Assembly (NCBI GenBank): GCA_021234155.1
Contig: JAJEKV010000399.1
Span: 1 to 64,000, forward strand
Direction of reading: 5' to 3'
From: Isoetes taiwanensis
Taxonomy: Eukaryota; Streptophyta; Lycopodiopsida; Isoetales; Isoetaceae
Length of the DNA: 64,000 bases
Shown here in pieces: positions 1 through 64,000 of this stretch; the first letter of the stretch is position 1, and each line of letters begins with the position of its first letter. The notes under the pieces were generated by a model. It was not told the DNA's origin and ran no database searches. It saw nothing but the letters and a program-made list of their open reading frames with translations. Made by a program: the position numbers and the translations under genes.

Positions 1-1861
1 GTGAGATTAATCTCCCACCCTGAAGTGAAGGCCGAGGAGTTAGTGCCAAGCTTCAAGTCAAGGCTTAGGCAGTCGTTGCAAAAATTGGTAGAATTGGCAA
101 TAGGTATGAATAAGCTTCTCATGGCTGATGCTTTGAATTAGTAGGGGTGTGGTACTTTGGAATTAGTGTCCAAAAATATTGGCAACAATAATGTATGTCT
201 GTATGCATGGGCATGCATTTCTCCAAGTTCGAGGCCAAGGATGAGTGAGTCTTAGAAGAATTAAAAAAAGCAATGTACTATATGCCATCTCAAATCGAGG
301 TAGAGGAATCGGTGCAAGAAAAAGGACCATATAGTAACATGAATATGAACATATAGGTGTTGATTAACATGCATCTATGGTGTGCATATTGAGTAGGTAT
401 GCGTAGGCTCTTCATGGTAGAAGCTTCCATAGATGGGTGTGTGTAACATGGGTAGGGATGCTTTTTGTCCAAACCGCCTCGGCCGAAGGCGAATCAGAGC
501 AGCGAGGAATAGTTCAAAGAGGGCACCTTGATATGTGTGCTTTTGTCCAAACCATATTAGGCCTCTACCAGCCAAGGATTTTCAGCCGTTGTGCTGAGGG
601 TAATTTCTTCTAGGCTCGACATATCCAAACCCAAATACAATTCTGTTTAAAACCCCGTTAATACTGATTAAAATGCATATATGAGTAATAACTAGACTAA
701 ATTCTAATCTAACGCATCTTTCAGATAAAAAGCTCAGTCGCGTCGACGTCGCCAGCATGCATGCAAAGGTTCCCCTACCCCGCGGCACTTTTTTCATACT
801 GCGGCTCGCCTTTATTGCGCCTGCTAAGTAAGTCTGCCAGTCATAAAACCAACCTTTCAAGCGCAGCTCTCGCTCCCCTGTCGCTTTCTCTCCGCCTGGA
901 TGATTTTTCTCCAACCGTGCTTTCCTGGGTCACTTGATTCAAAAGAAACCACCGAGGCAATGTTAAAACAAAAAATCGCACCCAGCTCACTGCTGAATGA
1001 TCGATGTTGTGTGTGTGAAGTAGCCATTTTTCAGCGAGAACTATTACTATTTTGTATCTATTCTTAGAAGGATGAGATGAATCAAAGATATCATTTCTCT
1101 CAAAGTCCTTTTGAATCATGTATTAGTAAACAGAGAGGAAATATTTATAATGCATTCCGAGAGAGATGATTGCATTGAAGATCAAGCCGAAGTTGTTGAT
1201 GGGGCATCAATGGAGTATTATCAAGGTTTTTTATAGCTGATAGTATTTTTTATTTAGTTTGAAGGGTCCGATTCTTTTGTTTATCTCAGAGATAGTCATT
1301 TTTTTTCTATTTATGCTTTTATGTGTTGAGCTTGAACGGCTCTTCAATTGCATGAACTGCCAAACGTGGCGTGCATATTCTCATTTTCATTCTTTGGTCG
1401 GAGGAATTATGGTAAGAACTATACCAATTTTTTTTAGTGATTCTAATACAATATGTGAAGGAATGGTGTTTTATAGAAAATATCTAAGCCATATAAAAAA
1501 TGGTTTTTGGCTGATCCTTTGCACTCACATGGCACATGTCCCCATAGAAAATGCATAGCCCCTAGGCAACTAAATTGTCTTTAAGATCCTTATGCAGGAC
1601 TTGGCGCCATTAGATACATGTTCAATTTTTTCGCTTTGAGTAATTTCCAATGTATCCTCAGCGTTTTGAGTATTATGTAGCCCAAGGCTTTATATCACTT
1701 ATTGAGCAAGTCATTACACACATGGGGGCGAATAATATTGAATTAACATGGAGAACATTTTGGACGAAATGCCACTTTGAATAAGCATCACCTACCCTCA
1801 ATCTTGGACTATTGAAAATGGTGTCCAAATATGCAAATGTCTTCCATTGAAAAACTTAAGA

Positions 1862-1972
1862 AAACATTTAAATGGAACATGTGATATCATGGTATTTTGA
1901 ATAGACACCTCATCCATGTTAATCTAACAAATTCAAACTTTAATTCTTGGTTTGTAATGGAACACAACTTAT
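1862..1972 (+). repeat. Dispersed repeat, copy 1 (about 110 bp)
   Basis: The stretch starting AACATTTAAATGGAACATG and ending in TGGAACACAACTTAT recurs nearly identically at 5,230-5,341. Differences are single bases only, for example GACACC against GGCACC. It has no coding potential. It is probably part of an unrecognised repeat family. Confidence 0.8.
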
Positions 1973-4900
1973 CACAACATATATAAGGCTGTTTGATTTT
2001 TTGTTTGATGAAATATTTAGTCTGGGAAAAGGCGAGCAGCCACGTGTATTTTTTAATAGAAAAATTTTTTTTCCTTCATGTTTCTTGCTCGCTGTTTCTT
2101 CACAAAGCAATCCAATCGCTTTCATACTTCGCTTTCAAGAACATCCCCGGTTCTAAGATAAGCGGGAGCGCTCCAATCATCTCCAAAGACTGACGGCCGC
2201 TTTTGCTTCAAATCCCGCTTCCTAGTTTTATTTCTTTGCAAACGATGGGACAAGTTTTGGAGTCATCATTCTTTCTTGGAGCCCTTTGCCACTGTAGAAT
2301 TGGGAAATTTAAGACCACTTCAGTTATTCGAGTTATTAGAGGCAGCGAAGTCCGGCCCTTCCCGGTTCGAGGAGATATCTTTTCGATCACGGAAGTTGCA
2401 TCACGAATTCGAAGGAGGCCCTCTGAGGTTGGGTCCCAACATGGCGATAAATAAAGCTTGACGCCTTCCTCATACCTATTAGTAGGATCTTAACAAAAAA
2501 TATCTCAACAAATTTCCTGTCGATAAACAAGGCGGGCCAAAGAAAAAAAAATGTATGTTTTGAATCTATGTATTTCCTTTTGCTTTCGAGGTTATGCCAA
2601 CATTACCACCATAAGGGCTTTGCCAAAGTTTCAACGATTTTTGACCCAATAAGAAGTCTGTTGCCATGAATCGAAATCAATGCCATGGATTTCATCGCAT
2701 ATTGGTCGTGGAAGCACGAGGTTAGTGATGATAATCCATCCATCTTTCTTTTCCTTTTTGATAAGTGGTGCGTAATGGCCATTTCACAATCTCGTTGGAT
2801 ATTAAGTCCTCGAATCAAGTTGGTTAACTAGCTTCTTGCTCATGTCTCCATTTCCTTATCCATTTAATTTCATCCAGAAATGCTCCTTCTACGCTAATGC
2901 AAGCTAACCGAGGACTCCCTTTTCTTGCAACCCTTCTTGGTAATGCATATTCACTCACAAATGCACGCAGATGCGATGAGTTGAAGTTTGATAATAAGTG
3001 GATAAAGTCCTTTCCATTCATATTCTCAGCTTTGGGATCTGAGATGTAAAACCCGACACAACAATGCAATCCAAACATTGGAAGATCCTGAGGTAAATTA
3101 AATGCCATTGTTTAATGTCCCCATCAGGATGTAATGTAGAATGGAATGGGGGAAGCCATTCTTGGTTGCTCAAACATTTGAACATCACGGCATGTAGATC
3201 CAAAGTTGAGGTGTGAAAAAAAAATGTATTTGGCATCTTTCTTTTGTGACTCTTTTGATGGGATTTAAACCATGGTAAAATAACTAGGTGGTAGACCAAA
3301 GATGTGAAGTTGCCATCATCCGTCAATCTTTTTGCACATTCCTTCTTGGAGAAGTGTTCGCTTAGATGCACATGTGTTTCTTCTTCATTTAAAACTACTT
3401 AGTTTAGATAAAGTAAGAAGGTGCAAGGTACAACACGATCCTTACGAGTCTACATTCTGGAATATTAGTATGTCCATTCATCTGCTTTAATTTCCGAGTA
3501 TCTCCTGGGAAGGTATAAAACGCAATAGATATATTCCTGTAAATCTTCCTAAGTTGATTTAGATTAACAATATTGGCAGTGTTTAGCTTCTACAAGGACG
3601 TCTTCTATATTCACAAGTTTGTTGAGGGTTTTCAGTCGCAATTTACAATGTTAGCTTTATGTAAACAGGACATAACTTTGGAAATCTGTAGCATAATATC
3701 TATCAATGTATAGGAGCAATCAGGGGATCGAAGGGTGCTTTATAACCATGAAGAAAGTTTGTGCAGGTCTCCATGACCTTCATGATCAGGTATAAATTGC
3801 CTTCTTTCATGCACTGGCCATATGTTTGTAATGATGTCTGCCTAGCCTTTGCATAACTACTAGTTTTTTCCATGACTTATATCCCCTTCCCATGTATTGC
3901 TTAGATGGCAATGCGATGGCGTTGAACGCCGATTGAGAGATCCCATCTATATAAAAAAGTTAAAAACGTTATTGACTCATCCCATCAATATGCGAGGTGA
4001 AGTGGATTTACACCAAAAAGCCCATTGAAAAAAATTTTAATGATGAAGGCGTAGGAAGCTATCGCCCGGGAGGAAGGTTTGAAAATAGTTAAGCTCAAGA
4101 CTCCACTATAGAAGCAAGTTGCATATCTTAGTGGAACATGGCTGAACACGACCATACTCAGTTGTAAATCAATGTGGGGAAGCTTAAAATGAAAATATGA
4201 GGTAATGGGGAAGCTTAAAAATATATGTAATTCTGAGTTGCTATAAATTCCTTGTATTTTGGGTATTTATTTCATCGTTTCTTGCTTGAGTTTGATAGAA
4301 AGCAAAAGAAGATGAAAATATCTCGCCTAAAGTGGCCATATTTTGAGATGATGCATAAAGCCATCTCCTCCAAAGGCGACATGTGACTATATAGTATGGG
4401 TTGGATCATGCGATTAAAAAAAAGCGGTCCGCCATGCATAATTGAGCGTGATAGGGACGGATAAGTTGAAGTGGGACCTAGGTATTTCTATGATATCTTT
4501 GAAAACTTATTGCAAGGTATTACGAAAAAAACATTTTTTGACTATATGTGAACTATCTATCCTTTTGCAATCCTTCTGCTTATAGATTGCCTATTTTGCT
4601 TTTTATTATGGATTAAGGGTAAGGAAGTACATTTATCAGGTCAAACCATAGTTGCTCTTAGTGCAAAGAATGCATCATGCCATCCATTTGAGGTGTATTC
4701 CTATTGAAGAGTATTTCTATTAAAGACCTATAGACAATGCATAAATGCAAAGACTATTTCAGAAGCAGGGAATAATTTGCCTTGTGGAGTTTGGTAACTT
4801 AACTATCTTTCCTTAGTTCATGTTCGACCTTTCGTATGGTTCCGATGGTTTTTTCTACAATTGTTTTCAGGACAAATGACAAAATGCTAACGATGAAGAG

Positions 4901-5229
4901 GTTATCTTTGTAATCTGACATGCTTGCTGAAGCACACTATTCATTCAAAAGAGTAACATTATTATCTGTATTTATTTTTTTTTTTGAAAATATATGTATC
5001 TTGCCTCAAATTCAATTTGTGGAAATCTCTACCGCCAACACATTAGTTAGATTCACGAAAAAGAAAAGAATCTTTGAGATCTTCAATACTATTAAAGCAC
5101 AAGCTTACGATCACACTTTCTGAGAAATGTTGCTCATGGCGGCCTGACCTTGGCGATAAATTTCTTTTGTACTTATATGCAATATTAGCGGGAACAATAT
5201 AACCGTTCTTTGGATTGCCTCCATGACAT

Positions 5230-5341
5230 AAACATTTAAATGGAACATGTGATATCATGGTATTTTGAATAGGCACCTCATCCATGTTAATCTAACAAAT
5301 TCAAACTTTAATTCTTGGGTTTGTAATGGAACACAACTTAT
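5230..5341 (+). repeat. Dispersed repeat, copy 2
   Basis: This is the second copy of the repeat at 1,862-1,972, in the same orientation. It is followed by a partial local duplication around 5,345-5,390 that repeats the segment just before it (AACAATATAAC...TTCTTTGGATTG). Confidence 0.8.
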
Positions 5342-5944
5342 ACTTATATGCAAAGAACAATATAACTTCGTTCTTTGGATTGTCTCCATGAATTTTCTTT
5401 ATATATACTTGTTGAGACACTTGCAAAGGCAATCTCCATATATTGTCATGGTATACGTCAGCGAACAATTATAGGAGCATCTATGGGGTTCAAAGTTGCA
5501 AGAGCGTCTCTATATAATAGCAGAAATGTTTTACTTTGTGTGCACTTAACATCCAGAGGTGGCATTACAAAGTACATTCATAACAACATATAAGAAAATT
5601 GCAACAATGAGTTTCATTTATACACATGTTCTAGGTACAGCTAAGTGTGCATGTCAATGCCCCCTGTATTTGTCAATATCTCAATTCAGACATTTTATAT
5701 TTGGGAAAGGCATGCAGATGGATAAGCATTTGTGGTGCTTGGACATGTATATCAAGTGCCTTATAGTGCATTCGTATTGGTATTGGTATTGATATTGTTA
5801 TCCCTAGATCTTGATGCTCCTTGCATGGCCAAAGCTCTTTCTTTCTTGTTTTAATATGACATCTTGCCAGTTTGACAAACGTATTCTTGCAGGTTTTGCT
5901 ATTTGTGGTTGTTTATGAGAGACCTTTGCTTTTTTGGGTTTTGG

Positions 5945-6304
5945 CCATGATCCAAAAAGCCAATAATTTGTGGTCATTAACTAATAACGGATAACTCATA
6001 TTCAACGGATAGATGCCATGGGATAGAACTATATATATATATCTTTGCTCTAGGCGGTCTCAAAATCTAGAAAGCCAATAATTTATGGGCATTTAACACA
6101 TATTTTCAACAGATAGATGCCATGGAATAGAACTATATATAGTGCGCCTCTAGGCGCCTCGAAAAATCCAAAAGCCAATAATTTATGGGCGTTTAACTCA
6201 TATTTCAACAGGTATGAGATGGATGCAGCTCTAGGAGGTCTCGAAAATCCAAAAAGCCAATATTTATGGGCGTTTAACTCATATTTCAATAGGTATGGGA
6301 CAAG
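5945..6304 (-). repeat. About four tandem units of 60-110 bp, SINE body
   Basis: Four imperfect units follow each other. Each contains AAAGCCAATAATTTATGGGC (or a close variant) followed by AACTCATATTTCAACAG. Some units also carry GATGCCATGG(A/G)ATAGAACTATATATA and CTCTAGGCGCCTC. They lie directly downstream, on the minus strand, of two tRNA-like heads at 6,312-6,440. I therefore read them as the body of a tRNA-derived short interspersed element that has amplified in tandem. Confidence 0.6.
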
Positions 6305-6311
6305 TGCGCGA

Positions 6312-6440
6312 CTGGCAGGTTTTGAACTCTATAGCTATTTTAGAACTAGTGTGTTACCACTAGACCAAAAAAGTCCAGGCGGTTTTAAACTTCGGGGATA
6401 TAGCTAATTTAGAACTTTGTGTGTTACCACTAGCCCAAAA
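6312..6440 (-). mobile_element. Two tandem tRNA-like SINE heads
   Basis: On the minus strand, a box A-like block TGGTCTAGTGGTAACAC (about 6,351-6,366) and a box B-like block AGTTCAAAACC (about 6,315-6,328) are spaced as in a tRNA gene. The arrangement repeats with box A-like TGGGCTAGTGGTAACAC at 6,421-6,436 and box B-like AAGTTTAAAACC at 6,379-6,392. The cloverleaf is not intact, so this is not a working tRNA. Internal RNA polymerase III promoter blocks in tandem suggest a tRNA-derived SINE with a duplicated head. Confidence 0.5.
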
Positions 6441-8685
6441 GCCAAGCCCGTTGGAAAAATCAAGATATTGCTTCTTAGATGCTTGGTTGTGGTTTCCAAA
6501 AGCATGTCCCATGTACTCAAGAGAGAGAGAAAAAAAAAAAAAAAAAAAAGAAAAAAGCATGTCCCATGGGCATGTCACATGCGCGTATGTGACAAGCACA
6601 TGTAAAAATGCATGTCGCAAAATGGACTTTAGAAACCAAGGTTCACATGATTTGGCTATGCATTTGTTATGATATGCTATGCCACACAAGATCTTCTCAA
6701 ACCTTATTTATTGTCCTAGAATTTTCAGGTGTCCAGTAACTGTATAATTACTTTTTGCACAAGATCAAAATTTGCAATATTTGAATTTGATTTATGATTC
6801 TTTATTCCCATTTGGCAATTTATATACGTTTAGAAGTTTATATCACGTTCATGTAAAGCTGTAGCCTATGGTTTGTGTTTGTGTTTATGCTTTACGTTTT
6901 AACAAGATTTGCCACCTGCCAAATACCTGCATGGTTCCTTTGTAACAATTGGATTTCGCAATCTATGAAAATTTCATTCCCTATAATGAATTTGAAAGTG
7001 CAACAGTGAATTCTTTGTATATTTGAAAGTAGTTCAAACTATTTAATGAATTCTTGGGGAGTTGTATGATTTTCGTTGTGAAATCATAGAAGTCTTGCTC
7101 AGGTAAGACTAACATGCATAGGCAAATCATCAGCCTCAATTTGAACACTTAAAGCAAACAAGCAAAATAACGTTAAACGATGTGGGTGCAAAATGCTTTC
7201 CTTTTGGTTTAGTGGACAAGCAAACAACGTTATAACCTAAATGGCTTCTCCTGTAAAAAAAAAGGCTTCTCTTCCGAGAAGATCTATACCAAGTTCTATT
7301 CCAAGTTCTATTCTTGACAACTGCCTTAAGCCGCCTCCCTGACCATCATGCAAGCTTGCATGCATACTTGCAGGCTGTTCCACATCAATGGAAACCTATC
7401 CTATAGCCAACTTTGTTGTCATCAACTCAAGGGACCAAAGGAAACAGAAATCCTCATTGCACTTTCTACTGTGATGATAACCATTTATGTCACTAGCGAG
7501 CCAAGTCCAGCCAGTTATTATGCAAAGTGAAATGGAATCTAACTGTTACCTTTAAGGGGTACATCCTGTAGATTGTTAAGAAACACCCAAATAAAGAAAC
7601 AGTTATTCTTCAAATGACACCATGTGAAGATTAATCTAGCTTTCCTTTGCTCTGGCATCATATTTTACAAGGCACGACAGATTGAATAAAAAAGAAAAAT
7701 GCCAACCCATGACTTCAATCAACAATCAGATGGCTTTCTAAAAAATATTGTGCACCATATATACCTAGATTAATGAATCATAGACAACAGACAGTTCATT
7801 TTCTCCTTCGTATCAAGCTTGTGTTCCTGTAGAACAGGTTGGAAGCCAGCTTTACCAGCAGAAACTATTTTGGTCTTTCAATGTTAGAATGCACTTGATG
7901 ATGCAAATGGTGCAATCCTGTATTGAATGAAGCAGCTCCAGCAGAAACGTGTTCTGGAAAACGTTTAAACAATATTATAACAAAAAAATTTGAATAAAAT
8001 CAGTTCAAGATGCAGGTCTGTGCTAGTCAAATACATCAACGAGACAGCAAAACAAATCCAAGAACCATCCTTACAAGGCAAATAAGTTGTTGAGCACATA
8101 TGTTCCTTGAACCTTTCAAGGAACTCGGCAGGAAAAAATAGGTAATGTTAGAAAATGCTCGATGAAACATATAACATGTTAATGCTTCATTCTCTTAGTT
8201 GTGTAATCCATTCTGCATCCCATAACTTCTGAGCAAGCATGCGCAGTTCAGCAGCAGCTGCTGGAAGTATATGATTCATGTCTGCCATGATCTCATGCTA
8301 CATAAAACGAACAGAAACAACTGCAGCAAAGAGTATTTAAGGAAATCCATATGCCACTAGAAACTTATAAGAGCCTGAACTTTGGAAGGAGCATTGTTGG
8401 CTGTTATTGGCTGAGCCCACATCAAAACTCCATTAAAAAAAGCCTGAAACCTTAAATGGCATATGCCTCCAGCATTAGTAATGGAGGTAGCCCTTTCAAA
8501 GAAAAAACAAAAGCAATACCATGCTGAGATTCTTCAATAAAACCCACTGCTTCATTGTAAATAGCCTGTGCCTTCAGTTGTGGGTTCCTCGTGTTCCCCA
8601 GTTTTGTTCATCAGAAACTTGATTGCTACATTTGCTTGGCGTTGGAGGTGTCATGTCTCTGTACATGGGCATGGTGATGGTTGCA
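6441..8685. other. Stretch without a recognisable gene
   Basis: There is a poly(A) run at about 6,531-6,560, followed by CATG-rich small palindromes (CATGTCCCATGGGCATGTC). The rest is AT-rich and has no open frame I can connect to a protein family. Confidence 0.45.
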
Positions 8686-8739
8686 GGTAGGGATGAATAC
8701 ACAAGAAAAGTGGATGTTTATAGCTTTGGCATCGTCTAT
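8686..8739 (+). pseudogene. Protein kinase fragment (subdomain IX region)
   Basis: The translation GRDEYTRKVDVYSFGIVY matches the part of plant protein kinases just after the activation loop, where an invariant aspartate (the D of DVYSFG) stabilises the catalytic loop. Nothing kinase-like flanks it: the APE motif upstream and the WE(L/I) stretch downstream are missing. It is either an isolated exon remnant or a captured fragment. It is too short to assign to a subfamily. Confidence 0.55.
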
Positions 8740-10311
8740 ACAAATATTCCCAAACTTGCTGGAAATTTCCAGATAAAAGGATCTGTGGCTCGACGCCTAT
8801 GTATCAATAAAAGGACTTTGTACACCTAGAGGACTGAATATTCGTCAAAACCTTTTTCTTGAAAGCCCACAAATCCTCAAAGTAGGACATTTCTCCTCGT
8901 CTATTTCAAGCAGTGAAATATAATCGGGTAAAGGTCCCTAGGAATCCGTAGGAGGAAAGAAGGTATTTGGACCTTCTTTAAATCTTTCTGCATAACTGCA
9001 TCCGACGTTGCTCCAGTAAGAATCTATGAAGACAATGCAAAAGCTATACACATCCATCTTTCTTGAGTAGTGCCCTGTCTGCAAGAATCTTCAAGGCCGT
9101 ACATGTGCACTTTTCATGTTTGTACAACTATTATCTTTAGGACTGAAACTTTGCTTTATATTTGCCAAAATCCGCAAATTTGACAACCAAACTCTCACTA
9201 GCTTTTCCCTGGGAAACACATTAACTTCATGTAATGCCAGTTTTCTGTTCTTCCAAAAAAAAAAACACAACCCTTGACAATTTGTTGCATGATGTCAGTT
9301 AACAAATACACGGCAAATGGACGAGCTGGACTTCTTACAAAGTTCTTTAGACTATCCCATGAGGCCCATAATGAGGGTTCTTCTGCGCCTCCTTTTAAGT
9401 TGTGAATGCCCTAACCTAGTGCTGGTATAACACGTAACTTCCACTATGTTGGTTTGCTACCCTAGAGACCAATTCAACATCTCTTCTTTATCAACATTAT
9501 CAGAGTGAAATTATCTCGACTACCTCTTAATATCTACACTTGGAGTCAAAGGTTATTGACAAATCATCTTCAGAGGTGGAAGACCTATACAACTTAGATG
9601 GTTATGGCGCCATCCATTGTCATTTCAATTCCTTAAGCCCATCTGAAGAATCCAGTAATTGCATGCATAGAATGGTCAATTTTGACCATGTTTTCAGAGT
9701 GTAGTGTGATGAATTTGGTTCATCTCTGCTTGCTTATCTAGCCCATATTTAAGCTGTATATATCCACAAAGTTTCCATTCTCAAAAAATCTCAGTACCTT
9801 TGGTTCCTTCCACTTAATTTCTTGGGCATTCATCTATTCGTTGAAACTTGGTTAAACAGCTTGTACTGTATTTCCTTACTCTAGGAGACATTCTCTTGTT
9901 TATTTCTTCAGTTTTAAGATTTAACATTTTTGCTTCCCTAACTCAGTATTTTGCTATCTAACATCTCTCACGTTTCTTAGACACCTTCTTCCTTTTCTTA
10001 TGAATAAAACCCTCTATAAGCTACAGCTTTACATTTAGTATTACCTGTGTCTGCCTTGATAGTTCCGTCTACAGATATAGCTGAAGCGACCGCCGCTCAG
10101 TGTTCTTTCCCCGCTCAGTCTCGCTGCGGCAATGCTGATCTAACATCTATCACATTTCTTAGACCTTCCTTTTATGTAGTGGATAAACTCCTTCGTAACC
10201 TACAGCTTTACATTTAGTATTACCTTGCTCGTTCCGCCTACTTCCTGTAGCTGAAGCCACTGTCGCTTGCTCAGTTTCTTCACTGCCGAAATGCTGTTGT
10301 AACCTATCTGT
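8740..10311. other. Non-genic stretch with an imperfect tandem duplication
   Basis: No gene is recognised. At about 9,960-10,140 and 10,141-10,300 a unit of roughly 170-180 bp is duplicated in tandem. Both copies share AACATCT(C/A)TCAC, TTTCTTAGAC, CTACAGCTTTACATTTAG and a GAAGC(G/C)AC(C/T)G end, with moderate divergence. Confidence 0.5.
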
Positions 10312-10412
10312 CTGTATAAGGGAAAGGCCCCCTGGGCTGTTGTCTAGCCGCGGAGGCTTTTGGCCTAACGTAATGATAACCACCCTCAAATTTCGCCTCT
10401 ATTCTGTCATTT

Positions 10413-10812
10413 TTACCATGCAGATTTGTCCTCCGGAAGTTGCGGAGCGGCGCCGCCTACATTTTCCAGAGTTCTTCGCAGATATTCTTCGCCGCAGAGA
10501 GCTTCCATGGTTATCTTCCCTAGTTTCTGGTGCGGATCTTCCCTCAGTTTCTGGTGCCTCCAAAATGATGTTCCTTTAGATTCACGGTACTGGGCTGCTA
10601 GAACACCATAGCCTCCAAAAATGATGGAAATAGAAGCTCCATGCCTGCAAACGCGTTGAAACAGAAATATCAAGTTGTGCAGAGCCTCTTCTCTGTCTAT
10701 TCCAAGCTCATTCTCTGCCATATCCAAAACCTGGGTGCCGTTGGTTCTGAAAAACTCGGTTAGGGAACTGGAGTAAAGATGAGCGCGTTCGCAAGGGTTG
10801 CCGGAGCTTTCT
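10413..10812 (-). pseudogene. Unidentified ORF in the copy-1-specific segment
   Basis: The minus strand has an open frame of about 130 codons. It includes the stretches FFRTNGTQVLDMAENELG and LHNLIFLFQRVCRHG and ends in EDKSAW before the stop. The first ATG is internal (about 10,727), while the frame is open further upstream to about 10,812, so the true start may lie in another exon. Composition looks like real protein, but I do not recognise the family. It exists only in copy 1, because copy 2 has lost this segment. Confidence 0.3.
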
Positions 10813-11309
10813 TTTTATTGCCTCTTCAATCTCATCCGGGACTCATTTCTCAGAAATCAAGCTCAGATCTGAAGAAAAACAGAGCTCAGATCTGAAGAAA
10901 AACAGAGGTCGAAAAAAAATTTACAGCGAAATTTGAGGGTAGTTCTCATTACGTTTGTTAATTTCCGGCGGTCGGAATTCCGCCGGAAAATTTTCGAGGC
11001 GGCGCCGCCATCCGAGGCGGCGCACTCGCGGGAAATTATCTAATACGTAAAGATCACTTGCCTTCCATTCAGGCCCGAAATCCAACAAGCGTCGCCACGT
11101 ATTCAATCTTCTTTCCCTAAATCGAGGCTCTCTTTGCTGTTCAAAATTCCGTGACATTCGGGCAGCATCAGATTTGTACCTTCCATTCTTTACCGCGCGC
11201 ATTCTGAAAATCTACCTTGCAAAAGATTTACCTTGCATTCCAGCAATCTACCTTTCATTCTAAAAGATTTACCAATCCTGAATGGAAGGCAAGTGATCCT
11301 CGATTCAAG

Positions 11310-11412
11310 AATGCTTGTTTTGCCGAGATTTCGGGCATGGAAAATGTGGTTCGGGCATGGAAAATGCGGGGTCGGCATTTTCCATGCCCGGAGTCTCGGC
11401 AAAACAAGCATT
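11310..11412 (+). repeat. Imperfect hairpin of about 100 nt, copy 1
   Basis: The arms AATGCTTGTTTTGCCGAGA and TCTCGGCAAAACAAGCATT are perfect complements. Inside them GGGCATGGAAAATG pairs with CATTTTCCATGCCC. A longer, weaker pairing surrounds it (GATCACTTGCCTTCCATTC at about 11,053 against GAATGGAAGGCAAGTGATC at about 11,281). It is a candidate small-RNA precursor or foldback core. Confidence 0.75.
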
Positions 11413-11689
11413 TTGGAAAATGCGGCTGGGGCCAATCCAATGCCGCCATGTGGCAACACGAAGCAGAACAGCAGGTGAAATCAGCAGAATACATGGTAAG
11501 AAAAATAGAACAAGAGCGTAAAAAAAGTCAGAACGGTGAGTAAACTTGTACGATTTTCAGAAAAAAAGAAAAAAAAAAAATCGGTGATCGCGGTCGCGAT
11601 ACTTCTTAGAAGAAGATCGGATGTGGTGGAGTAATTTCTTTTCGAGCGAGAAAATTGTTGTACAAAACATAGCTCTAAGATAGTTGCAA

Positions 11690-12360
11690 GAACCATTTCA
11701 ATGGCCTAACACCTTCCATCAACCCCCAAAGCAAGTCCAAGCAATGCTACATTAGCACCGCGAGAGAAGAAGGCGAGGATCGAGTCATGTACCTCTCGGA
11801 CCAAGACGGGGGAATGAGCCTCAAGGTAATATCGAGAAATTGCCAAAGATATGCTGATTGCTCTTCCAACTGAGGAGGATAACAAAGGTCGACCTTTCTG
11901 GATAGCAAAAGTACTCGATACAGTCAAGGAGGAAGGCTTAGTCACTAAACTCAAGATTCATTAGCTTGCAACGCGCTCAGAAAATGCTTTTGAAGGTAGA
12001 TATGGGTTAGAAATGAGAAGCTAAGGAAAAGGGAGAAAGTCCAAGAAAGTGGGTTGTAGGGAAGAGCTGAACCTTAATGACGTGACTATATTGTGCTATG
12101 ATTTTAAATTGAAATCTGACAATCGTCTACGCCAGAGGACTATCAATTTACTTAAAAAGGTTTGTAATTACGAGGAAGAGGATGAAGAAGGAAGTGGTGG
12201 TGGCAATGCTTCACCATCTGTTGATAGTGATGAGGAAGACAACTCAAGCACTTCCTCGAGTGACAGTGAAAAAAGTGAAGGTGATGAGGAAGGCATAAAT
12301 GAATATGATGACGTCCTGGATCCCTCCTTCATCACTCCTCACACTTTTGTACATAACTGA
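11690..12360 (+). pseudogene. C-terminal fragment of a DUF7869-type transposase, copy 1
   Basis: Joined across several frame breaks, the translation carries RVMYLSDQDAG, ALPTEEDNKGRPFWIAKV, KEEGLVTKLKIH, FEGRYGLEM and LNDVTILCYDFKL, then an acidic Ser/Asp/Glu-rich tail (last open frame 12,049-12,360). The order matches the C-terminal part of the transposase at 37.4-37.9 kb (VMYTALDAQ, AVPVDNDESGKP, KVLEVTREDGIPTQLKVQL, FGGSYTLEM, SEVKVLAYDF, acidic tail). The RNase H-like catalytic core is absent. It is therefore a non-functional remnant carried in the repeat unit. Confidence 0.65.
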
Positions 12361-12761
12361 GTCTTAGAAAAAAACTGTAAATTTTGCATGTGAATATGAA
12401 GATTTTGTCTTCAAATTTTGAGAATACTACAGTTTCAGTTACAGACTTTACTTCAAATTTTTGTTAAATATTTTATCCTCTGAAATTAGAGTTTCTTTCT
12501 TAAAACATACTTCAAGAACATTCTATTTGCTAAGAAAAGTGTCACTTTAAAAAAGTCAATTCTTTCGTTGCACAAAAAAACTAGTCGTTTGGGGGGGCGC
12601 GAGAGGGGGGAGGGGGAGGGGGTCAAAATAGAATTTCATGCATCCCTTTTTTTTTACCTCGTTTTACGCCCTTTTTGGTAAAAAAAGAATCTTTAAGGAA
12701 TATTCCTTTTGCTCTCGTTTCGATGATTTGCTCCCGTTTAATACGCAATCTTGTTTTTTAC

Positions 12762-12928
12762 TTATAGGCAGAAATCCGCTTTTTCAGCAAATCCCTTTTC
12801 TAGTTATAATTAGTTGAGATAAAGGTCAAGAGGCTTAGATAATAATAAATCGGCCTGATTAGAAAGGCCTTCGGCCTTTTTCTCCTCCAGAAAAGGGATT
12901 TGCTGAAAAAGCGGATTTCTGCCTATAA
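12762..12928. repeat. Perfect 40 bp inverted repeat, copy 1
   Basis: Arms at 12,762-12,801 and 12,889-12,928 are exact complements (left arm begins TTATAGGCAGAAATCCGC), separated by 87 bp. The spacer holds a second small hairpin, AAAGGCCTTCGGCCTTT. It is either a small foldback element or a strong RNA hairpin in the 3' part of the unit. Confidence 0.85.
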
Positions 12929-13803
12929 CTAAAAACGCCACATCAGATTGAGGGGCTGTTCTCGCTTGAGCCTTGCTGAAGTTCTGAGCCCTAGTCCATT
13001 ACCGAATCCAGCCTAGTTTGACTAATTAGTATTGAAATTTTGGTGTTGTTGTGGAAATCGCAAGATAAAGGATTTGCCAGAGATTTGAGCCTGGTTGGGT
13101 GGATTACAATCTCCTAAAGATTGGAGCGTGAACTCTTTGTGTTTTCTGTCAGTTTCTTCGTTGAGTTACTTGTTATTGTATCTATTTTTTCTGAATGCTG
13201 TCTTACCAATGTCCTCATTCTTAATTCGGATCTAATGACATGCTCTGGGGGCTGCTGTGCTATGCTATGCCACAGCAGACGGTTCTCGAAGCGGAGTTTC
13301 GAGCGCGAAAAAGGTTCCCAGACTGTTGGAGCCAGAAAAATGGCCTAGGGTTAGGGTTTGGCCGTTTCACACTAGGGGGTTAAACTCCGTTATGTTAGGA
13401 AAAACTAGCTATCTGGCCTTCACATAGGCGCCGTTAGGAGATTCCGTTAAGTTAAGAGGGGGTTAAAAGATAATGGTTCGGTTAAGCTAACGGTGCCTCT
13501 TAGCAGTGATTCACATATGCATTATGTTAGGTTAAGATTTAACGGAGCTAACAGACTCGAAAAAATGCCGACGTAAGTTAACCCCTCCTATCGAGCATCC
13601 CTTAAGCACCGTTACCAAAGCTCGAAGGCGTCAAATCGCGTTTCTCCATCTCTCAAGCATACCAGCTGCTTCCGGCTTGGAGCTTGTGAAGCTTACAGTC
13701 GAACTTCCAGAGTGCAACTTGCTTTTTCCAGGTAAGGAATCGATTCTTTGTATATCAAAGGCTTTTTTCAATATCATTTTCAGTAGGGTTTGAGAGATCG
13801 TCT

Positions 13804-13972
13804 CTACATCTTCCTTTTGTCCTCCACCAATATCCAAGATTTTTTTTCTGGATTGTTTTGGGTACCATCTTCCTTTTGTCCTCCACCATTTCATATCCAA
13901 GATTTTTTTTCTGGATTGTTTTGGGTTTGAACGGTCATCCTCCCTCATCTTCTTTTTGTCCCCCACCATTTG
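13804..13972 (+). repeat. Tandem repeat of about 70 bp upstream of the SANT gene
   Basis: The phrase ATCTTCCTTTTGTCCTCCACCA, then ATATCCAAGA, an eight-T run and CTGGATTGTTTTGGGT occurs twice in full. A third partial copy (CATCTTCTTTTTGTCCCCCACC) follows. Confidence 0.85.
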
Positions 13973-14064
13973 TTTCATAATCATTCCACTGTTTTGATGA
14001 ATCTTCATATTTTAAATGCATTTAAGCTTTCATATGATACTAGATGTTTATGCCATGCAGCAAG

Positions 14065-14874
14065 ATGGTAGGTGCTACAAATAGCACAGGCCCTACAAAT
14101 AGTACAGGTACAGGTGCTCCAACAAATGGTAGAGGGGCTAACAGTGAGCCTACTGCTACAAGCAGCAAGAAGCGCACGCGATCTCCAAATTGGACATTGC
14201 AAGAGGTTTTTATTCTAGTGGAGGCAAAGAAGCAAGAAACAGAGTTGTGTGATGCTAGTGTTGGATCACGAGATGTGATGGAGACTGCAAAAAGCAAGTG
14301 GCGAAAGATCGCTGAATGCATGCATGCACATGGATATGATCGAAATTCTGATCAGTGCCAGAACAAGTGGGAAAATCTGATTTCTGATTACAAGAGCATA
14401 AAAGATCATGATGCCCAAACAGGTGTTGGTCCGTACTTCGCAATGAGTAAGGCTGATTGAAAGAAAGATAAGGTCCAGCCCCTTGAGTTTGATCAGCAAA
14501 TTTGGCATTTCATTGATGAATTTTATGGTAGGCGGCCAGCAATTGTCCCACCTCATACTCGTGATAGTAGTAGAGATGTAGAAGCTACTGCTGATTCTAA
14601 CATCCTTGTATCTTCACCTACACCTGGTGATAGGGAGAAAGGTTCAAGTGGTAAGAAGAAGAAACGAGTTACAACGAATGAAAGGCTTGTAAAAGTTCTT
14701 GAAGATCTTGGAGAGAAGAGGCAGGAAATGGATTCCAAGATGTGTGCCATTAAGAAAGAGAAGTGTGATGCAGAAAGGGAGGAGGCGAGGGCAGCTGAGA
14801 GAGATAGACAAGCTTTAATTGGAGCTCTTGCTTCGATTGCAAAATCATGGGAGAAAATCAGCGATAGGCTTTAG
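14065..14874 (+). pseudogene. Harbinger SANT/Myb-like DNA-binding protein with one in-frame stop
   Basis: In PIF/Harbinger elements a Myb/SANT-like partner binds element ends and helps the transposase enter the nucleus and act. A single frame of 270 codons runs from ATG 14,065 to TAG 14,872, broken only by TGA at 14,458. The start follows a good acceptor (CATGCAG, ending 14,060). The protein has a Ser/Thr/Gly-rich N-terminus, then a trihelix-like domain (NWTLQEVFILVEAKK ... KWRKIAECM ... CQNKWENLISDYKSIKD, residues about 45-115), with the stop just after it. A lysine stretch (GKKKKR) and a C-terminal charged helix follow the stop. Apart from the stop the frame is clean, so inactivation is recent, or the TGA is a base error. 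Confidence 0.8.
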
Positions 14875-16222
14875 ATCTTTCAAACATATGAACAACTCTA
14901 TAAACTTCTGATATTAGTTAGTTGCAGATCTTGTAAACACACAAACTACTCCATAGATGTATACCATGCTGTATAACAGTGGTTTGCCTATGCAAACCAC
15001 ATTTTTGAAATGAAAACACATTTTTGTTATGACATTGGTGTTTGTATTATGAGTCCCACTTGTCCTATTTTATTCATTACATTATTTCCCTTTGTTATAT
15101 TTCCTTATTGCTGGCAATTTTCATAAGATGATGCAGCCTGTGTCTAAGCTATGATGAACATTTATGATGAGCCATGACTGCTATGATATGTCACATGTGA
15201 ATATTTTAGTACTCCTACATTTGGGAATTATTCTGAATCTGCAAGAAATGGTATGGTGATTGATTGTTGCAGCAGATAATCAGCACAATCTTAAGAGTAG
15301 GGTAAATTACTTTGTTAGAGAGATCAAATTCTGCTATATATAGCACTTTGAGCTTATGAAACATTCATAACCATAGATATCATGAGATGTTTGATCAAAG
15401 AACTTATGTGGCAGTGGGAAAATAAGTGTTAGTATTCAAATCCATTTCACTCTGCAATCTACAATCTGCAATGTTACTCATATGCTCAAAACGTGTACCA
15501 TATTGAGCATGCAGCATACATAAATAGCACTCTGTATTATATTACAAATTTCCAGAGTGGAGTTTGCAGAGATGCTCAGAAATCTAAGCTGTAAATTTAG
15601 CAGCAAATGTTGCTAATGATCAGAGGTCCATGATCAGAGATCAAATGTTGCTAAGGGCTTTCCATGAGGCCCCAGTTATTTGCCATCTGTAGTGTTTGTC
15701 ACTGATACAATAAAACCTTCTTTATCTCCCTTCTTTATCTCCATTTTATCAATTGGGTTTCCTGTCATCTCGCAGCCTCCTAGCTCCAAGGGAAATCTAC
15801 AAGGAAATGGGGATTTGCAACCCCTGTATCTCCAGCAGCAAGATGGCTCTGGCATAACGAGTGACCACGAATCACAGAGACATGGAGATTTACAAACTCG
15901 ATCACACCAACAAGGGATCTCTTGGTTGCTTTGATTTTCCCAGGTTTAATTGTGACGAACAACCCTATGAAGTTTCTTGTTGATCTAAGAATTCTATATG
16001 AGAAGTATGGCCAGAAAGGAAACCTCAATGTTATATAGTGCTTGCTACGTGTTTATGTTAGTGGGCAACCCTGTCACAACATAGCACATAAAAACTTTTA
16101 CTTCTTTGTTTGTGTGAGTAATACCTGTAGTTTTTTCAGAGGGCCAAAAGTTGCATAACTAGTTTTGCCAAAGAATTGATCCTTAAAAGCATTGTTCAAG
16201 TTCATCTCTGGAATATCTACGT
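14875..16222 (+). other. Harbinger internal sequence, with a possible WRKY-domain trace
   Basis: It holds the 3' flank of the SANT gene and AT-rich sequence without a complete gene. Near 15,990-16,020 the frame reads KYGQKGN. This recalls the WRKYGQK...KGNP core of a WRKY domain, just upstream of the clear WRKY tail, but the surroundings do not extend the match. Confidence 0.3.
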
Positions 16223-16984
16223 ATGATTGTTTCGGGATCAACAGTTAGTGATGCAAGCTTTTTGGCAGGAAATTTAAGCAATTGCTCCACTATTGGAACA
16301 CCAACAATATCTGCTACAACACCTTTTCCTACTGTAACGCTTGATCTCAGCACTAATTCTGCCACACAACTTAGCCTTTCCACTGGAGTTAAAACAGAGG
16401 CTGCTCCTGTGCGTGCTTCACCATCTAATCCCTTGCTAATTTATGCTCAGTCCATCACCATGCCTACTTTTTCAACATCTAATTCTTCACAAGTCCAATT
16501 TGGTAACCATAATAAAACTTGCAGTGCTCCATCTATGGTTTCTGGTAGGATCCAACTACCTGAGACTGCTGCAAGTTCCAGTATTCCATCTCTAGCAGAA
16601 ACAGTAAATGCAGCTACTGCTGCCATTACCTCTGATCCTAATTTTACTGCTGCAATTGCAGCTGCAGTGGCTTCTTTTATGAGTTCTCAAAATCCGGCAC
16701 AGCCTTCAAGCCAGAACATGGACCAGGGAGATAGGAAAACAAGTTCTTTTCAAAATATCAGTACACATACAACTGGCAGTGCCACAGATAGTGGTAGTAG
16801 TGATCATCATAATACTGTGGAGATGAGCAGTAAACTTGAAGGACCAGCGCCCAAATCACAGGGTTCTGAATTAGCCCTCAGATCCATGCCTATGTTTGCT
16901 CCTGTTTGCACATCTTTTATACTCGAATTTGAAGGAGGAGATTGCCCACAAGTAGCAATTCAGAATGACCCTAGCCTTACTTAA
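16223..16984 (+). pseudogene. Captured C-terminal part of a group IIb WRKY transcription factor
   Basis: The frame gives 253 codons. It contains the hallmarks of the region that follows the WRKY domain in group IIb factors (the WRKY6/31/42 type): an N-terminal VSGSTVSDAS..L stretch, TISATTPFPTVTLDL (residues about 28-42), and near the middle ETVNAATAAITSDPNFTAA, then AIAAAVASFMS. In that family these flank the DNA-binding domain on its C-terminal side and do not bind DNA. A full WRKY domain with its CX5CX23HXH zinc ligands is missing upstream. The fragment lies inside the Harbinger element, between its SANT gene and its transposase, and in the same orientation. I infer transduplication of a host gene segment. 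The open frame may be chance conservation or recent capture. Confidence 0.75.
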
Positions 16985-17598
16985 CCAACAACAGTAGTAC
17001 CCAATTGGATACTATTTTGCTTTGTGATTGGATACCAGAGAGGCTTTCAGATTAGATCCAGAAGCACAAGAAAGGTGCAGAAGAAAGATGCAGGAAGGAG
17101 CTCTGCTATATTAGGGAATAAGTTGTGAATAAGCATGCAAATTGAATGAATTATTGCTGAATTGTACAACAAATTATTGCTCTCATTCATTCTTCTAGAA
17201 TTGTAATCTCTAGAGAAGATCAAAGCATGTTGCTAGATATAGAAGTTCAGAAGCTTCATGGCTTCATGATTTAGATCAGAGCATGTTGCTAGATATAGCA
17301 GCAAATGAATCAGAAGATTCATGGCTGTGCTGGGGCGATGAAGCAATCACAAATTCAGATGTTGGATAGTTTGATAGTTTAATGACATATGATCATTTAA
17401 TGTAAGGTCATTCTTTTGTCTCTGATAGTTTGACGAGCATGCTTTATAATGATTGTAAGTTGCTTGGTTCCTTTATGATCATTCTAAGTTTAATAATAAA
17501 TAAAATAGAACTCCAGTAACTCATTTCTGTTCATAGCTGACATGGGTACAAAATAACAGGAAGCATACTATGTTTTCAAGCACAGGCTTTTGATTGCA
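16985..17598 (+). other. Harbinger internal spacer
   Basis: The sequence is non-coding. A phrase of about 25 bp (GCATGTTGCTAGATATAG) is repeated at about 17,226 and 17,281. It probably includes the transposase promoter, but no convincing TATA box was singled out. Confidence 0.35.
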
Positions 17599-19005
17599 AT
17601 GGATAATATAGGTATGTAACTTGCTTCAAATTCGACGATGTCAGTGTGTTACTATTTAACAATTACAATTGATTCTCATGCAGCTTCATCTTCAAATCTG
17701 TTTGATGAGTCCGAGATGACCATAGGAGAGACAGAACTATATAATCTAATGTTGTTTACAATGATCATGGTTTACACAGTCTTCATGATGCCGCAAATGC
17801 GTATCCTATACAATGGGAGGCCCAAACGATCTAGAACACGAACATTACAACGAGATGCGAGAATGCATGATGACATGATGATGCATACCATTCTTTCCAT
17901 ATTATTGGTTAGTCCACACACGTCATGGTGGGTGAAACCAAGGAGCACTGTGTGGTGGGATAGATTTGTACTTGATGTATTTGATGATCAACGTTGGAAA
18001 GAGAATTTTAGAATGACCAGGGAAACATTTGATTGGTTATGTAATAAGTTGGCTCCCATGATCAAGAAGAAGAGTACCACTTTTAGGAAACCTCTACCAG
18101 TACCTATTCGCGTTGGGGCAGCATTGTACAAGCTTGTGAAGGGGTGTGACCTCTTAGAAGTTTCAGAGCGGTTTGCAATTGGAGTGAGCACAAGCTCAGT
18201 GGTGCTTAAACAAGTCTGCTATGCAATAAACACGAAGTTGGGAAGCAAAATTAGATGGCCAAAGAATAATGAACTTGTTCAGGTTGAAGAGGGTTTTAGA
18301 GATGCAAGTGGATTACCAAATTGTTATGGTGCTATTGATTGCACGCATGTACAGATCATTCGCCCTCCTGGATTTGGTGGTTCGGATTATTATGACAGAA
18401 GACAAGTCCATTCTATCATTGTTCAAGCTGTATGTGATACTAGTAGGAAATTCACTGATATATTTGTTGGATTTCCAGGTTCCACACATGACGCACGTGT
18501 TCTTAGGAATTCAGGTTTAGCACAAAGGGCAAATGCAAGGAAAATCTTGAGGGAGCCAACTATGCTCTTAAATGGTAATTATATGTTGCATCCTTATGTT
18601 GTTGGAGATAAAGCGTATGCAGTTTCATCATGGATCATGGCTCCATATGCTGGAAATGTGGCTGGTCTGACGCACATTCAGAATTTGTTTAATGAAAGAC
18701 ATGTGAGGGCAAGACTTTTCATTGAGCAAGCATTTGGCATACTAAAAAGAATTTTCAGCTGTTTAAAGTCAACTCTATGTGAAGACGTTGCATTTGTGCC
18801 CGAGATGATTTATGCTTGTTGCGTGCTTCATAATGTATTATTGGAAAGAAAGCTAATTGATGTAGAAGAAGAGCTGCGTGCATTAAGATTAGATGAGGAT
18901 AGTGACGAAGAAGATGATGAGGAGGGTGGAGCTGCAGCACTGGTCTTTGAAGATGGTGAGACAATGCGAAGACATATTGCAGAATACCTTGTCTTCAACA
19001 CATGA
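17599..19005 (+). CDS. PIF/Harbinger DDE transposase (HARBI1-like)
   Basis: This enzyme cuts and reinserts the element through an RNase H-fold DDE active site (DDE_Tnp_4 family). I read two exons. Exon 1 is 17,599-17,611 (Met-Asp-Asn-Ile), with donor GTATGTAA. Exon 2 runs from 17,684 after acceptor CTCATGCAG. The join is in frame and replaces the unspliced start at 17,638, giving about 444 residues. Catalytic residues are visible: Asp in AIDCTHV (about 223), Asp in GSTHDARV (about 274) and Glu in RLFIEQAFGILKRIF (about 352). The family's GD-X-AY block appears as VGDKAYAVSS. A helix-turn-helix-like region (LLEVSERFAIGVSTSSVV) precedes the core and an acidic tail closes the protein. There is no internal stop, so it may be functional. 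The SANT partner lies 2.7 kb upstream in the same direction. Confidence 0.92.
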
Positions 19006-20754
19006 TCATGTGCAGCGTATGGCTATGAGCAGGTGAGTCGAGTAGGTGACTCTTCAATTTTTTTGGTACTCTATCTTGCACCTTGTGTTTGCTCACTAAA
19101 TCTGAATGCTTTGAATAGGGAATTTACAATTTGTTGAAGTTGTTGCAGCCATGCTGTAGTTGTCGCAGCCATGGACTTAAGTTTGGGCTTGCAGTTTCGG
19201 GAGTTGGTGGTGTTTGGCACTGTCGTGCCCCTTATTGCTGTGTACACCAACAGAGAAAGGTTCAGAGTGTTTGATTTTCCTTTTCTTACATTTGATTTTT
19301 AGTGCAAAGAAGCCTCTCTGTTGCCTAGTCAACACCATTTTCAAGGCATGCAATGTCAGGCATACTCTTAATACTCTTGTTTCAAATGAAAAATTGACTG
19401 GTTTGTTTTCAATGATAACTGTCAGCACTGTATCTGACACTTGTTTGCTAATTATTCCAATAAGTTTCTGATTGAATGGTTGTATCAGGAAAGATTTTGA
19501 GTGCCAAGAAGCGAATTATAATGCTAAGGAAGGAACCAATCACTTACTTTTGAGGAAGATAGTTTGCTTTACTTAAAAGAGTTGCAGTTTTAAGGTGGCT
19601 TGTTATGTTTCTAAGAGGGTTGGGATTTGAGATATTTTTGATGCAGAAAGACATTGAGCCAACTACATATTCTTCATGGATTATTGGTTGCAATCTTGGC
19701 CTGCTGCAATTACAACCAGTACAACCAGTGCAAAAGATTGACCTGGCAGTTTCTAGTCAATTTGCGAAATTACAAACAATCATGCATGATACATTGATAA
19801 CTTTGCCAGGCTTGAAAATGGTGTCTTGGGCAGAGCACGAAATAATCCCTTTGCCAAACAAACTTAAGCTTCTCATTTGGGTTAAATTTGTGCAGGCTTA
19901 CATTGCTATTTGTAGCACCGCTTGCTATTTGTAGCAACATCGTCTCCTATTATAGAGTATATGCTAGAGGTGACATCAAGGCCACTTCTTTTTCATTCAT
20001 CAACACATAATCCACGTCGCTTTGGATTTCATACTTGGAAGACTGCAGAAGGGAAAATATTTCTAACAACCCTGCGCATGCTTCTAAAGTGGAACAACAA
20101 AATATAAAGCGGACCTCTGATATTTGGAGAATAGGTAGTTGTGATAGATAGAGAAGAGAGCTTCTATTCCTGCATCCATTATTTCTTTGGACCTACACAG
20201 AAACAATTCTTCATCATTTTACAACGAAGAATGGTTCATCCATGATGTTGTTGATTTTTTTCAGGGATGGGTATCGACTTTGTTGTCTATTGTGTTTTGA
20301 CCTGCATCAAAGGTCAGCATAAAAGACTTGGTTCTTTTGGCTACTGGAATAGCTTGTTTCGTAGATTTCGTGGCCCATATGGGAGCATATGACCTGATAT
20401 AGCCCCGGATATTTTGGTGGGATATGCATGCTTTGTCCAGTTGGTAAAACAGAAGGGTTATTTCCGTTTTGATACTTTTGGTCGTATGTGATACAATGGA
20501 AAGAAGACTAGATATCATAAGTTTACGCAATTTTGGTAGAGTAATAGGTACAAAGAAGCCGTATTCTCATAAATTGATGACATCTTCAGAAATGATTGGT
20601 AGAATACAATCTGTAAAAAGGGTGAAAAGGTTTTGACAAAGGACAGATGGATAGTAAAAGACTCTTTAAAATCACTTTTGTAGGTAAATAACCATTTGCA
20701 CTCCTTCTATAGATCATGCAAGTTCAACAATACAAGATACTTATGTTAGATTTT
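19006..20754 (+). other. Harbinger 3' internal region
   Basis: This is the 3' flank of the transposase and about 1.7 kb of AT-rich sequence. The longest open frames (for example 19,605-19,934) show no domain. Confidence 0.4.
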
Positions 20755-21067
20755 CGTTATGTTAGGTGTAATGTAACTTAACGACGTCATGTAGTGTGAA
20801 GGGATTATAACGGTTTCCGTTAGGTTAGGTATAACATAACCTAACAGTGTCGTGCAGTGTGAAGCAATTTGTAACGGTTTTCGTTAGATTAAGTGTAATG
20901 TAACCTAACGGTATCTTGCAGTGTGAAGTATTTTATAACGGTTGCCGTTATGCTAATTTTTAATCTAACGGATAGTGTGAAGCGAAATCTTGTAGTTAGG
21001 GTACCTTAACATAAAGGAGCATCTGTTAGATTAAAAATTTAACCTAACATAACGGCCAGTGTGCAAT
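20755..21067 (+). repeat. Subterminal tandem repeats of the Harbinger right end
   Basis: About four units of roughly 60 bp each contain AACGGTTTTCGTTAG, TGTAATGTAACCTAACG and CAGTGTGAAG. Similar TTAGGTTA/AACGG motifs occur at the left end (13,380-13,620). Repeated subterminal motifs are the usual binding sites for transposase or SANT protein. Confidence 0.8.
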
Positions 21068-21392
21068 GGCCCTGTATAAGGGAAAGGCCCCCTGGGCTGT
21101 TGTCTAGCCGCGGAGGCTTTTGGCCTAACGTAAAGATCACTTGCCTTCCATTCAGGCCCGAAATCCAACAAGCGTCGCCACGTATTCAATCTTCTTTCCC
21201 TAAATCGAGGCTCTCTTTGCTGTTCAAAATTCCGTGACATTCGGGCAGCATCAGATTTGTACCTTCCATTCTTTACCGCGCGCATTCTGAAAATCTACCT
21301 TGCAAAAGATTTACCTTGCATTCCAGCAATCTACCTTTCATTCTAAAAGATTTACCAATCCTGAATGGAAGGCAAGTGATCCTCGATTCAAG

Positions 21393-21495
21393 AATGCTTG
21401 TTTTGCCGAGATTTCGGGCATGGAAAATGTGGTTCGGGCATGGAAAATGCGGGGTCGGCATTTTCCATGCCCGGAGTCTCGGCAAAACAAGCATT
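21393..21495 (+). repeat. Imperfect hairpin of about 100 nt, copy 2
   Basis: It is identical to the hairpin at 11,310-11,412, with both arms and the inner GGGCATGGAAAATG/CATTTTCCATGCCC pairing conserved. Confidence 0.75.
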
Positions 21496-21779
21496 TTGGA
21501 AAATGCGGCTGGGGCCAATCCAATGCCGCCATGTGGCAACACGAAGCAGAACAGCAGGTGAAATCAGCAGAATACATGGTAAGAAAAATAGAACAAGAGC
21601 GTAAAAAAAGTCAGAACGGTGAGTAAACTTGTACGATTTTCAGAAAAAAAGAAAAAAAAGAAATAAAAAAAAAAAAACAGTGACACGTGTCGCGATACTT
21701 CTTAGAAGAAGATCGGATGTGGTGGAGTAATTTCTTTCTCGAACAGAAAATTGTTGTACAAAACATAGCTCTAAGATAG

Positions 21780-22462
21780 TTGCAAGAACCATTTCAATGG
21801 CCTAACACCTTCCGCCAACCCCAGCACCAAGCAGGTCCAAGCAATGCTACATTAGCACCTGCAGTAGAAGAAGACGAGGATCGAGTCATGTACCTCTCGG
21901 ACCAAGACGCAGGAATGAGCCTCAAGGTAATATCACAGAAATTGCCAAAGATATCTTTGATTGCTCTTCCAACCGAGGAGGATAACAAAGGTCGACCTTT
22001 CGGATAGCAAAAAGTTCGATCTGATCAAGGAGGAAGGCTTAGTCACTAAACTCAAGATTCATTAGCTTGCAACGCGCTCAGAAAATGCTTTTGAAGGTAG
22101 ATATGGGTTAGAAATGAGAAGCTAAGGAAAAGGGAGAAAGTCCAAGAAAGTGGGTTGTAGGGAAGAGCTGAACCTTAATGACGTGACTATATTGTGCTAT
22201 GATTTTAAATTGAAATCTGACAATCGTCTACGCCAGAGGACTATCAATTTACTTAAAAAGGTTTGTAATTACGAGGAAGAGGATGAAGAAGGAAGTGGTG
22301 GTGGCAATGCTTCACCATCATCGTTGATAGTGATGAGGAAGACAACTCAAGCACTTCCTCGAAAGTGACATGATGAAAAAAGTGAAGGTGATGAGGAAGG
22401 CATAAATGAATATGATGGCGTCTGGATCCCTCCTTCATCACTCCTCACACTTTTGTACATAA
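21780..22462 (+). pseudogene. C-terminal fragment of a DUF7869-type transposase, copy 2
   Basis: It is the counterpart of 11,690-12,360. Here the first part is open (21,780-22,007; RVMYLSDQDAGMSLKV, LPTEEDNKGRPF) where copy 1 is shifted. The acidic tail is shifted where copy 1 is open. Neither copy has the catalytic core. Confidence 0.65.
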
Positions 22463-22861
22463 CTGAGTCTTAGAAAAAAACTGTAAATTTTGCATGTGAA
22501 TATGAAGATTTTGTCTTCAAATTTTGAGAATACTACAGTTTCAGTTACAGACTTTACTTCAAATTTTTGTTAAATATTTTATCCTCTGAAATTAGAGTTT
22601 CTTTCTTAAAACATACTTCAAGAACATTCTATTTGCTAAGAAAAGTGTCACTTTAAAAAAGTCAATTCTTTCGTTGCACAAAAAAACTAGTCGCTTGGGG
22701 GGCGAGAGGGGAGGGGAGGGGGTCAAAATAGAATTTCATGCATCCCTTTTTTTTTACCTCGTTTTATGCCCTTTTTGGTAAAAAAAGAATCTTTAAGGAA
22801 TATTCCTTTTGCTCTCGTTTCGATGATTTGCTCCCGTTTAATACGCAATCTTGTTTTTTAC

Positions 22862-23028
22862 TTATAGGCAGAAATCCGCTTTTTCAGCAAATCCCTTTTC
22901 TAGTTATAATTAGTTGAGATAAAGGTCAAGAGGCTTAGATAATAATAAATCGGCCTGATTAGAAAGGCCTTCGGCCTTTTTCTCCTCCAGAAAAGGGATT
23001 TGCTGAAAAAGCGGATTTCTGCCTATAA
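22862..23028. repeat. Perfect 40 bp inverted repeat, copy 2
   Basis: Arms lie at 22,862-22,901 and 22,989-23,028 and are identical to copy 1, including the AAAGGCCTTCGGCCTTT hairpin in the spacer. Confidence 0.85.
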
Positions 23029-23463
23029 CTAAAAACGCCACATCAGATTGAGGGGCTGTTCTCGCTTGAGCCTTGCTGAAGTTCTGAGCCCTAGTCCATT
23101 ACCGAATCCAGCCTAGTTTGACTAATTAGTATTGAAATTTTGGTGTTGTTGTGGAAATCGCAAGATAAAGGATTTGCCAGAGATTTGAGCCTGGTTGGGT
23201 GGATTACAATCTCCTAAAGATTGGAGCGTGAACTCTTTGTGTTTTCTGTCAGTTTCTTCGTTGAGTTACTTGTTATTGTATCTATTTTTTCTGAATGCTG
23301 TCTTACCAATGTCCTCATTCTTAATTCGGATCTGATGACATGCTCTGGGGGCTGCTGTGCTATGCTATGCCACAGCAGACGGTTCTCGAAGCGGAGTTTC
23401 GAGCGCGAAAAAGGTTCCCAGACTGTTGGAGCCAGAAAAATGGCCTAGGGTTAGGGTTTGGCC

Positions 23464-24116
23464 ATTTATAGGTTAGGGTTGATGTTACCTGCCATGTGGC
23501 TCCAATAGGGTGGTTCCGTGTGGCGGGTGCCCAATAGGTTAAGGCCACGTGGAAAATGGTCTTAACCTAAGGTTGGATAAGTTATACATTAGAGGCAGAA
23601 TGAGATCTAGTTTTGTCCTCTTAAGAAAAATGCCACATCAGATTGCTAGTCATTCCATGTCATCATGCTCTCACGTAACAACCACTCAACAACCTACCAA
23701 CCCTACTCAACAACCTTATCAACCATAAATTAATTGCACCAAACAATATCTAGGTCATAAAAATCTTATTAATTTAACTTCGTCTTGTCGGCTTCTATGT
23801 TTTACGGGCACCCATGATTTTTTTTTTTTAATTCTATAGTGTATCATGCTGGCTCCTATGACTATCGATCAAACAAAGAAAATGAACTTGGTGCAAAGGT
23901 AGAGATTGGTCCTCCATGAAATCCGTTCTTTTGGCTCTAAAATTCATTTGAAATTATCAGAATTAGAAGTTCAACGAGATTGAATGGGGCCATTTTCTTC
24001 CCTCCATGGTAATTTCAAGGTTCGATTCCTTGAGAGGGGATTTTGCATCGATTCCTTGAGAGGGGATTTTGCATCGAGCATCTTGATTGTATTCTTTGTT
24101 CTAAAGCAGATTAACA
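23464..24116. other. Intergenic, with a 26 bp tandem repeat
   Basis: There is no gene. At 24,023-24,075 the unit CGATTCCTTGAGAGGGGATT plus TTGCAT occurs twice in tandem. The first copy follows CAAGGTT, so CAAGG-TTCGATT-CCTTG has the shape of a tRNA T-arm, but no complete tRNA surrounds it. Confidence 0.5.
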
Positions 24117-27100
24117 ATGGCAGATATTCGGGTGTCTTTGCCATCTAAAGAGTATGCACCAAGCTGGTCTAGGAGACAAGGTGGATCGAAGCCCAAATTG
24201 GATGAAAATCTTCTGAGGATTATGGGTGCAAAGCATGCAGATATTTGGGCAAAAGGAGATATATATATCAAAGAGATTCTATGACAGGTCGGTTTCCTGA
24301 TTTCAACTCTGTGACAGGCCTCATAAAATTTATGTGTGAAGGCAAATCTGGTTTGTTAGGATATTGTGAAAACATGATGAACTACATACAACAATTGTGT
24401 TCTAGATTGCAAGACAAAGAGAGAATTATTAAGGAGAGAGAGCAGCAGATGCACATAGTGACAGAAGAGAAAAAGCAACTGATGAATAGTATAAAAAAGC
24501 TTGAGAAAGAAATTTTGCATATGCATCAAGGTTGTGTATTGAGGAATTTTGTCATGAATCAAACAAACAAAGAGCTGAAAACCTTGACAAGCAACTACAA
24601 TTCAGCTCAAGCCAAAGTGAAGATTTTGGAGAAAAGGCTACAACGTTTAAAGAAGACATAGAAGAGAGAGGAACAGGAAGTCAAAACCAATTGAGGCATT
24701 GAATCCAACTTGTGGCACGAAGAAGAATTTATCCATGAATAGAGTGCTCAACACAAAAAGGAGAAGAAGGGAGTGAGGAGCAACATAGGAAAGCTTGTGA
24801 GAAACATTGCAACCAAGGAAGAGATTTTATCTATGTTGAATGACCCAATGAATGTCTCTCTAAGAAGAAAATAGAAATGGTTTTAAAGGAAGTCTCCTCT
24901 AAAATCGATGCAGACGAATTCCAAGCTAAATGCGATGCATCTGGCATTAGTAGAGAGGGATATAGAAGTTTGTTCAGGTCATTCCAAGATGCTCTAAAAT
25001 ACATGGGGATAAAAAAAGTGGTTGTGCCTCGTCCGTATACTGTGGAGTGTGTCAGAAAGAGAAGAAATCTTACTGTTAACAATATTTTGGGTGGAATGCA
25101 TTCAATTGAATCAGGTGCTCCAATCAGTCAGAAAGCAAATACAAAGAATAAGAACAATGAATGTGACATCATTGGTTTGAATCAAAATAATAATGTCTGG
25201 TTTGACATGGAAGCTTTGCTAAAATTCATGGTCATCTTTTATCAGGTACGTAACTCAACTAAGTATTTGCTGATTTAGTTCAGAAGTTTAGCTTGATGTT
25301 GCACATATTTTGAACCATATACTAGGTTCCCATCGCATTACTATTTTAATAATGTTATTGATCGTAACACTAGTTCTATTCATATCCATATCGAATTTTT
25401 TGTTGACTTTTTGGAATGTAATTGATGATATAATATGCATATCACCGTTGAACAACTAAACTAGTGACATATTGAATAATGGTTTAGCTGTTTATGAGTA
25501 ATGATGTTCTGCAATATGCTGGGGTTTAGATAGGAATGTAAAATTCGCTTAAGAAAACAGTTAGGATATCTTGGAGTTATGATGGTTGCATGCTACGTTG
25601 GAGTGCTGATGGAAATGCAATGCTTCAGTTTTATTGCTTTGGATAGAAAATAAAAGGGCTTATGTGTAAGTGTTGAAGCATGGTAGATGAGAGCATCAAG
25701 GCAAAGCAAGGTTTGCAAGTTTTGGTCTTATTGCATGGACTGCTACAGTGGTACAGGTTCTTGCAAAGGAGTTATTGCTTTGCTAGGGCGCTTAGGCTTG
25801 GTTTTGCCTCTGATTTAGAGTGCAGGGCTTGCTACTAGGAAGGTGCAATGTTCTTGCTTGCTAGAATGATGTTAAATCAGAGTTAGATCCAGGCTGGTAT
25901 ATTTCTTTCTGCTTGCATTTAGGCAGTTACGTTGGCATTTAAATACCTGGCAATAATATAATTCAGAAATCCTTTTCGTTTCTTATGATTGCCCTTATTT
26001 TGTATGCATTTGAATAATTGTCTCCATTATTTTTTGAACCAGGTTTATGAAGTAGATGTGCAGGGCAATCTGGAAGTATGTCTCAAGCTGGACGAGATGG
26101 AATTGACAACTAAACATAAGTTTGAGAGAGTATCGTTGGTCTTAATGAATTATGCTCTTCGTTTAGATTATTTTGAGAAAGGGCAAGTTACAAAATCAAA
26201 GAGGGATCCTCGTTGGTTCTCAGTGCAGTCAGAAGAACATACCTGGTGGCTTGGAATGTTTCAAGTGAAAAAAGAGAATTACGCAGTATTAAAATGGGTG
26301 TTTGACTAAACAGAGCTACCGAGACTTATTGGGTTATACGAATCAGGAGAGCTACTCAAGGTAGATGGTTATGGTTCTTTTAAAGTTAGGTTTCACTTGG
26401 CATCTGATCTCAAAACTGAGAAGGCAATGTATAATATAAAGTCAACAGCAAACTACAAAAAATTGCATTTATTGCATGTATATCTTGAAGGAAAAGAAAA
26501 AGAGCAGAAGCACCATGTCATGTAATCAGGATGTGCCACCAAATAGAGATAAGGACAAAACTTTTGATGCAATTTTGCCAATTCCTCTTAATAGAGTGCA
26601 TTTCTGTACACTTCATGCAATGGTCAGGATAGTGGAAAAAATGATTCAGCATAGTTGCTTATTTGTTTGGAACATAAAAGATGAAGGAGAAAGAAAAGAT
26701 GGGATATTAAGAGTGGAAAAAGTGTTGTCAGACGCTGGGTTGCACGGTGGTTGCGTGAAGCTTGAGAAGGATTTGAAGAAATCAAATAAAAGTTCAGTGC
26801 CTGCCAAAGTTTCCTTGGGTGGTGACAAGGCCAGACACTTCCTGAAAAACATAGATCCTAAACGAAAAGGAGTCTTTGAGTTTGGAAAGAAACTTGTCCA
26901 AGCGGAGAAGGATAGGACCGATGGGGCATTGTCTACCGTAAAGAAACTAGGTGCTTGGAATGCATTTTCTGAGCTTAACACTTTACTGCAGGCCCATTCC
27001 TTGAGCCCACACGATGCCATCACATTCAAAGACGTGGTCACAAAATTTACATCTGCCTATATAGCAGCCTGGGGAGAAACTGAAGTTACACACTATGTCC

Positions 27101-27459
27101 ACATATTGCACACACATGGACCTTGGTTCATAAAAACATATGGAAGCCTTGCAGTCTGGAATACGCAAGGTATGGAGAAGTCGCATAAACAGGCCGAGAT
27201 GGCCTTTCATAGAGCAACCCAGAGGGGTGGAAGTACAACAATGTCCAGACCATTGTATCAAATGAGTTACTGGTTTTATAGAAGAATGGTTGCTAAACAT
27301 GAAAGAAATATTAGGCAAAGAGCAAATCCAAGTGTAGACAATGCTTTAGTGGAACTATCAAGAAAAAGGAAGAGGGAGGCATGGATGAGATCTACAGCTA
27401 ATGCAACACAACGAGATTGGAGAGGAAGGAGACGACGTATTGGAAGTAGTTGGAAGTAG
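24117..27459 (+). pseudogene. Decayed transposase-like gene, family not named
   Basis: The gene begins at ATG 24,117 (MADIRVSLPSKEYAPSW...). It shifts frame near 24,245 and continues as a coiled coil rich in Lys/Glu/Gln (24,245-24,661). A conserved-looking block follows (24,877-25,245), then an intron 25,246-26,042 (donor CAG/GTACGT, acceptor ACCAG/GTTTATG) and more coding sequence (26,043-26,309). The largest block is 26,476-27,459. It has LPIPLNRVHFCTLHAMVRI, GLHGGCVKLEKD, then ETEVTHYVHILHTHGPWFI and GSLAVWNTQGMEKSHKQ, and a basic C-terminus. The Cys/His and acidic residues spaced over a large globular block recall cut-and-paste transposases, with the glutamate of QGMEKSHKQ as a possible third catalytic acid. 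Stops and frame breaks (near 24,245, 26,309 and 26,476) make it inactive as read. Confidence 0.5.
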
Positions 27460-29234
27460 GTTCCTGACATTTTTTATGACAGCAAATTGTATTGTGAGTA
27501 TGCATCCAAACCTTGTAATAACTATGAATTTTTTAGCTGGTTAAGAGTTAAAAAAGGTGTTCCAAGTTATATTACTAGGTATTTTAGATATAGATAGTAC
27601 CTCTTATTTGCTTATACGTTAAGACAGTTCTGTTATAGATGTGTGGCTTATATAGGTTGGACTATCTTACAGGTTCTAACATATAAGCTCATCATACTTC
27701 ACCACATTCTGACACTCTAAATTCTAGAGTTTTTGTCAGTTCCTGAAGATGAAAAGTCCAAAAAGATCTAAAGTGGCTAAGCCAAATCCTCAAAACAGAG
27801 CCAATGCAGCTGCTTGGGCTTGGTACATGCACAAAAGGGAGCAAAAGCTCTTTGTTTGAAGCTTGTCTTGCTCACAGGAGCACTGTATAATGCCCTTCCA
27901 GGTTCAAGCAAGAGGCTTGGACTGTCTTACAGTTTCTCTATTTGGGTAGTGATTTGCTATGGTGGTAAGGAACCATTGGTTTCTATTATATGTTACATCT
28001 CAAAGGATGTACAGAAACCAGGAACTTGGATTTAGGTTAGTGATTGGGCTATTGGACGAAGCTCATTTTTTAGTGTAACATTGTTAGGAACAAGTGGCTG
28101 GCCTAAATTACTTGCAGGGATAATTTTGGGCTGTAGTGCAAAGGTGCCCAAGGTAATTTGTTAAGGAGATAAAACTAGGTGCATATTTTTGCCATTGGCA
28201 CTGTTATGACAACGCCCATAGCAGGAAAGTGTCCTAACAACAGTCAATATGCTTGTACCCAATTTCTTGGTAAGTATGTTAGGATGTGTTGCTGACTATT
28301 TCTTTCTTGTTCTAACCATGCCAGAGACTATGCTATAGTTTCCTCAGGATGCAGAGATATTGGAAAATGTAATGTGATGAGGAAGGGGTTCTGGTTCCTA
28401 TGTAGAAGGTTAAGTAAAAGCTCTTCCATGATTAGGAAATATAAAAGGTTAAAGGTATCTTGAGTATTGAGAGTTTCATGGTCATAAAGCTGAGCAGGAC
28501 TGTTTAGAGACCAGGTTTGGTTAATTTTCTTTCGTCTTTTCATTTATGCAATAAATTGTAATATAACTTATATTTTTATTATCTTATGCAGCATACCCAC
28601 TACAATATTACTTGGGCCTTTCGTTGTGACATGCAAAAGAGTTCGAGCTATTCTAGTTCAGCAGAAGGGCCAGTTGGCGGATATAGGTCTGTAATTTGGA
28701 AATGCTATATTATGCCTGCTTTAAGCCAGCCCATGATTGAACCTAGCAAGGCTTGCATCGTAATACTTCATGAGTTGCTGTAAGGTTGTTATAGGTGTTG
28801 CTAAGATGCAAAGTGCCCTTGCCATTGTAAGTTGATCACCTGCAGGCCTTAACATTTTGCCTTTACATGCATTCCCATCCTGTGTGTATACCAGATACAA
28901 GCATATAATCCAGTATGCCAACTTGCCAACCAAGTCATTAGTATTACCTAGTTTGTTATTCTTCAGTATTCTAATTTTGCACTATCATCATTTCACTTTG
29001 GAAGAGCAATGCACGCTCTAGAAGCCATATGCAGTTGGTAGGGAAAACACCAATCCTAATATGAGTACGCCATTACGCATCTTCCTACAGTGTATAGGGA
29101 TTGATAAGCAACCGTAATCAGAAGGGAACTGTTATCATTTTCATTTATACATGTGCTTCTTTAGATGCTTAGATATTTTTGAGCTTGTTGTCATTTATCA
29201 AAATGTGGCATTTGGATTGCCTTCTTTCTTTCAG
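27460..29234 (+). other. Non-coding; includes the intron before the first visible exon of the GPI-anchored protein gene
   Basis: No recognisable exon was found. The 5' exons of the gene starting at 29,235 should lie upstream, but I see none in this stretch. They are either beyond the transposons to the left or lost. Confidence 0.4.
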
Positions 29235-29461
29235 TGATGCCTCCGCAGTGATAGATGACTGTGGCGGTTCTTCCATACATAGCACAGCATGCTGTAATGC
29301 ATTACATAAATACATTTCTGAGATGCAGCAACAGAAATTAATAACCAACCTGCAAGCCTTAGAATGTGTAACACAATTGGGCTCCATGTTGCGCAGCAAG
29401 GGTGTTACTCACAATCTTTATGATCTATGTACTGTTAATCTCAAAGACTTCAGTTTACAAG
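29235..29461 (+). CDS. GPI-anchored protein, At1g61900-like: exon upstream of the insertion
   Basis: This exon encodes DDCGGSSIHSTACCNALH, QQKLITNLQALECVTQLG and NLYDLCTVNLKDFSLQ. This is the Cys-rich extracellular part of the uncharacterised plant GPI-anchored family typified by Arabidopsis At1g61900, in which CC and spaced single cysteines are conserved. Acceptor CTTTCAG precedes 29,235. The donor is CAAG/GTATCC after 29,461. The reading continues in frame into 38,438 (SLQ-GCLLNSLPSDV), so the intervening 8,976 bp is one intron that now contains the 8.8 kb transposon. The exon is intact. The protein is expected on the outer face of the plasma membrane; its function is unknown. Confidence 0.85.
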
Positions 29462-29634
29462 GTATCCCTTCTACGTGCAGTTCATATTCTCCTACATATT
29501 GCGTGATATCTTGTCCATTCTAACTCTATTCTCTATGTTCTTCTCATTTTCCTTTCGACATTTCGGATGTCCTATCATAGTTGTTGGCGATCAAGGTGCA
29601 CATCTCTAAACTCCTATTGGGGGAATAATGTTTC

Positions 29635-29665
29635 AAACAAGGTTTAAAATGAAACGCACTTATTT
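29635..29665 (+). repeat. Left terminal inverted repeat of the methyltransferase transposon
   Basis: It pairs with 38,367-38,397. The inner part GTTTAAAATGAAACGCACTT is exact at both ends. The left end also folds on itself (AAACGCACTT ... AAGTGCGTTT). Confidence 0.85.
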
Positions 29666-30862
29666 AAGAAGTGCGTTTGAAAGATTCCTTTATAAAAATT
29701 GGAAACTTGAAAAAAATGGACAAAATAGGGAGCAAAATAGATTGTTGAGCAAATAGCATTCGAAATACCCCAAAAAAAGCAACATTTTTGAAGCCTTTTC
29801 ATTTTTTAAGAAGGGCAAAAATAAAAAAAGCTTGTTTTGAGGAGAAAGACATTACATTTAAAAACTCATTAAGTATTTGTTGTTGAAAATAGAAGGAAAT
29901 ATAGTTTTGTGTTTTTGCAAGCTTAATATAAGTACTAAGAAAATCAAACATAGAAAAGAGAAAGAGTCTGAAATCATGAATCAAAAAAAGAATTGTTCTA
30001 ATTAAGCATTGTTGAAGAGACAAAGTTTTCAGTTGAGAAATCTTCATCAAAATATATTAAAATTCGTAACACATAGATTACAATGAAAGATAGTTTAAAA
30101 TGCTGTCTGTATAAATTTATACGGGAGGTGGCTCTTCCCAGTCCACAGGACTCTCTCTCCCCTTAGGATCAGTCTCTTGCGAGGTTATAATAGCAGAGAC
30201 GCCCCCTTCTGATTCCAATGGTACAGGTACAGGCTGTTTCTCTGGCTCAGGCACCACAGGCTCCAGATCGACGAACTCCACCTCCTCATTTCTTCTTCCC
30301 GTAAGTGGAGGCTGGATTTCTGTATATGTGCCTTTTACATCGCCAAAGCACCATTTTTTGCTCCCAATTCCTCGTTTTCATCAGGAAAGGATTCACAAGA
30401 GCTTATCCTGGTCCTGATGAAACTTATTTTGTCCGGGTCTATGTCGACGGAGACAACATTGGCGCCCCTGCTTAAGGGCGCAAACTGCTGTGGTGCCTGA
30501 GCCAGAAAATGCGTCTAAGATCCGGCCCCCAGGTATGAAAACCATCAGATAAATTATTTATAAGTCGTTTGTGGTTTTCGATAATGGGACACCACATTTT
30601 GTCTTTGTGGGTCTCTTAATTTTGCAAAACCAGGGAACCTAAACGCATTGCGGGGAGGAGTCTTTTTCATTTGGCGATTAAAGTGAACCATGGTTTTTTG
30701 GCGCCCTGTTTGTAAAACCCTATGTGAAAGTGCTCAAACAACTTACTAGCGCGGACCACCACCATGACCCTTAACGCTTGTTTTAAGCCCCTGCCAAACA
30801 AAGACAACAATGAAATATTAGTAAAATAAAAACAAGGAAAATAAGTTAGCTCAAGTGGTGTG

Positions 30863-31050
30863 GCGGTATAAATTTATACCGGGGTTGCCTTGCAGATAAA
30901 TTTATACCAGGTTGCCTACGGTATAAATTTATACCGGGGTTGCATTTGCGGTATAAATTTATACCGCTGGCCGCAGTCGTATAAATTTATACGACATTGC
31001 CTTGCTATATAAATTTAAACCTTAGGGTTGTGGTATAAATTTATACCGTG
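30863..31050. repeat. Palindrome array A (seven copies)
   Basis: Seven copies, some degenerate, of the 18 bp perfect palindrome CGGTATAAATTTATACCG are separated by about 5-15 bp of unrelated sequence. They lie in the intron between the last two methyltransferase exons. A single extra copy is at about 30,108-30,124. Confidence 0.95.
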
Positions 31051-32117
31051 GAGTTACTAAAAAGAAAAGCGTTAAATGTTAAGCTTACCAAATGCGTTTT
31101 CAAAGCCGGCATTACGCATACTCCCATAGGTTTAAGCAATCACATTGTTTGTAGGTCCGAATGGAAAATGATGACCCTCCGTTAGCGGATAAGGTGACTT
31201 CCTTTAGGCCTTCCAAAAGAGTGGACTTGCACGCGTGAAAGCCTCCTCGTCAAAAGCTACCGTCCTTAATTTTGAAACCATAGGGAATATCTGCAATGCA
31301 TAATGTGAAGTTCTGCTTCTCCAAAAGTGTCCCCAGCCTCGTGCAGTCACCCTCAACAACTCTGTACATGCAGTCCTGACCAAACGTTGTAAATCTTTCA
31401 TAAGAAGTGTCAAAGTCGCTAGTGGCGACCTCCTTTCCCTCGCTCGGGATTGCCTTAAGTCTCGCCTCTCTTCCTTGGCCCCACGAACTGGGTTTAAAAA
31501 TCAAATGGGAGCCCCTTTTTCTTGTTCTCAGAAGAATATTGTGAGAAAAAGGCACAAACACAGAACATATTTTTAGCAAAACTTACCCAGCCACTAAAGT
31601 TAACAGCGTGCTCTCTAATAATACTATCAGTGGTACAACTTGGGTAGAGAAGCTTGCACTCCTCCCAGTCCTCAAGGTTTAGCTGCTTCATTAACTCGGC
31701 CTGGCAGGTAACAATGTCTTTCTGACTGCAAAGAGAAACATGTTGTAAGACCAGAAAATGTAGAAGAAAGACGGCATTGCAAATGTGGCTTACGTCTTAG
31801 CTTCCTTGGCCATTTCGTCTAATGTAAATTCCTTGGCCACGACTTTTTCCAAAAGGCGAACAAAAATTTCTTTGCTTTTTAATCCCTGTAACTGCGTCCA
31901 GGGTACAATGCTCATATTTTTCTGTTTTAATTCTCCACCCTTTTTGGTTTTTTTTTCGAGCGGGCTTGCTTGCTCTTTAAGCTCACCATCTTCGAACATA
32001 CAAAAAATTCTTTCTTGAAGATCCCACACCTGTAAATGGACAAACGCCATTAGTTTAGTGTTGCTTAGCGTAAGAGAATATGTTGCAGTCTACTTTCTAA
32101 ATACGCATGGTGTGTAG

Positions 32118-32388
32118 TCACGGTATAAATTTATACCGTCCCTGGACACGGTATAAATTTATACCGCGACTAGTCGCGGTATAAATTTATACCGCCTAGT
32201 CGCTGTGATAAATTTATACCGCGTCTCGCCATATGATATAAATTTATACCGTGCCCGCCACGGTATAAATTTATACAGCGACTAGGCACGGTATAAATTT
32301 ATACCGTGCCCGGGCACGGTATAAATTTATACCGTCCCTAGTCGCGGTATAAATTTATACCGCCACGGTATAAATTTATACCGTGCGA
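32118..32388. repeat. Palindrome array B (ten copies)
   Basis: Ten copies of CGGTATAAATTTATACCG or close variants lie in the intron between the ParB exon and the next exon. Several extend beyond 18 bp, for example AGTCGCGG...CCGCGACTAG and GTGCCCGGGCAC between neighbours. Confidence 0.95.
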
Positions 32389-34065
32389 AGGCACTTGTAA
32401 ACACGCTAAACACTACAAAACATAGAAAGAAGAGCAGCTTCTTACTTGACCATCTCTGAATGCCAGCTGAAAGTAGTTATCGTATTGCTTTACTGCCATA
32501 ATGGGCTTCTTATCATAGTCATAGCTGAGGCAAAGATCATCCACGCAGCTTCTCGAAGCTCCTGCAGCTTGTTCTTTTGCTTTTTAAAATCCTCTCCATA
32601 CATTTGTTTAAATTCCACGTACTCACGGTGCATGAAACGGATCTTGTCTATTAAACTCATTTTTAATCTGAAGTCATTGTCGAGATTATGACTCACGGCA
32701 ATGACTTTTGCTTCTTCATCTGTTACACCAACGTATATATGTGCTTCTACGCTCTTCCACACTTCGTTACGGCTTTCCTCTTTTGCTAGTTCTTTCCTTG
32801 CCTTGTAACTATGTGTGCCTCCAAGAACGTAGTATGTGTAATCTTCGAAGTCAGCCTTCTTGTAATCTTTTAGTTGGTTGCACTGACTCCTGTCCACCAT
32901 AACAACTAGTGGCGACACATGGGCATGAGGATTTCTTCTCATTCTTTGTTTCAGTATAGCCACATGTGCCGTGATCTGACTTAGGACTGTAGCACTCTGA
33001 CCCCATCTTCATTTTTAGGTGGCCTCTTAATGGTGCTCAATGTCAAAGAAATAGTTTGCTTTAGCAGTTTAGTGTCATTCACCCGCTTGAGAATAGCACT
33101 TGATTTATCTGCAGGCTTCACAACAATATCTGCTCCAGGGGCCTTCTGAAGAGCTTCTGTTGACTCCTCTATAGTCAAAGCCTTTGTGCCTCTAGATTTC
33201 TTTTTTGTAGGAGCCTGTGTATCTACTACGAGGGAATGCTTTCTACCCTTTCCCTTTGTTACCACTGGTTCCTCTTCCTCTTCTTCTTCTACTTCCTCGT
33301 CCTTCTCTTCAAACTCTTCGATAGGAATTCGGTACCGTAGACCTTTGACCAACTTTGTTTCTTCAAGAAAGCACAACCGACATTAAAATGTCCACTATAT
33401 CCCGTAATGCAGGGGTTAAGTTAGGAAGATGACGGTATAAATTTATAACGTAAAGACACTAAACAATACTTACATGGCCACTCTTGTAATTGTCAGCCAC
33501 GTACTCTTGCACATCTTTGGGTTTGCACATGCTTATTCGAAGCATTTTACTTTCAAGAACGTAGAAGACTTCCCCCTTGTCATGCATGCACTTCATTAAG
33601 ATTTCATCATCGACCTCTGTAGCAATAAGGTTGATAATTTCGCCGGCAGGGTAATAATCGTCACTCTTGTACTTGCCCTTCCCTGATTGATGACACAAGT
33701 AAAGGTACGCCTCAGTGGGTTTGCTCTCTCTTGCACCCACCGTGGACGCGTACCACGCCGGGTCTTTCATTAGTATATGCGTGGCTCTATTGGTGCAGCC
33801 TTTGATGGCCCGGCCCTTGTTTACAAACCTGATCCTGGGGCTGGAAAAAGCGTAAAGAAGGCCATTTTTATGCAAGAAACAGAACCTTTTTCGACCTTTT
33901 GTACCATAAAAACAGTAAAAATAGAGGCGAAAAGAGCATAAAATCTACACTAAATTATCACTTTATTTGTGTTATTTAAGCTTAAAACGCAAGAATATTA
34001 CTGAAATTTTAAGGTTTTTGACACTTCTTTAAGCACTAGACACCAAGATTCCAAAATGGTTTCGG

Positions 34066-34434
34066 ATGGGGTATAAATTTATACCGCTGGTTAATGAAGC
34101 GGTATAAATTTATACCGAACTGTAACACAATTCCGTATAAATTTATACCTCGGGGTGCTGCTCGGCGGTATAAATTTATACCGCTCCAAAACACCGATCG
34201 GTATAAATTTATACCGCTAGGTGCCTCGGCGGTATAAATTTATACCGATCAGAATTGAAGCGGATAAATTTATACCGCTCGAGCACCCGCGCAGATAAAT
34301 TTATACCGATCGAAACTATATCGGTATAAATTTATACCGCGTGTTCTCGAGCGGTATAAATTTATACCGCAGAAGTGCTCGGCGGTATAAATTTATACCG
34401 ATCCGTAACCATATCGGTATAAATTTATACCGTA
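34066..34434. repeat. Palindrome array C (twelve copies)
   Basis: Twelve copies lie in the first methyltransferase intron, spaced about 9-14 bp. Variants lose one or two outer bases (CGGATAAATTTATACCG, CCGTATAAATTTATACCTCG) but always keep ATAAATTTATA. One isolated copy (CGGTATAAATTTATAACG) is at about 33,432-33,450 in the second intron. Confidence 0.95.
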
Positions 34435-34505
34435 AGCTTACACTCTAGCAGCGATTAAAACAAAAGAGAAACTAGAACAAGCGGGTAGTAGACTTACGTG
34501 GCCAT

Positions 34506-34904
34506 GGCGAAGATAGACCCGCCAGATAGACGCGTTCAGAGAGCAAATAGGGGGGGTATATAAGCCGCACTGGCGTATACTTCGACCGGCTGCGTGATAT
34601 AGAAAATAGGGTGGTGGCGGCTACCGGCTAAGTACCTCTCGCTAAGTGCCGCTTCATATAGCTTCTCCATAAAGTTTTCAATACAAGTGTCCGTGAGTTT
34701 TCGTGATAAATTTATACCGCTCGTTTCTATGTTGCCCTCCTCGTATAAATTTATACCATCTCCAGGTATAAATTTATATATCGGCCATTTTAAGTTTTTC
34801 TTCCCCTGTATAAATTTATACCAACTCAGATAAATTTATACCGTATGGCTCGAGAGAAAAAGAACCGCAGAGCCTCAACTCCGCTCACAGCTTCCTCCCT
34901 CGCA
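34506..34904. promoter_or_regulatory. Head-to-head promoter region with palindrome array D
   Basis: The region lies between the ATG codons of the methyltransferase (34,505, minus) and the transposase (34,905, plus). On the minus side GCTTATATACCCCCCC (about 34,552-34,567) places a TATA-like box about 50 bp from the ATG. On the plus side five palindrome copies (34,703-34,845) contain TATAAATTTATA, a TATA box on both strands. The last copy is about 60 bp upstream of the transposase ATG. The layout suggests shared or mutually linked control; this is inference. Confidence 0.55.
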
Positions 34905-37900
34905 ATGGCTTTCACACCTCCTCAAGCGGACACCGGGAAGTAGCCACGTAATATTCTACATCCGACATTCCAACACCCAGCTCTGTTGAGTTTGCTCCAG
35001 CAAGACCACCTCGGCTTCCACCACCAGTTCAATTTACTCCACCACAACCTGCTCCTGAACGTCGTCTGCCCCCACCAATGCGTTTCACCCCACCTCGGGC
35101 TAGAGAGGTCGGACTACCTCCTCCAATTCATTTTTAGTAAGCCCATAGTCCATCAGAGGCTCCCCTCCACGGAGGCAAATCACACCAACTCCATCCATTT
35201 TCGCTAAATGGTACTACAACAAGTGGGGGAGCCAAATGACACGCCAACTCCCCGTGTTTCTACGACACTTCAGAGCTGGTCAACTACGCCACCAGCCCTC
35301 GACATTTTTCCCAGAGAGGGAAAGCACCTCCCCCGTGCCTTGCCCACATCAAACCTCTCAAAGATCTACAAGTACACCTCATGTTGATCTCTCGGGCGAA
35401 GAAACACCTCATGTTGATGTCTCGGGACGAGGACCTACCAAAGCCACAAGACTCCATGTTCAATTCAAAGCCCCCGAAGTAAAAATCTTAAGCGTAACTT
35501 ACACAAGACAAAGCATGTACAACCAAGTTAGAAGAAAGAAACTCATGGATCTAGGCTCACTTGCGGGCAACACATACAAAGTAATCTTTGTTGTTCTCAA
35601 CGTTGTTTGCTTAAGATTGGACTAAAGGAATTGAGGTTGCTTCGCGGATAGTTACAGTTCAATGACTCTGCTAGACCAAAGGGGCTACTTAGCCTTCAAT
35701 ATTAGGCCGATGATGGTGAGAAGTTTACTTACATTACTGGTGGCCACACCGCTCGGCCAAACGCCTTCAAATTGATTCATGCTTTAGGCGCAGACGACTT
35801 GACCGCCTTTGAAGAAAAGGCTTGACAAGAATCCGGGCATCAATGACTACCGCCATTCAGAGGCATAACCGTAATTCATGCTCTTCAATGTGTTTCTGGA
35901 TGGAAGGTTTCTTTAAGGAGTCTTGTGAGAAACTCCCAAACAGCCCTATGTACCACTTGAGTGACAATTTCACCTAAAACAAGAAGTCTGATAATTATAA
36001 GGAGATGTGTGTTGAGGTCGAGAACGCTTTTGCGCTACTCTTACTTTTCGCGGCTCGAAAAAGAGTTTTTCGGTGGCCATTCCTAGAAAGCATAGGATGT
36101 CTGTTTGTGCTACATGCTCTGAATTAAAAGCTCGGGAGACAAAATGCAAGGACACTTCACACTAAAAGTAAGCTTCGGGGCGTGTTCTTGCCTAGTTCTA
36201 CTTAAAAGTAGGTTCTTTCCTAAACATGTTTTCCTTTCGAGGATGCATTGAAGGAGAAACCTGAACAAGCACGAGAACAACAATCTTTGGAAAGGAGAAA
36301 ATTGACAAAACATAGGAAGAAAACCTAATGGAACAACCACTCAACTACATATCGGTTTGTTATTGATGGAATGGACCGAAGAAGACCACCCTACCACATT
36401 TTGTCAATGTGCCTAAGGATCTTCTTTGAAGAAGATTTCATACATCCGCATGTTGTTGGTGCTATGGTATTTAATGGAAAACTATCTTGCAAGGCATTTT
36501 TGAATTATCCAAACATTCATGCTGATCCAAATCTCACTATCACAATATTGAATAAGCTTCTTTCCAATCTAGAACATATACCGCTTGGTTCTCGTATCTT
36601 CACTAGATAACACGACAAGGGAAAATAAGAATCGGCGTTGTTTGCTTTCATTGTTATGCTAGTAGAGAAACAAATCTTCAAGAAGGTGAAGATTGGTTTC
36701 CCTGCTTGTTGGTCATACACACGACCAAATTGATCGGATGTTCAAGAGGTTCTCTAAACGTCTTGCTTTCGAAAAAAAGCTCTAAGCCCGCCAGCCATGA
36801 TTGAGGTCATCCAAGATTCCTACAATCCTCGCCCGGACATCGAAGTTATTGGAAGAAACTTATGATTTCAAGGAATGGATTTTTGAAAGAGATCAACTAG
36901 GTCACTTTGTGCTATTGAGCCCTTGAGAAACATTACATTCCAAACATCGGATCAAAATTTCACTTGTAGATGGCAAGGCCATCTTACAAGGAAAGAAATA
37001 TGCCACATCCTTGCAAATTGGCAGCCAGTATGTATTCAATTCATTCAACATCCCCAATACTAGTTCCATGCTCTCTGCAGAGCAAATGCCTCTAAAAAGC
37101 TTGAAAGAAATCACAAAGAGTAAAAAGGAGGGAAGAGCATTTGACTCAAATAAATCATTGGATTGTATTGAGACAAGTATTCAAAGATCCTGCTCTAACC
37201 ACTTTGGGAGGCGGATGCTTTATGGTGGCCTCAATTTTTTTTCTCGACAACGTGACATGTTGCAAGCTTCATTACAAGGTCGAAGACCCGGTTACATTCA
37301 ACCGGCCATCTAGGCAAACCCTCCCCGTGCAAGTTGAGAATCAAGAGGAACATGTAGAGATATTGGCTAGCTTTCGGATGAAGATGACAGAGTCATGTAC
37401 ACCGCCCTAGACGCACAAACACAACAAGTTGCTCGAGTATCACGGTTCGGTCCGAGATTGAGAAAGGAATGCTCATAGCTGTCCCGGTGATAATGATGAG
37501 TCGGGGAAGCCATTACGGCTAGCTAAAGTCTTGGAGGTAACAAGAGAGGATGGAATTCCCACTCAATTAAAAGTGCAATTGGATGAGAACGATTGCGCCA
37601 ATGCTTTCGGTGGGAGTTATACTTTGGAGATGGTAAAAGCAGAGTGGGAAGAGAGCAAAGTCCAAAGCAAGTACTGGCTGTCATAGATCTATCCGAAGTG
37701 AAGGTTCTTGCATATGACTTTGTTCGACTGCCGCTAATAAGTTACGATATGGTCACTCAAACTTTAATAAGGTCAACATGTGGATTAGACAAACAAGCCA
37801 AAAGGTGGCCAAAAAAGATGATGATGAAGACTCACTTGTAGGCGGTGAGGAAGAAGATCGTTCGAGTACATCCAGTCTTTGAGAGTGAAGCCGAGGATGA

Positions 37901-37925
37901 AGGCTCGAAAGTGATCGGGGAATAA
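34905..37925 (+). pseudogene. RNase H-like (DUF7869-type) transposase, frameshifted
   Basis: The presumed transposase of the 29.6-38.4 kb element. The N-terminus is proline-rich (FAPARPPRLPPPVQFTPPQP). A block with KILSVTYTRQSMYNQVRRKK (about 35,490) also occurs in the 49-54 kb relative as DVLSVTYTGQS. The catalytic region follows: FVIDGMDRRRPPYH (about 36,358), DPNLTITILNKLL (about 36,522), LDNTTRENKNRR (about 36,605) and VGHTHDQIDRMFKRFSKRL (about 36,704). The acidic and His residues in these motifs are the putative metal ligands. The C-terminal part has YDFKEWIFERDQLGHFVL, a second domain (MLIAVPVDNDESGKP ... SEVKVLAYDF) and an acidic tail ending at TAA 37,923. Several stops and frame breaks interrupt it. 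The name DUF7869 is from memory; the motif set is what I see. Confidence 0.7.
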
Positions 37926-38366
37926 ATGAGTCGAGGATGAGATGCATCCCGATCTTGCTGCAAAATGTAAGTTTGTCCGATGACTTCGAACATGTAAAAA
38001 CGAGAAAAGTGCGGTGATGATTGTACGTCAAAATATCCTATATTTTTGACAATTTTGTTCATAATTTTGTACAATTTTCACAACCTTGAATATATCACTT
38101 CTTTGTCACTCTACTACCCTTGCTATTTTTTTTATTGCCCCTTTTTTGCTACACTTTATAAAAGTAACTATTTTTTGTTCTAGTTTAGGAGGATGAAAAT
38201 TGCTATTTAAAATTTTTGCACGAAAGTTATGTTCAATCAACCCCTCAAAAATGGTACCTAAATTACTTAAATTGTCACACCTGTCACAAAAAAATCTTAA
38301 AAATGGACTTTTTTAAGGGAATTTTAGGGAATCTTTCAAAGATTCCTTTTGAAGTGCGTTTCCAGC

Positions 38367-38397
38367 AAATAAGTGCGTTTCATTTTAAACTTTGTTT
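38367..38397 (-). repeat. Right terminal inverted repeat of the methyltransferase transposon
   Basis: It is the reverse complement of 29,635-29,665, with a mismatch between the AAACAA block and GTTTAAAATG. Inside it, GAAGTGCGTTT and GATTCCTTTT mirror the left end. Confidence 0.85.
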
Positions 38398-38437
38398 TCA
38401 CAGTCAGCTTCTAAACTGCAGCATTTTGTCATTGCAG

Positions 38438-38867
38438 GTTGCTTGTTGAACAGTCTACCATCGGATGTGATAGTAAATGGTTCAGATATCACTTTCACAT
38501 GCGACTTGAATGATAACATAGCAGCACCATGGCATCCTTTGTCAACTTGTTCAGGTGTGCTACTGTGACATCTAATGGTGATATTTTGTTGCATATGGAT
38601 CTGATGCATTGATCTTTTTCTATCAGCAGTTTCTACTCCAAGATATCAAAAATCTGTTGTTCCTTTATCTTCAGGTGAGTTTGATAAGGTTATTATTCTG
38701 ATAAATCCGTGCATATAGCTACCTAACTGAAAATGGATTTACTGTGGTCATTTGCAGGACGGGATCGGATCAGCACCCCATTTCTCTATGCTTTTCTAGT
38801 TGTTATGATTCCGCTAGTTCAATTTTTGTGTGACATTGTCACATCAGAGAGCACCAAGCACAAGTAA
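38438..38867 (+). CDS. GPI-anchored protein, At1g61900-like: three last exons
   Basis: Exons are 38,438-38,554 (GCLLNSLPSDVIVNGSDI, then TFTCDLNDNIAAPWHPLS), 38,630-38,674 and 38,758-38,867. All have clean GT/AG borders (GTGTGC, GTGAGT; CAGCAG/T, TTGCAG/GA). TCDLNDN-APW is the signature of the At1g61900 family. The last exon ends with a hydrophobic stretch (STPFLYAFLVVMIPLVQFLC) close to the C-terminus, as required for GPI-anchor attachment, and TAA at 38,865. No frame break occurs. This contrasts with the transposon genes and suggests the host gene is still under selection, provided its intron with the 8.8 kb insert is spliced. Confidence 0.88.
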
Positions 38868-40334
38868 ATCGTACAATTGCTTGTAGGATAATCTATCAGC
38901 CTCAACACACAAACAGGCGAGCTTCATTGAGTCTTGTGGGGCACACATGAATGAGAGCTTGCTTCTAAGTTCCTGATTGGCAGGAGGGGTTATTTTGTGC
39001 TACTTCAACCATTTTGAATAAGCCTCTGAAAGGTCAGATACTTCACAGCGAACTTTATACCATACCAAACATTCTTGGACTTATCCTTGTCATAGATGGT
39101 TGAATGGAAATCTTTCAATGCTGTTGCAGTACAAAGGAATCACAATTCAAGGAGAAAAGTAAACATAGAAGTCGCAAGGTTACTGCTGAGGAGATACTGT
39201 CTTTTAAACGTTCTGTTTCAGGATAATTTGTAAGGGTGCTAAAGTTTAAAGCATGGAATGTTGCATGAGCCATCAGAATTTGTCCATACCTTGAAACTTT
39301 TGTCCATGTCAAAATATGTCTTCTTGTGGTACATTTATTGCCATGGAACCCTTGTGGTAAACTAGAAGCTTAAAATTTTCTCCCAAAGTCATTTGCTTGA
39401 AGCTAGTAACGAAAAATAGAGCCATAATACCAGCGGCACATAGAGGATTATTCCAAGCTTGGGAAGAAGCATGGGGATTTCTACATAAACAGAGTGTATT
39501 ATTTTCACTCTAAACTCTTGAAGTGGCTGACTCGGAGCAGGATGATCAGTCACAACATTTTGCAGACTCTCCTTTCAAATCAGAGGATAAGCTTATACCC
39601 AAGCTCACGATTCATACTACAAACATCAAACAACATAACTTTACTAGCAAAAATGTGGATAAGACAGTTTTGTGCACAAAAGATACCCAGTTTGAGTTGG
39701 TGGGTTACATGACTTAGTGCTCAGGCAAATACTGAAGGCAGAAAGGAGAAAGGATGGATCGTTTCTGAAATTATTATTGCAAGTGTCCTTTTCTGCGACT
39801 GTGACTATAACAATGCAAACATATTGCTGAATGGCGGGCAAAAACAAGCTCACATTTTGACAAAACGTTTACAAAACAAAGCTTCATGTTATAGAATTTT
39901 CAAATATCTCATTTGAAATTCAAATATTCTATCAGCTGTATTTCCAGAATAGCAAACATCATAAATTATCCATTGCAAGCACAATCATTCCTATTGCACT
40001 ACATTTTTGTTCATAGACAGAATCACGGCCACTTCAAAAGGCGTGTGTATCAAATATTCTTACTATCATAACAACAACCATTCTGCACATGTAAGAACCA
40101 TAATGAGCAAAAGGAACAGTGAAAACCATAATATTGCAGGATTTATTATCATCAAAATGTATGTAGTTCCTGGATCTGCAGAATGCGTAGCACAATTCCA
40201 GGGCGGCCATGCTTGAGAGCACAAACCTGGGCCATGATCAGAATGAGTGCCACTTGACAATGAATGCAACATCATGTAGAGAACGTGACTCTCAAGACAT
40301 AATATAATTCTGACCACTGTCACAATGCCTTGTG
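38868..40334. other. 3' flank of the GPI-anchored gene and intergenic sequence
   Basis: No further coding signal was found. The stretch probably contains the 3' UTR of the GPI-anchored protein gene. Confidence 0.45.
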
Positions 40335-41930
40335 TACGCGATTGAGAAACATATTTGCCAGTTTTTCCATCTTATATGTTTCAATGCCATCAACAAAATC
40401 TACATGATTCATGCCAATAAGGTACAAGTAGATTACCTGCTTTCTTTCTAGACCAACAAGGTATGGAAATTGGAATGGAGGGAATACACATCCTTCGGCA
40501 AGTCCATATCTATGTAACAAGAAGAAGAAATAGCATAAAATGCAGGTTATGGCTCAAGGCTGCAATTAGAAGTACAGAGCTAATACCAAATCAAAAACAA
40601 TAAAAACCAAATTGGGAATCGAACCCAACAGTCTGCCACATTGGTTTTTCCTTTTTTTTTTCAATTTATTGCTGATTAACAACCCTCAGACTATGAGGAG
40701 GAATACAATCTTTACATTTAATCGAAAGTTCTCTCCTGTAACCAACCTTCTTGTTGTCCTTAAAGAACTGAAATTCAGACAGCCCATGAAGAGATTCTAA
40801 CAACTTTCTACATTCCATGAGCGTCCATTCCTCTTCAACATCTAGAATATGTGCATCGCTCTCTCCAATGTTTATAACCAGTTGGATCGTGGGCGCCCTC
40901 AAACAATGTTCCTCCACTGGTTTCCAAGACCAAATTCCTTTGTAACAAACATGTTTCTTCCTCTGTACAAAGAAATTGCAGTATAAAGTCTGCTTTGGTA
41001 TCCTGTACCTTCAACACGATAAGAAGAAAGAAGAAAAAAATCATTGCAAGCTTCTAAAAGATGCAATTATAAAGATGAAATAGAAGAGTACCTAAATACA
41101 AGGCTGCTTATGTCGATGGAGCATTCTGTAAGCTGTCCACCTGTTTCATGAAGCTTCCGTTTCCAGTCACCAAAAAAAACATTGCCAAGCAATTGATCAC
41201 TAAGGTCACGGAAAATATATGTTTGAGGGGCAGTTCTAAAGGTCTGTATGTCTCTAAAAAGAAATGCAAATGCATTTATTGGCAGGAAGACCTTTACTCC
41301 ACATCTAACTCCACCCTCTCTGTTAGCATTCTTCCAATTTCCTTTGCCAAGAAATAGCGATATAGCGTCAATGTTTGCATATCATCAAAAGTTCTTGACA
41401 GACCAGTGAACTTTGGAGCTTCTAATAAGCTGAGTTTACCTATCCTGCCTTCTGCCTTCGGGTAATGATATGTATGAAACCAAATACCATTACTCCTAAG
41501 AATTGGCATAGACAAAGGGAATAACAACTGACCAATACGAAAATGATGAACCTCTAATATGCTGGTTATGCTTTGAGCTGGAACCTTATCCTTAAAATCA
41601 GAGGAGCAAATACAATTAGCATCCAACTTAGGGAATCCTGGGGTTTTAGCAATTTCTTCCTTCAGCATGTCAACTGGACTATAAGCATGTGCAACTAGAA
41701 TCTCATCCACAAATTTACCTCCTTGACTAATTACAAAGCCGAGCACTTGTGCTTTCCAATGTGAAGATAAATCATCTAGCTTTTTTCGCTATGGTGGCCA
41801 GATTGGCGGGGTTTCATTGTCACCCAGGATCCTAGAGAGACGTGCATGTCAATCCAATTGCCATCTTCATCCTTCTTATTCCTCAAAACAACCTTCTTGA
41901 CTTCAGATTGATGACTAGCCATGGCCTGAG
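40335..41930 (-). pseudogene. Unidentified multi-exon gene, frame broken
   Basis: The minus strand starts with ATG near 41,923 (MASHQSEVKKVVLRNK, then DGNWIDMHVSLGSWV). A one-base shift at an A run near 41,780 leads into a 150-codon block (VLGFVISQGGKFVDEILVAH ... WFHTYHYPKAEGRIGKL ... YRYFLAKEIGRML). Later blocks are TYIFRDLSDQLLGNVFFG (about 41,210-41,092), DTKADFILQFLCTEEETCLL (about 41,010) and, after another shift, TIQLVINIGESDAHILDVEE with WTLMECRKLLESLHGLSEFQ (about 40,890-40,750). The last is near 40,520-40,335 (VFPPFQFPYLVGLERKQV, KMEKLANMFLNRVHK). The 40.8 kb block looks like a small ubiquitin-like fold, but I cannot name the family. Composition and splice-like borders argue for a real gene now damaged, or sequenced with indels. 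Confidence 0.5.
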
Positions 41931-43557
41931 TTAAAAAAAACAAAAACCCAAAATTTTGTAACCTCCAACATAGAACATAAACCGATCAGGTCCAAAAAAT
42001 GAAATCAAGAAAATATACCTTTGTTTGTTTGAATACCACAAGATGGCTCTTGAATGCAGAGGACAATATGGCGCTTCAATGTAGAGGAGGTCACGAGTTT
42101 CTGATGGAGGGAATTTTCCAAAAAGGGAGGCGGGTTTGGATTCGAATGTTTTTGCTTCGACGGGTTCGTATTCAAAGTTTTTTTTTTACCCTCAAAATTT
42201 TGAATTTCGATATGGGTTACACTTAGGTTTTTTCTCGGTGGGTTTGCTAATTTTGAAAGCACATTATTTTTTTGGTCATTAATGCTCTCATTAATGCATT
42301 TGTCATTATTGCTTGATTAGAGTGCAAGTAGGATGCCAGCTAGGAATCCATTGCCACGTAATACTGGGATTAAAGCAAATGAGCTTCTCTCCTATTGGCC
42401 AGTGGGTTTTGCTGACGTGGTTTTTTTTTTTCTCGAAATGGGACATTATGTGATCTCATCTGGCCTCTAATGCGAATAACTTAGTCATGCATCCTATGCT
42501 CTGTCTATGCTATACAAGGCTATGAAGGTAGACTCTTATAGTGATGGATTTGGAAATATATATATTTATGTCGTATATTTCTCTGGAACGTCACAGCTCT
42601 GCTAAATATACTATTGAATACTGGATTTATTCTCCTCCCTATTTCAGTAGTTTTGCATACAACTTTTACAATTTCATGGCTTTATATACCATTAGCGAGG
42701 TCTTTTAAACCTTGTTCCACATCTTCTATCATTAAAGTCAAGACTAGACCTATCTGTTTTGGAATGACATCTGAAACTGCATGGATGATGGATCAATGGC
42801 CTTCCAATCCTTGGACTGGCTATGTCTAGATAATTTTAGAAGCATAAATTTACCACTAGCATTAGCATTATCTTATCTTATTCTTGGTAGCCTTTTAATA
42901 TTTGGTTATTGTGTTTGGTGATGGGGCCTAGTCCCCAGGTTTTAGATGGGCTGTTGCCCTTGCATGTGCCGTCCCATAACCCGTTGGGTTCCCGTGGACG
43001 TAAAAATTCATCTTATCTTATCTTATATAGTTGAGTTAAGTAGAGTATCCAGGTCATCAAAAACTGTATTGGCTTATAAAAGCTCTCTCCCAAAATGCTT
43101 TAAATTTATTAGCAAGTAAGAAGAACATCATGTGCTAATGATATGCCAAACAGTGTGCCTTCTTCCCCTTCAATTCAAGCTGTCTTTTGTGAGCTTTGCA
43201 TTGATCATCAAATCATACAGTTCGAGGAAAAGATTGTGCATTAGAACAACGAAAACACCTCTTTTAAAAGGGCAATGACCAACTTATCATTTTGTTGTCG
43301 TAAGGTGTGTGGATTCCAATATGCTGCAAAGGTCCTTGACAAAACATTGAGCATAGTGGCGACGTGCAACTAACAACAGCATGACACCGAGTATGTACTT
43401 GCTACCACATTGAGGGTGATAAAGAGGTTTATGATCTGAATCCATCTCTTCATCCTTGCTTTGGTTCCAATCTATACATGTTTGATGATGTTTTGAAGAT
43501 CCTACTCACACACAAGCACATAATCCACCAGACTAGCCCCTCCTAATTGTTCTGATG
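41931..43557. other. Non-genic; a possible retroposon 3' end at about 42,895-43,026
   Basis: No gene is evident. Near 42,930-43,020 a GC-richer stretch (GATGGGGCCTAGTCCCCAGG ... GTGGACGTAAAAATTCATC) ends in repeats of TTATC, and a similar CTTATCTTATTCTTGG occurs before it at about 42,870. This looks like the 3' end of a LINE or SINE with a short-repeat tail. Confidence 0.4.
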
Positions 43558-44020
43558 AACAACCAGAAGACAGGCCTGCATTCTGGTTGCCAGACTTGTG
43601 ATGGCCTTCACGATGCAAATGACGTCGTGGCGCTATTTGTATCGTGATAGCTGCATGTCGGGTGTCTACTACTTGCAAAGAACTGGACGTCTCAAAAATT
43701 AGCAATGCAGCTCACACTATGCAAATGGCGTCGTGGCGCTATTTGCATCGAGAGGGCCAACACAAGTCCGGCAACCAGAAGGCAGGCTGCCTCCTGAGCA
43801 ACAGTCGTGTGAGCTACATTGTTGCTCACGAGGCAGCCTGCCTTTTGGTTGCCTGACTTGTGTTGGCCCTCACGATGGCGCCATTTGCATAGTATGAGCT
43901 GCATTGAGACGTCTAGTTCTTTGCAAGTAGTAGACACCTGACATGCAGCTATCACGCATTTGCATCGTGAGGGCCATCACAAGTCTGACAACCAGAATGC
44001 AGGCCTGTGTTCTGGTTGTT
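43558..44020. repeat. Foldback element of about 460 bp
   Basis: The outer arms are near-perfect complements (left 43,558-43,600: AACAACCAGAAGACAGGCCT; right ending at 44,020). Pairing continues inward through CAAGTCTGGCAACC, CACGATGCAAATG, GTGATAGCTGCATGTC, CTACTTGCAAAGAACT and GGCAGGCTGCCTC. It holds several CAAATGGCG(T/C)CGTGGCGC(T/C)ATTTG palindromes. A degenerate partial copy lies at 44,200-44,345. Confidence 0.8.
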
Positions 44021-44737
44021 ATAATCCATGCATAGAGCCATCAGCTATATCAAGGAACATTAAAGTGAAAGCATCGCGCATTTTAAATCTTACTTTCACA
44101 CCTCTTTGAACGATGGAACTTAGAATGTAACTAAGCTACATTGCCCAAAGAGGCGGGAAAAGAAAGATTGGGAATTCTCGATGCTTTTACTCATCAAGAC
44201 ATGATGAACAACTAGAAGACATGCCTGCGTTCTAATTGCCAGACTTGTAATGGCTCTCACGATGTAAATGGATGGCGCCACCATTTGCATTGTGATAGCT
44301 GCATGTCGGGTGACTACTACTTGCAAAGAACTAGACGTCTCAAAAATTAGCAATGCAGCTCACACTATGCAAATGGCGCCGCAGTGCCATTTGCATCGAG
44401 AGGGCCAACACAAGTCCAAATTGTGCAGCTCACACTATGCAAATGGCGCCGCAGTGCCATTTGCATAGTGTGAGCTACATTGCTGTGCCCAGTACAATGA
44501 TGGAACATGATGGGAAGCAAAACAATACAGCTCTAGAGATGGAAAAGGATCCGTGGCGCCACTTAATATGAAATGGCGCCGTGGCGCCAGTTGATATCAA
44601 TTGACGCCACGACGCCATTTCACATCGAGTGGCGTCACAACGCTTCCATCTCACATCAACTGGCGCCATGGCGCCATTTCACATCGAGTGGCACCACGGC
44701 GCCATTTCCATCTCGGGAGCTGTATTGTTGTTTTGTT

Positions 44738-45051
44738 CCCCCTTAAACCCCCTTTGGTTTGGGTGCATATTCACACGGGGGGTTACGTAGGGCAGCGAGA
44801 GCCCCAAAAATATATTTACAATACATGTACAAAATTAACACCATTAAGTACATTTTCTCAAACCTTATAGTATTTTGCAAATCTTAATATACAGTATACA
44901 AAAACTTGTACATGCATACCCCACAAACGAGGATCGCTATGTACGGTCCAGATCTTGGCATAAAGGGCAAATATGCCCATCCGACAGCTCTCGTTGCCCG
45001 GGGTAACCCCCCGTGTGAATATGCACCCAAACCAAAGGGGGTTTAAGGGGG
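44738..45051 (+). mobile_element. MITE, 314 bp, copy 1
   Basis: Terminal inverted repeats of about 48 bp begin CCCCCTTAAACCCCCTTTGG and run through GTTTGGGTGCATATTCACAC. The interior is AT-rich and non-coding. It sits at the centre of a local palindrome (TTGTTTTGTT before, AACAAAACAA after). Confidence 0.85.
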
Positions 45052-45334
45052 AACAAAACAACAATACAGCTCCCGAGATGGAAATGGCGCCGTGGTGCCA
45101 CTCGATGTGAAATGGCGCCATGGCGCCAGTTGATGTGAGATGGAAGCGTTGTGACGCCACTCGATGTGAAATGGCGTCGTGGCGTCAATTGATATCAACT
45201 GGCGCCACGGCGCCATTTCATATTAAGTGGCGCCACGGATCCTTTTCCATCTCTAGAGCTGTATTATTTTGCTTCCCATCATGTTCCATCATTGTACTGG
45301 GCACAGCAATGTAGCTCACACTATGCAAATGGCA
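44738..45334 (+). repeat. Left arm of a long inverted repeat (597 bp)
   Basis: The arm is the reverse complement of 45,411-46,007, apparently nearly perfect: the same 100-codon and 83-codon frames appear in both arms on opposite strands. It contains a 314 bp MITE (44,738-45,051) followed by a GGCGCC-rich block. The block before the MITE (about 44,430-44,737) is a further inverted copy, so the order is block, MITE, inverted block, short centre, block, inverted MITE. Confidence 0.88.
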
Positions 45335-45410
45335 CTGCGGCGCCATTTGCATAGTGTGAGCTGCACAATTTGGACTTGTGTTGGCCCTCTCGATGCAAAT
45401 GGCACTGCGG

Positions 45411-46007
45411 CGCCATTTGCATAGTGTGAGCTACATTGCTGTGCCCAGTACAATGATGGAACATGATGGGAAGCAAAATAATACAGCTCTAGAGATGGAA
45501 AAGGATCCGTGGCGCCACTTAATATGAAATGGCGCCGTGGCGCCAGTTGATATCAATTGACGCCACGACGCCATTTCACATCGAGTGGCGTCACAACGCT
45601 TCCATCTCACATCAACTGGCGCCATGGCGCCATTTCACATCGAGTGGCACCACGGCGCCATTTCCATCTCGGGAGCTGTATTGTTGTTTTGTTCCCCCTT
45701 AAACCCCCTTTGGTTTGGGTGCATATTCACACGGGGGGTTACCCCGGGCAACGAGAGCTGTCGGATGGGCATATTTGCCCTTTATGCCAAGATCTGGACC
45801 GTACATAGCGATCCTCGTTTGTGGGGTATGCATGTACAAGTTTTTGTATACTGTATATTAAGATTTGCAAAATACTATAAGGTTTGAGAAAATGTACTTA
45901 ATGGTGTTAATTTTGTACATGTATTGTAAATATATTTTTGGGGCTCTCGCTGCCCTACGTAACCCCCCGTGTGAATATGCACCCAAACCAAAGGGGGTTT
46001 AAGGGGG
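45411..46007 (-). repeat. Right arm of the long inverted repeat (597 bp)
   Basis: It mirrors 44,738-45,334 around a 76 bp centre that itself contains two copies of a GCAAATGGC..GCGGCGCCATTTGC palindrome. The arm stops exactly at the outer end of the second MITE. Confidence 0.88.
45694..46007 (-). mobile_element. MITE, 314 bp, copy 2 (inverted)
   Basis: It is the inverted copy of 44,738-45,051, apparently the same length and sequence. The inner flank matches copy 1, but the outer flank (ATTTTAATTTAAATG) is unrelated. Confidence 0.85.
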
Positions 46008-46666
46008 ATTTTAATTTAAATGTGTTAAATGCAATGGTTTATGTTAATAATGTTAATTGTAATTGTGTGTTGATTGTTATATTAAAAAAAAATTTGGGCC
46101 CTTCGGGCCCTAACTAAAGCAAACATAGGTAAACTTTATTCTTGTAAATATTAATTACTAAAAAGCACAATAACATCAAGACAAACAAATTATTTCCATT
46201 GCATATCAAGAGCCGCCCAAATATGCGCAAACACACTGTTATAAAATGAGCAAGTAGAATCAAAGGCAATTTCAGAATAACTACCAGTGGATGCAATAGT
46301 GGCATCAGTGGAGCAAGAACCTGCAAGAGTTTTGGAGTGCATGGTAATTATTAGTTAAAAAGGGAGAAAATACACAGTAGAGTCCAAGTATGTAAATGCG
46401 TTGCCAACCCAAATAAATACATTGTATGAACAATAACCATGTCTACTGCACTCAATGTGATTAAATTAATGTTTCAACCTAATCGTAACAACTTACATTA
46501 TGTTGTTCAACATCGAAAAAATCCTTTATACTCTTGCATTGATGTCTATATGATTCTATACACCAGAAGAACGCCATGCATTGATACTTACATGTTTTTG
46601 TACATCAAATTTGCTATTTAAGTATAAAACTAAATTGTAGAATATTGACTTCTTTTTTACCAGCAG
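46008..46666. other. AT-rich stretch without a gene
   Basis: It includes a small hairpin GGGCCCTTCGGGCCC at about 46,097. No coding evidence was found. Confidence 0.5.
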
Positions 46667-47509
46667 TTACCTGACAACTGTTATAAGAGAAATACCAACA
46701 AATGTGAAGTAGACAGTGACTGCTACCCAAAAATAAGGACTGCGTTCCCAACGCGCTGGTCTCCATACTAGCCAATCCTCCAAATAATCCCGACTCTGCG
46801 ATGTTGCAGCTTGTACCTTCTTTTCTTACCCTTCTATCAGAGAACAATAAATCTCATCTCATTCCTCTTATCAAATATTGTGTGTCATATCAGTAATTAT
46901 GCCGTAACTGCAGTCACTTAAAAAGAAAAAAAGAAAAAATCTTTGATGTACAATGTTGTGTTCCAGGTTAGATAATTATCCCTTTTAAAAAACAAGCATA
47001 ATAGGATCCAAAATTGAGGCTTACTGTGTTTCTCTTACATTGGAACTGTCAGAACATACCTGCCATACTCAGCATCAAGAAGAGGAATAGAAACCATTTC
47101 ATCCTTCGAGATTTTTAGCTTGGGGGCCTCCAATGTATATCGTAAACTTTTGCTTGTTTCCTTATTTCTCATGGCGGATGTGTGTTCTCAAAACGTTTGT
47201 AGACAGCAATGCAGTCATCATGTCTATTATGGGCATCATATGCCATAGCTAACCAGATCTGAATCTGAGGCGTGCAAACAACATGGGTTACTAGTTACAA
47301 AGTCTAACAAATTCCATCTTCAAACTCCTGTCATTTTGTAAGGGAACAACACTTACCTGTCCACCAAGAAGTAACATAGGTGGAACATTTGTTAATGCAC
47401 CCTCAAGGAATTCAACAGATTTATCATACATGCCTCTTCCATAAGCCTGCTGACCCATGTCAAACATCTTCTCTGCTTGTTTCCTTCTTTCAGTTTGCTC
47501 TTTTGCCCG
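46667..47509 (-). pseudogene. Plastid TPR protein (At1g78915-like), damaged copy
   Basis: Exon 47,509 to about 47,362 encodes AEKMFDMGQQAYGRGMYDKS, then VEFLEGALTNVPP, with acceptor TTTGCAG and donor CAG/GTAAGT. The next exon (about 47,264-47,061) encodes QIWLAMAYDAHNRHDDCIAV and YKRFENTHPP, then hits TGA. After a one-base shift it resumes as LEAPKLKISKDEMVSIPL. The last exon encodes SRDYLEDWLVWRPARWERSP and a membrane segment, FWVAVTVYFTFVGISLITVV, before TAA at 46,667. The order and motifs match the Arabidopsis At1g78915 TPR-like family: a TPR unit, then a C-terminal membrane anchor. The stop plus shift inactivate it as read, although conservation is otherwise high. The N-terminal half and any transit peptide are missing. 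Confidence 0.72.
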
Positions 47510-47587
47510 CTGCAAAGAACAGTGTGAGTACTAGATTAGGCTTAGTTTTGGGATGACTAAAAGACTGAACACAGTGGTGCAGCAGGC

Positions 47588-47759
47588 TCTTTCACATCAG
47601 AAGGAACCTTGAACGAAGCTTTTACCTTTGTAAGCTTTCCGGCCTTTGCCAAATTCCTTAACTGAGCCGTTAGAGTCTTTCAAAAATTTGCAGACAGCCC
47701 GCTCTTGTACTTATCTTCAATATATTTAGCTATGGCGTGACCACCAGAGCTGCCATATC
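47588..47759 (-). pseudogene. Linker-histone (H1/H5 globular domain) fragment
   Basis: The frame reads GGHAIAKYIEDKYKSGLSAN, a stop, then KTLTAQLRNLAKAGKLTKVK and ASFKVP. This is the second and third helix plus wing of the winged-helix domain of plant histone H1 and HMGA-type proteins, which binds linker DNA or AT-rich DNA. The TGA sits where the family has F-K/R-K. The first helix is not readable in this frame upstream. It lies about 80 bp upstream, on the same strand, of the TPR exon at 47,509. It may be a separate pseudogene or a chimeric 5' exon. Confidence 0.7.
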
Positions 47760-47769
47760 CGGAGCTTCA

Positions 47770-48800
47770 ACATCCCCGACTGTCACAGTCTTCACCACAT
47801 TAGTTTCTATAGCCACAGCTACAACATCACCTCCACTGATTCCGAGAAGCTTAATCACGATTATGAAATACCCAAAACAGGATCGAAGCTTACTCCGGCA
47901 AAATATTTGAAGAAATGTTCAAAATCTGCACCAAATTGAACGGCGAAAAGCTCGTTGTAGAGATCAAAGGAGCAGGAAAAAAGTCCACAGATGCATGAAT
48001 CAAGCGACTGCATATGGTGCCACCGGATCGCAGAAGGTTTGTGCAGAAAAAAGGCCTTTGTAGAAGATTCAAAGCATCTCAAAAAACACAGCCACAATAA
48101 CCAGCTGCTGAGACAGAGATTTAAGAGGTGCGATTTAGGAGTGGCCTTTCCGAAACCCTAGAAATGGTTAAGGTTTTTTTTTTTTTTTTTCATGAGAAAA
48201 GGGCTTTCATTATAAGCCCTTGGATCTTTTTTGAATTAAAAGAGGGCTTTTTTTTAAGCCCTCTGATCTTAACCATTGAGGAGGATGAAACAAAAATTGC
48301 ACAAATTGCATGCAAAAACTTGGTGCACTCTAGATGTACTGATTAGTATGCCTCGTGCAATACGCCCATGAAATCATATGAAAACCATGCCAAAAAGCGT
48401 ATAAAATCACAAAAAAAAACCCCGTTATAATGCTAGATATGCAAACTACTTGTGAGTTGGACATATTTGTATTCTATTGTGCAACCAAGCATGCATTGCC
48501 TGAACCAAGCATGCATCACTTAGGAGATATTGTAAGCAGGCAAATGGCATGGTGGTGCCATTTGCACTAGAAATGCCTAGCTTGAGACCAAAACAAAAAA
48601 AAAAAACAAGAGAATGAATGTGGAGGTCGGCACGGCAAGAAAAAATTGCAAGTGGAAGGCGCTAGACCCTGGCAGTTGGGTGCTTGCTGAAAACACGTCC
48701 AAAAAGGCACTAGATCAAATGGCACCGGCAATAAATACTAGTAGTCGATCTCCACCCAGCTGGCGGCCCAGCCAGCATCCTTCTGCCAAGCTGCGGTCTT
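47770..48800. other. Non-genic; one isolated GGCGCC-family palindrome
   Basis: There is no complete gene. A poly(T) run is at about 48,174-48,190. CAAATGGCATGGTGGTGCCATTTG at about 48,540-48,564 is a diverged member of the palindrome family seen at 43.5-46 and 50 kb. Confidence 0.45.
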
Positions 48801-48942
48801 CCGCCCGCCCGCCCAAATTTTGAATTTCAAAAGCCGCTCAATTTTTGAATTTCAAAAGCCCGCTCGCCCAAATTTTGAATTTAAAATGCCCACCCGCCCA
48901 AATTTGAAAATTTGAACGCCCGCCCAAATTTGAATTTCGTCC
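48800..48942. repeat. Tandem repeats around AAATTTTGAATTTCAAAA
   Basis: Five imperfect units of about 30-35 bp alternate a C/G-rich part (GCCCGCCCGCCC) with a near-palindromic AT part (AAATTTTGAATTTCAAAA, AATTTGAAAATTTGAA). Confidence 0.8.
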
Positions 48943-48988
48943 TCCTATAAATGCATGTCTTCGTTGCCGGTCGTCCTCATAAATAAGG

Positions 48989-49150
48989 ATGGTCCGACAA
49001 CGACGTCGACATTGCCATATTAGGCATTTTCGTCTCCGCATTGTTGTATTGGCTGCCGCTCGCTTGCGTGCTCATCTTTTCAGGCGCTTTGGTAGATCTT
49101 TTGTAAGGCATATGCGTGATATTCGGCGAATACTCACTGGCAGGCGCTAG
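48989..49150 (+). CDS. Small arginine-rich ORF (53 codons), hypothetical
   Basis: ATG 48,989 to TAG 49,148 encodes a very basic peptide (MVRQRRRHCHIRHFRLRIVV ... FRRFGRSFVRHMRDIRRILTG). A TATA-like box CTATAAATGC lies about 40 bp upstream (48,946). It could be a small DNA- or RNA-binding protein, or the damaged N-terminus of the adjacent transposon gene, or chance. I do not recognise a family. Confidence 0.3.
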   Translation: MVRQRRRHCHIRHFRLRIVVLAAARLRAHLFRRFGRSFVRHMRDIRRILTGRR

Positions 49151-49423
49151 CAAGATCGGATCTTTAAGCACCCAGTGATTTTAGCATTTTTAGTTGTAGT
49201 TCTTTAGAGCCATTCCAATCTTTTGCTTCAACAGTTTGCATTGAAATGGACCTGAGCAACATCAAGTAAGTCCACTGCAGTTAGGGAATTTGCTATATGT
49301 CGTCTCAAAAATCTATTCCAAATCTTAACATTTCATGACCTGGCTGCATGCTGTTCACCTGAAGCCAAAGTTACCAGGCTTTTGCTATTGCTGCTAAATT
49401 GCGCCAAGGTACCATTTGTGGAA

Positions 49424-49670
49424 TGTTAATGGGGTGCTGTTGTTATGTATATCTCTCATATTGACAAGTGCTTATTAATATGAGCAAGAATGCATAACAT
49501 AGGCACCTCATTCATATCCTTCAATGGCGGATGGTGCAATTTGTACCAATATTGGGTCTTATGGCAGTTTTACATTTAGAGGATGTTAATGGGGGTCCCT
49601 TGTTATGCATACCTGCTCTATTGGCACATGTTTACCAATATGAGCAAGAATGCATAACATAGGCACCTCA
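49424..49670 (+). repeat. Tandem duplication of about 155 bp
   Basis: Two copies share GTTAATGGGG, TTGTTATG(T/C)ATA, and then AATATGAGCAAGAATGCATA followed by ACATAGGCACCTCA, the second ending at the left edge of a MITE. Confidence 0.8.
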
Positions 49671-49674
49671 AAAA

Positions 49675-49934
49675 CCCGGGGGGTGCACACAGAAAAAATC
49701 GTACAAAACATGTGCGTGTACGGTAGGGGGTTTTTTTGGGGCCAAAACCGTACCGTATAAGTATGGGAGGGGAATTTTTTTGCTTTAATTCCGTATATAT
49801 TTGTAAGGAAATATGGTAGGGGTATATGAAATATAAGGGATATTTTTGTAGGAAAGTCCCGTATAAGGGATAATTTCTCTTGACCCTATGCACGCACATG
49901 CCATATAGACTTCACATTGTGTGCACCCCCCGGG
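49675..49934. mobile_element. hAT-type MITE, 260 bp, with 8 bp target duplication
   Basis: Perfect 17 bp terminal inverted repeats (CCCGGGGGGTGCACACA) bound a non-coding interior. Both sides carry the direct duplication CTCAAAAA (49,667-49,674 and 49,935-49,942). An 8 bp duplication is characteristic of hAT transposition. Confidence 0.88.
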
Positions 49935-49984
49935 CTCAAAAATATTCTGTAGGAAAATGCTCATGCCACTATAAGCCCAATTGT

Positions 49985-50345
49985 CCATATGGCGCCATGG
50001 CGCCATTTGCTTCTAAATGGCTGTTTGAATCATAAAGGCGCGATGGCGCCATTCGGTGGCTCAAGCCATTAAATGGCGCTACGCGCCATTGAGATTCAAA
50101 CAGCCATTTAGAAACAAATGGCGCCATGGCACCATTTTGAGCCACCAAACGGCACCATGGCGCCTTTATGTTCCAAACACCCATTTAGCCACAACATGGA
50201 TGTAAATGACGCCGTGGTGCCATTTGGTCGCTGATGTTCCCACCCCGGGGTGTCAACTCAAGCAACTATCTGTAAATGGCGCCATGGCACCTTTGGTTGC
50301 CAATACATAATTGTATAGGTATAAATGGCGCCATGGCGCCTTTAC
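49985..50345. repeat. GGCGCC palindrome cluster inside the predicted intron of transposase 2
   Basis: Several palindromes of the form AAATGGCGCC-x-GGCGCCATTT occur, for example ATGGCGCCATGGCGCCATTT at about 49,989 and AAATGGCGCCATGGCGCC at about 50,323. The larger arms pair with each other (TTCTAAATGGCTGTTTGAATC at about 50,010 against GATTCAAACAGCCATTTAGAA at about 50,090), making a foldback. Confidence 0.85.
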
Positions 50346-53300
50346 CTTCCAAAAAATCCCAGAAAAGACAAAAAATTCTATAATATGGCGCCATTTTTGT
50401 CTTCTTTCTTTTGGCATTTTTCTTGATTTGATATGTTGTTCTGATTTGTTTTTGTGTTAAATGCAGGTTCCAGTTTCCTCTATACAACTTATTCGTTGGG
50501 AGGACAATTATTGCTAGGGGCCACCTTTTGAAAAGAACAACTCTTCATGGCAAGGATGTGCACCCCATGGCAATAGAAGTGACAGAATCTGTGGTTCCCG
50601 CCACTGACCTGCCAGTCCCTTGGGGGTGGCAGATACATTGAACAAGCAGTAGGAACATTTATTGAGTGGCCAAAAAGGGATATAAAACCTGTTGAGTGCC
50701 CTTCAAGTGAAGATACGTCTTCGGGAACATCCCTTCATTTGCCATCTTCAGAGGATTCATCTAGCAGCCCACCATCTGTTAGTAGCCCGCCAGACATCAG
50801 CTTCATTACCCACTTTGGTGAATCAAGCAACACTGCAACAACAGAGGAGGATGAGACAGTAGAGGAGATTGGAGCAGAGGAGAAACTAGATGCCCATCTT
50901 GGCCTCAAGATGTTCAAGCTTGAAGTTGAGGCAGTCAACTATTCCAAAAAAGATCTACTTGGTTTGCCGTGCTACTCTTCATTCCTGCATCGGGTCTAAA
51001 TATTCGGAAGCAAACTTGGTCTTTAGTGATCCTCAGGATGCTATAGACGATGAATTTCTTTGGGGGGTATCAAGGGTCGGTCTTACAGTGGGTAAGATAA
51101 TGGATCCAACTGGGAACCAAAATATGAGATCATGTCATGCTTGTGCAGAGAGGCTGCCTACTGCAAATTTAATATCTTGGGAGAGTTGTGATGTTTTGCT
51201 TAGTGATGGTAGGACAATTTCACAACATTTACAAGCTCGAGCTGCACTTGAAGAGGATGATTTAGGAGGTGAATGTCTGGAAGCTGATGTTGAGAAGCAA
51301 TTCAAGAGAAAAAGGAAATATACATATGTGAAGAGGATCGGGAGGGAACCAAGGGGGATAGCAAGGAGGAGAGGATGTGTTCTTCCAAGTTAATCAAGAG
51401 TGCTCTAAAATCAACATGCTACAAGGAAGATTGTATCAAAAAACCGAGCCAAGAACAAGTATGTGCCTTAAGAAAAGAATTTTATTCTCAATCAAGTAGT
51501 GCAATGAATTACGCTTGTTTTTGATGTGTTGAGTGTAACTTATACAGGGCAGTCGGAGGCAAAAGTTGTGGTCTTTGTAGTGGAATGCTGTCAATTCGCA
51601 TGGCGCACGGCTTTAAAAGTTGCTCAATCTATGTTTTATAATTGGAGGAAGAGGTTCGAGTTAGGTGGAAAACAGGCAGAGCATGGTAATACAAGCTCTA
51701 AGAAGCCTAGATCTGTGACACTAGCTACAGAAAGTGTGCTTGATACCTTCATTAGTGAGAATGCGGAGAGCATTCCATATAGAAGCAAAAATGGAAAGGA
51801 TGATATAAGGGAGAATGTTCGCAAACTTCCTTCCATCCTTCATAAAAGAGCATACATAAGGAAGTGGGTGCCGTGGTGGAAGAATTGACAGGAAAGAGTG
51901 TAACCTTGCCCTCTTTTTACAATATTTGGAAGAAAGAGTTTCAGACGTTAGCATAGCAAAAAATATAGCATTCTCCAAGTGTAACGTATGTGTTGTCATC
52001 AAGCAAAAATTGGAAAGAACAAAAGACACAAGGGAGAGGCACAACCTCTCAATTCAACGACGGGCACATATGTTGGAACAACGTTCCTGTAGGAGTCAAT
52101 ATTGGCATTGGCATGCATTATCACATCGTTCACCAGAAAATCACCTTTGCATAATACATGACAAGATGGATCGGGTCAAAACACTCACACCAAGAAGTCA
52201 TCATCTCGCAAAGTCTGTTTGGAGAGGGGATCGCTTAAAGAGCAGCTTGACGGCGCATTGACACATGGTCATGGTGGACGGGCTTATGGTCATTTCTCTC
52301 TTGATCTTTGGAAAGATGACTCAAACTTTCATGTTGGATCACTTTCTAGGATCCTACACTATCTTGAGTTGCTGGACGAAGACAAGTGTGGTGATCTAAA
52401 GAACTACAGATTGCAAATTGATGCAAGCCGTAAAAGACACTCGACCACTGCAGCATAAGCTGGCGCAGATACAAGAGATGATGCCTTCATCTTCTAGTGC
52501 CAACTTAGAAGGTTTCAATCCTCTTCCTCGAAATCTCTACTTGCAGTTGGATAATGCATCAGGTCAAAATAAAAATAGATATGTGTTCTCCTACCTCTCT
52601 TATTTGACATGGCTTAAGGTATTCGATGAGATTCAGGTTGGCTTCATGATGGTTGGGCACACTCATGACGATATCAATGCATTGTTTGGGAACTTTTCGA
52701 CGTTAATGAGTTCATCGGATGCTCTAACTTTGTCTGAGTTGCTTTACTTGTTTAGCAAGTGCAATGCAAAGATTCCTATTCCATATTTTGTGGATGAGGT
52801 TCCAGATTGGAAAGGCTTTGTCAAAGGATATATCCCTGATAAAGACCAACGTCTAACAGGCCATACCGACCCATTACTAGTCCGATTTAAAATGGATGGG
52901 AAATAGCCCATTATGCAATATAAGATGTGGCCAACCCATAAATAGTAGATTCCAGAAAAAGGAATAAGAATGTGGAAGGAGGATGAAAATGGTGAGCCAA
53001 CATTACCAATAAGGGTGCCTAAAAATATCCCTCCAACGAAGACATTAAAAGATCTCCCTGGCCTGGCAGACAGCGTCAGCAAGTACATAGCATTATGGAA
53101 CTCCTTCTGCAAAAATCAAGAAGAGAGTGTGTTTGCACGACAATACAAAGCAACTATGGATTACTGGACCGAGATTCTTTTATGTTTGGAAGATGTGTCT
53201 CTAGGACGACCTCAAAATGATAACTTTTGGTTGCGTACAAGGCAAGAACCTCTACAAGCTGCCTTTACTCCAGAGGTCGATGAAGCCGCCGTGCTTGTAA

Positions 53301-53731
53301 AACCTTTGCCTTCTTATTGTGGGCCAGCAGATGGGTGTCCAGTGTTACCTATGGATGAGTTTAATCCTCATGCACATGTTACGAAAGATATATATTTTTT
53401 AGTTCGACCTGGAGACGATGAAACTCCAATGTGGTTGAGCTATACAGAAGAAGATGCCATCTTGGACCTAGAGTCTACCAATTATGGTCATATTTATGTA
53501 TCATGGTGGATGCCTATTGGTCGTGACTATACAGGTTGCTTAACTAAACGTTAGCGACCCAACTTAATCCCAGCTCCATCAAGGTATGAGAAGTTAGATG
53601 CTATACATTATGCATGGGATGCAAATGGCAAAAGACTAAAGACTATTCAGATTCCAAAATACATTGTTGACATGTGGGGGTACATACCATTAGCTAAAGG
53701 CTCTCAAAATCAATCATGTTCTCGATAATCA

Positions 53732-54437
53732 TGTATGTAATTTCTCTTGCTATAATGGTAATGCATCAATAACTATATTTAGTTGGCACTTTTGATGTAA
53801 TACTTCAACATTTTGGTATAATACTTAAGCATTTTGGACAATTAATACTCAGGTTCGATACATCAGATAATATTCATTATGCTTATACATCCTTACATCT
53901 TTAGTAGGTGCTTATACATCATTACATCTGATGCACACACATTAGGTGCACACATAATTGATGGCATACAGTCAATGATCACTGATCAACCTCTGCAAGG
54001 TGATCCCATTCAGCTCGTAGGTATGCCGCTCAGGAAGCTAAACAAGGTGAATCAAAACACGATGAAGCCCGAGGCAATCATACTCACGACCATTAGCTTT
54101 AGATTGTAGGTAGGGATCAAGTATCTAACAAGATCATTGTAGCTCATGGAGCAAGTAACTCGATGTGAACTGGACGAGTAGGCAGATAAGCCATGAGAGA
54201 TGAATGACTTCTACCACCGAATGGAGCTGCTTTTATAGTCGTTGTAGCATTATTGGTATAATACTTCAGCATTATTGAATCCGCAACTATAAATCCTTTC
54301 ACCTTACTTTCACTTCTCACCCACGAATTTAATCTCGCCTTGCGTGCTTCGTGTTCCTTGCTCCTATATTCCTTTCTCCGTGCTCCTTGTTCCTTTCTCC
54401 GTGTTTGGTGTTCCTTGCTCCTTGTTTGCTTTTGCAA
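53732..54437. other. Spacer after transposase 2
   Basis: There is no recognised gene. The phrase TAATACTTCA(A/G)CATT occurs at about 53,798 and 54,259, with a variant at 53,819. A stretch at 54,310-54,430 repeats GTTCCTTGCTCC/CCTTTCTCCGTG in tandem. Confidence 0.45.
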
Positions 54438-55046
54438 ATGATTAATCTCCGACACAATCCTCCCTGGGCTACTCCAGAAGCCCTGCGAGCATGCCCCAGG
54501 CATTCTGTGCGGCCTGATCAAGATGAGTTGTTTGACCATTTCTTGGAGTGGAGGTTGTGCCACAGTCCCACCAAGGAGCTTGCAAAGGAGATGATCAACT
54601 TTATTCTCGAGTGATTTGATTGTGGTCATGAACCACTGATGGAAATTAATTCATCTGAATGCTATAGGAGACTTACGTTAGTGGGAATTCTTGAACCCCC
54701 TCCTCATCTGGATGAGATGCTACACCAGTTGAGGGTTGTGCTTTGTTCTGGTTATTTAGCACACTCTCTGGATCAATATATACCAAAGGTCATTCATGAA
54801 ATTAGTAAGGGACAGATGTATGGCCTTATTAACAAGTACTACCACGAGTACAACAACTTTGTGGAGTTGGGTCCGCTCTTCTTCCGTGAGTATCATCATG
54901 TGGAATTACTTTTTGCATTGTCTAGGTACCCCATATGGTGGGAAGAATCAGGCTGGGATACGCGTGAGCTCTGGGTTCCTAACCCAGTTGAGTGGGTTAG
55001 ACCTCGCAGGGGAAGGGGCTGCACATACTACCATGGTCTCCAGTAA
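54438..55046 (+). pseudogene. Unidentified ORF with one in-frame TGA
   Basis: One frame of 203 codons runs from ATG 54,438 to TAA 55,044, interrupted only by TGA at 54,612. It reads MINLRHNPPWATPEALRACP ... FDHFLEWRLCHSPTKELAKE, the stop, then CYRRLTLVGILEPPPHLDEM ... YPIWWEESGWDTRELWVPNP and VEWVRPRRGRG. Composition is protein-like, with aromatic and acidic conserved-looking blocks, but I do not recognise the family. It lies between transposase 2 and the LINE 3' end. It may be an accessory gene of the transposon or a host gene. Confidence 0.4.
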
Positions 55047-55247
55047 CCTTTGCTATCTATCATACATATTGTGTTTGGAATTTAGTATATGATACTGTGT
55101 TAATATGTTTTCTAAATATTCATGTTGTGTACACAACATATGTATGATATACAGGTACTGTACATGTGTATACAACCCCTGCATAAGGTGTACAATAAAA
55201 AAGTTCCAGTTTACTAAAAAAATTTCCATTATAATGAAATTGTGCTT

Positions 55248-55261
55248 TATAGTAGCAAGTC
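55248..55261 (+). repeat. LINE target-site duplication, 3' side
   Basis: TATAGTAGCAAGTC matches 62,244-62,257 exactly and directly abuts the poly(T) (poly(A) tail on the minus strand) at 55,262. Confidence 0.95.
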
Positions 55262-55488
55262 TTTTTTTTTTTTTGATTGAAGGCTATATTTGTATTAATA
55301 AGTTATACATAGAGGTATATATGTATATATGAGTACAAAAAGTCAACTTTTTTTATCCTGGGAAGTGATTAACCCTTTGATCTAGCTTTTAAAACGTGGA
55401 AAAAATCTAAAACTTAAGTTATACTTCGGTGTCATATGAGACTTAAAACTGAAATGATCTAGAATATAGTTTTATCAAAAGTCTGATC

Positions 55489-55749
55489 TCAGGCATCTGG
55501 ATTAGCAGATCCAGATGCTTCTCCAACTTTCCTTTTGTCCTTTCGACCCATGCCTTTTGTTTCAGAGATGAATGAGCAGTACGGGCAGCTACATATCTGG
55601 CATTTAGCCGGGTTGAAACGACCTGTGTGGTCTACTGCTTCACATATGAGTGCTCTTCTAGCGTCCAAGCTTTGAATGCACGAACAGTCACAATGACAGT
55701 AATCTCCATGGTAAGCTGTTGGGGTGGCTCCAAATTGGTCCAGCCACAT
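55489..55749 (-). pseudogene. LINE 3' ORF with FNPxxxxxCxCPxC motif
   Basis: On the minus strand, downstream of ORF2, this frame of 86 codons encodes MWLDQFGATPTAYHGDY ... HTGRFNPAKCQICSCPYC ... and a Lys/Gly/Ser tail ending ANPDA. The FNP...CxCPxC block resembles NGYFNPRDAGECPCPNC in ORF1 at about 61,100. It may be the end of ORF2 after frame loss, or a duplicated zinc-binding segment. Confidence 0.45.
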
Positions 55750-55892
55750 GGAGTTTACTCCAAGATTAATCCGACTCCAATTCAGCTTCTTTTGTCCAAT
55801 AAGAATGTTACCTATAATTCAGAGAAACAAAAGATAGTTAGTGAATTGAGAAAATCTCTCTTATCCAAGAGATATCATATTTGGTTTGCTTG

Positions 55893-58800
55893 ATCACTGC
55901 AATTGGCCAGATAATCTCTTGGTCAAAAATGATTGAGTTCCTTGCTTTCCAGATCCTCCAGAGGAGTATGTAGATTCTCCAGTCCTAAGGATCATTAGGA
56001 AAGAGGATTTCAACCATAGGGGTAGAGGACAGGTTGGGAATTTGGAATTCCTCAGCAGCCAGCTCAAGTACCCACTCTGCCCATAAACAGTTCTTGAACA
56101 AGTGGTTTTCATCTTCAGCTTCCTGTAAACATCTTTCACATAAATTAGAAGCAGCCATGTTCAATCTATATCTTTTTGCATTGGTAGCTAAAGCCTTATG
56201 CCAAAGTTGCCACATAAAGGCCTTGATTTTGGGGTTAATGGGAGAGTTCCACATGAATTTTAGATTTGCCATACATCTCTCCTCAGTGATATCCCATTTG
56301 GTATGAATAGAGATGGTGTAGCTTCTTGTCAGGAATCTGTAGGCATTTTTAACCCTATATCCTGAGTTACCATGAACATGCCATTGGGTTTCTTGGTTGT
56401 GCTATTCTCCCTCAATAAGACAACTTCTTATGGTCTGGTAGAGTCTCTCATGATCTTCACCCATGTCTGCAAGAATTGAGTTCTGAAATTCTATAAAACC
56501 CCCATCATTGAAAAGATGAGAAATGTGAGTGATGCCTCTATCTGACCATTTTCTGCACTGAATAGGAAAATGCATAGCCAAGCAGATGTCAGGGTTATTT
56601 AAAATTAGAGAGGGATTCCAAAAGATTGTTTGATCCTTAGAAAGGCCCTCCTTCCAAGAATACATCCTGCTGACTGCTTTCCAGGCTCTGATCCATTTTT
56701 TAATGATACCAGGAGTATTATTAGGAACCTTGAACTCAAAGAATAACCTGTCAGGGAGATGCATGTTCACATTTCTCCACCCAAAGGGTTTACACTTAGC
56801 AAGGTAATGGTTAATAAGCTTTGACACAGGGTGGTTTATTTCATCATGGCCAGCTCTATAAATATATTTGGCTGCCAGGGCCAACCCTTGTTTCTCAATA
56901 TCCAGAACTCCCAGACCACCATGCTTCCTTTTCTTCATACATTCTTTCATGGAAACTGGGATCCAGGTTCTATTACTATCCCCACTAGCAATAAATCTCC
57001 CTAAAATGCCTTGGAGGTTAGAGATGACCTTTTTAGGAGCTAAAAGGATAGAAGACTGGTAAACATGAGAAGAGGAAATGACAGAATTGGCTAAGATAGC
57101 TCTTCCATTTTTGGACAGATATTTACTGTTTAAAAGATCAGCCTTTCTGTGGAACTTCTCAATAATATCACCCCAAAGATCACTAGCATTAGTTCTTAAA
57201 GCAAAAGGAATACCCAAGATTTTGGATTTAGTAATTGGAGAGAGATACTCACAGCCAAGGGTTTGAGCAGTTTGCTGCCCCTTTACCTGATTTCTTGCAA
57301 TGAGCTTGGACTTGAGAGGATTGATTTTACATCCCGAACAGTTACCAAAATCTTGGAGAACAGTTTGAGTGTTTGTGATGGAGTTCTCTTCCATAGTGAC
57401 AAAAAGAAAAGTGTCATCTGCAAAGTGAGCATTAAGGAAGAAACATGCATCTAGATTACCAGGGAGCTTAAGTCCGACAATTCTCTTCTCCTGGTCTGCT
57501 TTTTTGAAGGCACAATTCAAGGCTTCCATAATTATAAGGAAAAGAAAGGGGGCAAGAGGACAACCTTGCTTGACACCTCTCTTTATCTCAAAGAAAAGGC
57601 TGCATTCTCCATTGATCAGGACAGAAGATCTTGAGTTGTAAAGAATGGCTTGAAAAATACTTATCACTTCTTGGGAGAACCCCATCTTTTGACAACATTT
57701 GAGGAGGAAATTCCAGCTGACCGTGTCAAAAGCCTTAGTAATATCCAGTTTTAGCAAGGCAATGTCCTGTTTAGTTTCTTTGGCCCAATGCATGCCTATG
57801 ATAGCAGTGGCTACATTATCTAAAATGGATCTATCCTTTAGGTAAGCACTTTGGGTGTTGGATATGGTAAGATCCAGAATAGGTTTCAGTCTAGAGGCTA
57901 TGGTAGCAGAGATGATTTTGTAAATAACATTGGTGAGGGATATAGGTCTGAAATCAGAGAAAGTTTCAGGAATCAAGGAAATAAAGCTGGTATTAATTCT
58001 GCAATCTAGATTCCTGAGAAGTAAGAATTCATTGCACACATTAGTAACATCATTTCCAATAATATTCCAATTTTTTTAAAGAATTCGACTGGGAGGCCAT
58101 CAGGACCCGGAGTCTTACCATTTTCCATACCTGATACGTTTGCCCACAATTCTTCAATGGTAAAAGGAGCTTTCATGCTTTCATTCTGCTCATCTTGAAT
58201 AGATCTTTGAATCTGAATGAAATTGTCTATATCCTCTTCCATAGCAGTAGGAGAGGTTCCCATTATTCTCATAAAATGATCAGTAGCAGCCTGTTTAAGA
58301 TCTTTGTCCTCAGAGATGGGATTGCCATTGACCTTTACACTATAGATCTGATTTCTCTTAATTCTCCCTTTGGCCTTGATGAAGAAATACTTGGAGTTAC
58401 TCCTCTCATCATCCTTAAGTTCCCTAATTTTTGCTTTTAGCTGCCATCCTTTTGCAATTCTGAGTTCCTCTCTTTCAACCTGAATTTTTATATTCTCTTG
58501 CTGATCCAAGGGAGTTTGCTGGAGCTGAGTTCTCAAATCCATCAGATGCTGCTTTTCTTGAATGTAAATTTGCTTGCCCCAGACTTTGAGCCAATTTTTA
58601 ATATTTTTGGCAGTTCTCACCCACCATTCCATCCATCCAAACTGATTTCTAGGCTTAGGGGTCTTCCTATAAACCTGTTCAAACTCATGAAGAAAGGTAG
58701 TCTGATCAAGAAGTGAGACATTTAACTTGAAGTAGGATTTTCTCTTGGCATTTGAAGTATCCCCTCTTATTTCCAGCAACTGGGGAAAGTGATCAGAGAT

Positions 58801-59487
58801 TGTATAGCCATTTAAATTGGAAACCCTGTCACATTGGTTCCAAAGATTCTCACTGACATAAAAACGGTCATGAAGGCAGTGGATAGGGTCGTCAATTCTC
58901 TGATTGAACCAGCTAAAAGTATTTGGTTGGGTTCTAACCAGTTTAAGATCATGCATGGAGATTAAGTGCCCCCAAGAATTCTGCTCTTGATTGAGGAGAG
59001 GTCTAAAATTAGTACTCCTCATGAAATCATGAGTGACCATGTTAAAGTCACCAGCAAGAATGCAGTTATCATAAGGAATATTAGCTAAGCTATTTCTAAT
59101 TGTATTCCACATAGGACTTCTCTCACCAGGCTGATTATGAGCATAAATGTTAACAAAAGCAAACCTTTTGGTTCCGAGATCTCCATGGAGAATTTGCCAT
59201 CTCCCACAATTGCCATGCATCATCTGAATGTTGGAGATATTTAAACTGTTTTTCCAAGCTATAGAAATACCTGCAGAACTATTATTTGCCCTAATAGCCC
59301 AAAGTCTAAAACTAGGGGGAAGAGTGTTAGCAATAAGTCTCTCAAAGTCATCATCATGAAGCTTATGTTCCTGGAAAAAGATCATATCAGCATTAATGGA
59401 TGAAATACAAACCTTTAGCCTATCTCGTTTGACATTCGAATTAATACCTTGGAGATTCCAAGATACACATCTGAAGTTAATATCCAT
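55893..59487 (-). pseudogene. LINE ORF2: endonuclease-reverse transcriptase
   Basis: ORF2 nicks target DNA and copies the LINE RNA at the nick. Its ATG (59,487) overlaps the ORF1 stop. The endonuclease (59,480 to about 58,750) shows RCVSWNLQGIN, FFQEHKL (catalytic Glu), ILAGDFNMV and NGYTISDHFPQL (catalytic Asp-His). Reverse transcriptase follows with FRPISLTNVIYKIISATIAS, LLKLDITKAFDTVSWNFLLK, GVKQGCPLAPFLFLI and the catalytic HFADDTFLFV. The zinc-finger-like region (MWQLWHKALATNAKR ... CERCLQEAEDENHLFKNC) closes it. A one-base loss in an A run near 58,072 and TAG stops near 56,402 and 55,983 break the frame. With these joined the product would be about 1,200 residues, the usual plant L1-like size. 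Confidence 0.9.
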
Positions 59488-62212
59488 AAAAATCAGTTTT
59501 TTTTTGGACCCTTGAACTTCTCCTTGAGACTTCAAAGGTTTGTTTTTTATTTCTCTTTTTCCTATTGGATGTGATCAATTCCCAAGATCCTTTCTCTTCT
59601 TCTTTGTCGAAGTCTCTTTCAATTACTTGTTCTAAGAAGTGCTGTTCGGAATGGTCACTGTCATAAACATAGTGGATTTCTTCCAAAGCTTCTCCCGTTA
59701 TAGCTAAGGCTTTGTCTTCCTTAATCTCTTCAATTTCCTCAATAATCACATTATTTGCCTTGATATCTTCAATTTTTTCAATAATCACATTGTTAGCACA
59801 GCAAATCATAAGGGGAATGATGTTTATGGGATCATCATCCTGGGTGAAAGCATGCTACGGTGTACCACTTTTGGAACCCTCAAAAGTACCTACACTGGGT
59901 ACTTTTAAATCTGGTACTTTCATAGTTTTCTTTCCATTAAAATCAATTGAAAGTTTTTGAATTGAAGGTCAATAACATGTCAACCTACAGTATTAAAGGA
60001 TAACAATACCATTGGAGACTAAAATGAATGAACTAACTCGCAAACTTATTGTTTATTGAGACATTTGTGCGAGTTCCTAGTACCCAGTACTGGGTACTTT
60101 TCTGGGTAGTTTTGGACTCCCTAAAAGGTAATTTATATGGTACACCCTAGCATGCTTTCACCCTCCTTTTGTTTGCTAGTTTCTCCATTTTTGCAAAAAT
60201 CTTCCTCTCCCTCTTTCTTGCTGTTGTTAGGCTTTTTCTGAACCCAAACCTGTTTAGGCTGGGAGGGGGGGGGGAACATTGGGGCCTTTCCTTTATCAGG
60301 GGGAGCTTTATCTTCCTTATATTCCTTCATGACAGGAATTTTGGAGTACTTAATTCATGTCTTCATCAATTCTGGTGCCAATGAATTTCTCCCACTTAGA
60401 GTCAATTTCTTTCAGAATGCAGATAGAGGGGAAGTCGGTTTGAGGAATAGAGATATCAATAACCTCCCCCAGACAGCCTCCTATTGCTGTAAGGTGATTG
60501 CGAGTCCAGAACTTAGGGGGAAGATTTGGGCAGGAGACCCAAGTAGTAGTAGCAACACCAGAAAAATTGCCCGGAATATAGAGAGGATTCCAATCCATAA
60601 TGTAGACCGGGCAGTTAGCTATGGAAGAGATTTTTCTAGTGAGCATAATCTTTCTGTGATTACTATCTCTGCATAAGATTTGGTAGGTTTTAGAGTCCAT
60701 TCTAAGGATAGAAAGGATGGGGATATTAATGGCTCTATTAAACCAATTCTTAACCTCACTGATGTTAGGACATTTAGCAGGAAAGTGAACCATAATCCCA
60801 TTAGCAGAGTATTTTACTTTAGCCTCATTATCCTTTATAGCAAAAAGATCAACCTGAGACCCCTTAGTGTAAGTGTCATTTTCCTGTTTTTTATGACTTT
60901 TTTCTTCCCAATCAGAATTTAAAAGAACATTTTTGAATGAAGGGGACGTATCATTTAATTTGTCATACTTGCCCATAGTAGGAATCTTTGACTTGAGCTT
61001 GGAATCTGAGATCTTGGTTGACTGTTTGTCCAAGTTGAGGCTGACTATTTTTATACAGTTGGGACAAGGGCATTCTCCTGCATCTCGGGGGTTGAAGTAT
61101 CCATTGCTGTCTCAGATCATACAGTACTTGGTTGGTTCAAGCTTGTGCATAACTGTATCATGATCTACTTCCACATTCTTTAGTTCCTCTGCAGCTATCA
61201 AGGACAGATCTTCTTTGAATTTTTCCTTGAATTCTATTATCTTGTGGTCATCTGCACTTTTCCAGACTCGAACCAGTTGGAAGGTAGCCTTAGATTTCCA
61301 TTCCATGAGTTCTAGGTCCTCTGCCAGGTCCTTGGTTGTCTGGAGTAGGTCAGTCATCGATTTTTTGAAGACTTGGTTCTTGAGGCTGCAACAATCTTCT
61401 TTGGAGTGCCCGGATTTGACTCGAATCATCTGATAGAGCAATAAGTCGAGGTCTTGGAGTCTATTTATCATATTCCAGACCAGATCCCTGTCATTGGCTT
61501 TCCCCTCGGCATATTGTCTCTCCAGTCTAGTGATTTCTTGTTGACAGGCAAGAATCTGACCCTCTTTCTTGATACCCATACATTCAATGGTTGCATTTTG
61601 CTGATATCGAATGTCGCAGTGAGTTCCCTCATCTTTTTCCATGTCAGATCGTTTTTCTCTTCCAGTTTTAAGATGAGCTTCCAATCTCTACTCTCCTGTG
61701 TAAGAGACTCATTGTCATCCGGTTCATAGGCGGATCTACTACCAGAGGTTTTCCCTTTGCATGCTAGCTGCTTAGATCTCATCTTGGAGAAGTAGAATGT
61801 TTATATCTGGACCCAAAGACAATTCTTGACGAGAAGTAATTCCGAAAATTTGACAACAGAGCCTAAGGACGCTAGGCTCTGCTTCAAGAACCAAGATTCT
61901 ATCTGTGAAGTTGTGAGTCCTAAGAACTGTTTCAAGACACCCGGAAGAGTTGATGTTCTGGATCAAATTTCTTCCCTCAGCCGAGAACGAAAGGATGCAC
62001 AGGATGTCTCTGTCACAATCTTCGCGAAAATTAAAAAAACCTAAAGTAAGCCTATCACTAGCTGCTGTAGAAATCCAGATTTTAATGATTAGCCTGGCTT
62101 GGGGTACAAGGTTTGCTGCAGGGGCTAGATTCTGGAGAATAGCAGAGGTAAGAACCTCTGCCTCATCCATCGAATCCGTCCCGTTTCCCGAGGCGCCAGC
62201 AAGTTCGCCCAC
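59477..62212 (-). pseudogene. LINE ORF1: gag-like protein with DUF4283-type region, interrupted
   Basis: It starts near 62,212 (MGELAGASGNGTDSMDEAEV). After shifts it continues through a long coiled coil (61,684-61,112; QQEITRLERQYAEG, LLQTTKDLAEDLELME), a TGA at about 61,110, and a CPCPNC motif. A nucleic-acid-binding domain of the DUF4283 type common in plant L1-like ORF1 follows (61,033-60,350; VHFPAKCPNISEVKNW ... TTTWVSCPNLPPKFWT ... IGGCLGEVIDI). The rest is Lys/Pro/Glu-rich (60,330-60,165) and resumes after the nested MITE (59,844-60,161) to TAA at 59,477. ORF1 proteins bind LINE RNA and act as chaperones. The TATGGATATTAA junction makes the ORF1 stop overlap the ORF2 start. Confidence 0.7.
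59844..60161. mobile_element. MITE of about 318 bp nested in the LINE
   Basis: Terminal inverted repeats of 24 bp with one mismatch begin GTGAAAGCATGCTA, then (C/G)GGTGTACCA. The interior is non-coding, with small repeats of GGGTACTTTT and GTACCCAGTACTGGGTAC. It interrupts ORF1 of the LINE and is therefore younger than the LINE. I could not separate a target duplication from the palindromic GCATGC in the ends. Confidence 0.78.
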
Positions 62213-62243
62213 GGTAGCGCCAGGTCACCATTCCTCCGGTCTC

Positions 62244-62257
62244 TATAGTAGCAAGTC
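62244..62257 (+). repeat. LINE target-site duplication, 5' side
   Basis: TATAGTAGCAAGTC is identical to 55,248-55,261 and lies next to the LINE 5' end (GAGACCGGAGGAATGG on the minus strand). Confidence 0.95.
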
Positions 62258-62458
62258 ATCCCAGCATAACCTCTTTTACATGTGCATTCATCAAACATTA
62301 TTGATACCAAAAAGGCCAAGAATTCTTTGACTAGCATGTTCTCATGTTTCCATATACGAAAAATAAAATTCATGTCATTTGCCACATAGTTTAAGCTCTT
62401 ACACTTCTGCCAAAGAAAACCACAAAATTCCAAGACACCACATAAAGGCGCAGTTCCT

Positions 62459-63106
62459 ATTTCAGAGTAGAAGCACCATGGTTCCCAACCTGCATAGCAA
62501 TAGTAGTAGTGTGAGAAGAAGCTGGAGCAACATTGGCTGCTGGAGCAATAATATTTCCGTTTGGAGCAACCATATTAGCAGTAGTGGTAACGACCCTAGA
62601 GATAGAAACAATAGCATTCAAATGATGAGCAGATGAAGCAATAACATGAGTGAAGAGGCAGTATTAGAAGAAATTGTTGCCGAGATTGATATTAACAATA
62701 GGAACTTGGATATGATAGGTCGACATGGGGGTGGCAGCTATGGAATTGTCTATTTTTTACAGTTAGAATTAAAGAAAACCCCGCCCCGAAGGGTTTTCAA
62801 GGGAAAAACCTTGACAGCAATAAGTATGCTATGAAACTTTACAATGATATATTTTAAGGTAGTGTCTAAGTACATAACTGAGTGCGCATATCCATCACCC
62901 CCTGAAGATATGATTCTAATGACCCTACTGAAGCCATGTCCAACATCACATGGAGCAGCTGGATAGGCGGGACCAACCCCGTAATAAGAAACCCAGAGAC
63001 TAACATCCATTGAGAAGTAACTATGAATAAGCTTGTTTAAGGGAATGAGATTGGCTCTGTTCATTACGTTGTAATTTTTGTTGGCATCTTTCTTGCTGGA
63101 ACTTGA
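62459..63106 (-). pseudogene. Unidentified gene fragment, two possible exons
   Basis: The upper block (63,106 to about 62,850) reads SSSSKKDANKNYNVMNRANL, then NKLIHSYFSMDVSLWVSYYG, VGPAYPAAPCDVGHGFSRVI and SSGGDGYAHSV. The lower block (about 62,650-62,459) reads VIASSAHHLNAIVSISRVVT, TTANMVAPNGNIIAPAANVA, HTTTIAMQVGNHG and ends ASTLK with a stop. Both look like genuine protein (Gly/Pro/Tyr block, Thr/Ala-rich tail). They may belong to one minus-strand gene with an intron, but I cannot name the family. The LINE inserted just downstream of its end. Confidence 0.35.
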
Positions 63107-64000
63107 GCCTACCTTATCTAAAACACCAAATGTAGAAAAATACGTAGGAAAACCTAAATATAAGACCGAAATACTCCATAGTCCATCAAATCAGGATTCT
63201 CGGGATGGATAAGCATCATTGCTTGGCAAACATGGGCCTCTGGCTCGTTGACATGTCAAGTGTGGGTATGTTGTCTATTTTGGAGTCTGCTATTTATTGG
63301 AGGGTTTGGTATTGGTTCCCCATATGATGCTTCTTCCTCTCAGTGTTTCTTTCCTTCATTCATTGAATCCATATTTTCTCCCTTTAATATTTTATGATAA
63401 AATTCATGTAAATAATTGTTGTTTATGTATATGTCATATAATACAAATGACCAGCCTGCGTGGCATAGGTTATAATTCCCTCCATTTGGAGGTATTTTAT
63501 TTTTCATATGTGGGGGCTAGTTTTGTATCCCCCAATTTTGTTTTGCAGGTATCTTCTTTGATTTGAGTTCTTCTTTGGCATCCCTTAGGTTTTATTCTTG
63601 GATCCATCTAGGGATTGATGTTAAATGAGCCGAACCAAGCCTATATGTGGAAGCTCCTTGATGAAGGTTTATCACTAGGGTTTTCCTGAAAGCCTTGAAG
63701 GGCGGGGTTTTTTAATCCCGGTGATAAGCCTTCGCTAGGTTACCAGCAACCTACTTCTTTTGTTTTAGTCGGGGCTCCAGGACTATATAACTGAGTAATC
63801 CTTATTTTATTTTTTGTTTAATGGATAGTATGTAGATGTGGAGCTACCCACCCTTAACATATGTAACCATTGTACCAAGAAACTATTGGGATGAATGAAA
63901 AGGCTATCTATCGGGAGTTTAATTTGTTAGTTTCCATGAGCCCATAACGAGAATACTAGGATGAACCAAAAGCCTGTCTATCGGGAATTTTGTTAGTTTC
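63107..64000. other. No gene recognised
   Basis: The sequence is AT-rich. The phrase TATCGGGA(G)TTT...TTGTTAGTTTC occurs twice at the very end (about 63,908-63,937 and 63,978-64,000), each after CTATC and preceded by GGATGAA, a partial tandem repeat cut by the window edge. Confidence 0.45.

Follow-up and report, generated by a model that had tools for sequence, protein, structure and literature searches.

Why would a DNA transposon of a land plant carry a DNA methyltransferase gene beside its transposase gene, and which DNA would the enzyme address? The question arose from an initial annotation of a 64,000-nucleotide stretch of the Isoetes taiwanensis genome (assembly GCA_021234155.1, contig JAJEKV010000399.1, positions 1 to 64,000 of the forward strand), hereafter called the window. 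The annotation described an element with inverted ends, a transposase-like gene on the plus strand and a methyltransferase-like gene on the minus strand, placed head-to-head. It supposed that the element may modify its own DNA to control transposition or to escape host silencing.

Borders and copies of the transposon family

The terminal arms at 29635-29665 and 38367-38397 comprise 31 nt each and are 97% complementary. When the whole genome (1.66 Gb) was searched for these ends, with up to 3 mismatches permitted, 1,075 and 1,105 places were found (2,180 together), against 0 and 0 for the reversed end sequence used as control. For the exact borders, the two flanks of the window element were joined without the element and submitted as a query. 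The same genome contains the corresponding empty site (C1027:6043333-6043581), which is 96% identical and continuous across the junction. Because TTCA occurs once in the empty site and twice in the window, on both sides of the element, the transposon was defined as 29,636-38,396 (8,761 bp) with a 4-bp target duplication. The borders are as follows:

29632..29635, no strand: left copy of the target site duplication, TTCA (empty site with one TTCA)
29636..29665, plus strand: left terminal inverted repeat, AACAAGGTTTAAAATGAAACGCACTTATTT (arm pairing; 2,180 related ends, control 0)
38367..38396, minus strand: right terminal inverted repeat (arm pairing)
38397..38400, no strand: right copy of the target site duplication, TTCA (empty site with one TTCA)

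Eleven copies with both ends bounded were 8.7-9.6 kb long, and a perfect 4-bp duplication was present in nine of them, the exceptions being L002 and L013. Inverted ends, a target duplication, many copies and an empty site, which together characterize a DNA transposon, were all found, as the initial annotation had expected, and the window element is a decayed copy of a large DNA transposon family. Both of its genes contain frameshifts or stops; relatives are better preserved, and no copy intact in both genes was found among those examined. A 4-bp target duplication is described for Sola2 (PMC3627910). The duplication found here agrees with this Sola feature, which is not unique to Sola, and, judged by target duplication and gene layout, the family is Sola-like.

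The two genes and their domains

The plus-strand gene occupies the right part of the element:

34748..37980, plus strand: decayed transposase gene, with a DUF7869 match inside 36,329-36,610 (tblastn pieces in several frames with stops)

In the window, the transposase exon matched DUF7869 (PF25273) at 1e-4, its 22.4 bits falling short of the curated threshold of 26. Better copies reached 2.2e-52 to 2.5e-54, with open frames of up to 600 aa, which upholds the reading of a transposase-like gene. No paper on DUF7869 was found in the open-licence literature.

The minus-strand methyltransferase exons of the window, at 30,138-33,830, were located by tblastn homology to better copies:

30138..30787, minus strand: E6, last exon, with motif I DAFSGSGTT, frameshifted here (tblastn in two frames, translation, PF01555 in better copies)
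31125..31524, minus strand: E5, with the motif IV-like ADIPYGF (tblastn pieces in more than one frame, translation)
31587..31721, minus strand: E4, putative small exon with approximate borders (open frame, judged by eye)
31796..32029, minus strand: E3 (tblastn, 88% over 78 aa)
32446..33407, minus strand: E2, with the ParB/Srx-like domain (YYVLGGTHSYKARKEL), frameshifted here (tblastn, 96-99% in the main pieces; phage ParB profile comparison)
33462..33830, minus strand: E1, N-terminal domain of unknown kind (tblastn, 81%; no Pfam match)

The last exon of two better-preserved copies matched PF01555 at 4e-11 and 8.3e-12, and two joined exons of a divergent copy at 1.1e-18. Among solved structures, MboIIA, RsrI and CcrM were the closest (5.3e-11 to 2.5e-8). 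In beta-class methyltransferases motif IV precedes motif I, and the usual motif IV is DPPY. The same order was found here, with ADIPYGF ahead of DAFSGSGTT, so that motif order and PF01555 both point to a beta-class N6A/N4C enzyme with a deviating motif IV. Since this motif is DIPY rather than DPPY in both subfamilies compared, methyltransferase activity is not certain.

For the ParB/Srx-like part in the long exon E2, a profile comparison against four phage ParB-like proteins gave a probability of 81% and an E value of 1.3e-5. The assignment to ParB has moderate support, as these phage proteins are themselves weak matches of the query (E 2-10) and owe their name to annotation; the two that were scanned had no Pfam match of their own. 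The sole relevant Pfam hint was DUF6551, which we take to be kin to ParB, with a score below its cut-off. Sulfiredoxins, presumably of the same superfold, were weakly matched among PDB profiles (E 1.4-2.4), and unrelated matches scored better there (best E 0.0094). Back-translated patterns of the ParB exon, which miss distant relatives, gave 84 and 156 matches in viral and bacterial contigs, none of them confirmed. Single-sequence structure predictions from the window resulted in a pLDDT of 47 for the ParB-like part (140 aa) and of 34 for the first exon (122 aa). The initial annotation had labeled the first domain as BAH; the label found no support, E1 having no Pfam match in the exons of the two subfamilies scanned.

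Pairing of transposase and methyltransferase

Among the matches listed, a ParB exon lay no more than 12 kb from 32 of 106 transposase places (110 rows minus 4 secondary pieces), with divergent orientation in 31 of these 32 pairs. Parts of both genes were present in 22 of 25 loci, comprising the window and 24 loci selected through one gene. The exceptions were L014 and L023, without a transposase match in the piece, and L015, without a methyltransferase match.

In a test blind to pairing, PF25273 places were compared with PF01555 places, 150 listed for each; for PF01555, these 150 were scored out of 1,444 candidates. Among the matches listed, all 17 pairs within 8 kb were head-to-head, as were 20 of 22 pairs within 12 kb, where about 0.3 pairs were expected by chance, and 22 of 24 pairs within 20 kb. 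The head-to-head pairing of the two genes is far beyond chance, and the layout first seen in the window belongs to the family.

Selection on the methyltransferase exons

In the 12 main-family pairs for which a synonymous distance could be computed, the dN/dS of the ParB and motif-IV exons was 0.04-0.12. The motif-I exon, from copies with one or two stops, gave 0.17-0.28; for the transposase the ratio was 0.25-0.39. In comparisons of different subfamilies, synonymous sites have reached or nearly reached saturation, and the nonsynonymous distance of the methyltransferase exons is 0.09-0.45. Near-identical copies of the family with the GAATTC core, described below, differ by very few changes, with dN/dS of 0.09-0.54. 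The low dN/dS values indicate that the methyltransferase was kept functional inside the elements over long times, and these sequence comparisons show strong, long-term purifying selection on its exons.

The same data bear on the deviating motif IV. A sequence-specific binder with an inactive methyltransferase domain, counteracting silencing by binding alone as could be the case for the VANC proteins of Arabidopsis, would accommodate DIPY in both subfamilies. We regard it as very unlikely, given that the subfamilies compared do not differ at all in DIPYGF and DAFSGSGTT and that dN/dS is low in the exons with these stretches.

Palindrome arrays in introns and upstream region

A GTAT-N6-ATAC palindrome is arrayed across the methyltransferase introns and the upstream region. 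The window holds 32 matches to GGTATAAATTTATACC with up to 2 mismatches, where 0.02 were expected. Three introns (E5/E6, E2/E3 and E1/E2) contain them, as do the region upstream of E1 and the beginning of the transposase side:

30865..31047, no strand: array of palindromes within the E5/E6 intron (motif search)
32122..32382, no strand: array of GGTATAAATTTATACC palindromes within the E3/E2 intron, repeating about every 28 bp (motif search, spacing)
33434..33449, no strand: lone palindrome, with one mismatch here, in the intron between E2 and E1 (motif search)
34070..34431, no strand: array of palindromes upstream of E1, repeating about every 31 bp (motif search, spacing)
34703..34822, no strand: looser palindromes where the transposase side begins (motif search)

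Stretches outside the coding matches make up 37% of the length of eight bounded main-family copies, and these stretches hold 225 of the 239 core sites. The arrays have periods of 28, 31 or 42 bp, and the spacers between sites contain almost no sequence information (494 sites, chosen by the 10-bp core). The isolated intron site was compared in 17 copies chosen by the core. All 17 keep GT immediately ahead of the core, and 15 of them keep AC immediately behind it; divergence is 20% for the 4+4 flanking bases taken together and 24% for the wider surroundings.

The sites are placed mainly in introns of the methyltransferase gene and in the upstream region common to both genes, away from the element ends, and this also bears on what a mark would be for. 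Dam methylation restrains or times the transposition of Tn10. A methyltransferase that marks its element to restrain or time its own transposition, or to protect the DNA, rather than to escape silencing, would have the same anatomy, and strong selection fits any self-directed marking. Candidate targets at the upstream region and introns fit expression control better than protection of the ends, and we consider this role rather improbable.

Palindrome cores specific to each family

Three families share the frame GTAT-N6-ATAC, each with a different core, and in all three it lies in methyltransferase introns. The AAATTT core was counted 12,556 times in the genome, against 17 for its reversed control, the TCCGGA core 3,720 times against 0, and the GAATTC core 64 times against 11. 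A chance origin of the palindromes was excluded by these reversed genome-wide controls and by the expectation for the window.

The AAATTT core belongs to the main family, in which two sub-branches with ParB domains 86-92% identical both carry it. L017, L021, L023 and L025 represent a divergent subfamily, with about 65% identity in the ParB domain (three measured) and 65-72% in the transposase of L017. Its copies have five GTATGAATTCATAC sites each, three in the intron E2-E3 and two upstream, with GCATGAATTCATAC instead of GTATGAATTCATAC at one of the five sites of L023. Mixed palindrome forms also occur in this subfamily, as does, in three copies, one GTATAAATTTATAC. Fifty of the 64 GAATTC sites were listed: 22 within 8 kb of a divergent-subfamily ParB exon, 15 others with a partner at the spacings of divergent-subfamily copies, and 13 with neither. 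Conversely, six of eight divergent-subfamily ParB exons had a listed GAATTC site.

In a third group, the ParB domain is 51-56% identical to that of the main family (five measured). Here GTATTCCGGAATAC or its CpG-decayed forms were found in five of six loci, mainly between E3 and E5; L048 has decayed forms only, and no palindrome was found in the 2.6 kb seen of L046. CpG-to-TpG changes were present in 17 of 28 TCCGGA palindromes, which suggests that host 5mC reaches many of them. The listed PF01555 places point to methyltransferase families besides that of the window, and all six examined belong to the third group. Separately, the PF01555 places C1037:14962111 and C1059:1168217 fall within GAATTC-family copies, and C1040:8035338 adjoins a main-family ParB exon.

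When the cores were mapped on a ParB-domain tree with 17 members, 3 changes sufficed for 4 labels, which is the minimum, and none of 200 shuffles was as low, a result inflated by near-identical copies within groups and based on three motif types. Transposase and methyltransferase diverge together between subfamilies. As the transposase also differs between families, this co-divergence alone gives no verdict on which protein reads the palindromes.

Elements with the same ends and a different interior

To sample the ends, 10 exact left ends were taken from the first 16 listed. Four had a match to the last methyltransferase exon. In five, the sequence shared with the window element was limited to about 65-95 bp, yet palindromes were present. 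The remaining one (L034) had about 1 kb of other sequence inside the left end, and the 1.5 kb examined contained no palindrome. Of the five, one was followed from end to end; it is a non-coding element of 2.2 kb that lacks a perfect target duplication and has 9 core sites, of which 7 are perfect 14-mers. With half of the sampled left ends enclosing a different interior, not all copies hold both genes. The initial annotation had reasoned that finding the two genes apart in other copies would speak against it; this mostly does not occur at the loci with gene matches, where the pair predominates. The suggestion that the ends belong mostly to MITEs was rejected, as none of the 10 had a partner within 1.5 kb, yet one of them is the 2.2-kb non-coding element.

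Two palindromes could be aligned in four of the five different-interior copies. Their divergence was 8.3%, against 7.6% for the surroundings, and no constraint is visible at these two sites, since they diverge as fast as their neighborhood. Together with the regular periods of the arrays, this decay is what would be expected of ordinary minisatellites, functionless and carried along with the element. The motif is kept while the spacers are almost information-free, and one frame with three cores recurs in three families, always in methyltransferase introns; we find the minisatellite explanation scarcely credible.

The palindromes of the different-interior elements, as well as the joint divergence of the two proteins, which the motif could follow through either, would also agree with another reader: the transposase or a host factor could bind these sites for transposition or transcription, the methyltransferase doing something unrelated. 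Against it, the sites do not adjoin the ends, and a ParB-like domain would be a natural palindrome reader. We hold this explanation to be unlikely.

A candidate self-addressing methyltransferase

The explanation that we favor, with slightly better than even confidence, is that the ParB-methyltransferase binds the palindromes of its own family and marks the element, probably against silencing. Points that weigh against it are the deviating motif IV, the moderate strength of the ParB match, the co-divergence of the transposase, the two unconstrained palindromes of the different-interior copies, the palindrome-free piece of L046 and the CpG decay at TCCGGA palindromes. The ParB-like part would bind the family palindromes and thereby direct the methyltransferase in cis to its own element and in trans to related copies. 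The resulting mark would keep the introns and the bidirectional promoter open against host silencing. With a 6-bp core that changes together with the protein, each family would mark only its own kind. The arrangement would parallel the VANC proteins and motifs of VANDAL transposons, with an enzymatic mark in addition. For the self-modification that had been supposed to serve escape from silencing, the family-specific palindromes would be a concrete candidate target.

A fuller version of this reading is more tentative, and we would put it at somewhat less than an even chance. It describes a self-addressing epigenetic system of a land plant, in which the GTAT-N6-ATAC frame is fixed and the 6-bp core serves as a changeable family password. 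The ParB-like methyltransferase would write a non-5mC mark (6mA/4mC) over the introns and the bidirectional promoter. This mark would shield or activate only its own family, including non-coding followers that bear the password.

The idea of self-marking is directly testable, as it now concerns three defined 14-mers at about 16,300 counted genomic places. From family to family the core changes along with the protein, and in two families the palindrome is present in thousands of copies. The origin of plant 6mA signals is debated, and many copies of candidate 6mA/4mC-writing enzymes in a land-plant genome bear on it.

Comparison with known systems

The initial annotation knew of no described plant transposon with this gene pair. 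The pair itself is of a known kind, because the Sola1-1_Ec32 transposon of the brown alga Ectocarpus encodes a protein with ParB-like and N4C/N6A methyltransferase parts opposite its transposase (PMC12477816). That 2025 report also points to similar proteins in transposons of green and red algae, and its authors suggest that these proteins might bind the transposon encoding them and modify it epigenetically. For land plants, no report of a ParB-methyltransferase transposon was found in a limited search of the open-licence literature.

The Isoetes elements share with Sola1-1_Ec32 the organization as a DNA transposon with a ParB-like/methyltransferase gene on the strand opposite the transposase, the ParB-like part being a moderate match here. 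Sola1-1_Ec32 is a brown-alga element of 21.5 kb, whereas the present elements are about 9 kb long and form several divergent families in a land plant. The host genome has 118 GRAS-domain matches, 34 of which cover almost the full domain, in keeping with a land plant or close kin; GRAS domains are not known outside these groups. The accessible part of PMC12477816 mentions no target motif, whereas three family-specific palindromes go with the protein clades here; no report of target palindromes in such elements was found in the open-licence literature. Self-marking was thus suggested for the algal transposons with no target named in that part of the source, and a likely target is now visible for each family.

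Other mobile elements also bear DNA-modifying enzymes. DIRS retrotransposons carry Dam-like adenine methyltransferases, and other retrotransposons carry 5mC methyltransferases (PMC5890265). Unlike the elements described here, these are retrotransposons with other methyltransferase classes, and no ParB-like domain is mentioned in the available part of that source. TET/JBP DNA transposons (PMC12730594) likewise place a DNA-modifying enzyme beside the transposase; however, the enzyme is an oxidising one and the hosts are fungi.

The VANC/VANDAL anti-silencing system of Arabidopsis (PMC5735166, PMC10398659) resembles the Isoetes elements in another respect: a transposon-encoded protein goes with short motif arrays in introns and upstream regions, and the motifs differ between families. 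The VANC targets of VANDAL21 occupy introns of VANB and VANC as well as the region upstream of the transposase, and related elements differ in them (PMC5735166). The Isoetes elements likewise have arrays of family-specific motifs in their introns and upstream region. No VANC domain (DUF1985 or DUF287) was among the Pfam matches of the exons scanned. VANC proteins are DUF1985/DUF287 proteins of MuDR-type VANDALs, whereas the Isoetes families combine a palindromic motif with a methyltransferase domain. The proposed system would be a parallel to VANC that uses a bacterial-type enzyme in a land plant.

Palindromes and common ends

In the window copy of the element, the reading frame of the ParB-like/N6-N4 DNA methyltransferase gene ends (GTA TAA) inside the palindrome at 30108-30123, and thus its stop codon is provided by the palindrome motif itself. 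Five of the ten sampled left ends (L029, L030+L038, L031, L035, and L037) belong to elements that share the ends and palindromes of the window element, with an unrelated interior; the single element among them that was read through is 2.2 kb long and non-coding.

In the third methyltransferase group, 17 of the 28 palindromes with a TCCGGA core have a CTGG or CCAG centre (loci L044, L045, and L047-L049), which is the pattern expected from 5mC decay at CpG. No palindrome was seen within 2.6 kb in L046 (C976:452200-454800), another methyltransferase copy of this group; a DUF7869 gene lies 5.6 kb from this copy in head-to-head orientation.

Other mobile-element genes in the window

The methyltransferase exons, submitted as queries against the whole 64-kb window, gave no match outside the element's own copy. 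The transposase and LINE-like features of the window are as follows.

11836-12165 (+), transposase fragment
17620-19005 (+), long open frame, PIF/Harbinger-like transposase (DDE_Tnp_4, 2.4e-35)
21687-22266 (+), transposase fragment
52400-53554 (+), second DUF7869 gene, distinct from that of the element (DUF7869 match over 52400-52906 (+), 2.1e-32)
56402-59574 (-), two long open frames, LINE-like

The two fragments align with the C-terminal portion of the transposase of the element at 28-44% identity and probably originated from other related elements. Judged by eye, the two minus-strand frames resemble the reverse transcriptase and the endonuclease of a LINE.
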